Source: Allobranchiibius huperziae (GTDB lineage: Bacteria > Actinomycetota > Actinomycetes > Actinomycetales > Dermatophilaceae). From it: a stretch of 64,000 nucleotides of DNA. Position 1 is the stretch's first letter. Each line of letters starts with the position of its first letter. Both the position numbers and the translations under genes were made by a program. Of the stretch, positions 1 through 64,000 are shown one piece after another. Where the stretch lies: the NCBI RefSeq assembly GCF_013410455.1, contig NZ_JACCFW010000001.1, positions 2,868,929 to 2,932,928 on the forward strand, in the 5' to 3' direction. The notes below the pieces were generated by a model. It was not told the origin of the DNA. It ran no database searches and saw nothing but the letters and a program-made list of their open reading frames with translations.

Positions 1-1
1 C

Positions 2-400
2 GACTGCGTCGGACAGCTCGGGGCGCGGGGACTGCACGACCCCGCGGCCCTGCTGGCGGCCGTCTCCGAGCGACTCGTGACCGCCACGGATCAGGTATGG
101 CGCGAGCAGGAGGACGACCGGGTGGCCGCAGCCGTCGTCGCGATCCTCTGGCAATCGGGGGCGGCGGACGACACCTGGTTGGGGCCGGTCCGGGCACTGT
201 TCGACGCAGGCGAACCGGGCCCGGTCCCTGCACACGCCTCGAACACGATGCGCACCCTGCGCAGTCTCTACGTCGCGCTCGACCACCCGGTGGCGCCGAC
301 CGGCGATGTGCCGAGGCGCGTGGAGGGCGCGGATGACCTGCAGGTCCGGCTCGCCGCACTTCCGCACTCCGTCACCCCGACACTCTGGGTCGAGCGCTGA
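2..400 (+). CDS. Hypothetical protein, C-terminal part (cut by left window edge)
   Basis: The frame is open from the first complete codon to a TGA at 398-400, giving 132 visible residues, so the true start lies outside the window. A GTG at 77 could act as a start but nothing requires it. The visible part is soluble, rich in Ala, Val and Asp, with no membrane segment and no catalytic motif I recognise. It converges on tuf across a 200-base gap that holds two hairpins. I cannot assign a function; codon use resembles its neighbours, so it is probably a real gene end. Confidence 0.5.
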   Translation, partial: DCVGQLGARGLHDPAALLAAVSERLVTATDQVWREQEDDRVAAAVVAILWQSGAADDTWLGPVRALFDAGEPGPVPAHASNTMRTLRSLYVALDHPVAPTGDVPRRVEGADDLQVRLAALPHSVTPTLWVER

Positions 401-464
401 TCGGATGTCCGCACTTTCGCGCAGGCGGGTGCACGAATCTGCGGACACCCGACGTACGCCGGTG

Positions 465-514
465 CGGTTGTCAGCGGATTACCGACGCCGGCGCCAGTAA
501 TCCGCTGACAACCG
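465..514. repeat. Perfect 18-bp inverted repeat
   Basis: Bases 465-482 (CGGTTGTCAGCGGATTAC) are exactly repeated in reverse complement at 497-514 around a 14-base loop that is itself GC-rich. It has no T-tract. It lies between the partial plus-strand gene and the tuf terminator. Part of the right arm with its left flank (GCGCCAGTAATCC, 492-504) recurs at 11743-11755 within the repeat cluster behind rpoC, so it may be a dispersed palindromic element rather than a plain terminator. Confidence 0.6.
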
Positions 515-530
515 AGGGGTGCCGACCTAC

Positions 531-571
531 GGGAAAGGCCCCGGCCCGCCGAAGCGGACCGGGGCCTTCCC
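531..571 (-). terminator. Terminator hairpin of the str operon (after tuf)
   Basis: A GC-rich hairpin with arms around 531-549 and 553-571 pairs GGGAAAGGCCCCGG with CCGGGGCCTTCCC, with small bulges. It begins about 30 bases beyond the tuf stop in the direction of tuf transcription. There is no strong U-tract, as is common for actinobacterial terminators. Confidence 0.65.
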
Positions 572-600
572 GGTGATTCACCTCCTCGCGGAGGCGGCGA

Positions 601-1794
<1,194 letters not shown>

Positions 1795-1930
1795 TGGATG
1801 CTCCTTCAAAAACTATTGCTCTGACGCCGGGGCGTCCTGATGGTTTCGTGTTGCTTTGGGAAGACGACGTATGCCGTCCCTGAGCGTCCCGCCGCGTCAC
1901 CTGCAGAGCAGACGACGCGACGGGGAAAGC

Positions 1931-4036
<2,106 letters not shown>

Positions 4037-4078
4037 GGTGTGGTTCCTTATCCGCTCGTCGAATGTTGTGGTGCGGCT

Positions 4079-4115
4079 CCCGTGTGGTCGCCGTTCTGGC
4101 CGGCGACCACACGGG
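4079..4115 (-). promoter_or_regulatory. Perfect 15-bp hairpin in the rpsG-fusA spacer
   Basis: Arms 4079-4093 and 4101-4115 are exact reverse complements (CCCGTGTGGTCGCCG) around a seven-base loop. No U-tract follows on the minus strand. Position inside the operon suggests an RNA processing, stability or attenuation element tuning fusA/tuf relative to rpsL/rpsG; that role is inference. Confidence 0.6.
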
Positions 4116-4126
4116 TCAGCCGTGGA

Positions 4127-4597
4127 TCACCAGCGGTAGTGCGCGAAGGCCCGGTTGGACTCGGCCATCTTGTGGGTGTCCTCGCGGCGCTTGACCGCGG
4201 CACCCAGGCCGTTGCTCGCGTCGAGGATCTCGTTCATCAGTCGCTCGGTCATCGTCTTCTCGCGGCGCTGCCGGGAGTAGCCGACCAGCCAGCGCAGCGA
4301 CAGGGTCGTCGCCCGGCCGGGCTTGACCTCGATCGGCACCTGGTAGGTCGCGCCACCGACACGGCGGCTCTTGACCTCGAGGCTGGGCTTGACGTTCTCC
4401 AGCGCGCGCTTCAGCGTGACGACCGGGTCGGTGCCGGTCTTGTCGCGGGTGCCCTCGAGGGCGCCGTAGACGATGCGCTCGGCGACGGACTTCTTGCCGT
4501 CCAGCAGGATCTTGTTGATCAGCTGGGTGACCAGCGGCGACCCGTAGACCGGGTCGATGACGAGGGGGCGCTTCGGGGCGGGACCCTTACGTGGCAT
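4127..4597 (-). CDS. rpsG: 30S ribosomal protein S7
   Basis: S7 nucleates assembly of the 30S head, binds the 3' domain of 16S rRNA and contacts the E-site tRNA. The 156-residue protein begins [10 protein letters not shown] and carries the conserved S7 blocks around [14 protein letters not shown] and [13 protein letters not shown]. The ATG overlaps the rpsL stop by one base (TAATG), which indicates translational coupling and fixes the start against longer in-frame options. It sits between rpsL and fusA in the str operon. Confidence 0.98.
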
Positions 4598-4971
4598 TAC
4601 TTCTTCTCCCTCTTCGCGCCGTACTTGGAACGAGCCTGCTGGCGGCTGCGGACACCCTGGGTGTCCAGCGAACCGCGGACGATCTTGTACCGCACGCCGG
4701 GCAGGTCCTTCACGCGACCGCCGCGGACGAGCACGATCGAGTGCTCCTGCAGGTTGTGGCCGACGCCGGGGATGTAGGCGGTGACCTCGATGCCCGAGGT
4801 CAGCTTCACGCGGGCCACCTTGCGCAGCGCCGAGTTCGGCTTCTTGGGGGTCGTGGTGTAGACGCGGGTGCACACACCGCGCCGCTGGGGGCTGCCCTTC
4901 AGCGCCGGCGTGGAGACCTTCGTGGCCTTGTCCTGCCGACCCTTACGGACGAGCTGGTTGATGGTAGGCAA
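4597..4971 (-). CDS. rpsL: 30S ribosomal protein S12
   Basis: S12 lies at the decoding centre of the 30S subunit. I chose the TTG at 4971, which gives a 124-residue protein starting at [12 protein letters not shown], the family's universal N-terminus. Longer in-frame extensions lack family similarity. The streptomycin-relevant lysines are wild type (TTTPKKPNS and GGRVKDLPG). Its stop overlaps the rpsG start. It is the first gene of the str operon; a candidate promoter lies about 310 bases upstream, implying a long leader. The Shine-Dalgarno match before the TTG is weak (AACAGG). Confidence 0.96.
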
Positions 4972-5361
4972 CCTGTTGACTCCGTCTGTTCGTGTCTCGT
5001 CGTTCGCCCGGGCTGCTGCCCGGACGATTCCTTGGATTGCCGGCGCCACCCCTACCGACCCCCGCACTCGGGTGTGTCGGCCTGGCGTACGCCGGAGCCC
5101 TCCCCCGCACTTCCTGACATCCCGTGTCGATCGACACGATCCGGTCAGGCTGCCCGGCGAGGGCGTGTGTCGTGGCCTGATGCGCCGCGAACAACCTCTT
5201 CAGCGCGGAAACGCACGTGTTTGTTCCCGTGCACCGCGCCATGCCGGTCGTTCGAGCGCAGGGCAGAGCCACGCACAGTCCTTAAGCGTACCGGGCCGGT
5301 GATACCGCTCCAAATCCACTCCGGGGCCGCGCGCGCGGGCACCCGGTGCGCGTTCGGCGCC
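4972..5361. other. 390-base intergenic region upstream of rpsL
   Basis: This stretch separates rpsL from the end of the upstream membrane-protein gene; both are on the minus strand. I see no convincing coding potential. It holds the candidate rpsL promoter (5285-5313) and then a leader of roughly 310 bases. The run GTGTCGATCGACAC (5123-5136) is a self-complementary 14-mer within that leader and might fold, but I see no recognised riboregulator. Confidence 0.5.
5285..5313 (-). promoter_or_regulatory. Candidate sigma-70-type promoter of the str operon
   Basis: On the minus strand TTGGAG (5308-5313) is followed after exactly 17 bases by TACGCT (5285-5290), a good housekeeping-type -35/-10 pair. 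It is the best match I found between rpsL and the upstream gene. The start would be near 5278, giving a leader of about 300 bases. Confidence 0.5.
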
Positions 5362-7500
5362 CTATCCCTCCGGAGCCGGGTGCAGGTCCGCCGCGTGCCC
5401 GGAGGCCGGTCGTTCATGCCGCTGCCGGGAGGGGATCGTCGCGAGCACCACGAGCAACGGAGCAGCGATCAGCATGCCGATCGGCGGGATGCCGGTGCCG
5501 GAATCGTTGGCGAAGAAGCCGATGACCCAGCAGATCACGGCGGCGGCGAGCCCGTTGCCGAGGAAGGGGATCTGCGACCACAGCCGGGCTATGGGGCGGC
5601 TGAAGCGTCGACTCGGGGCCACGAGCACCACGACGGCGAGCACGAGCAGGAGCGGCACGAAGAGGGTGAGCGGCGACGACGTCAGCATCTGCGCGTTGAG
5701 CTTGCCGATCCTGCCGAGGGTCCCCGCCTGACCGTGGTGGCGCAGTCCCGCGACGAAGTCACCGAGGTGGGTCCGGTACTTCGGCGGCCGCAGATAGTCC
5801 AGGACCGCCAGTCCCCCCACCACCAGCGCGGTCGACCCGCCGATCATCGCCACCCGTTGCCACGTCACCCGCAATCCGGCGGCGTTCAGAGCGAGATAGG
5901 CGAACGCCGGGATCATGGCCACCGGGCCGCCGGCATCGGCGCCCCATGCGGGAGAACCGTCGACGAGGATCGCCGGCACCGCGACGAGCACCACGGTCGC
6001 GGTCGCCAGGTCGCGACGGCCGGCCCTGATCAGGGCATCGGCCAAGAGGGCCGCGATGAGCAGTGCGCTCGTCGCGAGCATCGCGTACCCGACGTTGCCC
6101 ATCCCGTAGTAGCGCCCGCCGTACAACGGTTGCAGACCCATCATCGAGGTGAGCTGCAGCCGGGAACCGTGCATGGCGTCGTCGAGGACGGTGTAGCCGG
6201 TGACCACCAGGATCACCAGAAGCGGGCCGATCGGGTGCCGCCGCCAGGGCCCGGCCCACGCGATCACCGAGATCGCGACCGCGATCAGCAGGACGCCGGC
6301 GGTGAGCGCGACGCCGGGATGGCCCGTGCGGTACCAGGGCAGCACCCCGATCAGGAACGTCGCCGCAGGCAGCGACGCCAGCGCACCGGCGGTGACCCCG
6401 ATGCCGGCCCGCAGGAAGGGATGCGACGCCGTCGAACGCTCGGCCCGCCGCGTCCGCCATACCCCCAGGCGCCACAGGAGCACGCCCAGCACGACGATCA
6501 CCGCTCCGATGATCAGGGCTCTCGGGAAGAAGGTGCGCAACACGGAGTGCTGGACCGCCAGCTCCTGGCCGAGGTCGCGCGCCAGGGTGACCGGGCCGTA
6601 CGCGCTGCTGGACGGCTCGACCGAGGGGACCCTGGCCTCGGGAAGGGTGGGCGCCGCGCTTCCGAACCGGTGCAGGATCAGCGCGGTCAGGTCGACGGTG
6701 CCGATCATCCCGATCTGGCGAGTGTTCAGCGATGTCAGGCGACCGTGCGGCACACCGGGCCCGGTGATGACGACGGAGCGCAGATGCTCCCGGGAGGCGT
6801 CGTCCGCGAGCGAGGCCACCACGAGCGTCGCGTCGGCCGGGACCTTGGCGACGACCTGACGCAGGGCGGAGTCGTCACCGGTGGTGAGGCTGACCAGCGT
6901 GATCGGGCACGACGTGAAGTCGGCCTGTGAGACGCGGGGTACGTAGTGCGCGACCTTCCCCTGACGGTCCGCCGCCCCGAGGCTGGCGCCGGCGCCCACA
7001 GCGGTGACGCACTGATGGGCCGCCGCCGCCGTGGAGGCCAGTCGCCCGATGTCCGCCTTGGGGGTCCGGGACAGCGCGATCTTGCGCCATTGCGACCACT
7101 GCGGGAAGTACCCGGTGCTCGCACTCGTGAGGGTGGCGGTGGGCACGCGCGGACACTGCCCGACCGCGGCACCGGGAAGGGTCTCCTTCACCACGGCGCC
7201 GACCGCCGTGCGGGTGCCGGCGGACAGGGTGAGCCACGCGTCACCGGTGCAGCTGTGCCCGGACAGATCCCGCGTGAGCATCGCGCCGACCGCGCCCTTG
7301 CGGGCCAGGGAGTAGAGGGTGGGGTTCGCCGTGGTCGAGGTGGAGTTCCAATCCAGCTGCGGCACCCGCACGACCACGATCGGACCCGGTTGGGAGATCT
7401 GCTGCAACGCGGGACGGTGGGTGAGCACCGAGGTCAGGAGCACCCCGCCCAGACCGGATGCGAGCACCAGCACGCACACGATCAGCCAGCGCCGGGTCAC
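5362..7500 (-). CDS. Large polytopic membrane protein with N-terminal extracytoplasmic domain
   Basis: The 712-residue product starts with a GTG and an N-terminal signal-anchor (WLIVCVLVLASGLGGVLLTS). About 300 residues then resemble an alkaline-phosphatase-superfamily-like ectodomain: VVVRVPQLDW near the start, the block GHSCTGDAWLTLSAGTR and VVITGPGVPHG. The C-terminal half carries roughly ten hydrophobic helices and the conserved-looking YGGRYYGMGNVGYAMLATS. I cannot name a substrate. It lies in a 7 kb envelope cluster with a GtrA protein, a glycosyltransferase and another large membrane protein, so a role in surface polymer assembly is plausible. It runs toward rpsL and has no clear terminator before the str promoter. 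Confidence 0.75.
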   Translation of the reverse strand: MTRRWLIVCVLVLASGLGGVLLTSVLTHRPALQQISQPGPIVVVRVPQLDWNSTSTTANPTLYSLARKGAVGAMLTRDLSGHSCTGDAWLTLSAGTRTAVGAVVKETLPGAAVGQCPRVPTATLTSASTGYFPQWSQWRKIALSRTPKADIGRLASTAAAAHQCVTAVGAGASLGAADRQGKVAHYVPRVSQADFTSCPITLVSLTTGDDSALRQVVAKVPADATLVVASLADDASREHLRSVVITGPGVPHGRLTSLNTRQIGMIGTVDLTALILHRFGSAAPTLPEARVPSVEPSSSAYGPVTLARDLGQELAVQHSVLRTFFPRALIIGAVIVVLGVLLWRLGVWRTRRAERSTASHPFLRAGIGVTAGALASLPAATFLIGVLPWYRTGHPGVALTAGVLLIAVAISVIAWAGPWRRHPIGPLLVILVVTGYTVLDDAMHGSRLQLTSMMGLQPLYGGRYYGMGNVGYAMLATSALLIAALLADALIRAGRRDLATATVVLVAVPAILVDGSPAWGADAGGPVAMIPAFAYLALNAAGLRVTWQRVAMIGGSTALVVGGLAVLDYLRPPKYRTHLGDFVAGLRHHGQAGTLGRIGKLNAQMLTSSPLTLFVPLLLVLAVVVLVAPSRRFSRPIARLWSQIPFLGNGLAAAVICWVIGFFANDSGTGIPPIGMLIAAPLLVVLATIPSRQRHERPASGHAADLHPAPEG

Positions 7501-7611
7501 CGGGTCAGGGTACGGCCACCGTTCGACGGTCCGGCCTGGCGGCTGAGAAGGGCATCAGGAACCCGTTGGTACTGTCGTCCCCGCTCAGTCACCCACCGTC
7601 GGAAGTCATCG

Positions 7612-8121
7612 ATGTCCACCCATGAGGCGACCGTCCGCCCCTCACCGGCGGCGCACAACGGCAGCGGGCTGCGTCAAGCGTTCCGCTTCGGCGTGGTCGG
7701 CTTCGTCGGCTTCGTCGCCGACGTCGGCGGGTTCAACCTGCTGCGTATCGAGGGCCCCGGCCCGCTGCACGACTACCCCATCTCCGCGAAGGTCATCTCC
7801 AGCATCGCCGGGGTCATCGTGGCGTGGCTCGGCAATCGCTACTGGACCTTCCGTCATACCCGCCGGGACCGGATGCACCACGAGTTCCTGCTCTTCGCAG
7901 TGGTGTCGGCCGTCGGGATCGCGATCGCCGCCGCGTGTCTGGCCGTCTCGCACTACCTGCTCGGCTACGACTCGCAGCTGGCAGACAACATCAGCGGCAA
8001 CGGGATCGGGTTGGTACTCGCCACGGTCTTCCGCTTCTGGGCCTACAAGCACCACGTCTTCGTCTCGCGCAACGGCGAACCATTCACTGCCGCCTACGAA
8101 GACGAGGACGATGAGGCCTGA
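7612..8121 (+). CDS. GtrA-family membrane protein
   Basis: GtrA-type proteins are small four-helix membrane proteins often thought to flip polyprenyl-phosphate-linked sugars. The 169-residue product has the family signature FRFGVVGFVGFVADVGGFNLL in its first helix, GNRYWTF after the second helix, and FRFWAYKHHVF at its end. The ATG at 7612 follows GGAAG. It is divergent from the membrane protein at 7500 and converges on the glycosyltransferase at 8843, sharing 28 bases of coding sequence with it. A GT2 dolichyl-phosphate-mannose-synthase-like enzyme with a GtrA partner is a common functional pairing. Confidence 0.88.
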   Translation: MSTHEATVRPSPAAHNGSGLRQAFRFGVVGFVGFVADVGGFNLLRIEGPGPLHDYPISAKVISSIAGVIVAWLGNRYWTFRHTRRDRMHHEFLLFAVVSAVGIAIAAACLAVSHYLLGYDSQLADNISGNGIGLVLATVFRFWAYKHHVFVSRNGEPFTAAYEDEDDEA

Positions 8122-8843
8122 ACGCGCGGCTCCTTCTTGGGATACGTGAAGCGCTTGCGCGCAGTCATGGTGAACATCTCCATGCCGAGCGGAATGGTCT
8201 TGCGCAGCTCCCCGGTGACCGAGGACTCCCCCACCCGTGGGTGATAGTTGACCGGGACCTGCACCATCTTCGTGCTGCTCTTGGCGGTGAGGAGCAGCAT
8301 CTCCAAGCCGTACGCCGACCCGTCGAGCGTCGAGTGCTTGAGCAGATGGTCGGCGTGGGCCCGTGTCATCACCCGGAACGTGCAGCCCACGTCCGAGAGG
8401 CTGGTGGTGTTGTAAAGCACCTCGACCCACTTGGCGACGCCCCAGTTGCCCCACTTGAGGAACCAGCCCATGTTGGCGCCGTCCCAGATGAACTCGGCCA
8501 CCGTGCGCGAGCCGACCACGAAGCCGCACTCCGGCATGAACGCGAGCAGCTTGCGCAGGTCCGCGGGGTCGAAGGTGCCGTCGGGTTCGCAGACAGCGAC
8601 CAGATCCGTACGCGCCTCGCGCAACCCCCGCTGGATCGCGGCACCGTAGCCCTGGCGGCTCTCGTGAACTTCCCGGGCGCCGGTCTTCGCGACCTCCTCG
8701 GAGGTGCCGGCGGCCGCGTTGTTGTTGACGACGAGCACCTCGTCGACCTCTGCCATGGCTTCGAACGCCGTGATGCAGGCGGCGATGCTGTCCTTCTCGT
8801 TGTAGGTGGGCAGCACCACCGTGAGCGAGAGACGGTCGGGCAT
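8094..8843 (-). CDS. Glycosyltransferase family 2
   Basis: This is a 249-residue GT-A-fold enzyme, likely transferring a sugar from a nucleotide donor to polyprenyl phosphate or a surface glycan. The start region reads LTVVLPTYNEKDSIAACI, the acidic donor/metal site is CEPDGTFDP, and QGYGAAIQRGL is a conserved GT2 helix. AAGGAG precedes the ATG at 8843 by six bases. No long hydrophobic helices are present, so membrane steps probably rely on the adjacent GtrA protein. Its last codons (a run of serines) are antisense to the acidic GtrA tail. Confidence 0.88.
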   Translation of the reverse strand: MPDRLSLTVVLPTYNEKDSIAACITAFEAMAEVDEVLVVNNNAAAGTSEEVAKTGAREVHESRQGYGAAIQRGLREARTDLVAVCEPDGTFDPADLRKLLAFMPECGFVVGSRTVAEFIWDGANMGWFLKWGNWGVAKWVEVLYNTTSLSDVGCTFRVMTRAHADHLLKHSTLDGSAYGLEMLLLTAKSSTKMVQVPVNYHPRVGESSVTGELRKTIPLGMEMFTMTARKRFTYPKKEPRVQASSSSSS

Positions 8844-8845
8844 GT

Positions 8846-9112
8846 TCACTCCTTCGATCGGCCGGTGATCACGAGCATCTGACCGGCAAGAGGTTTGGCC
8901 GGCGCCGCCAGGTACCACGCCACCAAGGACGAGAGGGGGGAGCCGGGGGATGTCATGGTCAAGAGCATGGAGCGGGGCCTGACCAGCTCCACCCGCATGC
9001 CGGGCGAGGAGCGGTGGTCGCGAAGTAGCCCGAGCAGATTGAAGGCAAAGCCCGCATCGAAGGACGCGTCCGTGAAGAGTGGGGTGCCAGCCGAGTCTCG
9101 AAATAGCGAGAC
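8846..9112 (-). pseudogene. Possible remnant of an unidentified gene
   Basis: On the minus strand a frame shows protein-like composition over about 85 residues, containing SLFRDSAGTPLFTDAS, FAFNLLGLLRDHR and LVAWYLAAPAKPLAG, and ends just upstream of the glycosyltransferase start. I found no plausible start codon or ribosome-binding site in frame before the coding-like part; upstream the frame turns into Arg/Gly-rich noise. It may be the degraded 3' end of a longer gene. The remaining part of 8844-9273 holds the small hairpin GTCTCG-ctattt-CGAGAC near 9097-9114. Confidence 0.3.
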
Positions 9113-9273
9113 CGACGGCTGCCCGGCACGCCGCCATGCACCGCCGCGTCGTCCTGCCGCGTCACCGCGTCCTTCCCATCGAGTGGGGCCGGCTCGTCCG
9201 GCCTCCCTACGTGTCGCACCGTAGCTGAACGAACCTGAACGAACCTTGCAGAACCTGCAGCTACCGTATCGCC

Positions 9274-11526
9274 GTGCACGCGACCCAGACCCTACCTGCC
9301 GTCCGCCGCCGCGCCGCTTTCGCACGCACCGCAGGCGGTTACTGGGTTCTCCTGGCCGTGTTGGCCCTGTATCTGGCGTACGCCGGCGTCGACGGCCTGT
9401 CCGGGTCGGAGGTCGTGCGCGCCGTTCTCGGCGTGGCCGTGACCCAGCTGCTGCCCGGTGTGCTGCTGTGGCGGTGTGTCCGCCCTCGTGACGGCTGGCT
9501 GCTCGAGGACCTGGCGATGGGGTTCGCGATGGGCATCGCGATCGTCGTGCCGACCCAGACGATCGCCGGGTACAGCCACCAGCGGTGGATCGCGCTGGTG
9601 CTCCCGCTGCTGGTCGCGGCGCTCCTGCTCGCTGTCCCCGTGACGCGGCGCCGGATCATGTCGGCACGCTGGTCGCCGCTGCCGTGGTGGCTCGGCGGGG
9701 GTATCGCGGCGCTGTCCGCGTCCACGTTCCCGATGCTGGTTGCGTACTTCCGCGTGAACCAGCCGCGCTGGGCCACTGGAGTGGGTCAGCCGCACGTCGA
9801 CACCTATCTGCACCTGGCGTTGTCCTCCGAGCTGCTCGAACGCGGCCCGGCCGCCTGGCCGACGGTCATCGGGGAGGCGCTCGGCTACCAGTGGTTCGCG
9901 CACGCGTGGATCGCCCAGGTGACCGCCTCGACCGGTGTGCCGCTGGACGAGGTGCTGATGCGCTTCCTGCCGGCGATCATGCCCATCGTCTCGGTGACCT
10001 GCGTCGCGGCCCTGTGCCTGCGACTGACCCGCAGCGCCGGCATCGCCCTCGGGGCGGTCGCTCTGGCGTCACTCGCGGGTGTGACCGCGCCGGTGCGGAC
10101 GCTGGCGATCAATCCGATGATCACCCCGCAGTCCCCCACGCTGGGCCTGGGGATCCCGACCCTGATGGCGTTGATCGCGATCCTCGCCATGCGGTGGCGG
10201 GGAGAGGCTCTACGCGGCGCGATCGTGATGGTGCCGATCCTCACCGTCATCGCCACCGGCACGAAGGGGTCGACCGCACCGGTCGTGATCGCCGGGCTGG
10301 GTCTGGCTCTGCTCGCGGCGCTGATCTGGCGCCGACGTCTGGTGCCGCATCTCGTGGTCGACCTGCTGATGATGGGGGTGGCGCTGGTGGCCACGCTCGC
10401 CATCGTCTTCCACGGGTCCGCGTCCGGCCTGATGCTGGGGGTGACCGAATCCGCCAAGCAGACCCGGCTCGCGGGTGAGCTTGGCGGCGCACCGACGTAC
10501 TTCCAACAGCGCGCCCTCTCCGCGATCACCATCCTCATCGGGCTCGGGCCTGCGTTGCTGGGATTCGCCGCGCTGTGGCGCCGGGAGGACCGGCGCGACC
10601 CGGTCATCTGGGTGCTCCTCGGGGCCTCGATCGCGGGAGCCGCCGCGACCGGGTTGTTCTCCCACCCCGGCAAGAGCCAGGGGTACTTCCTACTGACCGC
10701 CCTCCCGCTCGCCGCCATCGCCACGGCGATCGGGGCGGACCGGGTGCTGCGTACGTTGAGCGTGCGAGGGCGGGCCTTGCTGCTCGGCTTCGCCGGCCTG
10801 GGCGCCGTGGCGTTCGTGCTTCTGCCGACGCTGGTCCTCGGACCGCTTCGGACACACACCTTCCGGCGGTTGGAGGAATCGGTGCTGATCGGCCTCGTCA
10901 TCCTCGTGGCGGCCGGCGTGATCGCGGTGATCGCGACCCGTGACACCGATCGTCGGTACGGCGCGCGCATCGGCCTCAGCGCCGCTGCCGGGGCTGTCGT
11001 CCTGTCCGGACCGGTGGTCTACGGCCAGTACCTCTCGAACGTCAAGGAGCCCTCAGCTCACCAGCACATCAAACTCAGTGAGGCCGGGGCCAGCTCGAAC
11101 GCCCAGATCGCCGCCGCCGTCTACATCCGCGACCACTCCGGCGTCGAGGACCTGGTGATGACCAACCGGCACTGCACCCGTCAGAGCGCCCCGTACCACT
11201 GCGACACCCGCCGCTGGCTCGTCACGGCGTTCTCCCAGCGGCAGGCTCTGATCGAGGGCTGGACCGCGACCAACACCGCTACCCGGCTCGCTCCACACGG
11301 ACGCGACTCGGTGACCATCGACTACTGGCATCCGCAACTGCTGCAGTTGAACGACGGCTTCTACACCCACCCGACCGCGGCCGCCGCACGTCAGCTGTGG
11401 GACAAGGGGGTGCGCTGGGTCTACGAGGAGAACACCATGAAGCACGCGAAGACCCTGGCGCCCTACGCCACCTTGCGCTTCCGCGACTCCGGCGCGAGCG
11501 CGTGGCAGCTGAACCGCCCCAGCTGA
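9274..11526 (+). CDS. Large polytopic membrane protein, possible GT-C-like glycosyltransferase
   Basis: The 750-residue protein has about 14 hydrophobic segments in its first 590 residues, followed by a soluble C-terminal domain containing a TNRHC block, a TAFSQRQALIEGWTAT block and HPTAAAARQLWDKGVRWVY. This layout (many helices, an early loop with acidic and aromatic residues, and an outer C-terminal domain) resembles actinobacterial GT-C-type or related surface-polysaccharide membrane proteins, but I see no diagnostic catalytic motif. The GTG at 9274 is the first start in frame. It is divergent from the GT2 gene and ends before the repeat cluster behind rpoC. Confidence 0.75.
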   Translation: MHATQTLPAVRRRAAFARTAGGYWVLLAVLALYLAYAGVDGLSGSEVVRAVLGVAVTQLLPGVLLWRCVRPRDGWLLEDLAMGFAMGIAIVVPTQTIAGYSHQRWIALVLPLLVAALLLAVPVTRRRIMSARWSPLPWWLGGGIAALSASTFPMLVAYFRVNQPRWATGVGQPHVDTYLHLALSSELLERGPAAWPTVIGEALGYQWFAHAWIAQVTASTGVPLDEVLMRFLPAIMPIVSVTCVAALCLRLTRSAGIALGAVALASLAGVTAPVRTLAINPMITPQSPTLGLGIPTLMALIAILAMRWRGEALRGAIVMVPILTVIATGTKGSTAPVVIAGLGLALLAALIWRRRLVPHLVVDLLMMGVALVATLAIVFHGSASGLMLGVTESAKQTRLAGELGGAPTYFQQRALSAITILIGLGPALLGFAALWRREDRRDPVIWVLLGASIAGAAATGLFSHPGKSQGYFLLTALPLAAIATAIGADRVLRTLSVRGRALLLGFAGLGAVAFVLLPTLVLGPLRTHTFRRLEESVLIGLVILVAAGVIAVIATRDTDRRYGARIGLSAAAGAVVLSGPVVYGQYLSNVKEPSAHQHIKLSEAGASSNAQIAAAVYIRDHSGVEDLVMTNRHCTRQSAPYHCDTRRWLVTAFSQRQALIEGWTATNTATRLAPHGRDSVTIDYWHPQLLQLNDGFYTHPTAAAARQLWDKGVRWVYEENTMKHAKTLAPYATLRFRDSGASAWQLNRPS

Positions 11527-11609
11527 CCGCCGATCTGCGGGTTCCCCGCACACCGGCACCGACGTAAGAAGAAGGACCGGCACCCACCTGCGCCGATAGG
11601 CCGCGGGTC

Positions 11610-11910
11610 GGAAAGTGACCGCACGACCGTCAACCCACCTCGGTGGGCCGGTTGCACGGTCGGGTCATGTCTGAGGCGCCTGGAAGGAGCCGCCCGTTCC
11701 GGCTGCCGCTCCCGGCTTGCCTCGCGCAGGAAAGTGACCGCAGCGCCAGTAATCCACCCGGGCGACGTGCGTCCTAGGAAAGTGACCGCAACGCCACACT
11801 CCGACGCACCCGGCGGCCGACAACGGCAGTGGACGGCAACGCGCCTCATCCAGGCCGTCTCAAACCGGCACCGGCGCAGGAAAGCGACCACACCGCCGAC
11901 GACCCACCCC
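11610..11910. repeat. Four diverged copies of a GGAAAGTGACCGCA element
   Basis: Cores begin at about 11610, 11729, 11777 and 11879. They share GGAAAG(T/C)GACC(G/A)CA, usually followed by CGCC and a CCAC-type block about 10-15 bases later. Spacings are about 119, 48 and 102 bases, so this is not a regular tandem or CRISPR array. The second copy continues into GCGCCAGTAATCC, which recurs at 492-504 near tuf. This looks like a clustered intergenic repeat family of unknown role. Confidence 0.6.
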
Positions 11911-11934
11911 TCGCCCGCACTGAACCTCACGAAC

Positions 11935-11976
11935 GAAGCGCGCCCCACGAACCTCTCGGTCCGTGGGGCGCGCTTC
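11935..11976 (-). terminator. rpoBC terminator hairpin
   Basis: Arms 11935-11949 (GAAGCGCGCCCCACG) and 11962-11976 are perfect 15-bp reverse complements around a 12-base loop. The hairpin lies 12 bases beyond the rpoC stop on the minus strand and is the obvious end of the rpoB-rpoC transcript. Confidence 0.8.
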
Positions 11977-11987
11977 TGCTACGTCGG

Positions 11988-15887
<3,900 letters not shown>

Positions 15888-15941
15888 AGTTGCTGTCCTT
15901 CTTTCGTTTGTTTCTAGCTAGTCAGGAGATGAAGAGCGATC

Positions 15942-15978
15942 CCCGTACGGCGGCGGCTTGCGCACGCCGCCGTACGGG
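15942..15978 (-). promoter_or_regulatory. Perfect 14-bp hairpin in the rpoB-rpoC spacer
   Basis: Arms 15942-15955 (CCCGTACGGCGGCG) and 15965-15978 are exact reverse complements around a nine-base loop. It begins six bases beyond the rpoB stop. It is likely an RNA processing or partial-termination element, as such spacers often are; no U-tract is visible. Confidence 0.6.
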
Positions 15979-15984
15979 TGGCGA

Positions 15985-19479
<3,495 letters not shown>

Positions 19480-19694
19480 GGAGAGTCCTTCCACAGGCCT
19501 GACGGGCGGGCGGTTCGGTCACGCGTTCCCAACCGGCATCCGACCCTGTCGTCCTGGTCGCGGACAGCGCGACACCGGCTCTGCAAATCGAGTGTCTTCA
19601 CCGCGGCGGTAGTAGCCGACCGGGCCGATGAGGACGCACGAAGTGAGTGCCGTGGACAGTGAGGATTGGCTGATGGAGGGCAGCGCAAAGCACA

Positions 19695-19723
19695 ACACTA
19701 CACCTGAAGGCATGGGCTGTCCA
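19695..19723 (-). promoter_or_regulatory. Candidate rpoB promoter, proximal
   Basis: On the minus strand TGGACA (19718-19723), 17 bases and TAGTGT (19695-19700) form a good sigma-70-type promoter. The implied start is near 19688, about 210 bases before the rpoB TTG. Confidence 0.5.
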
Positions 19724-19878
19724 CCCGCCACCAGGCTTCGACCGCCTCGGACCGGTCACCGGTCTTCAGTCGGACGCACCCGGACCGGCCAGCCTGCGAA
19801 TCCCCCGGCCGCGCGTACGTGCGCTGGCTGGTGATCGCGGCGCTCGGTCCCGACGCGCTTGCGTGGTTTGCAGCACCG

Positions 19879-19907
19879 AGAGTGCACCCTGAAGACTTCC
19901 GGGTCAA
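19879..19907 (-). promoter_or_regulatory. Weaker candidate rpoB promoter, distal
   Basis: TTGACC (19902-19907) is separated by exactly 17 bases from CACTCT (19879-19884) on the minus strand. The -35 is strong and the -10 weak. It could be a second rpoB promoter. Confidence 0.3.
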
Positions 19908-20035
19908 GGACCACGCGCCAGAAATCTTCGCGGGGCCGCCCACGACGGGCACGCCGAGCACAACGAGGACGGCGGGACCAGCGAGCACTCACGCCCGCCA
20001 GGACGGGGGAACGGAGGCTGGGCGGAACGGGCGAG

Positions 20036-20067
20036 GGCCGGCCCGGGTGATCTCCCGGGCCGGCCCT
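20036..20067 (-). terminator. Terminator hairpin after the serine protease gene
   Basis: Arms 20036-20048 (GGGCCGGCCCGGG) and 20055-20067 are perfect 13-bp reverse complements with a TGATCT loop, 20 bases past the protease stop on the minus strand. It insulates the protease gene from rpoB. Confidence 0.75.
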
Positions 20068-20087
20068 GCCACCGGTCGATCAGGCGG

Positions 20088-20825
20088 TCACACGCCGGCC
20101 GTGCTGGAGATCCATCCCCGGCTGTCGGTCAGGTTCGCGTAGTTGGACGTCGCGTGGATGTCCGAGCCCGGGTCGGCGGTATCACCGGTCGAGCACACCC
20201 CGACGACCACGCCGCCGACGAAGAGGGGGCCGCCGGAGTCGCCGTGGTTGGACGCGCCGTCCTGACCCTGCACGTGCACGGCCCGTCCCCCGTAGGCGTC
20301 GGTGCTGGAGCCGAGCACGTTCACGTCGGCCTTGTAGAGGTAGTCCGGCTGTGCGCCGCCGGCGCGCAGGCCGTAGCCGTAGATGGTGCCCGAGTCGCCG
20401 GAGGCGGGGCTGTAGGAGTTCGCGAGCGGCGCGTAGCTCCCGATCGAGGCCGAGCGCGACAGGTGGACGAGCGCCACATCGCCGTCCGGCGAAGCCTCGA
20501 AGTCGTCGGCCGCGATCGCCGGGCCCGGGTTGGAGGTGTCGTTGCTGAAGTAGACGTTCATCGAGCTGGTGCCGTCGATGCAGTGCTGGGCGGTGAGCAC
20601 CCAGTCGGCCGAGATGGCCTCACCGGTGCAGCCGTAGGTGCCGCTGCCCTGTTGGAAGACCAGTTGGGCGATGTAGGGGGAGCTGGCCTGCGTTCCGCCG
20701 ATGATGTGCGGCTGGGCGTGCGCGGCGGGGGTGCTCGCGTGCGCGGGTCCTGCGGCGACCGCGGCGAGCGCCAGGGTGGCGGCGAGCCCGCTCATCGTGC
20801 GAAAGGCTGTGCGTGCGTTGCTCAT
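20088..20825 (-). CDS. Secreted trypsin-like serine protease (S1 family)
   Basis: The 245-residue product has a signal peptide ending near AHA (residue 30), a short propeptide and the IIGG activation site at 41-44. The catalytic triad is visible: His81 in LTAQHC, Asp116 in GDVALVHL and Ser197 in GDSGGP. Cysteines flank the His and the C-terminal loop. It is probably exported and activated by cleavage before IIGG. It sits alone between rplL and rpoB, bounded on both sides by strong hairpins, so it is a self-contained unit inserted into a ribosomal/RNA-polymerase neighbourhood. Confidence 0.9.
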   Translation of the reverse strand: MSNARTAFRTMSGLAATLALAAVAAGPAHASTPAAHAQPHIIGGTQASSPYIAQLVFQQGSGTYGCTGEAISADWVLTAQHCIDGTSSMNVYFSNDTSNPGPAIAADDFEASPDGDVALVHLSRSASIGSYAPLANSYSPASGDSGTIYGYGLRAGGAQPDYLYKADVNVLGSSTDAYGGRAVHVQGQDGASNHGDSGGPLFVGGVVVGVCSTGDTADPGSDIHATSNYANLTDSRGWISSTAGV

Positions 20826-20984
20826 GCGTTACGTGTCCCATCGTGAGGGTCGGCGTTGCGTGACATGTGTGTTGCGTGCGTGACGCGGACGCCCGGTCTG
20901 GAGCGTCCGTGCGGATGAGCACACACCAGACGCACAAGATCGACAAGCAATATTCGAAGCCTGGAGAGACAATTTACTTCGGCC

Positions 20985-20998
20985 TTACCGGCCGGTAA
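20985..20998. promoter_or_regulatory. Perfect 14-bp palindrome upstream of the protease gene
   Basis: TTACCGGCCGGTAA is a perfect palindrome 160 bases upstream of the protease start and past the rplL terminator. It resembles a dimeric-repressor operator and has the same ACCGGT-type half-sites as the site upstream of fadA2 (40479-40489). No regulator is next to it. Confidence 0.4.
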
Positions 20999-21028
20999 CG
21001 TGCGCGATCCTCCCTGGAAAACGACGAA

Positions 21029-21060
21029 CGGCGGGACCGACCCGTAGGTCGATCCCGCCG
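21029..21060 (-). terminator. Terminator hairpin after rplL
   Basis: Arms 21029-21042 (CGGCGGGACCGACC) and 21047-21060 pair over 14 bp with one mismatch around a CGTA loop, about 63 bases past the rplL stop. Confidence 0.7.
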
Positions 21061-21122
21061 CTCACGCGCAGTACGCGCGGGTGGGCGTGGCTGGGCGCGA
21101 ACGCCCCGTCACACCCGGGTGA

Positions 21123-21506
21123 TCACTTGAGCTCGACGGTCGCGCCGGCGCCCTCGAGCTGCTCCTTGGCCTTGTCGGCCGCAGCCTTGTCGACCTTCTC
21201 CAGGACGGCCTTGGGGGCGCCGTCCACGAGGTCCTTGGCCTCCTTCAGGCCGAGGGAGGTGAGGGCGCGCACCTCCTTGATGACCTGGATCTTCTTGTCG
21301 CCCGCGGCGGTCAGGACGACGTCGAACTCGTCCTGCTCGGCCTCGGCCTCGGGGGCGGCGCCACCGGCACCGGCGGCGGCGACGGCCACCGGGGCGGCCG
21401 CGGTCACGTTGAAGGTGTCTTCGAACTGCTTCACGAACTCGGAGAGCTCGATGAGGGTCATTTCCTTGAACGCGTCAAGGAGCTCGTCAGTGCTGAGCTT
21501 CGCCAT
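21123..21506 (-). CDS. rplL: 50S ribosomal protein L7/L12
   Basis: L7/L12 forms the stalk that recruits translational GTPases. The 127-residue protein has the N-terminal dimerisation helix ([20 protein letters not shown]), an Ala/Gly-rich hinge at about residues 35-55 and the C-terminal domain with [10 protein letters not shown] and [15 protein letters not shown]. It follows rplJ by 84 bases and is followed by a strong terminator. Confidence 0.98.
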
Positions 21507-21590
21507 GAGGTGGCGTCCTTTCTGTTGGTACTGCTGCCGTGAGTGGCGGATGTACTGGTGGATTGCCGACGTCCTGCGGATGCAGGGAGG

Positions 21591-22166
21591 TCAGCTCTCG
21601 TCGCCACCCTCGGCGACGTCGGTCTCGGGTGCCGGCGCGGTGGCCGGACCCTCCTGCTCGGTCTTGGCGCGCAGCGCCTCGACCACGCGCGCCGTCTGGG
21701 ACAGCGGCGCCTGGAAGAGCGCAGCCGCACCACTGAGCGATGCGTTCATCGCTCCGGCGAACTTGGCGAGCAGGGTCTCTCGCGACTCGAGAGCCGCGAG
21801 CTTGTCGATGTCAGCCGCCGTGAGGGTGTTCCCGTCGAGGACACCACCCTTGATCACGAGCAGCGGATTGGCCTTGGCGAAATCACGCAGGCCCTTGGCC
21901 GCCTCGACCGGTTCACCGGTGACGAAGGCGATCGCGGACGGTCCCTGCAGCTGGCCGTCGAAGGCGGTGACGCCCGCATCGGCAGCAGCACGCATGGTCA
22001 GCGTGTTCTTCACCACGACATAGGTCGCGTGCTCACGCAGTGAGCTGCGCAGCTGCGAGAGCTGCGCCACGGTCAGGCCGCGGTACTCCGTGAGAACGGC
22101 CGCATCGGACTGACGGAACTTCTCCGTCAGTTCGGCGATGGCAGCAGCCTTGTCAGCTTTCGCCAT
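21591..22166 (-). CDS. rplJ: 50S ribosomal protein L10
   Basis: L10 anchors the L7/L12 stalk on 23S rRNA and, in a complex with L12, represses its own operon through the leader. The 191-residue product starts [17 protein letters not shown] and carries the family blocks [15 protein letters not shown] and VVVKNTL. Its C-terminal tail is acidic ([12 protein letters not shown]), and the preceding helices bind L12. It is the first gene of rplJL, preceded by a promoter and a predicted L10 leader. Confidence 0.97.
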
Positions 22167-22194
22167 GCGGACCTCCTTCGATGGTGTGGCCGTC

Positions 22195-22390
22195 GGCGTG
22201 ATGGGCCCGCATACGAAGAAGAGCCCCGGCGCGGTGGCGCGGGGCTCGTGTCGACTGCGCTCTCGCGCGTCATCGGATCCGACGCGATGGTCGGATCTGC
22301 CTCTTGCTCACCTGCGCTGGTTGCCCTACCTGGAAAGGCGGGACCTTCGGCGGGCTCGGGTGAGCCTGCAGCCGGCGGTCTTTGGTGCGC
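22195..22390 (-). ncRNA. Predicted L10 leader with attenuator-like hairpin
   Basis: The roughly 220-base leader between the candidate rplJ promoter and the rplJ ATG is non-coding and contains the element TTTCCAGGTAGGGCAACC (minus strand, around 22320), reminiscent of the L10/L12-binding region. Closer to the gene is a hairpin at 22221-22246 (AGCCCCGCG against CGCCGGGGCT) followed by CTTCTTCG, which fits a terminator. Autogenous control by L10(L12)4 is established for this operon; assignment here rests on position and structure only. Confidence 0.5.
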
Positions 22391-22392
22391 TC

Positions 22393-22422
22393 AGTCTAGG
22401 AGCGGCGCGGCCGGAGGACCAA
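22393..22422 (-). promoter_or_regulatory. Candidate rplJL promoter
   Basis: TTGGTC (22417-22422) followed after 18 bases by TAGACT (22393-22398) on the minus strand. The start would be near 22386, giving the L10 leader. It lies just beyond the stop of the lipoprotein gene. Confidence 0.5.
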
Positions 22423-22443
22423 ATCGGCCCTCCGGCGCACCGA

Positions 22444-23241
22444 TCAGGTGGACTGCACGCCGCTGATGTCCGCGACCTGGGAGGCCGGCGGCACCGTGAT
22501 GGTCACCGGCTTGCCGAAGTCGTAGTACTTGATGGTCGAGGTGCCCGTGGCGGCTTTGGTCACCGTCGAGACGGGCAGCCCCTTCGCATCGAGCGTGTCG
22601 GTGACGTTCGTGCCCGCGGCCGGCGATGCGGTCAGGGTGGTGCCGCTGGCAGAGGACGACGCCACCGTCCACTGCTCGGCGTTGCTCAGGCTTCCCCCGC
22701 CGGCCAGGTTGAGCAGCGGTTTGAAGCTCTCTGCGAGGGTGCCCGTGCTGTTCTTGGTGACCTTCAGGTAGGGCTTGGCGCCGAGTCCCGTCCCGGAGAT
22801 GTAGGCCACCCCGTCGACGATGATGACCGTCACCTTCTTGCCCCGGATGACCTCGTGCACGGTCGCATCCGTGCGGGCGCCGGTGATCTTGGACTGCGAC
22901 GTCGAGGTCAGGACGCTGGACGTCGTCGTGGAGGAGTAGGTGCCGCCGGCCTTGACGATGGCCGCCTTGATCCGGTTCTGCAGTGTGCCCGCGCCGATCT
23001 TCTGGCCCGCGGTGTACGACGACGCTGCCGCACTGCTGGACGGTGTGGAACTCGAGGTCGAGCGGGTGCTGGAGCTCGTGCTGGAGCCGCCGGACGTGGC
23101 GCTGGAGCTGCCGCTGCTCGAGGTGACTCCCGGCGAGCCCCCGCTGGAGCTGCAGCCCACGACGAAGATGGAGCCGGCGGCAAGTACAGCGACTGCGGCG
23201 GCTGTGCTCGGTCGATGGGTCGACGTGCGCGAAGTGTTCAT
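22444..23241 (-). CDS. Lipoprotein, LppX/LprG-like
   Basis: The 265-residue product has a signal peptide with lipobox VVGC (Cys at residue 30), then a Ser/Thr/Gly-rich low-complexity linker of about 45 residues. A single domain follows and ends with YYDFGKPVTITVPPAS, a terminus typical of the LppX_LprAFG lipid-binding fold. Such proteins bind or transfer lipids at the outer face of the membrane; the ligand here is unknown. It lies between rplA and rplJ on the same strand, separated from rplA by a terminator, so it probably has its own promoter. Confidence 0.75.
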   Translation of the reverse strand: MNTSRTSTHRPSTAAAVAVLAAGSIFVVGCSSSGGSPGVTSSSGSSSATSGGSSTSSSTRSTSSSTPSSSAAASSYTAGQKIGAGTLQNRIKAAIVKAGGTYSSTTTSSVLTSTSQSKITGARTDATVHEVIRGKKVTVIIVDGVAYISGTGLGAKPYLKVTKNSTGTLAESFKPLLNLAGGGSLSNAEQWTVASSSASGTTLTASPAAGTNVTDTLDAKGLPVSTVTKAATGTSTIKYYDFGKPVTITVPPASQVADISGVQST

Positions 23242-23323
23242 GGGTTCCCCTCGTGGCGGCGTGTGTCGGTACGACGCCCGTCAACCTAGACAGGTTCCCT
23301 GGAGTTCGGGGCGCGGACGACGA

Positions 23324-23354
23324 AGCGCCCCCCACCCGAGAGGGTGGGGGCGCT
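23324..23354 (-). terminator. Terminator hairpin after rplA
   Basis: AGCGCCCCCCACCC (23324-23337) pairs with GGGTGGGGGCGCT (23342-23354) with a four-base loop and one bulged C, starting 16 bases past the rplA stop on the minus strand. It ends the secE-nusG-rplK-rplA transcript. Confidence 0.75.
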
Positions 23355-23369
23355 CCGTACGTCGATCGA

Positions 23370-24089
23370 TCAGGCGTCGGCCGTGGCCTCTTCCAGCAGG
23401 TTGCGGGTGCGGGAGGAGTCCAGCGGGATGCCGGGACCCATCGTCGTCGACATCGTCGCCTTGCTGATGTAGCGGCCCTTGGAGGAGGCCGGCTTGAGGC
23501 GCAGGATCTCCTCGAGGGCGGCGCCGTAGTTCTCCACCAGCAGCTTGTCGTCGAAGGACGTCTTGCCGATGATGAAGTGCAGGTTCGCGTGCTTGTCGAC
23601 GCGGAACTCGATCTTGCCGCCCTTGATCTCGGTGACGGCCTTGGCGACGTCCATCGTCACCGTGCCGGTCTTCGGGTTCGGCATCAGGCCACGCGGGCCG
23701 AGGACCTTGCCCAGACGGCCGACCTTGCCCATCAGGTCCGGCGTCGCGACGACGGCGTCGAAGTCGGTCCAGCCGCCGGCGACGCGCTCGAGGAGCTCGT
23801 CGGACCCGACATAGTCGGCACCGGCGGCCTCGGCGGCTGCGGCGCGGTCACCGTTGGCGAAGACCAGCACGCGGGCGGTCTTACCGGTGCCGTGCGGCAG
23901 GTTGACGGTGCCGCGGACCATCTGGTCGGCCTTGCGGGGGTCCACGCTGAGGCGGAACGCGACCTCGACCGTGGCGTCGTACTTGGTGGTCGAGGTCTCC
24001 TTGGCAAGGCGAACCGCGTCGAGGGGGCTGTAGAGCGCGTCGGCGTCGATCTTCTCGACGGCGGCGCGGTAGGACTTGCTGCGCTTCAT
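23370..24089 (-). CDS. rplA: 50S ribosomal protein L1
   Basis: L1 forms the mobile L1 stalk that helps release E-site tRNA and can repress its own operon. The 239-residue product begins [15 protein letters not shown] and contains the L1 signature [19 protein letters not shown] followed by GTVTMDV. It follows rplK by 104 bases; that spacer contains a 9-bp hairpin (24158-24184). A terminator follows. Confidence 0.98.
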
Positions 24090-24193
24090 GGTGCTGCTCC
24101 TTGTGGGGTGGTGCGTGGAGTCGTGGTCCTCGGGCCGAAGCCGGCCCTGCCACAGGACGCCGGCGGACGGGATGCCCGCCGGCGCAGAGTCGA

Positions 24194-24628
24194 TCAGGCC
24201 TCGGTGTCGATGCCCATCGAACGAGCGGTGCCGGCGATGATCTTCGACGCCTGCTCGATGTCGTGCGCGTTCAGGTCGCTCATCTTCTGCTCGGCGATCT
24301 CGCGCACCTGAGCCTTGGACAGCTTGGCGACCTTGGTCTTGTGCGGCTCACCGGAGCCCTTGGCGACGCCGGCGGCCTTCTTGATCAGCTCGGCGGCCGG
24401 CGGGGTCTTGGTGATGAAGGTGAAGGACCGGTCTTCGAAGACCGTGATCTCGACCGGGATCACATTGCCGCGCTGGGCTTCCGTCGCGGCGTTGTAGGCC
24501 TTGACGAACTCCATGATGTTGACGCCGTGCTGACCGAGCGCGGGACCCACCGGGGGTGCGGGGGTGGCGGCGCCGGCCTGGATCTGCAGCTTGATGAAGC
24601 CGGAGACCTTCTTGGACTTGGGGGGCAT
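24194..24628 (-). CDS. rplK: 50S ribosomal protein L11
   Basis: L11 lies at the GTPase-associated centre and is needed for RelA-type stringent signalling. The 144-residue product starts [16 protein letters not shown] and shows the proline-rich [20 protein letters not shown] block and the C-terminal rRNA-binding domain. The ATG at 24628 matches the family start; longer in-frame starts add Arg-rich noise. The spacer toward nusG holds a short hairpin (24687-24705). Confidence 0.97.
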
Positions 24629-24718
24629 GCTGAACTTCCTTTTCCTGGTGATGGGCCCACGCCGTGGGCGATGACCCGGTTGCAAACCTCGCCGCAGCGG
24701 CGAGGGCGGTGCTGCCGA

Positions 24719-25699
24719 TCAGATCTTGGCGACCTGCTCGAACGACAGCTCGACCGGTGTCTCCCGGCCGAAGATGGACACCAACACCTTGAGCTTCTGG
24801 GTGTCGGGGTTGATCTCGGAGATCGTCGCGGGAAGGGTCTCGAAGGGCCCTTCCATGACGGTGACGGACTCGCCGACGTTGAAGTCGACCTCGGGCGCCT
24901 CGGCGCCCTTGCCCTGCGCGCCCGAGCCGGACGTCGTACGACCGGTCTCCTTGCCCTCGGGCTCCTCGAAGACCGGGTTCAGCATCGTGACGACCTCGTC
25001 GATCGTCAGCGGGGACGGCTGGTGGGAGTTGCCGACGAAGCCGGTGACGCCGGGCGTGTGCCGCACCGAGCCCCAGCTCTCGTCGGTCAGATCCATGCGC
25101 ACCAGCACGTACCCGGGCATCCGGACGCGGGTGCCGACCTTGCGCTGGGAGTTCTTGATCTCGGTGAACTCCTCCATCGGCACCTCGACCTGGAAGATGT
25201 AGTCCTCCATGTTGAGGTTGGAGATGCGGGTCTCCAGGTTGGCCTTGACCCGCTTCTCGTACCCGGCGTAGGAGTGCAGCACGTACCACTCGCCGAACTG
25301 CGAGCGCAGTTCCGCCATGTAGGTCTCGCGAGGGTCCTCGTCGGCGGTCAGCCCGTCCTCCTCCGCCTCCTCCTCAGCGGCGACGTCGGCCTCATCGGCC
25401 TCGGCGTCGACCTCGGCCTGGGTGCCCTCTTCGACCTCGGGGGCGTCCGGGATGCCGGACAGGTCGACGTCCTCGGTGCTGGTCTCGTCGAGATCGGTGA
25501 CGTCGACGTCGTCGGCGGCCACGTCACCCGGGTCGGGGGTCGCGCGCTGCTCGGAGTCGATGTCGCCGTCGGCGCTCTCCGCGTCCAGCTCGGCCGCAAG
25601 GGTGTCGTCCGCGGACGCCGTCTCACCGGCTCCGGAATCGACCCTCGCTGCGTCCGCCTCGTCGGCTTCGGCGCTCTCGGGCGTCCATTGATCCGTCAT
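24719..25699 (-). CDS. nusG: Transcription termination/antitermination factor NusG
   Basis: NusG binds RNA polymerase through its NGN domain and couples it to Rho or the ribosome through its KOW domain. This 326-residue form is much longer than the usual 180 or so. Residues 1-130 are a very acidic, Asp/Glu/Ala-rich tail. The NGN domain starts near [19 protein letters not shown] hydrophilic linker of about 35 residues (245-270) precedes the KOW domain ([19 protein letters not shown]). Acidic N-terminal extensions occur in actinobacterial NusG proteins. It lies between secE and rplK. Confidence 0.96.
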
Positions 25700-25802
25700 T
25701 GACCTGCTTCCTTCATTGCGTCGTGCGTGTGTCGTGCGGGGCGCGCCCAGGCGATCTGCCGGTGCCGGCTGTTCCTGCGCGTACGTCGGTTCGGCGACGT
25801 AG

Positions 25803-26057
25803 TCACTCTCCGAGTACGAAGCTGACCAGACGCTCGAAGACCTGGTCCAGGCCGACGACGAAGCCCATCACCAGGCAGATGAAGACCACCACCACCGCGG
25901 TGTAGTTGAGCAGCTCCTGCCGGGTGGGGCGCACCACCTTGCGCAGCTCGTCGATGACCTGACGAATGAACAGGACGAGCCGGGCGACCAGGCCCCTGCG
26001 GGCAGGCGTGCCCGCGCTCGCACCGCGCTGTGCAGCGGTCGTGCTGGCATCCGTCAC
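25803..26057 (-). CDS. secE: Preprotein translocase subunit SecE
   Basis: SecE clamps the SecY channel. The 84-residue product has a cytoplasmic N-terminus, the amphipathic conserved segment [20 protein letters not shown] and one transmembrane helix ([19 protein letters not shown]), the usual single-helix actinobacterial form. The GTG at 26057 gives the full N-terminus; a GGAG stands about ten bases upstream. It opens the secE-nusG-rplK-rplA unit. Confidence 0.95.
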
Positions 26058-26172
26058 CGGCGGCGCTCCTTCTTCTCGTCTGCTTCTTCTCGTCTGAGGT
26101 ACGTCTGCATCGGCTTGTCCTCATCGGTCGACGCCGGACGTGGATGTCCTGCTCCGGCCGACGTTGTCGACG

Positions 26173-26245
26173 CAGGGCACGAGGGACTTGAACCCCCAAC
26201 CCCCGGTTTTGGAGACCGGTGCTCTACCAGTTGAGCTAGTGCCCT
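26173..26245 (-). tRNA. tRNA-Trp (CCA anticodon)
   Basis: A 73-base cloverleaf: acceptor AGGGCAC pairs with GTGCCCT, D-arm GCTCAACTGGTAGAGC, anticodon loop CTCCAAA with CCA, T-loop TTCAAGT, discriminator G. The 3' CCA is not encoded. It lies just upstream of secE, a common actinobacterial arrangement. Confidence 0.97.
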
Positions 26246-26444
26246 TCACGGGTCACCAGAATGCAACCCCGGGTGGCACGACCGCCCTTCGCCGCTTGCC
26301 GCCGCACCCACCGGGTCCGGACAGCAGCCAGCGTGGTTGCGGTCAACCACCCAGCGATCGAGTGTACGCGACCGCCGCGACGTGGCGCGAACCCGCGCTG
26401 GGCGCCGGCTCCCAGCGGACACTCCATCCCCGGGCGGGCGCTGC

Positions 26445-26909
26445 TCACAGCCGGTCGAAGATCGCGGCCGTGGCGTCGAGCGTCGGCTCCTCGAACACGA
26501 GGAAGGTGCGGGTGTTGACCACTCCGGGCATCTCCTGGATCACTCCCAGCACGAGCCGGCCCAGGTGGGCGTTGTCGATGGCCCGCACCAGCAGGATCAC
26601 GTCGAACTCACCGCCGACCAGCCCGATGTGCACGACACCGGGCAACTCTCGGAGCCGCTCGCGGACCACCCGCCAGTCCGCCTGACGCAGGTTCAGGGTC
26701 ACGTACGCCGTCGTGCCGAGGCCGGTGGCGACCGGGTCGAGATCGGCGCGGAAGCCACGGATCACGCCAGACTGCTGGAGTCGGTCCACGCGCGCGTACG
26801 CGTTGGCGCGGGAGATGTGCAGCAGTTGCGCCAGTGCACGGACCGACATACGCCCGTCCTTGGACAACTCGACCAGGATCCTGGTGTCGATGACGTCCAG
26901 CGGTGTCAT
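26445..26909 (-). CDS. Lrp/AsnC-family transcriptional regulator
   Basis: The 154-residue product has an N-terminal winged helix-turn-helix (DTRILVELSKDGRMSVRALAQ then LLHISRANAYARVDRL) and a C-terminal RAM/AsnC ligand domain (GLVGGEFDVILLVRA). Such proteins sense amino or keto acids. The ATG at 26909 starts the canonical domain. It is divergent from the E1alpha-E1beta-E2 operon across 131 bases and most likely controls it, much as BkdR-type regulators do for branched-chain keto acid dehydrogenase genes. Confidence 0.9.
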   Translation of the reverse strand: MTPLDVIDTRILVELSKDGRMSVRALAQLLHISRANAYARVDRLQQSGVIRGFRADLDPVATGLGTTAYVTLNLRQADWRVVRERLRELPGVVHIGLVGGEFDVILLVRAIDNAHLGRLVLGVIQEMPGVVNTRTFLVFEEPTLDATAAIFDRL

Positions 26910-27040
26910 CTGTCTCACTCTTCCGGGCCGGCAGCGCGCTCTTCTGGACGAATGGTCACCAGGCGAGTCTTGATCGAGCACTCTATCTCCGTTTCGACCC
27001 GGGTGTTGCGTACGACTGGCGCTCCGCGCAGCATCTCCCC

Positions 27041-28147
27041 ATGACATCTGAGGACGTGCTGGGTCTCCTGCCGGCGGACGATCCGGTCCGGCTCATCGAT
27101 GCCGATGGCACGAAGGTGCAGGGATCGGGCAGCGAGCGCTACGAACTGCCGTCGGACGCAGACCTGCTCCGCGCGTACGAGCGCCTCGTCGTGGCACGCA
27201 GGCTGAACGACCAGGCGAACGCCCTGGTGCGCCAGGGCCGCCTCGCGGTCTACCCCTCCTCGCATGGGCAGGAGGCGTGCCAGGTGGGGGCGGCGCACGT
27301 GCTGAAGCAGGGCGACTGGCTCTTCCCCACCTACCGCGACACGGTCGCGGCGGTCGAGCGCGGGGTCGACCCGGTCGACGTGCTGACGCTGCTGAAGGGC
27401 GACTGGCACAGCGGCTACGACCCGTACGAGACGCAGGTCGCGCCGGCCACCACCCCGTTGGCCACCCAGTTGCCGCACGCGGTGGGCGTGGCCCACGCCG
27501 CGCGCCTGCGCGGGGAGTCCACGGTGGTGATGGCACTGACCGGCGACGGCGGCACCAGTGAGGGCGACTTCCACGAGGCCCTGAACTTCGCGGCCGTCTT
27601 CAAGGCGCCCGTCGTCTTCTTCATCCAGAACAACGAGTACGCCATCTCCGTGCCGCTGGCACGTCAGTCCGCTGCGGCTTCGCTGGCGCACAAGGGCATC
27701 GGCTACGGCGTGCCCGGGCAGCGCGTCGACGGCAACGACATCGCCGCGGTGCTCGCGGTGCTCGGCGACGCCGTCGAGCGGGCGCGCCGCGGCGAGGGCC
27801 CCCAGCTCATCGAGGCGCACACCTACCGCATGCAGGCCCACACGAACGCCGACGACGCCACGCGCTACCGGCTCGACTCCGAGGTGGCGTCGTGGGTCGA
27901 CCGGGACCCGCTGACACGGCTGGAGAAGCACCTGCGCAGCCGTGGCCTGATGACCGACGAGACGCATGAGCAGGCCAGGGCGGCGGCGGACGCGGTGGCG
28001 GAGCACGTGCGCGAGGGACTCAACCGGGACATCGAGCCGGACGCACGCGAGTTGTTCGCCTACGTGTACGCCGAACAGACCCCCCAGTTACGTGAGCAGG
28101 CCGCGCAGGTGGCCGAGGAGTCGAGCCGAGAGGTGGCCGGGCGATGA
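27041..28147 (+). CDS. 2-oxo acid dehydrogenase E1 component, alpha subunit
   Basis: E1alpha with E1beta decarboxylates a 2-oxo acid using thiamine diphosphate. The 368-residue product has the entry motif SSHGQEACQVGAAHVL and the thiamine-diphosphate motif GDGGTSEGDFHEALNFAAVF ending in IQNN. The phosphorylation-loop-type block TYRMQAHTNADD is also present. I chose the ATG at 27041; earlier in-frame codons read through the regulator's control region. Similarity of the ETAK-type E2 and the Lrp regulator favours branched-chain or pyruvate substrates; the two cannot be separated from sequence alone. Its stop overlaps the next start (ATGA). Confidence 0.92.
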   Translation: MTSEDVLGLLPADDPVRLIDADGTKVQGSGSERYELPSDADLLRAYERLVVARRLNDQANALVRQGRLAVYPSSHGQEACQVGAAHVLKQGDWLFPTYRDTVAAVERGVDPVDVLTLLKGDWHSGYDPYETQVAPATTPLATQLPHAVGVAHAARLRGESTVVMALTGDGGTSEGDFHEALNFAAVFKAPVVFFIQNNEYAISVPLARQSAAASLAHKGIGYGVPGQRVDGNDIAAVLAVLGDAVERARRGEGPQLIEAHTYRMQAHTNADDATRYRLDSEVASWVDRDPLTRLEKHLRSRGLMTDETHEQARAAADAVAEHVREGLNRDIEPDARELFAYVYAEQTPQLREQAAQVAEESSREVAGR

Positions 28148-29139
28148 GCACGATCGAACACGAGAAGCTCACCATGGCGCAGGCGCTCAACCGGGCGTTG
28201 CGGGACGCGATGCTCGCCGACGACTCCGTGCTGATGTTCGGCGAGGACGTCGGCGCCCTGGGCGGCGTCTTCCGGGTGACCGACGGACTCAACGAGCGGT
28301 TCGGCGACACCCGGTGCTTCGACACCCCACTGGCGGAGTCCGGCATCGTCGGGATGGCCGTCGGGATGGCGATGAACGGGATGCGCCCCGTCGTGGAGAT
28401 GCAGTTCGACGCGTTCGGCTACCCGGCGTTCGAGCAGATCGTCAGCCACGTGGCCAAGATGAGGAACCGCACGCGCGGGCGGGTGCACCTGCCGATGGTG
28501 ATCCGGGTGCCGTTCGGCGGCGGCATCGGCGGCGTGGAGCACCACTGCGACTCCTCGGAGGCCTACTACGCCCACACGCCCGGGCTGCACGTCGTGACAC
28601 CGGCCACTCCGAGCGACGCCTACACGCTGCTGCGCGCCGCGATCGCCTCCGACGACCCGGTGGTCTTCATGGAGCCCAAGAAGCTCTACTGGAGCAAGGA
28701 GGAGGTCGCGCTGGGAACGGACGGACCCGGCATCGGCACCGCTGTCGTACGCCGCGAGGGGACCGACGCGACCCTCATCGCGTACGGCCCGTCGGTGCCG
28801 GTCGCCCTCGAGGCCGCCGAGGTCGCCGCCCAGGAGGGTCGCAGCCTGCAGGTGGTCGACCTGCGCTCGATCGTGCCGTTCGACGACGAGACGGTCGCCG
28901 CCGCGGTCCGCAGCACCGGTCGCGCCGTCGTGGTCGCCGAGTCCGCCGGCTTCGCGAGCGTGTCCTCGGAGATCGTCGCCCGGGTGACGCAGCGCTGCTT
29001 CCATTCGCTGGCCGCGCCGATCGGCCGGGTGACCGGTTTCGACATCCCCTACCCCCCGCCGAAGCTGGAGCACTTCCAGCTGCCGAGCGTCGACCGGGTG
29101 CTCGACGCCGTCGACGATCTGCAGTGGGAGGACCAGTGA
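28144..29139 (+). CDS. 2-oxo acid dehydrogenase E1 component, beta subunit
   Basis: The 331-residue beta subunit completes the thiamine-diphosphate site. Family blocks visible are MFGEDVGALGGVFRVTDGL, DTPLAESGIVGMAVGMA, MEMQFDAFGYPAF-like sequence and GGGIGGVEHHCDSSEAYY. The C-terminal transketolase domain includes DLRSIVPFDDETVAAAV. ATG overlaps the E1alpha stop by four bases and its own stop overlaps the E2 GTG, so all three genes are translationally coupled. Confidence 0.93.
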   Translation: MSTIEHEKLTMAQALNRALRDAMLADDSVLMFGEDVGALGGVFRVTDGLNERFGDTRCFDTPLAESGIVGMAVGMAMNGMRPVVEMQFDAFGYPAFEQIVSHVAKMRNRTRGRVHLPMVIRVPFGGGIGGVEHHCDSSEAYYAHTPGLHVVTPATPSDAYTLLRAAIASDDPVVFMEPKKLYWSKEEVALGTDGPGIGTAVVRREGTDATLIAYGPSVPVALEAAEVAAQEGRSLQVVDLRSIVPFDDETVAAAVRSTGRAVVVAESAGFASVSSEIVARVTQRCFHSLAAPIGRVTGFDIPYPPPKLEHFQLPSVDRVLDAVDDLQWEDQ

Positions 29140-30512
29140 GCGACCAGACCTTCCTGCTCCCCGATCTGGGCGAGGGGCTGACGGAGGCCGACATCGTGCG
29201 GTGGCTGGTCAGCGAGGGTGACACCGTCGTCGTGGACCAGAGCATCGTGGAGGTGGAGACGGCCAAATCGGTCGTCGAGGTGCCGTCGCCGTTCGCCGGC
29301 GTCGTGGCCACGCTGCACGCCGCCGAGGGCAGCACCCTGGACGTCGGCCGGCCGCTGATCACGGTGGCGAGTGCGATCTCGACGCCCTCCCCCGACGCCA
29401 CCCCGGCGCAAGAGTCCGCTGCGAGCTACCGCGAGGAGGAACGCGCCGGGTCCGGCAACGTCCTCATCGGCTACGGCACCTCCAGCGACGCCCCCACCGG
29501 TCGGCGGCGTCGACCGCGCGCAGCCCACGCCGCTGCCGCATCTTCTGTGTCTGCCCCGCCTGCTGCGTCCAGCAGGGACACGATGCTGCCCGCGGCCTCG
29601 GCGCCGAACGGCCACCGCGCCGAACCTGCCGCCCCCGCCGCCGCGAAGCGGGTGCCGCTCGTGATCTCTCCCCTCGTCCGCAGCCTGGCCCGCGAGCGCG
29701 GTCTGCGCCTGGACGCCATCGAGGCCACCGGGGCCGGCGGAGTGATCACCCGCGCCGACGTCGAGCGCTCCTCGGCCGCGCGATCCACGGCGGCCCCCGT
29801 CCCCGCGGTCGGGCCGGTCACCGGCGAGGTGCGCATCCCGCTCAACGGCTTCCGCAAGGCCGCTGCGGCGGCGCTGAGCCGCAGCAGGTCGGAGATCCCC
29901 GAGGCGACGGTGTGGGTCGATGTGGACGCCACCGCACTGTGGGAGCTTCGCGAGCGCACCCGTGCCGCCGGCTCATCCGGACCTGGCCTGCTCGCGTACC
30001 TGTCGCGCTTCACGGTCGCCGCGCTCAAGCAGTACCCCGTGCTGAACGCGCGACTGGACACCGAGCGACAGGAGATCGTGCAGTTGCCGCATGTGAACCT
30101 GGGGATCGCGGTGCAGGGCGACCGGGGCCTGGTGGTGCCCGCAGTGATCGGCGCGGACGCGATGACGACCTCGCAGCTCGACACGGCCATCCGGCGGGTG
30201 ACGGCGACCGCGCGCGAGGGCCGCAACACCACCGAGGAACTGAGCGCGGGGACGTTCACGCTCAACAACTACGGCAGTTTCCGCGTCGACGGCAGCGCCG
30301 CGATCATCAATCACCCTCAGGTCGCGATCCTCGGTTTCGGCCGCATCCTGGATCGGCCCTGGGTCGTGGACGGACAGATCTGCGCACGCAGGATCACCCA
30401 GATGAGCTTCGTCTTCGACCACCGCGTCTGCGACGGCGGGACTGCCGCGGGTTTCATGCGATGCGTGGCCGATGCGATCGAGGACCCCGCAGCGGCGATC
30501 GCCGGACTCTGA
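29136..30512 (+). CDS. 2-oxo acid dehydrogenase E2 (dihydrolipoamide acyltransferase)
   Basis: The 458-residue E2 has one N-terminal lipoyl domain with the lipoylated Lys44 in VETAKSVVEV. A Pro/Ala/Ser-rich linker is followed by a peripheral subunit-binding domain (SPLVRSLARERGLRLDAIEATGAG region) and a C-terminal catalytic acyltransferase domain with FDHRVCDGG near the end (catalytic His and Asp). It starts with GTG overlapping the E1beta stop. No E3 gene is present in the window, so lipoamide dehydrogenase must be supplied elsewhere. A hairpin at 30516-30542 follows. Confidence 0.92.
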   Translation: MSDQTFLLPDLGEGLTEADIVRWLVSEGDTVVVDQSIVEVETAKSVVEVPSPFAGVVATLHAAEGSTLDVGRPLITVASAISTPSPDATPAQESAASYREEERAGSGNVLIGYGTSSDAPTGRRRRPRAAHAAAASSVSAPPAASSRDTMLPAASAPNGHRAEPAAPAAAKRVPLVISPLVRSLARERGLRLDAIEATGAGGVITRADVERSSAARSTAAPVPAVGPVTGEVRIPLNGFRKAAAAALSRSRSEIPEATVWVDVDATALWELRERTRAAGSSGPGLLAYLSRFTVAALKQYPVLNARLDTERQEIVQLPHVNLGIAVQGDRGLVVPAVIGADAMTTSQLDTAIRRVTATAREGRNTTEELSAGTFTLNNYGSFRVDGSAAIINHPQVAILGFGRILDRPWVVDGQICARRITQMSFVFDHRVCDGGTAAGFMRCVADAIEDPAAAIAGL

Positions 30513-30515
30513 GGC

Positions 30516-30542
30516 ACGCCCCCGGCAACGCGCCGGGGGCGT
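30516..30542 (+). terminator. Terminator hairpin after the E1/E2 operon
   Basis: ACGCCCCCGGC (30516-30526) pairs perfectly with GCCGGGGGCGT (30532-30542) across a five-base loop, starting immediately after the E2 stop. Confidence 0.7.
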
Positions 30543-30586
30543 CCGCCCGCCGTACGAGCTCCCCTCTCCCGTAGCGTCGGCTCATC

Positions 30587-31612
30587 ATGCGATCGATCGC
30601 GCGGCTGCCCAAGGCGCACCTGCACCTGCACTTCACCGGCTCCCTGCGGGTGCAGACCCTGCACCAGCTGGCCGCCGAGCACGAGCTGCGGCTGCCGGAG
30701 TCGTTCCGCGGCGAATGGCCGCCGACCCTCAGCGCGGCCGACGAACGCGGCTGGTTCCGGTTCCAGCGGTTGTACGACGCCGCGCGGGCGTGCGTGCAGG
30801 AGGAGGCCGACCTGCGCCGACTGGTGCGGGAGGCCGTGCAGGACGACGCGGCCGAGGGCTCGCGCTGGCTGGAGATCCAGGTCGACCCGACGTCGTACGC
30901 CGGGCGGCTGGGCGGCATCTCGCCAACCCTGGAGATCGTCCTGGACGAGGCGGCCACGGCCGGTGCGCAGTTCGGCGTCGGCGTCGGCGTCATCGTGGCG
31001 GCCTCCCGGATGCGGCACCCGTTCGAGGCGCGGACCCTGGCGCGGCTGGCGGCCAAGTACGCCGGCACCGCCAGCGGCACGGTGATCGGCTTCGGCCTGA
31101 GCAACGACGAACGCCGCGGCGACACCAGCGAGTTCGCGCCCGCGTTCCACATCGCCCGGTCCGCCGGTCTGGCGTCGGTGCCCCATGCCGGTGAGCTGCT
31201 CGGGCCCCAGGCGGTGAGCGAGACGCTGGACAGCCTGCTGCCGGACCGGCTGGGGCACGGGGTCCGGGCGGTGGAGTCCACCGCCGTCCTCGACCGGGCA
31301 CTGGATGCCGGAGTTGCCTTCGAGGTGTGCCCCGGATCCAACGTCGCGCTCGGCGTCTACCCCGACCCCGCGGACGTCCCGCTGCGGCGGCTCTTCGACG
31401 CGGGCGCGCAGATCGCCCTGGGGGCGGACGACCCGCTGCTGTTCGGAAACCGTCTGGTCGCGCAGTACGCCTCCGCGCGCGAGGACCACGGATTCACCGA
31501 CGCGGAACTGGCCGAGCTGGCCCGCCGTTCGCTGCATGCCTCGCGGGCGCCGACGGAGCTCAAGCGCGCGGCGCTGCTCGACATCGACGCCTGGCTGGCC
31601 GAGCCGGCGTAA
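30587..31612 (+). CDS. add: Adenosine deaminase family protein
   Basis: A 341-residue metal-dependent deaminase of the adenosine/adenine deaminase family. Visible are the N-terminal metal motif HLHLHFTGS (His13 and His15), the SVPHAGE motif with metal His and catalytic Glu, LGHGVRA with the catalytic His, and GADDPLLF with paired Asp. The last differs from the common TDDP form but keeps the acid pair. The likely role is purine salvage (adenosine to inosine), though related enzymes deaminate other purine nucleosides. It stands alone after the E2 terminator. Confidence 0.85.
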   Translation: MRSIARLPKAHLHLHFTGSLRVQTLHQLAAEHELRLPESFRGEWPPTLSAADERGWFRFQRLYDAARACVQEEADLRRLVREAVQDDAAEGSRWLEIQVDPTSYAGRLGGISPTLEIVLDEAATAGAQFGVGVGVIVAASRMRHPFEARTLARLAAKYAGTASGTVIGFGLSNDERRGDTSEFAPAFHIARSAGLASVPHAGELLGPQAVSETLDSLLPDRLGHGVRAVESTAVLDRALDAGVAFEVCPGSNVALGVYPDPADVPLRRLFDAGAQIALGADDPLLFGNRLVAQYASAREDHGFTDAELAELARRSLHASRAPTELKRAALLDIDAWLAEPA

Positions 31613-31680
31613 TCGCCCATCGACGGCGAACGGCCGCGCGCACCCATGAGGTGCCCGCGGCCGTCCGCTGTCGCGCTGCG

Positions 31681-32433
31681 TCAGCGACGCGAGGTCGGGC
31701 TGGTCGCGCCCCAGATGTAGGTCGCCTCCTTGTAGACCACGCGGTAGTCACGCGCGGCGCTGGAGGTGTAGCTCCAGGAGTAGTTGCCGCTCTTGTCGGC
31801 CACCACGTCCTTCAGGCCGGTCCAGGTCGACCCGCCGACCGTCTTGTACTGGATGACGCCGGTCTCCCCCGCCCACGGGATGTTGACCTCGTTGGCGGTG
31901 GAGTAGCGCACCACGTGAGTGCTCAGGGTGACCCTGCTGCCGGAGCGCGAGGTGTTCAACCCCGCCCAGGACCCGACCTTGGTGGTCGTCTGAGGGCTGT
32001 TCTGGCTGTAGGCGTTGTCGAAGTTCTCGTCGTAGGCCCCGTCGCCGGCCCAGGTGTGGGTGCCGAGCGGGGTGTCGTCGTACATGTCCCACGTGGTGCT
32101 CTTCTGATCGTCGAAGAGGATGAAGTCGGACGGGTTCTCCTCGCTCCCGATGATCCAGGCGGCGTTGGGTCCGGGGTGCAGGGCGCACCCGCCGGTCACC
32201 CGCACGGGCACCTGGTACTCGGGCTGCACGACACGGGCCGTGGCCGGGACGATGAGGGAACAGCTGCCGATGACCGGAGCGTCGCCGTCGGCGTGGGTGC
32301 GGACCTTCGCGCTGAAAGCCTTCAGCGCGCCCTGGTGGTGACCGACGACCGCGGCATCTGCGTGGCCTGCGGTCGCGGCGCCCAGCGCCAGAGTGAGTGG
32401 GATCGCGGCGAGCGCGACGGAACGACGGGACAT
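31681..32433 (-). CDS. Secreted protein of unknown function
   Basis: The 250-residue product has a signal peptide (MSRRSVALAAIPLTLALGAA, cleavage probably after HADA near residue 27). The mature part is beta-rich, with aromatic-rich repeats of the type WAGDGAYDENFDNAY and SWAGLNTSRSG, and ends in a segment with YKTVGGSTWTGLKDV. Two cysteines (in GSCSLIV and GGCALHP) could form a disulfide. No catalytic motif is recognised. It is transcribed toward add and is convergent with it. The ATG at 32433 begins the signal peptide. Confidence 0.75.
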   Translation of the reverse strand: MSRRSVALAAIPLTLALGAATAGHADAAVVGHHQGALKAFSAKVRTHADGDAPVIGSCSLIVPATARVVQPEYQVPVRVTGGCALHPGPNAAWIIGSEENPSDFILFDDQKSTTWDMYDDTPLGTHTWAGDGAYDENFDNAYSQNSPQTTTKVGSWAGLNTSRSGSRVTLSTHVVRYSTANEVNIPWAGETGVIQYKTVGGSTWTGLKDVVADKSGNYSWSYTSSAARDYRVVYKEATYIWGATSPTSRR

Positions 32434-32568
32434 GGAGGTCTGCTTTCCTGGGACGGCACGGCCCCCTGGCCGTGCACCGCCCGGAGCGTACGTTGAGCGG
32501 CACGGCCGCCGGTGGTTCCCCGCCTCCACGAGACCGAACCGTGATGATCGGCCGCAGACGACTCCGGG

Positions 32569-33279
32569 TCAGTGAGCGCGCTCTCGCAGCCCCAGGTAGT
32601 CGCTCATGGCGCGCATCTCGAACTCGAACAGCGCGCCCGGGTCCTCGATGCCGCCCTCGAAGCGACCGAACAGTTCGAAGCTCAGGGCCCCGAAGAGCTG
32701 TGTCCAGGCGAGCAAGCCCCGGGCCACGAGCGCGCCCGGGAGTTCCAGCACGTCGAGGAAGGCGGCAGCGGTGACCATGTCCGCCCGCAGTCCTCGACCC
32801 AGCCGGTCCCCCTGTGCTGCCGTCGACGACCTCCCGGCCGCCGCGTCACGCAGGATCTGCGCGAGCAGCAGTTGTGGGCGGCTCGCCGGCCCGACGGTGT
32901 CCTCCGGAGCCTGGTAACCGGGCACGGGACTGCCGTAGAGCAGCGCGTACTCGTGCGGGTGAGCGAGCGACCAGGCTCGGATCCCGCGGGTCAGAGCCAT
33001 CCATCGTGCGTGCGGATCACGGCGGGGCGCCGTGCGTTCCGCCTCGTCGGCGGCGTCGGCCAGTTCGTCGTACGCGTCGACCACGAGCGCGGTGAGCAGG
33101 TCGTCCCGACTCGGGAAGTAGCGGTAGACGGCCGAGGAGACCATGCCCACGTCTCGGGCGACCGCGCGCAACGACAGGTCGGCGCCGTCGGTGGCCAGGT
33201 GCTCTCGCGCGACCCGCTTGATGTCCTCGGTCGTCTCGGCGCGGACCCGCTCACGCGCCCCGGTGCGGCGTTCTGTCAT
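32569..33279 (-). CDS. TetR-family regulator with WHG-type C-terminal domain
   Basis: The 236-residue product has an N-terminal helix-turn-helix (LSLRAVARDVGMVSSAVYRY then FPSRDDLL) and a C-terminal WHG-like ligand domain (ALTRGIRAWSLAHPHEYALLYG). It is divergent from an NAD(P)-binding epimerase-type gene over 131 bases that hold two palindromic operators and a half-site, so self-repression together with repression of the neighbour is likely. The inducer is unknown. Confidence 0.9.
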   Translation of the reverse strand: MTERRTGARERVRAETTEDIKRVAREHLATDGADLSLRAVARDVGMVSSAVYRYFPSRDDLLTALVVDAYDELADAADEAERTAPRRDPHARWMALTRGIRAWSLAHPHEYALLYGSPVPGYQAPEDTVGPASRPQLLLAQILRDAAAGRSSTAAQGDRLGRGLRADMVTAAAFLDVLELPGALVARGLLAWTQLFGALSFELFGRFEGGIEDPGALFEFEMRAMSDYLGLRERAH

Positions 33280-33298
33280 GGGCCGATCATGACACATT

Positions 33299-33384
33299 CG
33301 AGAGCAGTGCCAACAAAAAAGAGCAGTGCTCTTGACATGGACCCAGTACCGGAGCGATGCTCGTAACCGAGAGCACCGCTCTCG
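33299..33384. promoter_or_regulatory. Divergent TetR operators and promoter
   Basis: AAGAGCAGTGCTCTT (33319-33333) is a near-perfect palindrome that overlaps a TTGACA -35 (33332-33337). A -10 candidate GATGCT (33356-33361) follows after 18 bases. A second palindrome, CGAGAGCACCGCTCTCG, spans 33368-33384, and a half-site CGAGAGCAGTGCC lies at 33299-33311. The arrangement brackets the plus-strand promoter, as expected for TetR repression. Confidence 0.65.
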
Positions 33385-33410
33385 TATTGCTATCGACAGA
33401 GGAGATCATC

Positions 33411-34322
33411 ATGGACAAGCACGTCGTCGTCGGAGCCGGTCCGGTCGGCTCGGCAGTGGCCCAGCAGCTGGTGGAGCGCGGCGCGGAGGTCGTCGTCGTC
33501 ACTCGCAGCGGCACCGCGGTGCCCGGCACTACGGCCGTCGCCGCCGATGCGTCGAACGCCGCTCGCCTCAGCGAGATCTGCGCAGGCGCCCGCGCGATCT
33601 ACAACTGCATCAACCCGCCGTACGACCAGTGGCAGGAGACCTGGCCGCCGATGGCCCAGGCACTGCTCGCCGCGGCCGAGAGCTCCGGTGCGGTGCTCGT
33701 CACCACCGCCAGCCTCTACCCGTACGGTCCGGTCGACGGCCCGATGACCCAGGGCATGCCGGACAGCGCCACCGGCCACAAGGCCAAGGTGCGCGCCCGG
33801 ATGACCGCCGACGCCATGGAGGCCCACCGCGCCGGACGGCTGCACGCGGTGGAGGTCCGCGGCAGTGACTACCTCGGCGGCAACTCCTACATGGAGGCCA
33901 CCATCACGCCTGCCTTCCGCAAGGGACGCACGGCGTACGTGCCGGCCGACCTGGACGCGCCGCACACCTTCACGAACGTGCAGGACATGGCGCGCACCCT
34001 CATCGCGGCGGCCTACGACCCGAGCAGCTGGGGCAAGGTCTGGCACGCTCCGAGCGTCGCACCGTCGACGATGCGCGAGCTGGCGACGATCGCCGCGGCT
34101 CAGCTCGGCGCGAAGCCCAAGGTCCGGTCGATGCCCTACGCCGCCGTGTGGATCGGTGGGGTGTTCAACCCGTTCATCAAGGAGATGCGCGAGACGCAGT
34201 ACCAGTTCCGCGGGCCGTACGTGATGGATTCGAGCGCGGCGCAGGAGCACTTCGGGATCACGCCGACCCCCCTGGAGGACTCGGTGCGCCTCGACCTGGC
34301 GCACACCGCTCAGAGGGCGTGA
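33411..34322 (+). CDS. NAD(P)-binding epimerase/dehydratase-family protein
   Basis: An extended short-chain dehydrogenase-like protein of 303 residues. It has the dinucleotide motif VVVGAGPVGSAVAQQL, with a GxGxxG pattern close to the classical form. The usual YxxxK catalytic pair is not obvious (TTASLYPYGPVDGPM lies where it might be). The C-terminal half is similar to nucleoside-diphosphate-sugar epimerase-like oxidoreductases. GAGGAGA lies before the ATG at 33411. It is the presumed target of the divergent TetR and overlaps the end of murB by 13 bases, convergently. Confidence 0.8.
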   Translation: MDKHVVVGAGPVGSAVAQQLVERGAEVVVVTRSGTAVPGTTAVAADASNAARLSEICAGARAIYNCINPPYDQWQETWPPMAQALLAAAESSGAVLVTTASLYPYGPVDGPMTQGMPDSATGHKAKVRARMTADAMEAHRAGRLHAVEVRGSDYLGGNSYMEATITPAFRKGRTAYVPADLDAPHTFTNVQDMARTLIAAAYDPSSWGKVWHAPSVAPSTMRELATIAAAQLGAKPKVRSMPYAAVWIGGVFNPFIKEMRETQYQFRGPYVMDSSAAQEHFGITPTPLEDSVRLDLAHTAQRA

Positions 34323-35380
34323 CCGACCATGACCGGCTCGGCGACCAGCTGCACGCCGAACGCGTCGTGTACCCCGTCGCGCACCTCACGCGCGAGGGCC
34401 GCGACGTCGGCGGCGGTGGCGCCGCCGCGGTTGGTGAGCGCCAGCGTGTGCTTGGTCGACAGGGCCGCCGGACCGGGCATCGCGTATCCCTTGCCGAAGC
34501 CCGCCTTGTCGATCAGCCAGGCGGCCGCCGTCTTGATGCCCTCGTCGGACGGGAACCTCGGCGGCCGTGGGGCGTCCGGGCCCAACCGGGCCGCAGCGCG
34601 CTGCTCGAAGAGGTCGAACTGGGCGGAGCTCAGGATCGGGTTGGTGAAGAACGAACCGCAGGACCAGGTGTCGTGGTCGGACTCCTGCAGCACCATCCCG
34701 CGCCGGCCCCGCTGCTCCAGGACCGCTGCCCGTGCGTCGGCCAGGGGCACCCGGTCACCCACCTCGACACCGAGCCCGGCGGCCAGGTCGGCGTACGCGA
34801 TCGGCTGGGACAGGTCGGCGGGGCGCAGCTGGAAGAGCACGTCCAGCACGACGTACCGCTCGCGGCCCTTGAAGAGCGAGTGCCGGTAGGTGAAGTGGCA
34901 GTCAGCGTTGGCGAAGGTGCGCACCGCCTCCTCGCGGCGGTCCCAGACCCGCACCTGCGCGATGGTCTGGGAGACGTCCTGGCCGTACGCGCCGACGTTC
35001 TGCACCGGCGTCGCGCCGGTCAACCCCGGGATGCCCGACAGTGCCTCGATGCCGGACCAGTCGCTGGCGCAGGCCTGCTCCACGAGGTCGTCCCAGGGCT
35101 CTCCGGCGGCGACCCGGACGAAGACTCCCCCGCACGCGTCGGCGGAGTCCACCTCGACACCGCGGGTCGCGATCCGCACCACGGTGCCGTCGAAGCCCTC
35201 GTCGGCGATGACGACGTTCGAACCTCCGGAGAGCACCAGGAGCGGCTCCTCGGCGTCGTCACACTCGCGGACGGCGTCGACCAGCTCGTCGGTGCTCGTC
35301 ACCGTCACCAGCCGGCGCGCGGGACCGCCCACCCGCATGGTCGTGAGGCCGGCGAGAGGGACGTCGAGCTCCTCCTTCAC
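34310..35380 (-). CDS. murB: UDP-N-acetylenolpyruvoylglucosamine reductase
   Basis: MurB is the FAD- and NADPH-dependent enzyme that makes UDP-N-acetylmuramic acid for peptidoglycan. The 356-residue product has the FAD-binding block VLSGGSNVVIAD, GIPGLTGATPVQNVGAYGQ, the Tyr/Arg region FTYRHSLFK and the catalytic Ser in SCGSFFTNPIL. The GTG at 35380 overlaps the HadB-like stop by four bases (GTGA), so the start is well fixed. Its end overlaps the convergent epimerase gene by 13 bases. Placement after rpmG-hadA-hadB is conserved in actinobacteria. Confidence 0.96.
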   Translation of the reverse strand: MKEELDVPLAGLTTMRVGGPARRLVTVTSTDELVDAVRECDDAEEPLLVLSGGSNVVIADEGFDGTVVRIATRGVEVDSADACGGVFVRVAAGEPWDDLVEQACASDWSGIEALSGIPGLTGATPVQNVGAYGQDVSQTIAQVRVWDRREEAVRTFANADCHFTYRHSLFKGRERYVVLDVLFQLRPADLSQPIAYADLAAGLGVEVGDRVPLADARAAVLEQRGRRGMVLQESDHDTWSCGSFFTNPILSSAQFDLFEQRAAARLGPDAPRPPRFPSDEGIKTAAAWLIDKAGFGKGYAMPGPAALSTKHTLALTNRGGATAADVAALAREVRDGVHDAFGVQLVAEPVMVGHAL

Positions 35381-35790
35381 GCCAGGGTCACGGTCGCGAG
35401 CGCCCGCGACAGCACCGCCGTGCCGTCGACCGTCGCCGTCAACGCGATCGTCGCCGTGCCCGCCTGCTCGTCGACGGACTTCACGCTCGCCTCGACCCGC
35501 ACGTCGGCGCCGCCGTCGTGCGGCACCGGCACCGGCGCGCTGAAGCGCACGGAGTAGTCCGACACCCGGCCGGCGTCGCCGAGCCAGTCGACGACCACCT
35601 GCACGGCGGCGCCCATGGTCCACATGCCGTGCGCGATGACGTTCGGCAGGCCCACGGCGGTGGCGGTCGCCTCGTCCCAGTGGATCTGGTTGAAGTCGCC
35701 ACTGGCCCCTGCGTAGCGCACCAGGGTGGCCCGATCGACATGGATGGTGCGGCCGGGCAGTTGCTCGCCGACCTGGGGAACCGGGCTCAT
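35377..35790 (-). CDS. hadB: MaoC-family dehydratase, HadB-like subunit
   Basis: A 137-residue single hot-dog domain protein, likely the catalytic subunit of a (3R)-hydroxyacyl-ACP dehydratase. The hydratase motif is intact: YAGASGDFNQIHWDEATA with catalytic Asp and His, followed by GLPNVIAHGMWTMG. It overlaps the preceding HadA-like gene (ATGA at 35787-35790) and the following murB (GTGA). In mycobacteria HadAB and HadBC dehydrate mycolate precursors; nothing else in the window shows that this organism makes mycolic acids, so a general fatty-acid elongation role is possible. Confidence 0.88.
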   Translation of the reverse strand: MSPVPQVGEQLPGRTIHVDRATLVRYAGASGDFNQIHWDEATATAVGLPNVIAHGMWTMGAAVQVVVDWLGDAGRVSDYSVRFSAPVPVPHDGGADVRVEASVKSVDEQAGTATIALTATVDGTAVLSRALATVTLA

Positions 35791-36239
35791 GCGTCGCCTC
35801 CGCCGCGGATCACCAGCAGAGATGTGGCGGTGGTGGTCAGGTCGCCACCGGTGGTCTTGATCTGCGTCTCCAGGGTCACCATCGAGTGGCCGCCGGCGGC
35901 CCGGACCCGGGCGATCGTGGTCTGCGCGACGACCTCGTCACCGGCGACGAGCGGCCGGTGGTGGGTGAACTTCTGCTCGCCGTGCACCACCCGCGAGTAG
36001 TCGATGTCGGCCTCGGGGTCCAGGATCGCGGCAGCTTCCGCACTCTGGGAGATGCCGATCGCGTACGTCGGGGGCGCGACCACGTCGGCGTATCCCCGGC
36101 GTCCGGCCTCGGCGACGTCGGTGTGGGCGGCATCGCGCGCACCCACCGCGGCGGCGAACTCGGCGATCTTCGCCCGGGAGACGACGTACGGATCGGTCGG
36201 CGGATAGGTGCGACCTTCCACCTGTGGATTCACGGCCAT
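35787..36239 (-). CDS. hadA: MaoC-family dehydratase N-terminal-type protein, HadA-like subunit
   Basis: A 150-residue hot-dog protein of the FAS1_DH/MaoC-N type, the partner that binds the acyl chain while HadB supplies the active site. It shows APPTYAIGISQSAE and VVHGEQKFTHHRPLVAGDEV but lacks the Asp/His catalytic motif of its neighbour. It overlaps hadB by four bases. It follows rpmG on the minus strand after a hairpin at 36331-36377. Confidence 0.87.
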   Translation of the reverse strand: MAVNPQVEGRTYPPTDPYVVSRAKIAEFAAAVGARDAAHTDVAEAGRRGYADVVAPPTYAIGISQSAEAAAILDPEADIDYSRVVHGEQKFTHHRPLVAGDEVVAQTTIARVRAAGGHSMVTLETQIKTTGGDLTTTATSLLVIRGGGDA

Positions 36240-36330
36240 GGCACGCGAGCCTAACCGGCACCCGGCGGGGGCAGAGGCAGGGCGGCCGGGATCCATCCTC
36301 GGCGCCACGTCCGTCAGGGACGGAACGGAC

Positions 36331-36377
36331 GAACCGGCCGCGCCGGGAGCGGTGGACGCTCCCGGCACGGCCGGTTC
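36331..36377 (-). terminator. Strong hairpin between rpmG and hadA
   Basis: Arms 36331-36351 and 36357-36377 pair at 20 of 21 positions (GAACCGGCCG ... CGGCCGGTTC) around a five-base loop. It lies 28 bases past the rpmG stop and 90 bases before hadA, so it probably terminates or attenuates the tRNA-rpmG transcript. No U-tract is visible. Confidence 0.65.
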
Positions 36378-36404
36378 GGTGGTCGTACGGGCTGACCGAA
36401 CGGG

Positions 36405-36575
36405 TCAGCGGGTCTCGCGGTGTGCGGTGTGCTTGCTGCAGCGCGGGCAGAACTTCGCGATCTCCAACCGGTCAGGGTCGTTGCGCTTGTTCTTCTTGGT
36501 GATGTAGTTGCGCTCCTTGCACTCCGTGCACGCCAAGGTGATCTTGGGACGGATGTCTGCGCTCTTGCTAGCCAC
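36405..36575 (-). CDS. rpmG: 50S ribosomal protein L33
   Basis: A 56-residue protein read from the minus strand, starting with GTG at 36575 ([19 protein letters not shown]) and ending HRETR. It carries two CxxC pairs (C16, C19, C43, C46) and is therefore the zinc-binding C+ form. It stands after tRNA-Thr and tRNA-Met and before hadA-hadB-murB, the standard actinobacterial order. Confidence 0.95.
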
Positions 36576-36625
36576 TGGGCTACCTGCCTTCGGGTGATAC
36601 CGGTTTTACTCAAGGACGATTCTCG

Positions 36626-36699
36626 TAGCGGGAGCGGGGCTCGATCCCGCGACCTCACGATTATGAGTCGTGCGCTCTAACCAGCTGAGCTACCCCGCC
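36626..36699 (-). tRNA. tRNA-Met (CAT anticodon)
   Basis: A 74-base cloverleaf with acceptor GGCGGGG against TCCCGCT (two G-U pairs), D-arm GCTCAGCTGGTTAGAGC, anticodon loop CTCATAA, T-loop ATCGAGC and discriminator A. It lacks the unpaired 1-72 and three G-C pairs diagnostic of initiators, so it reads as elongator tRNA-Met. CCA is not encoded. Confidence 0.95.
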
Positions 36700-36748
36700 A
36701 GGTGGAACAGTCGCATCGGGAAAAATCTTCCCGATGCAGGCGTTACCG

Positions 36749-36821
36749 AGCCCCCAAACGGAATCGAACCGTTGACCTTCTCCTTACCATGGAGACGCTC
36801 TACCGACTGAGCTATAGGGGC
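36749..36821 (-). tRNA. tRNA-Thr (GGT anticodon)
   Basis: A 73-base cloverleaf: acceptor GCCCCTA pairs with TGGGGGC, D-arm GCTCAGTCGGTAGAGC, anticodon loop ATGGTAA with GGT, T-loop TTCGATT, discriminator T. CCA is not encoded. It heads the tRNA-Met/rpmG group. Confidence 0.96.
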
Positions 36822-36917
36822 CTGCGCGACCTTGGGACGGATCCGACCGACGTGAGTCCACGTGGTCGCCCACCGTCCCGGCAGCGCAGCGAAGAGGCTA
36901 CCTCAGAGCCGCTTCGA

Positions 36918-37790
36918 TCATGAAATCGTGCTCGGCGCCTGCGCCCTGATCGATCCGGTCATGTGCACCGTGCCCTTGCGGGCATTCGTCAGCGCCAGAT
37001 CCCATGACGAGTCTCGTTGTTGTGCAACGAAGTTCACGGAAGACGGGATCAGGATGGGTTTCTTGAACTCCACCGTGTAGGTGAATCCGTCGGGCAGGCG
37101 GTTGGCCAGAGCCGCGAGCGCGTGCGACGCACTCCACATCCCGTGCGCGATGGTCGTGGGGAAGCCCAGCGCCTTGGCACCCAGCGGGTGCAGGTGAATG
37201 GGGTTCACGTCGCCGGCCACCGCGGCGTACCGGCGTCCGATGTCTCCCGGCACCCGCCACAGCGCCCCGGCCACCGTCGGCAGCTGAGGGTCGACGCTGC
37301 GCAGGGGGGCAGTGCCCGCCACCTTCTGGCCGCGGAAGAGATAGGTGCTGACCTCCTGCCAGACCGTCTCACCGGCCACCGACACCTCGGCGACCAGGTC
37401 GACCTGTGCGCCGCGGAAATGCGGGCGCACGTCGGTCGCCCTGACCTCGATGTCCAGGAGCTCACCGGCCAGGACCGGACGGTGCTGGACGATCGTGTTG
37501 GTCAGGTGCACGCTGCCGACGAGCGGGAACGGGAACGCCGCGTCGGCCATCACCCGGGTCTGCAGGGGGAATACCAGCACGTGGATGTACGTCGCGGGCA
37601 GGGTGTCGCGGAGGGCGAACCCGCACACGTCGTCGTACGCCGCGAGCTGGTCGCGATCGACCGACGCGCCGAGCTGCCGCACGACCAGGTCCGGAAGCTC
37701 GCGGCCCTTGCGGAACGGGGCCCGGACCACGGCCTGGGCGAACAGCGGCCCGAGCGAGGGCGCCGAGGACAACTCCACGGTGCGTGTCAC
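36918..37790 (-). CDS. htdX: MaoC-family 3-hydroxyacyl-thioester dehydratase (HtdX-like)
   Basis: A 290-residue double-hot-dog-type dehydratase. The C-terminal half holds the hydratase-2 motif AAVAGDVNPIHLHPLGAKAL followed by IAHGMWSASHAL. The N-terminal half is the degenerate hot dog (PATYIHVLVFPLQTRVM). It starts with GTG one base past the fabG4 stop (TGAGGTG). Size, domain order and position next to a 454-residue FabG4 and FadA2 match the mycobacterial htdX-fabG4 pair, so it probably dehydrates R-3-hydroxyacyl thioesters made by FabG4. Confidence 0.86.
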   Translation of the reverse strand: MTRTVELSSAPSLGPLFAQAVVRAPFRKGRELPDLVVRQLGASVDRDQLAAYDDVCGFALRDTLPATYIHVLVFPLQTRVMADAAFPFPLVGSVHLTNTIVQHRPVLAGELLDIEVRATDVRPHFRGAQVDLVAEVSVAGETVWQEVSTYLFRGQKVAGTAPLRSVDPQLPTVAGALWRVPGDIGRRYAAVAGDVNPIHLHPLGAKALGFPTTIAHGMWSASHALAALANRLPDGFTYTVEFKKPILIPSSVNFVAQQRDSSWDLALTNARKGTVHMTGSIRAQAPSTIS

Positions 37791-37791
37791 C

Positions 37792-39156
37792 TCAGGCCCC
37801 CAGCTGACTCTGACCGCAGACGCGCAGGACCTGGCCGGTGACGCCGGCGGACCCGGGCTCGGCGAAGAACGCGATGGCCTCGGCCACGTCGACCGGCTGC
37901 CCGCCCTGCAGCAGCGAGTTGAGCCGCCGTCCGACCTCCCGCGTCGCGATCGGGATCCGCGCTGTCATCTCGGTCTCGATGAACCCGGGGGCCACCGCGT
38001 TGACCGTGATGTGCCGGTCCGCGAGCTCCTGCGACAGCTCGCGCACCATGCCGATCACACCGGCCTTGGACGCCGCGTAGTTGGACTGGCCGCGGTTGCC
38101 GCCGATCCCGCTGATCGAGGCGACGCTGACGATGCGGCCGCCGTCGCGCAGGCCACCGGCGGTGGCCGGGTCGAGCAGCACTTTGTTCATCCGGAACTGA
38201 CTGCGCAGGTTGACGTCGAGCACGCTGCCCCACCGGCCCTCGTCGGTGTTGACGAAGAGCTTGTCGCGGGTGATGCCGGCGTTGTGCACGATCACGTCGA
38301 GGTGGCCGGACAGCCGGCTGACCGCGGCGGCGATCCGCTCGCCCGCGTCGGGCGCCGTGACGTCCAGTTGCAGTGCGGTCCCGCCGATCTCGTTGGCCAC
38401 CGCGGCCAGCGAATCGCCTGCCGCCGGGATGTCGACGGCGATGACCTCGGCGCCGGCCCGGGCGAACACCCGGGCGATCTGCGCACCGATGCCGCGCGCG
38501 GCACCGGTGATGACGGCCACCTGGCCGCGCAGCGGCGCGTGCACGTCCTCGGGCTGCTGCACCGGTGCCTCGAGCACGCGGATCGGCTGGCCCGAGACGT
38601 AGGCCGAGCGGCTGGACAACAGGAAGCGCAGCGGGGCCTCGAGGACGCCGCGGTCACCGGATGCCTCGCTCGCCACCCAGAGCAGGTTGGCGGTGCCGCC
38701 GGCGCGCATCTCCTTGCCGAGCGAGCGGGTGATGCCCTCCAGCGCCTGCTGCGTGGCGGCTCCTTCGGCATCGTGGACGTCGGCCGGCGGCGTGCCCAGC
38801 ACGACCAGGCGGCCGTTCTTGCCGAGCGCCTTGAGTGCCGGGCCGAGGACGGCGCGCAACTGCTCCAGCTCATCGAGGGTGCGAGCGCCGGAGCCGTCGA
38901 AGACGACGGCCGCCGGCTTGCTGCCGTACTCCGTGTCCGCGGTCGCCTCGACGCGTGCCACGCCGGCGTCGGCCAGGATCGCCTCCACCGCAGCGACGTT
39001 CGGGCCCTCGCCGATGCCGCCCACGGCGACGGAGCCGTCGACCAGCACCTGCCCGGGCTCGTAGCGATGCAGGATCGTGGGGCGGGGCAGCCCGAGCTGC
39101 ACCGCGATCTTCTTGCCGATGCCCTGGTTGACCAGGGTCGTCAGGGTGTCGGTCAT
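37792..39156 (-). CDS. fabG4: 3-oxoacyl reductase, high-molecular-weight FabG4 type
   Basis: A 454-residue protein made of two Rossmann domains. The first (residues 1-200) is a degenerate flavodoxin-like domain. The second is a classical short-chain dehydrogenase with ITGAARGIGAQIARVF, NAG (HNAGITRDK), the catalytic Ser in SVASISG and YxxxK in NYAASKAG, and ends GQVLRVCGQSQLGA. The length equals that of mycobacterial FabG4, which reduces long-chain 3-oxoacyl-CoA using NADH. ATG overlaps the FadA2 stop (ATGA at 39153-39156). Confidence 0.9.
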   Translation of the reverse strand: MTDTLTTLVNQGIGKKIAVQLGLPRPTILHRYEPGQVLVDGSVAVGGIGEGPNVAAVEAILADAGVARVEATADTEYGSKPAAVVFDGSGARTLDELEQLRAVLGPALKALGKNGRLVVLGTPPADVHDAEGAATQQALEGITRSLGKEMRAGGTANLLWVASEASGDRGVLEAPLRFLLSSRSAYVSGQPIRVLEAPVQQPEDVHAPLRGQVAVITGAARGIGAQIARVFARAGAEVIAVDIPAAGDSLAAVANEIGGTALQLDVTAPDAGERIAAAVSRLSGHLDVIVHNAGITRDKLFVNTDEGRWGSVLDVNLRSQFRMNKVLLDPATAGGLRDGGRIVSVASISGIGGNRGQSNYAASKAGVIGMVRELSQELADRHITVNAVAPGFIETEMTARIPIATREVGRRLNSLLQGGQPVDVAEAIAFFAEPGSAGVTGQVLRVCGQSQLGA

Positions 39157-40433
39157 TCCGCTGCCTCCAGGATCGCGACGACGCCGATACCACCGGCGGC
39201 ACAGATGGAGACCAGGCCGCGGCCCGATCCCTTCTCGTGCAGGAGTTTCGAGAGGGTGGCGACGATGCGCGCACCGGTCGCGGCGAACGGGTGTCCTGCC
39301 GCGAGCGAGGATCCGGCGACGTTCAGCTTGGAGCGGTCGATCGCGCCGAGCGGCTCGTCCAGGCCCAGGCGCTCCTTGCAGAACGCCGGGTCCTCCATGG
39401 CCGCGAGGTGGCAGAGCACCGTCGAGGCGAACGCCTCGTGGATCTCGTAGAAGTCGAAGTCCTGCAGCGTCAGGCCGTTGCGCTTCAGGAGACGCGCGAT
39501 CGCGTACGGCGGAGCCATCAGCAGGCCCTCGTCACCGAACACGTAGTCCACAGCGGCGGTCTCGGCGTCCACGAAGCGCGCCAGCGGGGTCAGCTCGTGC
39601 TCCTGGGCCCATTCCCGCGAACCGAGCAGCACCGCGGACGCGCCGTCGGTGAGCGGCGTGGAGTTGCCGGCGGTCATGGTGGCCGCGTCGCCCTTGCCGA
39701 AGACCGGCTTGAGGGTCGCCAGCTTCTCGACCGAGCTGTCCGGCCGCAGGTTCTGGTCGCGGGTGACCCCCAGGTAGGGCGTCACCAGGTCGTCGAAGAA
39801 GCCGCGGTCGTACGCCGCCGCGAGGTGCTGGTGGCTGGCCACCGTGAGCTCGTCCTGCGCCTCCCGGGTGACCCCCCAGGCCTTCGCGGTGATGGCCATG
39901 TGGTCGCCCATCGACAGCCCGGTGCGGGGCTCGCCGTTCTTCGGCTGCTCGGGCGCGAGCTGCGAGGGCCGGATCTTGAGCAGGGCCGAGATCCGCTGCT
40001 TCGGGGTCTTCGCGTAGTTGGCCTTGAGCAGCGTCTTGCGCAGGTCGTCGTTGACCGCGAGCGGGGCGTCGGACGTGGTGTCCGAACCGCCGGCGATCGC
40101 CGAGTCGATCTGACCGAGCGCGATCTTGTTGGCCGTGAGGATGGTGGCCTCCAGGCCGGTCCCGCAGGCCTGCTGCACGTCGTACGCCGGGGTGGCGGGT
40201 GACAGGTGGGAGCCGAGGACGGCCTCGCGGGTCAGGTTGAAGTCGCGCGAATGCTTGATCACGGCACCCGCCGCGACCTCGCCGAGGCGCTCGCCCTGCA
40301 GGTGGTAGCGAGCGACCAGGCCGTCGATCGCAGCCGTCAGCATGTCCTGGTTCGAGGCCTTGAGGTATTTGCTGCCGGACCGGGCGAACGGGATGCGGTT
40401 GCCGCCGAGCACGAACACGTCGCGTGGGCTCAT
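39153..40433 (-). CDS. fadA2: Acetyl-CoA acetyltransferase (thiolase, FadA2-like)
   Basis: The 426-residue thiolase cleaves or condenses 3-oxoacyl-CoA. Motifs: nucleophile Cys in QQACGTGLEA, HEAF (NEAF-type) motif in EIHEAFASTVL, GHPFAATGAR and the terminal Cys in SICAAGGIGV, where the usual CxGGGxG reads CAAGGIG. AGGAG lies eight bases upstream of the ATG at 40433. It heads the fadA2-fabG4-htdX operon and is divergent from a TetR regulator, with a candidate operator between. Confidence 0.9.
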   Translation of the reverse strand: MSPRDVFVLGGNRIPFARSGSKYLKASNQDMLTAAIDGLVARYHLQGERLGEVAAGAVIKHSRDFNLTREAVLGSHLSPATPAYDVQQACGTGLEATILTANKIALGQIDSAIAGGSDTTSDAPLAVNDDLRKTLLKANYAKTPKQRISALLKIRPSQLAPEQPKNGEPRTGLSMGDHMAITAKAWGVTREAQDELTVASHQHLAAAYDRGFFDDLVTPYLGVTRDQNLRPDSSVEKLATLKPVFGKGDAATMTAGNSTPLTDGASAVLLGSREWAQEHELTPLARFVDAETAAVDYVFGDEGLLMAPPYAIARLLKRNGLTLQDFDFYEIHEAFASTVLCHLAAMEDPAFCKERLGLDEPLGAIDRSKLNVAGSSLAAGHPFAATGARIVATLSKLLHEKGSGRGLVSICAAGGIGVVAILEAAE

Positions 40434-40478
40434 CGATTCATCTCCTGCAGGTGAGGGGTCCCCGTCGGCCGGGGAGAA

Positions 40479-40489
40479 GTTACCGGTAC
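40479..40489. promoter_or_regulatory. Candidate TetR operator in the fadA2-TetR intergenic region
   Basis: GTTACCGGTAC is a near-perfect palindrome (one mismatched pair) centred on ACCGGT in the 98 bases between the divergent starts. It is the natural candidate site for the adjacent TetR. Confidence 0.4.
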
Positions 40490-40531
40490 TCAAAGTAGCA
40501 GATACACCGCGTTTCGGATACTCTGCTCTCC

Positions 40532-41206
40532 ATGACCAGATCCCGCACGCACCGTGTCGACGGGCGCGACGCGCGATGGACCGCCCACCGCGAAGAGCGG
40601 CGGGTGCAGTTGACGGAGTCCGCCCTTCGGGCGATCCGCAGGCACGGCGCAGGCGTGGGCATGGACGAGATCGCGGCCGAGGCGGGCACCAGCAAGACCG
40701 TGATCTACCGCCACCTCGGCGACCGACTCGGCCTCTACCTCGCTGTTTGCGCGTCGGTGGACCGGCTGATCCTGGCGGACTTCAGCGCCGCGCTGGACCG
40801 CACCGATGCGGCCCGCCGGCCGTCGTCGGTCGACCCGCGCAGCGTGCTCATCGCCGCCATCGACAGCTACCTGGCACTGGTCGAGAACGACCCCGAGGTC
40901 TACCGCTTCGTGACCCGTCCCCCGCAGGTCCAGGTCCCCCGGGATTCCGACCCGGTGATCGGCCTGTCGGCGAGCATCGCCGAGCGGCTGAGCGACCTAC
41001 TCGCCGCCAATCTTCGCGAAGGGGGACGCGACGAGGCGCTGGCCCCGATTCTGGCCGCCGGACTCGTCGGTTTCGTGCGAGAGTCTGCCGACAGCTGGGT
41101 CACCGACCCGCAACGTGTGCCTCGCGCGGAGATCGTGGAGCAGCTTGCGGAATTCGCCGCAGTCGGCTTGAACGGATTCATCGAGAACCATCAGAGAGAG
41201 TCGTGA
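40532..41206 (+). CDS. TetR-family transcriptional regulator
   Basis: The 224-residue product has a helix-turn-helix at residues about 42-62 (GVGMDEIAAEAGTSKTVIYR then HLGDRLGLY) and an all-helical C-terminal ligand domain. It is divergent from fadA2 and its stop overlaps the next start (TGATG), so it is co-transcribed with an acyl-CoA oxidase-like gene. It probably controls both directions in response to acyl-CoA or a related ligand; that is inference from context. Confidence 0.9.
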   Translation: MTRSRTHRVDGRDARWTAHREERRVQLTESALRAIRRHGAGVGMDEIAAEAGTSKTVIYRHLGDRLGLYLAVCASVDRLILADFSAALDRTDAARRPSSVDPRSVLIAAIDSYLALVENDPEVYRFVTRPPQVQVPRDSDPVIGLSASIAERLSDLLAANLREGGRDEALAPILAAGLVGFVRESADSWVTDPQRVPRAEIVEQLAEFAAVGLNGFIENHQRES

Positions 41207-43236
41207 TGACCACCACCTCCACGTCAGACCCGCAGCCGGACGCCGCCCAGCAGACGCCTTCGAAGGCTCAGGACTCGACCACGGCAGCGTCCAGCCCGTC
41301 GTCGGTCACCCCGACGCCGGGCATCTCACCGGTCGCGGAGCAGCTGCGCCGCACGGTCGACGGTGCGTGGTGGGAGCTGCGCGAACGCGCCCGCACCGAG
41401 CTGGCCCCCGAGGATCTCCTCGGCGAGCCGGGACTGCCCGTCGAGGAGCAGCGCGAGCGGGTGCTGCGCCAGCTGCTGCGGGTCGCGGAGCAGGGCTACG
41501 GCCGGGTGGGCTTCCCCACCGAGTACGGCGGCACCTACAACTACGGCGCATCGTGCGTCCTCTTCGAGATGCAGGCCCTCGGCGACCTCTCACTGCTGGT
41601 GAAGACCGGCGTGCAATTCGGCCTCTTCGGCGGCGCGGTGATGCGCCTGGGCACCGAGCGTCACTTCGCCACGTACCTCGAAGACATCATGACCTGCAAG
41701 CTGCTGGGGTGCTTCGCGATGACCGAAGTGGGCCACGGCAGCAACGTGCAGCGCCTGGAGACCACCGCCGTCTACGACGATGCGACCCAGGAGATCGTCC
41801 TGGACTCCCCCACGGAGTCCTCCGTCAAGACCTACATCGGCAACGCCGCGCGGGACGGGCGGATGGCCGTCGTCTTCGCTCAGCTGCGCACGGCCGAGGG
41901 CGAGCACGGCGTGCACGCCATCCTCGTCCCGATCCGTGACGCCGAGGGCACGCCGCTCCCCGGAGTCACCATCGGCGACAACGGCGACAAGGCCGGCCTG
42001 CCCGGCGTCGACAACGGCACCCTCGCCTTCCACGGCGTACGCGTGCCGAAGGCCAATCTGCTCAACGCCTTCGGCGACATCGACGACAACGGTCGCTACG
42101 TGTCGGACATCGAGAGCTCCAACCGCCGCTTCTTCACCATGCTCGGCACGCTCGTGCGCGGGCGGGTCTGCGTCGGCGGCGGGTCCGGTGCGGCCGCGAA
42201 GAAGGCGCTGGCCATCGCGCTCCGCTACGGCTCGGTCCGCCGCCAGTTCGAGGCGCCCGGTCAGGAGGAGGAGACCGTCGTCCTGGACTACCTGGCGCAC
42301 CAGCGCAAGCTGCTGCCGCGCCTGGCGAAGTCCTATGCGCTCAGCTTCGCGCAGAACTCGGTGACCGAGTTGCTGCAGGAGCTGCACGGGACGCCCCAGG
42401 TCGACGGCCAGGAGCGCGACGAGAACGCCGGCCGCGAACTGGAGACCCGCGTCGCCGGGCTCAAGGCCACCACCACGTGGCATGCCGTCGACACCATTCA
42501 AGTGTGCCGCGAGGCCTGCGGCGGTGCCGGCTACCTGGCCGACAACCAACTCGGTCAGATGCGTGCGGACGTCGACGTCTTCGCGACCTTCGAGGGCGAC
42601 AACACCGTGCTCATGCAGCTGGTCGCCAAGGGACTGCTCACCGAGTTCGCCGAGGTGTGGGGCGGCCTGGCCGGTCCGGAACTGGTGAGCAAGCTGAGCA
42701 AGCAGGTCGCGGGCGGGGTCGTCGAGCGCACCACCGGGCGCGCCGGCATCCAGCGACTGGTCGACCTGGCCAAGGGCCGCGACAACGAGAGCGCGATGGA
42801 CGACCACGGCTGGCAGCTCTCGATGTTCGAGCAGCGCGCCGACCACGCCTTGGAGACGCTTGGCATGCGACTGCGCAAGGCGAACAAGGAGAACGCGTTC
42901 CAGCTCTTCAACAACGCGCAGGACCACGTGCTCTTCGCGGCCCGCACGCACATCGACCGGGTCATCCTCGAGGAGGCGCAGGCGGCGTACACCGAGATGA
43001 CCGGCGGCCCCGCCAAGGAGCTCCTCGGTCGCACCCTCACGCTCTACGCGCTCGACTCGATCGAGCAGGACAAGGCCTGGTTCATCGAGCACGGTCGCCT
43101 CAACACGACCCGCTCACGGCTGGTCACGGCGACCATCAACGAGCTGTGCGGCGAGCTGCGCGGCCACGTGACCGATCTGGTGGACGCGCTCGGCATCCCC
43201 GACGAGCTGATCACCGCACCCATCGCCCAGCGCTGA
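41206..43236 (+). CDS. Acyl-CoA oxidase/dehydrogenase family protein
   Basis: The 676-residue FAD enzyme is longer than ordinary acyl-CoA dehydrogenases (about 380) and matches the acyl-CoA oxidase layout. It has a disordered Ser/Thr/Pro/Gln-rich N-terminus (residues 1-45), then the dehydrogenase core with FAMTEVGHGSNVQ and FHGVRVPKANLLN, and the C-terminal block ADVDVFATFEGDNTV with the catalytic Glu. An extra C-terminal helical domain follows. It introduces a trans-2,3 double bond in acyl-CoA, so together with HtdX, FabG4 and FadA2 a beta-oxidation-like cycle could be formed. Unlike other FadE genes it is longer than 650 residues. Confidence 0.88.
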   Translation: MTTTSTSDPQPDAAQQTPSKAQDSTTAASSPSSVTPTPGISPVAEQLRRTVDGAWWELRERARTELAPEDLLGEPGLPVEEQRERVLRQLLRVAEQGYGRVGFPTEYGGTYNYGASCVLFEMQALGDLSLLVKTGVQFGLFGGAVMRLGTERHFATYLEDIMTCKLLGCFAMTEVGHGSNVQRLETTAVYDDATQEIVLDSPTESSVKTYIGNAARDGRMAVVFAQLRTAEGEHGVHAILVPIRDAEGTPLPGVTIGDNGDKAGLPGVDNGTLAFHGVRVPKANLLNAFGDIDDNGRYVSDIESSNRRFFTMLGTLVRGRVCVGGGSGAAAKKALAIALRYGSVRRQFEAPGQEEETVVLDYLAHQRKLLPRLAKSYALSFAQNSVTELLQELHGTPQVDGQERDENAGRELETRVAGLKATTTWHAVDTIQVCREACGGAGYLADNQLGQMRADVDVFATFEGDNTVLMQLVAKGLLTEFAEVWGGLAGPELVSKLSKQVAGGVVERTTGRAGIQRLVDLAKGRDNESAMDDHGWQLSMFEQRADHALETLGMRLRKANKENAFQLFNNAQDHVLFAARTHIDRVILEEAQAAYTEMTGGPAKELLGRTLTLYALDSIEQDKAWFIEHGRLNTTRSRLVTATINELCGELRGHVTDLVDALGIPDELITAPIAQR

Positions 43237-43257
43237 GGGCCGAGCGGTCGGGGAACG

Positions 43258-44715
43258 TCAGGGGGTCGCAGACGACGCGTCGCCGTCCGGCGCGCTCGTG
43301 ACCTGGTCGATCTGCCGTCCGCCGACCGCGACCGTCAGCAGCAGCCCGACGGCCACCAGGGCGGCGCACACCCACATCGAGGACCGATAGGCGCGGGCCA
43401 CTTCGTGCCCGACCCGGTACTGGTCGCCGCTGAGGCCCACCACCAGGGGCAGCGCGGCGATGGCGAGCAGTCCCGCAGTACGGGACACGGCGTTGTTGAT
43501 GCCACTGGCCAGTCCCGCCTCGTGGTCGGGCGCCGCGGCGAGGACGGTGCCGGTGAGCGGCGCGACCAGCATGCTGAGCCCGAACCCCATCAGCAGGATC
43601 CCGGGCAGCAACTGGGTCAGGTACGTCGGATGGTCGGGCGCCAGCGCCAGCCAGCCGAGGCCCACCGCGAGCAGGGCGCTCCCGGCCATCATCGGCAGCC
43701 GGGCTCCGAACCGGGTCGCCACACCGCCGAACCGGGACGCCAGCACCAACATGATGAGCGAGACGGGCACGGTGGCCGCCCCGGCGGCGAGCGGCGTCCA
43801 CCCACCACTGACCTGCAGGTAGACGGCCAGGAAGAAGAAGCTCCCTGCCAGCGCGGCGTAGACCGCGAGCGTGACCAGGTTGATCACCGTGAAGACCCGG
43901 TCCGCGAAGAGGGAGGGCTGCACCATGGGGTGCTCGGTGCGCCGCTCGACGACCACGAACGCGACGGCGGCGAGCACTCCGACGACCAGCGGCAGGACGG
44001 TGCGCAGCTCGGCACCGTCGTTCGGCCACGCGGTGAGCGTCCAGGTGATCCCCGCGAGCGCGACCGGCGCCAGCACCAGGCCCGGGATGTCGAAATGGGT
44101 GCTGGCCTCGTCGTCCTTGGACTCCGGCGCGGTGCGCAGCAGCCAGAGCACCACCGCCGCCAGGGGCACGTTGATCCAGAACGCGAGGCGCCACTCGATG
44201 CCGACCAGCCAGCCGCCGACGAGGGGCCCGGCCGCGGTCGCGATGCCGAGCATTCCGGTCCAGGCGCCGATGGCCTTCATCCGGTCCTCCTTGCGGAAGG
44301 AGGCCTGCAGCATCGCCAGCGACCCGGGCGTGAGGAGAGCGGCCGCGACCCCCTGGAGCATCCGGGCGCCCACGAGGATCTGGATCGTAGGGCTGAGGGC
44401 GGCGAGCGCCGAGGTGACCGCGAACGCCGCGATGCCGGCGCCGTACACCTTCTTACGGCCGAACCGGTCCCCCAGCGAGCCGCCGACGAGGATCAGCGCG
44501 GCGAGGGTCAGGGTGTAGCCGTTCACCACCCACTGCAGCCCGGCGAGGTCGGCGTGCAGATCGCGCCCGATGCGTGGCAGCGCGACGTTGGCGATGGTCC
44601 CGTCGAGGAAGGCCATGCCCGAACCGAGGATGGTCGTCGCGAGCAGCCGGCGCCCAGCCGGGTCCCCCATCCGCAGCAACGGGCCGTCGTCAGCACGGAC
44701 CGGCGCGGAGGTCAT
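43258..44715 (-). CDS. MFS drug-type exporter (DHA2/EmrB-QacA family)
   Basis: A 485-residue polytopic protein with about 14 hydrophobic helices. It shows the DHA2 start FLDGTIANVALPRIGRDL, the loop motif GGSLGDRFGRKKVYGAG between helices 2 and 3, and LQGVAAALLTPGSLAMLQ. These proteins are proton-driven exporters of small hydrophobic compounds; the substrate is unknown. Its ATG overlaps the stop of a small upstream membrane protein (44712-44715), so the two are coupled. Confidence 0.92.
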   Translation of the reverse strand: MTSAPVRADDGPLLRMGDPAGRRLLATTILGSGMAFLDGTIANVALPRIGRDLHADLAGLQWVVNGYTLTLAALILVGGSLGDRFGRKKVYGAGIAAFAVTSALAALSPTIQILVGARMLQGVAAALLTPGSLAMLQASFRKEDRMKAIGAWTGMLGIATAAGPLVGGWLVGIEWRLAFWINVPLAAVVLWLLRTAPESKDDEASTHFDIPGLVLAPVALAGITWTLTAWPNDGAELRTVLPLVVGVLAAVAFVVVERRTEHPMVQPSLFADRVFTVINLVTLAVYAALAGSFFFLAVYLQVSGGWTPLAAGAATVPVSLIMLVLASRFGGVATRFGARLPMMAGSALLAVGLGWLALAPDHPTYLTQLLPGILLMGFGLSMLVAPLTGTVLAAAPDHEAGLASGINNAVSRTAGLLAIAALPLVVGLSGDQYRVGHEVARAYRSSMWVCAALVAVGLLLTVAVGGRQIDQVTSAPDGDASSATP

Positions 44716-44972
44716 CGGGGCAGGTCGGGCTGATCAGGCCGTGGGAGGCCGTCGATGAATCGCAGCCGCGCGGACCGTTCCGAGCGCCATCGGCAGAACA
44801 CGAGCGAGCCGATTGGAATGACGACGAAGATGACGAGGAAGGCCAGGTACCTCCACCCGCTGAACCGCACGCGGTCCTCGTCCATCAGCGTCGCGAAGCC
44901 GAATACGACGAAGAACCATCCGACCAGGGCGACCCACACCCACGGAGATGGCCCGCGACGGATCCTCGACAT
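44712..44972 (-). CDS. Small two-helix membrane protein
   Basis: An 86-residue protein with two hydrophobic helices (WVWVALVGWFFVVFGFATLM and YLAFLVIFVVIPIGSLVF) separated by a charged loop, and basic ends. No family is recognised. The stop overlaps the MFS exporter start by four bases, suggesting co-expression. Longer in-frame starts would run through the tRNA-Tyr gene and are rejected. Confidence 0.7.
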   Translation of the reverse strand: MSRIRRGPSPWVWVALVGWFFVVFGFATLMDEDRVRFSGWRYLAFLVIFVVIPIGSLVFCRWRSERSARLRFIDGLPRPDQPDLPR

Positions 44973-45081
44973 CGCACCAGTATGGAGCCGAGCAGCCGGT
45001 CGTGGTGGGCGCTCGGAGCATGGTCCACGCCAGACGCGGACAGCGCGCCCCGAAGGACGCGCTGTCTGCATCGAACACTGC

Positions 45082-45165
45082 TGGTGCCAGGTGAAGGATT
45101 CGAACCTTCGAAGCTTTCGCGACGGATTTACAGTCCGCTCCCATTGGCCGCTCGGGCAACCTGGC
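45082..45165 (-). tRNA. tRNA-Tyr (GTA anticodon), CCA encoded
   Basis: An 84-base class II tRNA: acceptor GCCAGGT pairs with CCTGGC, anticodon GTA in ACTGTAAAT, a long variable arm (CGCGAAAGCTTCG region), T-loop TTCGAAT, discriminator A and encoded 3' CCA (45082-45084). Confidence 0.95.
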
Positions 45166-45327
45166 ATGAGTGCGAGCGCAAGGGTAGCAACGGGTGCCCG
45201 ACCACTCCAATCGGAAAGGTGACACACCCGGTCCGGGCGGGCCGATCGCCGTCGAGGCGACCGCGTCGGGGCGGGTCCGGCATACTCGATTCCCGCCGAC
45301 GCACCACCCCCAGCCGAAGGAGCAGCC

Positions 45328-45825
45328 ATGGCCGACTCGTCGTTCGACGTCGTGAGCAAGGTCGACAAGCAGGAGGTCGACAACGCGATGAACCAGGCGT
45401 CCAAGGAGATCGGCACCCGCTACGACTTCCGCAACGTCGGCGCCTCCTGCGAGTGGAGCGGCGAGACCATCGTCATGAAGGCCAACACCGCGGAACGGGT
45501 CCTGGCGATCCTCGACGTGCTGCAGACCAAGCTCGTCCGGCGTGGGGTGTCGTTGAAGTCGCTCGACATGAGCGACGACGGCGAGCCCAAGCTCTCGGGC
45601 AAGGAGTACCGGCTCTCGGCCACGCTGAAGGACGGCATCAGCCAGGAGGACGCCAAGAAGATCAACAAGCTCATCCGCGACGAGGGGCCCAAATCGGTCA
45701 AGTCCCGCATCGAGGGCGATGAGCTGCGGGTCTCCTCCAAGTCCCGCGACGACCTGCAAGAGGTCCAGCAGCTGCTCAAGGGCGCCGACCTGGACGTCGC
45801 GCTGCAGTTCACCAACTACCGCTAG
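45328..45825 (+). CDS. YajQ-family cyclic di-GMP-binding/nucleotide-binding protein
   Basis: The 165-residue product is full length for the YajQ family: [30 protein letters not shown] and the C-terminal [17 protein letters not shown] are all family hallmarks. YajQ proteins bind nucleotides and in some bacteria cyclic di-GMP; the role in actinobacteria is not defined. AAGGAG precedes the ATG. It converges on the HAD gene with a four-base overlap (45822-45825). Confidence 0.94.
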
Positions 45826-46475
45826 GACGGCTCGACCACCCGCACTCGTAGACCGGCCGACGTGGACTCGAAGACCACGTCGGCCAGGGATGCCACCACG
45901 AGATCGGCATCCAGTTCGTGGGCGGTATGGCTGGTCGTCAGAGCGAGGGTCGCGCACCCGGCGGCCCGTGCGGCGGTGAGCCCGTTGGGCGCGTCCTCGA
46001 CCACCAGGCACTGATCGGGCTCGACCCCGAGAAGGCGGGCTGCGATGAGGAACGGCTCGGGATCGGGCTTGCCGCGGGTGATGTCGTCGGCGGTCACCAG
46101 CCTGGTCGGCGTCGGGATGCCCGCCGCGCTCAGCCTGGCGGCGGCGAGGTCGCCGGTGGCGGAGGTGACGATCGCGCAGCGGTCCCGGGTCGCCTCGACG
46201 GCCTCGACCGCGCCGGGCAGAGCCACCACATCTGCGGTGTCCCGCAGCTCCAGCTCCTCGATCCGGGCCAGTGCGGCCACCGGTTCGACCCCCGGCGCGA
46301 CCTTGGCGATGATCGCCGCCGCCGGCATCCCGGCGATGCCCTCGAGGGCCGACCGCGGCACGTCGTGCTCGTCGGCCCACTGCACCCACGCGCGGGCCGC
46401 GGCCGGCATCGAGTCGACCAGCGTGCCGTCGTTGTCGAAGAGCACCGCACGGAAGGTGCGTCCGGTCAGCGGCAT
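45822..46475 (-). CDS. HAD-superfamily hydrolase (sugar-phosphatase-like)
   Basis: The 217-residue product shows motif [13 protein letters not shown] (nucleophile Asp; the second Asp follows an Asn), motif II in IVTSATG, and the motif III/IV block [12 protein letters not shown] with [16 protein letters not shown]. It belongs to the beta-phosphoglucomutase/sugar-phosphatase branch with an inserted helical cap. The substrate cannot be told from sequence. Its ATG overlaps the TetR stop by one base (46475), so the two genes are coupled. Confidence 0.9.
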
Positions 46476-47083
46476 CAGGCGCGCACCATCCGCACGGCGA
46501 GATCGGCGAACTCCCGGGCCAGATCGGTCGCGGCCGTGCCCGCGTCGTCACGGAACCAGCGCGCGACGTCCACGCCCATCCCGGCGATCGCGCTCGCGGC
46601 CACGTGCGTGTCCCCGACGGCGAATTCCCCAGCGTGACAACCTCGTTCGAGGATGTCGATCAGGGAGTCCTGGATCCGCGAACGCCAGAGCTCGACCTCG
46701 ACGCGGTGCTCCGGGGTCAGCGCCTCGAGCTCGTAGTTCACGATGCGCGCCGTGGTGTGTCCGAGCGCGTGGCCGGTGACGAACGCCGTCACCCAGGCGT
46801 GCAGCAGCGCCACTGCGTCGTCCGGGCAGTCGTGGACCGCGGCGTCGAGGGAGGCCATCGTCGCGCGGTGCCCCTCCAGCGACAGTTCGTGCAGCAGCGA
46901 CTCCTTGGTGCGGTGGTGGACGTAGACCGCGGCGGGGCTCATGCCGGCGGCCGCCGCGATGTCTCGGGTCGTCGTACCGTGAAAACCCTTGTCAGCGAAA
47001 GACGTCCGCGCAGCATCGAGTAGTCGGTCTCTCGCGGCCCGGGCCGGCGGCGCGGGAATGGCGGCGGACATGTTGACGAGCAT
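46475..47083 (-). CDS. TetR-family transcriptional regulator
   Basis: The 202-residue product has the helix-turn-helix TTTRDIAAAAGMSPAAVYVHH with KESLL and a TetR C-terminal ligand domain. It overlaps the HAD gene and is divergent from an acyl-CoA dehydrogenase. A palindrome at 47101-47116 (CTAAGC-N4-GCTTAG) is its obvious operator candidate. A second ATG at 47071 is possible as start. Confidence 0.9.
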   Translation of the reverse strand: MLVNMSAAIPAPPARAARDRLLDAARTSFADKGFHGTTTRDIAAAAGMSPAAVYVHHRTKESLLHELSLEGHRATMASLDAAVHDCPDDAVALLHAWVTAFVTGHALGHTTARIVNYELEALTPEHRVEVELWRSRIQDSLIDILERGCHAGEFAVGDTHVAASAIAGMGVDVARWFRDDAGTAATDLAREFADLAVRMVRA

Positions 47084-47100
47084 GCCGCAGATTTGGGACG

Positions 47101-47116
47101 CTAAGCAAGCGCTTAG
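47101..47116. promoter_or_regulatory. Palindromic operator candidate CTAAGC-N4-GCTTAG
   Basis: CTAAGCAAGCGCTTAG is a perfect 6-4-6 inverted repeat 18 bases before the TetR start and 63 bases before the acyl-CoA dehydrogenase start. Similar sites are known for lipid-metabolism TetR regulators. Confidence 0.55.
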
Positions 47117-47178
47117 TCAGTGACGGAGCGCTGCACCGTTCACTTCCGATGCCCCCTTCGCGACACGAGGACACCGCC

Positions 47179-48324
47179 ATGCCCCGCAACATCTACTCCG
47201 AGGACCACGAGGCGTTCCGCGCCTCCGTGCGCGAATTCGTCGAGCGCACCCTGCGCCCGCGGGCCGAGGAGATGGTGCGCGACAAGACCATCGCGCGCGA
47301 CATGTGGCAGGAGGCCGGCAAGCAGGGCTTCCTCGGCCTGGACATCCCCGAGGAGTACGGCGGCGCCGGAGTCGACGACTACCTCTTCAACGCGGTGGCC
47401 GCCGAGGAGATCGCGAAGTTCAACGCGGCGGTCTCCTCCTCCTTCGGCATCCACTCCGACGTCTGCCCGCCGTACATCGTCGACCTCGGCACCCAAGAGC
47501 AGAAGCAGCGGTGGCTGCCCGGCATGGCCGCCGGCGAGAAGGTCTGCGCGATCGCGATGACCGAGCCGTCCGGCGGTTCCGACCTCGCGGCGCTGAAGAC
47601 GACCGCCGTCCGTGACGGTGACGGCTGGCTGATCAACGGCTCGAAGACGTTCATCACCAACGGTTTCGGGGCCGACCTCATCATCGTGGCGACGCGCACC
47701 GACCCGGCGAAGGGCGCCAAGGGCATCACCCTCTTCATGGTCGAGGACAGCATGCCGGGCTTCACCCGCGGTCGCAAGCTCGACAAGGTCGGACAGGAGG
47801 AGGCCGACACCGCCGAGCTCTTCTTCGACAACGTGCGCGTCTCGGACGAGAACCGGATCGGCGAGGAGGGCATGGGCTTCATCGCGATGATGCAGCGCCT
47901 GCCGCAGGAGCGCATCGGGGCCGCAGTCAGCAACATCAGCCACGTCGCACAGATCCTCGCCGAGACCCTGGACTACGTGAAGGAGCGCAAGGCCTTCGGG
48001 CAGCCCATCGGAAGCCTGCAGCACAACAAGTTCAAGCTGGCCGAGATGGTCACGCGCGTCGAGGTGACCCAGGCATACGTCGACGACTGCCTGGTGGCGC
48101 ACGCCGCAGGCACTCTCACCTCGGTGGACGCCGCGAAGGCCAAGTGGTTCACCGCGCAGGTGCAGAACGACGTCCTCGACGAGTGCGTGCAGCTCTACGG
48201 CGGCTACGGGTTCATGAACGAGTACCGGGTCGCCCGCGCATGGCGCGATGCCCGGGTCACCAAGATCTGGGCCGGTTCCAACGAGATCATGAAGGAACTG
48301 ATCGGTCGCGATTTGGGTCTTTGA
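47179..48324 (+). CDS. Acyl-CoA dehydrogenase
   Basis: The 381-residue FAD enzyme oxidises acyl-CoA to 2-enoyl-CoA, passing electrons to ETF. It shows FLGLDIPEEYGGAG, AIAMTEPSGGSDLAALKT, INGSKTFITNG, FGQPIGSLQHNKFKLAEM and the C-terminal LYGGYGFMNEY. The catalytic-Glu region is IWAGSNEIMKELI, where GSNEIM replaces the GTNEIQ type. A GAGG precedes the ATG at 47179; the in-frame ATG ten codons upstream has no such site. It is the likely target of the divergent TetR. Confidence 0.93.
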   Translation: MPRNIYSEDHEAFRASVREFVERTLRPRAEEMVRDKTIARDMWQEAGKQGFLGLDIPEEYGGAGVDDYLFNAVAAEEIAKFNAAVSSSFGIHSDVCPPYIVDLGTQEQKQRWLPGMAAGEKVCAIAMTEPSGGSDLAALKTTAVRDGDGWLINGSKTFITNGFGADLIIVATRTDPAKGAKGITLFMVEDSMPGFTRGRKLDKVGQEEADTAELFFDNVRVSDENRIGEEGMGFIAMMQRLPQERIGAAVSNISHVAQILAETLDYVKERKAFGQPIGSLQHNKFKLAEMVTRVEVTQAYVDDCLVAHAAGTLTSVDAAKAKWFTAQVQNDVLDECVQLYGGYGFMNEYRVARAWRDARVTKIWAGSNEIMKELIGRDLGL

Positions 48325-48403
48325 CCCCGCTCCCGCGCAAGTCGTCCGCAGATCGTGACCTCGGACGGCGGCACGGGACGCCGACGGGAGGCATGATCGA
48401 CCT

Positions 48404-49567
48404 ATGCCGTCCGTGAAGCTGCGCCTGCCGAGCTCCCCACCGCCCGGATGGCCGAGCGAAGACCGCGGCCGGCTGCACCACGAGTCGGTCACGGCTCGAC
48501 TCGGCACTGCTGTCGGCATCGCGTTCGGCATCTGTTTCGTGACCGGCGTGATCAGCCACTACCAGTCCCACCCCTGGATGTGGCTCCCGCCGCCCGCGAC
48601 ACCGGCCGGCGGATACCGCTTCACCCAGGGACTGCACGTCATCACCGGCTTCGCCTCGATCCCGTTGCTGCTCGCCAAGCTCTGGTCGGTGCAGAACAAG
48701 CTGGCGCAGTGGCCGCCGGTCCGCTCGGTGCTGCACGCGCTCGAGCGTGCGTCCGTCGCCGTCCTGATCGCCGGGGCGCTGGTGCAGCTGACCACCGGGA
48801 TGCTCAACGTGTTGCAGTACTACCCGTTCAAGTGGCCGTTCGCGTCGGTGCACTACGCGCTCGGGTGGGTGGTCATCGGCGCGCTCCTGCTGCACATCGC
48901 CGTCAAACTCCCGATCATTCGCCGCGGGCTGTCCACGAAGCTGGACGGACCCATGGTCGACGAGCACGGCCTGACCCGTCGCGGCGCCGTGACGGGCGTG
49001 GGCATCGGGGCGGGCATCGTCGGGCTCACCACGGTCGGCCAGGTGGTCGGCCCGCTGGCGAAGGTGGCACTGCTGGCGCCCCGTCGACCCGACCGCGCGC
49101 CGCAACAGGATCTGCCCGTCAACCGCACCGCGGCTGCTGCCGGAGTGCGCAAGACCGCGGTATCCGCGGACTACCGGCTGACCGTGCGGGGCGGCACCGG
49201 CACCGGCACCCGGACGCTCACTCTGCAGCAGATCGAGGCGATGCCCGCGCAGACCCGCGATCTGTCCATCGCGTGCGTGGAGGGCTGGAGTCGGCGCGCG
49301 ACCTGGACCGGGCCGTCGCTGCTCGACATCGTCGCGATGGTCGGAGGCACCGCGGACAGCATCGTGACGGTGAGCTCCCTGGAGAAGCACGGGTTCAGCA
49401 GGTCGACCATCACGGCAGGACAGTTGAAGGAGGCCCTCCTCGCGACCCACCTGCACGGTGAACGGCTCACCCTCGACCACGGATACCCGCTGCGCCTCAT
49501 CGCCCCGGACCGAAAGGGCGAGCTGCAGACGAAGTGGGTCGACACGGTGGTGGTCTCGCATGCCTGA
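48404..49567 (+). CDS. Fused cytochrome-b561-like / molybdopterin oxidoreductase
   Basis: The 387-residue protein has four N-terminal transmembrane helices with histidines suited to haem ligation (H56, H78, H150, H164). A fifth helix preceded by twin arginines (TRRGAVTGVGIGAGIVG, residues 191-207) follows. Then comes a C-terminal molybdopterin-binding domain of the sulfite-oxidase/YedY class with the likely molybdenum ligand Cys291 in LSIACVEGWS. The fusion resembles YedYZ joined in one chain, facing outside. The electron source and substrate are unknown. Its end overlaps the next gene by eight bases. Confidence 0.82.
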   Translation: MPSVKLRLPSSPPPGWPSEDRGRLHHESVTARLGTAVGIAFGICFVTGVISHYQSHPWMWLPPPATPAGGYRFTQGLHVITGFASIPLLLAKLWSVQNKLAQWPPVRSVLHALERASVAVLIAGALVQLTTGMLNVLQYYPFKWPFASVHYALGWVVIGALLLHIAVKLPIIRRGLSTKLDGPMVDEHGLTRRGAVTGVGIGAGIVGLTTVGQVVGPLAKVALLAPRRPDRAPQQDLPVNRTAAAAGVRKTAVSADYRLTVRGGTGTGTRTLTLQQIEAMPAQTRDLSIACVEGWSRRATWTGPSLLDIVAMVGGTADSIVTVSSLEKHGFSRSTITAGQLKEALLATHLHGERLTLDHGYPLRLIAPDRKGELQTKWVDTVVVSHA

Positions 49568-49991
49568 GCGCATCGTCCGCGGCGCCCTCGGCGTGCTCGG
49601 GATGGCGGCCGCCGTCTGGGGGCTGCATCTGCTCTGGGTGGACCGGCCTTATATCAAGACCCTCAACTTCGGCGAATGGCTGATCAGCGGGATCCTGCTG
49701 CACGACCTGATCATCGCGAACGTCGTGCTCCTGGTCGGGTGGCTGCTCGCCAAGCTGCTGCCGCCGCATCTGCGCGGGTTCGTGCAGGGCGCGCTGCTCG
49801 TGATCGCCCTGGTCGGCTCGGTCGCGTTCTTCGTGGTCTGGCGTCAGGGCACTGCCAGCAGCCCGTCCCTGGCGCTGCTGCGGCAGAACTACGTGGCGAA
49901 CTTCGGGATCATCGCGGCCGTCGTGGTCGTCTGCACGGCGGTGCTGTACGTGCTGTCGCTGCGGACCATGAGGAAGTCCCGGCCGGAGTGA
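49560..49991 (+). CDS. Four-helix membrane protein
   Basis: The 143-residue product has four hydrophobic segments (VLGMAAAVWGLHLLWV, ISGILLHDLIIANVVLLVGWL, GALLVIALVGSVAFFVVW, IIAAVVVVCTAVLYVL) and no soluble domain. The ATG overlaps the end of the oxidoreductase gene, so it is coupled to it and could be a membrane partner. Its last 103 bases lie antisense to the end of a methyltransferase gene. Confidence 0.75.
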   Translation: MPERIVRGALGVLGMAAAVWGLHLLWVDRPYIKTLNFGEWLISGILLHDLIIANVVLLVGWLLAKLLPPHLRGFVQGALLVIALVGSVAFFVVWRQGTASSPSLALLRQNYVANFGIIAAVVVVCTAVLYVLSLRTMRKSRPE

Positions 49992-50587
49992 GTCCAGTGC
50001 TCCACGAGCGCGAGGCCCGCCTCCTCGGCGTAGCGCTGCAACACGTCCGCTGACGCGACGGCCCACGGGAAGGTCGGCGCGTCCTCGCCGTCCGTGCTGA
50101 AGCTCGCGGTGAGCACCTCGTCCGTGCCCGGCACGCTGGTCGCGGCCTCCAGGATCACCGTGCCGTCGGCGGCGGTCAGCTCGCGCATCCGGCGCAGCAG
50201 CGCCGGCACGTCGCCGCCGATGCCGCAGTTGCCGTCGAGCACCAGGACCGTGCGCCAGCGTCCTTCGCCGGGCAGCCGGGAGAAGATGTCCCGGGCCAGG
50301 GCCAGGGCACCGCGTTGCAGGGTGATCTCGACCGCGGCGTCCGCGATGTCGACGCCGAGGGCTGCCGTGCCGGCAGCGGTCAGTGCTCCGACGATGCGAC
50401 CCGGGCCGCATCCGACGTCCAGCACCGGGCCCACGCAGCGCTCCAACACCGTGGTGTCCGCGGCGTCGGCGTCGGCCAGATAGCGGGCCATGTCCAACTC
50501 GATCCGGTGACCGGACGTGGTGTGCAGACCGAGAGGGCCGCGGTCGCGCAGCGCCTGTTCGTACGCCGCCAGTGCGCCGATCCTCAT
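49889..50587 (-). CDS. SAM-dependent methyltransferase
   Basis: The 232-residue class I methyltransferase has motif I VLDVGCGPGRIVGALTAAG, an acidic post-I residue in ALGVDIADAAVEI, and LLRRMRELTAADGTVILEA as the central block. The substrate is unknown. It is coupled to the TIGR04282 gene (ATGA at 50584-50587) and converges on the membrane-protein gene with a 103-base coding overlap. The overlap could be shorter in reality if the C-terminal TTTTAAM-rich tail is dispensable. Confidence 0.85.
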   Translation of the reverse strand: MRIGALAAYEQALRDRGPLGLHTTSGHRIELDMARYLADADAADTTVLERCVGPVLDVGCGPGRIVGALTAAGTAALGVDIADAAVEITLQRGALALARDIFSRLPGEGRWRTVLVLDGNCGIGGDVPALLRRMRELTAADGTVILEAATSVPGTDEVLTASFSTDGEDAPTFPWAVASADVLQRYAEEAGLALVEHWTHSGRDFLMVRSDSTYSTAVQTTTTAAMIPKFAT

Positions 50588-51234
50588 ACGTCGGCCCCTG
50601 CGGCAGTCGCCGCCATCGCCGTCGTCCAAGCACCGGCGAACGCGCTCGCCGGCACGAGAGCGGCCACCTGCGCCGCATCCTCCGGGGTGTCCACATCGAG
50701 CAGCGGCGCCAACTCCTGCACGCGCAGACCTGCGTGCAGCATCCGGGCCAGCTGATCGGCCCCGGTGTGGTCGGTCGACATCGGAACTCCTTCGATCACC
50801 TCGGGTGCCATGGCGGGATCCGCGAAGCCGATGGCCCAGTAGCCGCCGTCGGTCGCCATCCCGAGGCACGCGTCGTAGGAGTTCGGATCGAATCCGCACA
50901 TGGATGGGGTGACCTGGGGGGTGTCCATCCCGACCAGCAGGCACGGCCCGGGCGGGAGGCCGCCGATGACCGTGGCCAGCCGGCGGTCCAGCCCACCCTC
51001 GGGCTGGGCCACGACCGACCAGCCGGCCGGCACCCATTCGCCTGCCTCGCCGTCGAGGGCCAGCACGTGACGGTGAGCCGGGACCATGCTCATCGCATCC
51101 AGGGTGTCGCGGATGGCTGCGGCCGCCACCGCGGCCGCCTGCTCCGGGCTGATGGCGACGGTGAGGCGGGTCTTGACCCGACCGGCCACCGGTTCCTTCG
51201 CGATGACCATCACGCTCGCGAGCGTGATGGTCAT
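50584..51234 (-). CDS. TIGR04282/DUF2064-family glycosyltransferase or nucleotidyltransferase
   Basis: A 216-residue Rossmann-like nucleotide-sugar-binding protein. It starts SVMVIAKEPVAGRVKTRL (the KxPxxGxVKTRL signature), then VGMDTPQVTP with the metal-binding DTP and GYWAIGF. Families of this type have been linked to arsenosugar-type or other small glycoside biosynthesis. It sits between a GT2 and a methyltransferase, overlapping both by four bases, so the three form one translationally coupled unit. Confidence 0.85.
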   Translation of the reverse strand: MTITLASVMVIAKEPVAGRVKTRLTVAISPEQAAAVAAAAIRDTLDAMSMVPAHRHVLALDGEAGEWVPAGWSVVAQPEGGLDRRLATVIGGLPPGPCLLVGMDTPQVTPSMCGFDPNSYDACLGMATDGGYWAIGFADPAMAPEVIEGVPMSTDHTGADQLARMLHAGLRVQELAPLLDVDTPEDAAQVAALVPASAFAGAWTTAMAATAAGADV

Positions 51235-51875
51235 CGGGCGAGCACCACGGTCATGTCCCGCATGGCCTGCACGGTGCCGCGCACGGTCCCGGTGACCTTG
51301 GATCGTCCGTGTCGGGGGTGATAGTCGACGTCGGTCTCCACGACCCGCCACCCGGCCTTCGCCGCCAGCACCATGGTCTCCAGCGGATATCCGCTGCGCC
51401 GGTCGATCTGGGCGAGATCGATCAGAGCCGTGCGACGCGCCACCCGCACGGCGCCCACGTCGTGCACGGGCAGACCGAGCGTGCGCAACCGCCAGGAGAG
51501 CACACCGTTCGCGAGACGCGCGTGGGCCGGCCACGCACCGCGGGCCACCGGTCGGCGCCGGCCGACGGCGAGGTCGGCACTGCCGTCCAGGACCGGCGCC
51601 GCGAGCGCAGGCACGATCGAGAGATCGAACGAACCGTCGCAGTCGACGAACGCGACAAGATCGGCGGTCGCCGCCATCAGCCCGGCGTGGCAGGCAGCGC
51701 CGTACCCGCGCTGGGTCGCTGTCACCACGTGCGCGCCGAGCGAACGCGCGATCTCGGGGCTGCCGTCGGTGCTGCCGTTGTCGACGACGAGCGCTCGGGT
51801 GCCGTCCGGGAGGTCGCCCAGGACGTGCGGGAGAGCGGCTGCCTCGTCCAGGCAGGGAAGGACAATATCGATCAT
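51231..51875 (-). CDS. Glycosyltransferase family 2
   Basis: The 214-residue GT-A enzyme begins MIDIVLPCLDEAAALPHVL, carries VVDNGSTDGSPEIARS and the acidic donor/metal site FVDCDGSFD, and ends without membrane helices. QRGYGAACHAGLMAAT is the typical GT2 helix of polyprenyl-phosphate sugar transferases. A GTG one codon before the ATG is an alternative start. It heads the GT2-TIGR04282-methyltransferase operon and is divergent from the sensor-kinase gene. Confidence 0.88.
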   Translation of the reverse strand: MIDIVLPCLDEAAALPHVLGDLPDGTRALVVDNGSTDGSPEIARSLGAHVVTATQRGYGAACHAGLMAATADLVAFVDCDGSFDLSIVPALAAPVLDGSADLAVGRRRPVARGAWPAHARLANGVLSWRLRTLGLPVHDVGAVRVARRTALIDLAQIDRRSGYPLETMVLAAKAGWRVVETDVDYHPRHGRSKVTGTVRGTVQAMRDMTVVLAR

Positions 51876-51974
51876 CACCCGACAGCCTGCCTCATCGGGG
51901 ACCCGTGCGCTGCATTCGCGCGGCCGGGGATGTGTCGACACCGTCCGCACCTCTGGAGCCTTAGGCTCGCCAAC

Positions 51975-53105
51975 GTGCCCCACCACTTCCTCCACATCCT
52001 CGCCATCGCACTGCTGTGGGGTGCAGGCGGATCGGCGGTGGCATGGGTGCTGACCTGGCCCGTCCGCCGTCGCGGCTGGACGGGCGGACACGTCTCGATC
52101 GCCGTGGTGGCGACCTTCGCGACCGTGGCGGCGATCGCCGGGAACGCCCGCGCGATGCTCATCAGCACCGACGACGGACACGCGACCATCGTCGCCGCCG
52201 TCATCGCCGGACTGTTGGCATCGGTGGCGGCGCTGCTGAGCGCACGCACCTTCCGGCGCGACAGCGCGTTCCTGCACACCGACATCGCCCACATCAACAG
52301 CGGTGGCGTCCCGACGCGGAACACCGAACCCATGTCACCGGAACTGCGCGGCCTACACCACGCGATGCGCGAGATGGGTGCCAACCTCGCCGACGCCCGA
52401 AAGCGGGAGTACGCACTGGAGGCCTCACGCCGCGAGCTGGTCGCCTGGATCTCCGATGATCTGCGCACCCCTCTCACCGGCCTGCGGGCGGCCGCCGAGG
52501 AGCTCGGGGACGACATCGGCGCCGATCACGCGCGACACCACGACCGCATCACCGCGGAGGTGCAGCAACTCACCGAGATGGTCGACGACCTCTACGAGCT
52601 CAGCCGGTTGCATGTGGGGATGGGCAAGCGCCGCAACGAGCGGGTGGACCTCTCGGCGCTGCTCTCGACGACCATGTCGAACCTCGAGCGGGTCGCGCAC
52701 GCGGAGAAGGTGCGCCTGACCGGCTCGGCGGCGGTCGCCGCCGAGGTGATGGGTGATCCGGGCCAGCTCAACCGCGCGCTGACCAACCTGGTCTACAACG
52801 CGATCCGTCACACCCCCGCGCGCGGCGCGGTCACCGTCGAGCTGCGCGCCGGGGAGAGACCCGGCCAGGCGCTGCTGCGGGTCACCGACCGGTGCGGCGG
52901 TTTCGCACCCGGCGACGTGCCCCGCCTGCGGGACATCGGCCTGCACGGCGACCCGCTCGACGACGCACCGTCGGGCGAGACCGCCGGGGGAGGTCTCGGG
53001 CTGACGGTGACCCGTGAAATCGTGGACGCGCACGACGGCGCCGTCGAGTTCGAGAACACCGACGACGGCTGCGCGTTCACGATCGTGCTCCCACTCGCGA
53101 GCTGA
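51975..53105 (+). CDS. Histidine-kinase-like sensor with H-box His replaced by Asp
   Basis: The 376-residue membrane protein has three hydrophobic segments near residues 4-92, then a dimerisation/phosphoacceptor-like region and a HATPase domain. The H-box reads ELVAWISDDLRTPLTGLRA, with Asp161 where the phospho-accepting His should be. The ATP site is intact: N box NLVYNAIRHTP, G1 DRCGGFAPGD, G2 GGGLGLTVTREI. No response regulator is adjacent. It may be a pseudokinase sensor or an adapter for another kinase. GTG at 51975 is the likely start; the epimerase starts nine bases after its stop. Confidence 0.85.
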   Translation: MPHHFLHILAIALLWGAGGSAVAWVLTWPVRRRGWTGGHVSIAVVATFATVAAIAGNARAMLISTDDGHATIVAAVIAGLLASVAALLSARTFRRDSAFLHTDIAHINSGGVPTRNTEPMSPELRGLHHAMREMGANLADARKREYALEASRRELVAWISDDLRTPLTGLRAAAEELGDDIGADHARHHDRITAEVQQLTEMVDDLYELSRLHVGMGKRRNERVDLSALLSTTMSNLERVAHAEKVRLTGSAAVAAEVMGDPGQLNRALTNLVYNAIRHTPARGAVTVELRAGERPGQALLRVTDRCGGFAPGDVPRLRDIGLHGDPLDDAPSGETAGGGLGLTVTREIVDAHDGAVEFENTDDGCAFTIVLPLAS

Positions 53106-53114
53106 GGCCACCTG

Positions 53115-54149
53115 TTGCGCATCCTTCTCACCGGCGGTGCCGGTTTCATCGGGCAGCACGTCCTGCGCGCCGCGCTCGCGGCCGGGCACGACGTGCTCGT
53201 GCTGGACAATCTGCGCGCCGACGTGCACCCGGTCCCGTCGTGGACCCCACCGGACGGTGCGCATTTCCTGCGCGGCGACGTCCGCGACGCGGACGCCTGC
53301 GACGAGGCGCTGCGCGAGGTGGACTCGGTGATCCACCTCGCCGCGAAGGTCGGGCTGGGCGTCGATATCTCCGACCTGCCGGACTACGCCTCCTCCAACG
53401 ACGTCGGCACCGCCACCCTGCTCGCGCGGATGGCGGCCGCAGGACGGCGCGAACTCGTGCTGGCCGCCTCGATGGTCGTCTACGGCGAAGGACGCGGCGA
53501 ATGCGAGGTGCACGGGCTGAGCAGGGGTCTCCCCCGCACTCCGGAGCACCTCGAGGCCGGTGACTTCGAGCCGCGGTGTGTCACCTGCGGGCGGGTCCTG
53601 GCCCCCGCACTGGTGGCCGAGGAGGTCGCCGCAGACCCGCGCAACGCGTACGCGGTGTCCAAACTCGCCCAGGAGCACTACGCCACGACATGGGCCCGCG
53701 AGACGTCGTCGTCCGCGACCGCGCTGCGCTTCCACAACGTCTACGGACCGGGCATGCCGAGCAACACGCCGTACGCCGGTGTCGCCTCGCTCTTCGCGGC
53801 CGCGTCACGGCGGGGCGAGGCGCCGCGCGTCTTCGAGGACGGCGGCCAGCGCCGCGACTTCGTGCACGTGCGCGACATCGCGAGCGCCGTGGTGGCCGCG
53901 GCCGAACAGCCGCGCGAGGGCTTTCGCGCGTACAACGTCGGATCGGGCACCCCGCGGACCGTCGGCGACCTGGCCACGGAACTCGCGACCGCTCTCGACG
54001 GGCCGGCGCCCGTCGTGACCGGCCAGTGGCGCCTCGGCGACGTCCGGCACATCACCGCCGACTCCGCCGCCATCCGCCGTGACCTGGGCTGGGCACCGCG
54101 CGAGGACTTCGCGGCGGGCGTCCGCGAGTTGGCGGTCAGCGGCTCGTGA
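53115..54149 (+). CDS. NAD-dependent nucleotide-sugar epimerase/dehydratase
   Basis: The 344-residue extended SDR protein has LLTGGAGFIGQHVLRAA, VIHLAAKVGLG, the YGEG region and the catalytic pair Tyr179/Lys183 (YAVSK). It has an unusual insert with a CxxC pair (C155, C158 in EPRCVTCGR). The C-terminal half contains RDFVHVRDIA and a sugar-binding tail. It probably interconverts an NDP-hexose. The start is TTG at 53115. It is coupled in arrangement to the upstream kinase-like gene and may feed the opposing glycosyltransferase operon. Confidence 0.85.
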   Translation: MRILLTGGAGFIGQHVLRAALAAGHDVLVLDNLRADVHPVPSWTPPDGAHFLRGDVRDADACDEALREVDSVIHLAAKVGLGVDISDLPDYASSNDVGTATLLARMAAAGRRELVLAASMVVYGEGRGECEVHGLSRGLPRTPEHLEAGDFEPRCVTCGRVLAPALVAEEVAADPRNAYAVSKLAQEHYATTWARETSSSATALRFHNVYGPGMPSNTPYAGVASLFAAASRRGEAPRVFEDGGQRRDFVHVRDIASAVVAAAEQPREGFRAYNVGSGTPRTVGDLATELATALDGPAPVVTGQWRLGDVRHITADSAAIRRDLGWAPREDFAAGVRELAVSGS

Positions 54150-54230
54150 GAACGTAGGGGTGGAGCCGACGGCGCCGCCCCGCGGCGCCTCACCACCACC
54201 AAGCACCTGACGAGAGACAAGGACGTTTCC

Positions 54231-54992
54231 ATGCCAGAACAGAGCACCCGCACCGCCATCGTGACCGGCTCGGCCCGAGGGATCGGCGCCGCCGTCGCCG
54301 AGCGGCTCGCCGCCGACGGGATGGCCGTCGGCGTCCTCGACCTCGACCAGGACGCCTGCACCGCCGTCGCCGAGCGCATCGTCGCTGCCGGCGGCAAGGC
54401 TGTCGGCGTCGCGTGCAACGTCGCCGACGAGAGCGACGTGCAGGCCGCCGTCGAGAAGGTCGCCGCCGAGCTCGGCGCGCCGACCGTGCTCGTCAACAAC
54501 GCGGGTGTCCTGCGCGACAACCTCATCTTCAAGATGAGCGCGAACGACTGGGACACCGTCATGAACGTGCATCTGCGCGGCAGCTTCCTGATGACCCGCG
54601 CGGTCCAGGCGTACATGACCAAGGAGAAGTACGGCCGCATCGTCAACCTCTCGAGCACCTCCGCGCTCGGTAACCGCGGCCAGGTCAACTACGCCGCCGC
54701 CAAGGCCGGCATGCAGGGCTTCACCAAGACGCTGGCGATCGAGCTCGGCAAGTTCGGTGTCACCGCCAACGCGATCGCCCCCGGATTCATCGAGACCGAC
54801 ATGACCAAGGCGACCGCAGAGCGCGTCGGGATGGACTTCGAGGAGTTCAAGAAGGCCGCAGCCGCGGGCATCCCCGTCGGCCGTGGCGGCAAGCCCGAGG
54901 ACATCGCCGCCGCCGCGTCGTTCTTCTGCAGCGAAGAGGCCGGTTTCGTCAGCGGTCAGGTGCTCTACGTGGCCGGTGGCCCCAGGGACTGA
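54231..54992 (+). CDS. fabG: 3-oxoacyl-ACP reductase (FabG-type SDR)
   Basis: The 253-residue classical SDR has IVTGSARGIGAAVAERL, NNAGVLRDN, and the Ser/Tyr/Lys triad in SSTSALGNRGQVNYAAAKAG. It ends SGQVLYVAGGPRD. It reduces 3-oxoacyl-ACP or a similar ketone with NAD(P)H. An ATG at 54231 follows GAGACAAGGA. It stands alone between the epimerase and a bidirectional hairpin. Confidence 0.88.
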   Translation: MPEQSTRTAIVTGSARGIGAAVAERLAADGMAVGVLDLDQDACTAVAERIVAAGGKAVGVACNVADESDVQAAVEKVAAELGAPTVLVNNAGVLRDNLIFKMSANDWDTVMNVHLRGSFLMTRAVQAYMTKEKYGRIVNLSSTSALGNRGQVNYAAAKAGMQGFTKTLAIELGKFGVTANAIAPGFIETDMTKATAERVGMDFEEFKKAAAAGIPVGRGGKPEDIAAAASFFCSEEAGFVSGQVLYVAGGPRD

Positions 54993-55005
54993 CCAGCACC
55001 TCTCT

Positions 55006-55039
55006 CGAGCGGCTTCGGGCTTCGGCCCGGGGCCGCTCG
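55006..55039. terminator. Bidirectional terminator hairpin
   Basis: CGAGCGGCTTCGGGC (55006-55020) pairs with GCCCGGGGCCGCTCG (55025-55039), using two G-U pairs, around TTCG. It lies between the ends of the convergent fabG and serine-hydrolase genes. Confidence 0.7.
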
Positions 55040-55045
55040 ATCGTT

Positions 55046-55839
55046 TCAGGAGGCGGCCGACTGGAGGCGGTCGCGGATCTGCCGCCCGATGTCGCGCATC
55101 CGGGTGATCACCTCGTCCAGCATGTCGCCGTCGGTCGCCTGGTCCCACTGCGCGATCACGGCGTATGCCGTCCGCTCACCTCCCGCGTGCGCGAGACCGG
55201 TGTCCGCGCGGATTCCCGCGTTCGTGCCGGTCTTGTTCACCAGCGTGAAGCGGCCGGGATCGCCGCCGCCGATGCTGTTGTGCGCCAACGGGTCCAGTCC
55301 GAACGCGTCCGCGACCATCGACAGGTCCGTGTCGAGTGAGAGCCACTCCCCCACCTCGGCGCTGATCCGACCGGCGTCCAGCAACTCCATGAAGCGGATC
55401 AGCGCCGACGCACTTGCGACCGAGAGCGTCGGCGCGACGTCGGGATCCGCCGGGTCACGATGGCCTCGCGCATAGTCCAGCAGCACCAATGGGGCCAGGC
55501 CGAGGCGATCGGCGTACTCCCGCACCTGCGCGATGCCTACGTGATACAGCAGGACGTTGGTCGCCAGATTGTCACTGTGCGCCCCGATGAGTCGGCACAC
55601 GTCGACGGCGGGCAGGACCTCCTGCTGCAAGGTGTGCCACACCCCGGAGTCGCGCACGAAGACCCCGTCGGCCCGGCACAGCGGCGCCTCGCGCGACAGG
55701 GTGCCCGCCTCGAACATCTCGGCGGCCACCCCCAGCAGGAGCAGCTTGCCGATCGACGCCGCGGGGAGCACCAGGTCGACATCCTCGGCAAGCCACGGCG
55801 CGTCACCCACCGACCCGACCTGGACGCTCCAGCGCAGCG

Positions 55840-55843
<4 letters not shown>
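55046..55843 (-). CDS. Serine hydrolase of the class A beta-lactamase fold
   Basis: The 265-residue product has the three marks of the serine-beta-lactamase/DD-peptidase fold: SIGK (S30-x-x-K33), SDN (S90-N92) and KTG (K204-G206). I see no clear ExxLN omega-loop glutamate and no signal peptide or lipobox, so ordinary penicillinase activity is doubtful. GTG at 55843 overlaps the pepN stop (GTGA), so it is coupled to the aminopeptidase gene. It may be an intracellular peptidase/esterase-like enzyme; that is inference. Confidence 0.8.
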
Positions 55844-58344
<2,501 letters not shown>

Positions 58345-58390
58345 GGCCACACCCTGGCATGGCGCCCGACCGACCCACCACGGGGTCGGA

Positions 58391-59263
58391 TCACTTCTGG
58401 ATCTGGCCGTACGCCATGCCCTGCAACCGCTTGATGCGCTCCTGCGTCGGGGGGTGCGTGGAGAACGCGCGCGACACGTCCTGCGCGCGGAACGGGTTCG
58501 CGATCATCATGTGGCTGGCGTTGACGACCTTCGGTTCCGGTGCGAGGGGCGCGCGGGCCACACCGTCCTCCAGCTTCTGCAACGCCGACGCGAGGGCGAG
58601 CGGGTCGCCCGTCAGCTTGGAGCCGTCCTCGTCGGCGTCGTACTCGCGGGTGCGGCTGATGGCCAGTTGGATCACGGTCGCCGCGATCGGCGCGAGGAAC
58701 GCCATGGCGAGCATGACGATCGGGTTGGGGCGGTCCTCGTCGTCACCGCCGCCGAACATCCCGAAGAACATCATCATCTGGGCGGCGGAGGTGATGATCC
58801 CGGCGAGCGCTGCGGCAACGGAGGAGGTCAGGATGTCGCGGTTGTAGACGTGCATGAGCTCGTGCCCGAGCACCCCGCGCAGCTCACGTTCGTCGAGCAG
58901 CTGCAGGATGCCCTCGGTGCAGCAGACCGCTGCGTGACTCGGGTTGCGACCCGTGGCGAAGGCGTTCGGAGCCTGGGTCGGTGAGATGTAGAGCGCGGGC
59001 ATCGGCTTGCCGGCGGCGGTCGACAGCTCGCGCACGATCCGGTACATCGCGGGGGCCTGTGCCTCGCTGACGGGGTAGGCCTGCATGGCGCGGATTGCAA
59101 GCTTGTCGCTGTTCCAGTAGCCGTAGAACGTGGTGCCCAGCCCGATGAGGGCGAAGATCCAGATGAACCGCCCGCCGGCCACGAGGGCGCCCACGCCCAG
59201 CAACAGCACCCAGATGCCACCGAAGAGCAGCGTGGTCTTGAGCCCGTTGAAGTGCCTGTGCAT
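58391..59263 (-). CDS. htpX: Zinc metalloprotease HtpX
   Basis: The 290-residue membrane protease degrades misfolded membrane proteins. It has two N-terminal helices, the zinc site [12 protein letters not shown], two further helices and the third ligand region EYDADEDG. It ends in [13 protein letters not shown]. It has a typical length and start. It stands between pepN and nuoN. Confidence 0.95.
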
Positions 59264-59323
59264 GCCCTGAAAACGCTTACCGGGAGGCGCTTTGTTCCGC
59301 AGTCGCGGACGGGTCCTGCGACA

Positions 59324-60766
59324 TCACCCGAACAGCCCCAGGGCGGCCTGCGGCAGCACGCTGCAGACGAGTAGCGCGAGCACGGACGCGCCGACGACGA
59401 ACAGGTGCACCGGGTGCACCGGGTCGGGCTCCTCGGGATCGATCGAGGCGCCGAGCATGATGCGCACCCACCGCAGGTATGCCGCCACCCCCAGCATCGC
59501 GTTGGCGGCGGCGAGCACCGCGAGCACCCACAGGTGGCCGGTCGTGATCGGTTGCAGGGCGACGATCTTCGCGGTCAGGCCCGCGAGGGCGGGCGGCAGC
59601 CCGGCGAAGGTCAGGAGGGACAGCAGCAGCGCGCCCCCGAGGAGGGGATGACGACGCAGCAGTCCGCCGTACGACGCGAGGCGGGTGACGTGCTGGCGCC
59701 CCTCGGCGTGCGCGAGGGCGGTGATCACGGAGAACGCGACGATGGTGGCCAGCGCGTAGACGGCGAGGTACTGGGCACTGCGGCGACCCGAGTCCGCCGT
59801 GGCCGTGGTGAACGGAAGCACGATCCATCCGGCCTGCGCGACGGTGGACCACCCGAGGAAACGCAGGGCTCCGCGCTCGCGCAGGGCCATCACGTTGCCG
59901 ACCGTCATGGACAGCACGGCGACCACGCCGACGGAGGCCATCGACGCGGAGCTGAGGTCGGTGACCGTGCGGAAGACCGCCACGAGGGCCGCGACCGCTG
60001 CCACCTTGGAGGTGGTCGCGAGCAGCGCGCCCACCGGCACGGACGACGCGCCGATGGTCTCCGGGGTCCACAGGTGGAACGGCGCCAGGGAGAGCTTGAA
60101 GGCCAGCCCCGCGACGATGAATCCGACAGACAGCACCAGGATCCGGCGCAGGTCCGGGTTGTCGCCGGCCTGCAGCGCGGCGTGCGCCTCCAACCGCGCG
60201 GTGCCGGTCGCGGCGAACCACAGGCCCGCGCCCATGGCCAGCACCGCGAACGAGACCAGCGACGTCGTGAGCAGCGTGAGCCCGGCGTCGATGGCCGCGT
60301 GCCGCGCCCGCAGCACGACCAGCGCGATCGTCGGCAGCGTCGACACCTCCAGCGCGACCAGGAACGAGCCGAGGTCGTGCGCTCCGGCGACGGCGACCGC
60401 ACCGGCGGCGCTGGTGAGCAGCAGCGCCACCTGGATCGGGGCGCGTTCGTGAGGGATGCGGATGGGGTAGGCCAGCAGAGCGACGCACATCGACGCGAGC
60501 AGCGCGACCAGCTGCAGGCCCGCGCCCACATGATCGACGGCGTACCAGCAGGTGCCCTCGGTGCAGAGCGTGGCGCGTGAGCGGTGCGCCGTGTCCAGGA
60601 GCACGGGGGTCGCCGTCGCCGCGCCGGCCGCGAGCAGCAGCGCGCCGAGCATCCAGTGGACCCGCCCCAGCGTCGGGAGCAGCGCGTCGAGCAGGAGGAT
60701 GCCGATCGCCCCGACCGCGGGGATCAGCACCGGCGCCAGCGTCAGCCAGCCGAAGGTGGGGTTCAC
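59324..60766 (-). CDS. nuoN: NADH-quinone oxidoreductase subunit N
   Basis: A 480-residue antiporter-like membrane subunit of complex I with about 14 helices. It shows the core charged residues in FKLSLAPFHLWTPE and in the proton-channel segments near ALEVSTLPTIALVV. GTG at 60766 overlaps the NuoM stop by four bases. It is the last nuo gene; htpX follows 60 bases on. Confidence 0.93.
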   Translation of the reverse strand: MNPTFGWLTLAPVLIPAVGAIGILLLDALLPTLGRVHWMLGALLLAAGAATATPVLLDTAHRSRATLCTEGTCWYAVDHVGAGLQLVALLASMCVALLAYPIRIPHERAPIQVALLLTSAAGAVAVAGAHDLGSFLVALEVSTLPTIALVVLRARHAAIDAGLTLLTTSLVSFAVLAMGAGLWFAATGTARLEAHAALQAGDNPDLRRILVLSVGFIVAGLAFKLSLAPFHLWTPETIGASSVPVGALLATTSKVAAVAALVAVFRTVTDLSSASMASVGVVAVLSMTVGNVMALRERGALRFLGWSTVAQAGWIVLPFTTATADSGRRSAQYLAVYALATIVAFSVITALAHAEGRQHVTRLASYGGLLRRHPLLGGALLLSLLTFAGLPPALAGLTAKIVALQPITTGHLWVLAVLAAANAMLGVAAYLRWVRIMLGASIDPEEPDPVHPVHLFVVGASVLALLVCSVLPQAALGLFG

Positions 60767-62256
60767 GGCGCACCCCCGACCAGCACGCGGGAGACGTGGG
60801 CGAGGCCGTACGCCGTCTGATGCATGACCGGGATCGGCCACACGCCGAGCGCCACGACACCGGCCACTAGCAGCGCGATGACGACCCACTCCACCGAGTG
60901 CGCGTCATCGGCGACGACGTCACCGTCGTACGGGAGGGAGCCGGTGCCCGCCCAGACGCCGCGCAGCACCCGCAGCGCGTACGCCGCCGCGAGGACCGAC
61001 CCCGTGGCCGCGGCCACCGCCAGGATCCGGAAGAGGGTGAGCGGCCGGTCGCCGGGGGACCAGGCCGAGAAGAGCGTGAGGATCTCGCCCCAGAAGCCCG
61101 CCAGACCGGGCAGTGCGAGCGACCCGGCGAACCCCACGACGAGCGCGAGCCCGAGGCGCGGGCTGACCTGGCGCAGCGCGTGACGCGCGGTCTGCAGGTC
61201 GTCGCCGCCCCAGCGCTTCTTCAGGCCCCCGACGACGACGAAGAGGAGCGCCGAGATGACGCCGTGCGCGATGTTGCCGTAGAGCGCGGCCTGGACCCCG
61301 AGCGTGGTGCCGGTCATCAGGGCCAGCACCACGAACCCCATGTGCGCCACCGACGACCACGCGATGAGTCGCTTGAGGCTGCGTTCGACCAGGCAGACGA
61401 GCCCGCCGACCAGGATCCCGATCACCGCGAAGACCGCGACGAAGGGCGCGACGGTGTGCAGGCCACCCGGCAGGGGGAAGACCACCAGGCGCACCACGGC
61501 GTAGGTGCCCATCTTCAGCAGCACCGCCGCGAGGAGCACCGAACCGCCGGTCGGCGCGGCCGTGTGCGCCGCGGGCAGCCACGAGTGCAGCGGCCAGATG
61601 GGGATCTTGATGCCGATGCCGATCATGAGGAGCGCGGCGACCACGGTCTGGGTGCTCCCCGCCAGGTGGGCCGTCTGCAGCCGGGTGAGGTCGGAGGTGC
61701 CCGCAGACACCACGAGCACCAGGATCCCGACCAGCATGAGCGTCGAGCCGAGCACGGTGTAGAGCACGAACATCGTTGCGGCTCGGTCGCGCTCACCGGG
61801 GCGGGTGGTGTCGCCGAATCGCGCGATGAGCAGCCACATCGGCACCAGCACGAGCTCGAACGCCAGGAAGAACGCGATGGCGTCCTGCACGAGGAACGTC
61901 GCGAGTGCGCCTCCGGTGACCATCAGCAACGCGCCGAGATACGTCGCGGAGGGCTCCTTCCACCCGGCGTGCAGCACCACGAGCACGCCGATCGCCGCCG
62001 TGAGCACCACCAGCGGCGCGCTGATGCCGTCGATGGCGAGGTGCAGCCGCATCCCGATGGCGGGCACCCACGAGTGGTCGATCGCCGGACGCTTCCAGAC
62101 GGAGAGGAGGGCCGCGGCCAGCGCGACGACTGCGAGCGCGAGGGCGACGCCGTACGCCGCCGCGGTCGCGATCCGCAGGCGGCTGCGGTCGGCGGCGATC
62201 AGTGCGACCCCACCGAGCAACGGTGCGAGTGGGGCGACGAGCAGGGCTGCTACCAC
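60763..62256 (-). CDS. nuoM: NADH-quinone oxidoreductase subunit M
   Basis: The 497-residue antiporter-like subunit of complex I has ELVLVPMWLLIARFG (a charged Glu in the transmembrane core), GIKIPIWPLHSWLPAAHT and ERSLKRLIAWSSVAHMG, all family hallmarks. GTG at 62256 lies seven bases inside the NuoL end. It pumps protons coupled to NADH oxidation. Confidence 0.94.
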   Translation of the reverse strand: MVAALLVAPLAPLLGGVALIAADRSRLRIATAAAYGVALALAVVALAAALLSVWKRPAIDHSWVPAIGMRLHLAIDGISAPLVVLTAAIGVLVVLHAGWKEPSATYLGALLMVTGGALATFLVQDAIAFFLAFELVLVPMWLLIARFGDTTRPGERDRAATMFVLYTVLGSTLMLVGILVLVVSAGTSDLTRLQTAHLAGSTQTVVAALLMIGIGIKIPIWPLHSWLPAAHTAAPTGGSVLLAAVLLKMGTYAVVRLVVFPLPGGLHTVAPFVAVFAVIGILVGGLVCLVERSLKRLIAWSSVAHMGFVVLALMTGTTLGVQAALYGNIAHGVISALLFVVVGGLKKRWGGDDLQTARHALRQVSPRLGLALVVGFAGSLALPGLAGFWGEILTLFSAWSPGDRPLTLFRILAVAAATGSVLAAAYALRVLRGVWAGTGSLPYDGDVVADDAHSVEWVVIALLVAGVVALGVWPIPVMHQTAYGLAHVSRVLVGGAP

Positions 62257-64000
62257 AGGGATATCCCGATCAGGCCGACGGCGACGACACCGACGGCGAC
62301 CGCGACCAGGCCGGCGGTCGGCGTGCCGTTCTGCAGCCGCGCGCCCGCTCCGGCGAGCCCACGCGCCCCCTTGGCGGTGGAGTGCACGCCGGTCTCCAGC
62401 CCGCGCTCGCCGTCGGCCACCAGCCGCGCCAGCGCCAGCACCGGACGAGTGAGGGCGACGTAGACCCCGTCCATCCCGAGGCCGCGGTCGGCCCTGCTGC
62501 GCAGGGTGATCGGCAGACGCGCAGCCGCGTCGCCGTACGGCGTGCCGAGGGACTGCACCCGGACGAAGACGGCGACGGCGGCCATGAGCAGCAGGGTGGC
62601 GGCGATCAGCGCCCACGCCGGATGCGCCCAGTCCAGGTCGATCAAGGGGGTCGTCACCACGAGGCCGCCCACGACGGCGAGGATCGCGAGCACCCGCAGC
62701 CCGAGCCGCGAAGCGGCGTCCGGCCGCGGGATCCGCTCCGGTTTCGGCTCGGGTTCGGGTTCGACGGGCACGGGGGCCGCCTGGCCCACCTCCCGGCCGC
62801 GCCGGTCGACCTGCGCGCTGGTCACGAACAGCTCCACGATGCCCACCTCCTCGACGGTGACCGAGTCCTGCACGATCTCCAGCGCCTCGTGCCGCTCCAC
62901 GACGGAGCGGTGGTCGAGGATCAGCCAGGCACGCATGCAGTAGGCGGCTGTCAGGGCGACCGAGAGTGCCAGCGCCACGAACGCGATCCGACTGACGCCG
63001 TCGCCGTCGACCGCGCGAGTGGCGGCCTCGTCGACGATCAGGTCCTTGCTGACGAAGCCCGCCATCGGGGGCACACCGGCGAGCGACAGCAGCCCGATCG
63101 CGACCAGGGCGCGGGTCGCGGGGTGGGCGCGGGTGGCGCCGGACATCCGCGCGACGACCGTGCCGCCGACCAGGACCGACAGCCAGCCGAAGACCAGGAA
63201 GAGCAGGGCCTTGAACATCGCGTGCGAGACCAGGTGGTTCAACGCCAGATCGCCCCGGTGGCCCACCGGCACGACCGCGATCCCGATCAGCATCAGACCG
63301 ACCTGGGAGACGGTGGACCAGGCGAGCAGCCGCTTGAGGTCGGTCTGGCAGTAGGCGAGGAAGCCGGCCAGCACGGTGGAGACCCCGGCGACCAGGACGA
63401 GGACGGTGCGCGCGGTGTCGGAGCGCTCGAGCAAGGGCAGCAGCCGGGCCAGGACGACGGTGCCGGCGGCGACCATGGTGGCCGCGTGGATGAGCGCCGA
63501 GGCGGGCGTCGGGCCCTCCATCGCGTCGGGCAGCCAGTCCTGGAACGGCACCTGCGCGGACTTGCCCGCGACGCCGACGATCACCGCGATGAGACCGCCG
63601 GTGAGCAGTGCCGAAGGGCGCGCCTGCCAGTGCGTGACGATCCCGGAGATGGCGGTGGTGTGGGCGCCGGTGGCGAGCAGGATCAGGCCGATCGCGAAGG
63701 GCGCGTCCGCCAGCCGGGTGACGAGGAACGCCTTGTACGCCGCCCGCCGGGCCTTCTCCCGCTCGCTGTCGTGGCCGATGAGCAGGTAGGAGCACCAGCC
63801 CATCAGCTCCCAGCCGACGACGGTGAGCAGCACGTCGTCGGACAGCACCACCAGCTGCATGGCGGCGGTGAAGAGGCTCACGGTGGCGGCGAACCCGGCG
63901 TACCGCGCGTCCTCGCGCAGATACCAGCGGGCGACCAGCTGGACGACGAGCGCGACCAGCGCGACGGTGACGGCGAGCAGCACGGCGAACCGGTCGACGC
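62250..64000 (-). CDS. nuoL: NADH-quinone oxidoreductase subunit L (N-terminus outside the window)
   Basis: The frame continues to the right edge (VDRFAVLLAVTV), so the gene is truncated by the window. Visible are ELMGWCSYLLIGH, GKSAQVPFQDWLPDAMEGPTPASALIHAATMV and CQTDLKRLLAWSTVSQVG, the diagnostic NuoL blocks. A hydrophilic insert of about 70 residues (62706-62912), including a VEPEPEPKPE run, interrupts the C-terminal membrane part. Coupled to nuoM by a seven-base overlap. Confidence 0.95.
   Translation of the reverse strand, partial: VDRFAVLLAVTVALVALVVQLVARWYLREDARYAGFAATVSLFTAAMQLVVLSDDVLLTVVGWELMGWCSYLLIGHDSEREKARRAAYKAFLVTRLADAPFAIGLILLATGAHTTAISGIVTHWQARPSALLTGGLIAVIVGVAGKSAQVPFQDWLPDAMEGPTPASALIHAATMVAAGTVVLARLLPLLERSDTARTVLVLVAGVSTVLAGFLAYCQTDLKRLLAWSTVSQVGLMLIGIAVVPVGHRGDLALNHLVSHAMFKALLFLVFGWLSVLVGGTVVARMSGATRAHPATRALVAIGLLSLAGVPPMAGFVSKDLIVDEAATRAVDGDGVSRIAFVALALSVALTAAYCMRAWLILDHRSVVERHEALEIVQDSVTVEEVGIVELFVTSAQVDRRGREVGQAAPVPVEPEPEPKPERIPRPDAASRLGLRVLAILAVVGGLVVTTPLIDLDWAHPAWALIAATLLLMAAVAVFVRVQSLGTPYGDAAARLPITLRSRADRGLGMDGVYVALTRPVLALARLVADGERGLETGVHSTAKGARGLAGAGARLQNGTPTAGLVAVAVGVVAVGLIGISLW

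Follow-up and report, generated by a model that had tools for sequence, protein, structure and literature searches.

An apparently orphaned and catalytically dead histidine kinase in Allobranchiibius huperziae, at a locus that appears in three states within its genus

The stretch of Allobranchiibius huperziae DNA analysed here (64,000 nucleotides, henceforth the window) encodes a kinase that, judging from sequence, is very probably both orphaned and catalytically dead. An Asp occupies the place of its phospho-acceptor His, its ATP lid is altered, and the response regulator (RR) gene that adjoins it in relatives is absent; a congener has the intact system, another has kept a mere stub of the kinase gene, and substitutions are spread unevenly along the protein. 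Pseudo-histidine kinases are already known as a kind, though rare. We give an even chance to the complete reading, that the protein is the orphaned half of a two-component system, kept as a non-catalytic membrane pseudo-histidine kinase. Somewhat more tentatively, we propose that selection may have preserved this kinase, deprived of its partner gene and of catalysis, for a non-catalytic signalling role at the membrane, relaxation being confined to its phosphotransfer parts and congeners displaying three states of the locus. The relevant features are collected in Table 1.

Table 1. Features of the kinase locus (positions are those of the window unless another contig is named)
Feature	Position	Strand	Remarks
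Putative pseudo-histidine kinase, 376 aa	51975..53105	+	GTG start at 51975, stop ends 53105
Predicted TM helices of kinase, about three	residues ~5-27, 36-58, 67-93	+	
HisKA (DHp), residues 151-212	52425..52610	+	Pfam 50.2 bits, cut-off 26.9
Asp161 (GAT) replacing phospho-acceptor His	52455..52457	+	H-box WISDDLRTPLTG
HATPase_c of kinase, residues 260-375		+	Pfam 69 bits, above cut-off
N-box region NLVYNAIRHT of kinase	52785..52814	+	intact
G1 box DRCGG of kinase	52887..52901	+	intact, as the DxCGG variant of the subfamily
F-box and ATP lid, residues 319-336	52929..52982	+	diverged
G2 box GGGLGL of kinase	52986..53003	+	intact
Leaderless-type -10 motif, TAGGCT + 7 nt before GTG start	51962..51974	+	
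99-bp gap, glycosyltransferase start to kinase start	51876..51974	.	RR gene here in relatives
Family-2-type glycosyltransferase	51234..51875	-	conserved neighbour
NAD-dependent epimerase/dehydratase	53115..54149	+	conserved neighbour
Kinase 3' stub, congener G002	L107 7077-7257 (G002:C13)		ends just before epimerase start

Pfam finds the HisKA and HATPase_c architecture in the protein, and no PAS domain. Aligned to the solved kinases KdpD and VicK, codon 161 falls opposite the conserved His of SHDLRTPL or SHELRTPL, which, together with the alignment of relatives, bears out the first-pass annotation in placing Asp161 where the H-box His should stand. The phospho-acceptor codon is CAC in the four relatives whose codons were read. 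A single-protein scan of genome contigs gave only three distant relatives, and relatives were collected instead by searching the 188 whole genomes of the GTDB family (E<=1e-30), 63 of which, the window's own included, had a match. The H-box was read in 29 homologues besides that of the window. All 29 have His, as does the same-genus orthologue counted among them (congener G003, 65% identical), the comparison that the annotation had proposed as a check. A TAG reported inside one match (G144) does not, on inspection, interrupt the aligned kinase. An exact search for [S/T]DDLRTPL across 395 genomes of the class returned three matches, the window gene and two non-kinase frames. Since every homologue read has His and no other kinase with this motif was found in those genomes, Asp161 is, as far as sampled, a change local to A. 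huperziae. HisKA domains without the phospho-acceptor His made up 0.9% of 76,471 sampled (PMC12632262). The window kinase lacks the H-box His that characterizes a canonical two-component histidine kinase.

The ATP-binding part is damaged as well. It had been described as looking intact in its N, G1 and G2 boxes, which are indeed kept, but the F-box, unremarked at that time, reads RLRDIGLHG against RLFDVGFRG and counts as broken, while the lid has diverged. The changes of this region are F319R, V321I, R324H, R329D, P331A, H332P, P333S, L335E and G336T, of which only the first three are free of doubt about indels. With D161 and F319R, the protein is short of catalytic residues in the way that defines a pseudo-histidine kinase of HisKA type. 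The initial suspicion of a pseudokinase-type sensor is therefore supported, and the broken F-box and lid strengthen it, as does the loss of the RR.

In all 18 homologue neighbourhoods, an RR gene of OmpR/PhoB type lies directly upstream of the kinase gene, and in G003 (locus L043) its stop overlaps the kinase start. That no response regulator lies nearby in the window had been noticed from the outset; indeed, tblastn of the G003 RR against the 64 kb gave no match at E<=1. Nor has the gene moved elsewhere: across the window's genome (G000) no relocated orthologue was found, the best match being a 48% paralogue whose counterpart exists in G003 too. The cognate RR is likewise absent from G002, and when remnants were sought in the 99-bp gap and in G002, matches did not rise above chance level. 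The window kinase is therefore also devoid of the adjacent cognate RR that its orthologues possess, another mark of a canonical two-component kinase. Elsewhere in this genome there are eight more HisKA kinases, and an OmpR-type RR gene is found no further than about 1.7 kb from each.

How the RR gene went may be read in the short motif that precedes the kinase. The same -10 geometry is found before the RR start in relatives, as TAAGCT-N7-GTG in G003, TACGCT-N7-GTG in G087 and TACTCT-N6-GTG in G089, and TANNNT occurs 6-8 nt before 0.2% of the RTG triplets of the window. Because this geometry is shared, the simplest reading is that the stretch between the two start codons, of RR and kinase, was deleted, which brought the kinase under the old RR promoter.

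It appears that a single ancestral two-component system is present in the genus in three states: intact in G003, orphaned and presumably dead in the window, deleted in G002. In G003, the one congener from which an intact orthologue is known, the pair sits in the same synteny and differs from the window in having the His, an intact F-box and lid, and the RR gene. G002, whose DNA is about 87% identical across the region of synteny, has kept the neighbours (94% identity for the glycosyltransferase, 92% for the epimerase), and what is left there of the kinase is an in-frame 3' stub of about 120 bp, the last roughly 30-40 codons. The deletion junctions between the window and G002 are alignable over about 45 bp at most. 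Its deletion in G002 shows that the genus can do without the gene. Compared across three congeneric species, this syntenic locus suggests that the RR was lost first, then catalysis, then the gene. The origin of HisKA domains devoid of His is mostly unseen; here the intact pair, the orphan and the empty site stand side by side.

Substitutions were polarised against G087 and G089 over 325 sites, 17 of them in the lid. The window lineage has 34 of its own, G003 24. Nine of the 34 fall in the lid, against none of the 24, a count that drops to about five if two compensating in-frame indels hide in residues 327-336. The enrichment is marked (hypergeometric p 7e-6; scan permutation p 0.001), for a test made after the changes had been seen. 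Outside the lid there is no excess, 25 substitutions against 24. The DHp has 9 in the window and 3 in G003, the rest of the CA domain up to G1 has 6 against 11, and DHp plus lid differ from the remainder (Fisher p 0.002). With a neutral final segment placed on the window branch, a codon model tolerates a neutral time of at most about 0.035 substitutions per site for the whole protein and at most about 0.013 for the 266 codons that lie in neither DHp nor lid; for the lid it favours about 0.4 or more, and for the DHp about 0.07 (0.01-0.15). All these values are rough because synonymous sites to G003 are saturated. The distance from the window to G002 over five neighbour genes is about 1.0-1.14, that is, about 0.5 per branch. 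The phosphotransfer parts seem to have been released from constraint and the rest not, a pattern expected of a pseudokinase in use and not of a gene in free decay. As for a retained role, which belongs to the definition of such proteins, constraint persists outside DHp and lid, yet the sister species lost the gene. We place at about even the chances that the window protein still has a function.

The main competitor of this reading is that the kinase is simply dying: orphaned by loss of its RR and no longer selected, it would have accumulated few substitutions recently, and G002 would be the next stage. The deletion in that sister species speaks for it, and so does the fact that, of the few changes which this lineage alone has in conserved columns, two strike catalytic positions. 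Neutral decay, however, should scatter evenly, whereas the count outside the lid matches that of G003 and the frame is open; a neutral time of the whole protein above about 0.035 is disfavoured as well. We hold this decay to be a serious possibility, somewhat short of probable. The protein might also still dephosphorylate a non-cognate RR or serve it as a sink. A phosphatase-type D-L-R-T motif remains after position 161 (DDLRT), and there is published precedent, the His being not essential for the phosphatase activity of HisKA proteins (PMC12632262). Against this, the RR-docking DHp shows an excess of change, F-box and lid are altered, and eight OmpR-type RRs of the genome adjoin kinases of their own, so that we deem such activity unlikely.

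Two further explanations bear on the Asp codon itself. It could be an error of sequencing or assembly in a normal kinase, the explanation that His in all close homologues was expected to bring forward. His is what every homologue read has, but an error cannot account for the locus, whose losses go beyond this codon: the RR gene is missing from the entire genome, F-box and lid have changed, and the quality of the genome is high (100% complete, 4 contigs). This makes an error very improbable. Still harder to credit is an Asp at the H-box as a lineage trait of actinobacterial kinases, as the first-pass annotation had suggested from similar SDDLRTPL variants. The one thing in its favour is that suggestion; neither the 29 homologues nor the class-wide search provided another such kinase.

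The favoured account, of an orphan kept without catalysis, would run as follows. The kinase would be one half of a former two-component system. Deletion of the RR gene between glycosyltransferase and kinase would have left the kinase start behind what appears to be the old RR promoter. With the partner gone, constraint on phosphotransfer would have been lost, hence the replacement of His by Asp and the divergence of F-box and ATP lid. A protein with these changes would be able neither to autophosphorylate at the H-box nor to signal to its RR. Membrane part, linker and most of the CA domain look constrained still, and for this reason the protein would most likely persist as a non-catalytic pseudo-histidine kinase. 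It may then act by binding, for example by pairing with a second kinase in a heterodimer or by holding on to an RR that is not its own. Should the dead kinase indeed still be used, it would provide a naturally orphaned pseudokinase with an intact orthologue nearby for comparison.

Kinases that lack catalysis and work through binding have been described before. DivL of Caulobacter is a pseudo-histidine kinase of HisKA type in which Tyr550 replaces the phospho-acceptor His (PMC4211667), and its structure (4q20) matched the window kinase by sequence in a PDB search. The likeness lies in this replacement in a HisKA context. DivL, however, keeps all other boxes, has PAS domains and a partner, DivK, and its Tyr is conserved across alphaproteobacteria (PMC4211667), whereas the window kinase has Asp, a broken F-box and lid, a range of a single species and a deleted partner gene. 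Membership in the DivL family is ruled out, the residue being Asp and not Tyr and a PAS domain not being found by Pfam. RocA of group A Streptococcus is a kinase-like protein with several TM segments that acts through CovS and in which the DHp His is dispensable (PMC7028121). It is likened to the window kinase by description, being multi-TM and active without need of that His, but it still has the residue (H246) and a known partner. In Corynebacterium glutamicum, an evolved ChrS variant that lost its CA domain is a pseudokinase working with the paralogous kinase HrrS, and ChrS/HrrS heterodimers were shown for the native proteins (PMC9491836). This is again an actinobacterial kinase made inactive by damage to the CA domain; the difference is that it arose by a laboratory frameshift, with the His kept and the RR gene chrA still present. 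The window protein would thus resemble all three in doing without catalysis, and differ from them in the deletion of its own RR gene.

Some minor observations concern the surroundings and the subfamily. An OmpR-type RR without adjacent HisKA kinase is encoded at G000:C1:3058280-3058936, and similar genes exist in G001-G003. The kinase belongs to a cluster (48404-54149 in the window) conserved in many members of the family, in the order cytochrome b/molybdopterin oxidoreductase-like protein, methyltransferase, DUF2064, glycosyltransferase, RR, kinase and epimerase. Finally, in nearly all members of the kinase subfamily the G1 box is DxCGG, which replaces DxGxG.
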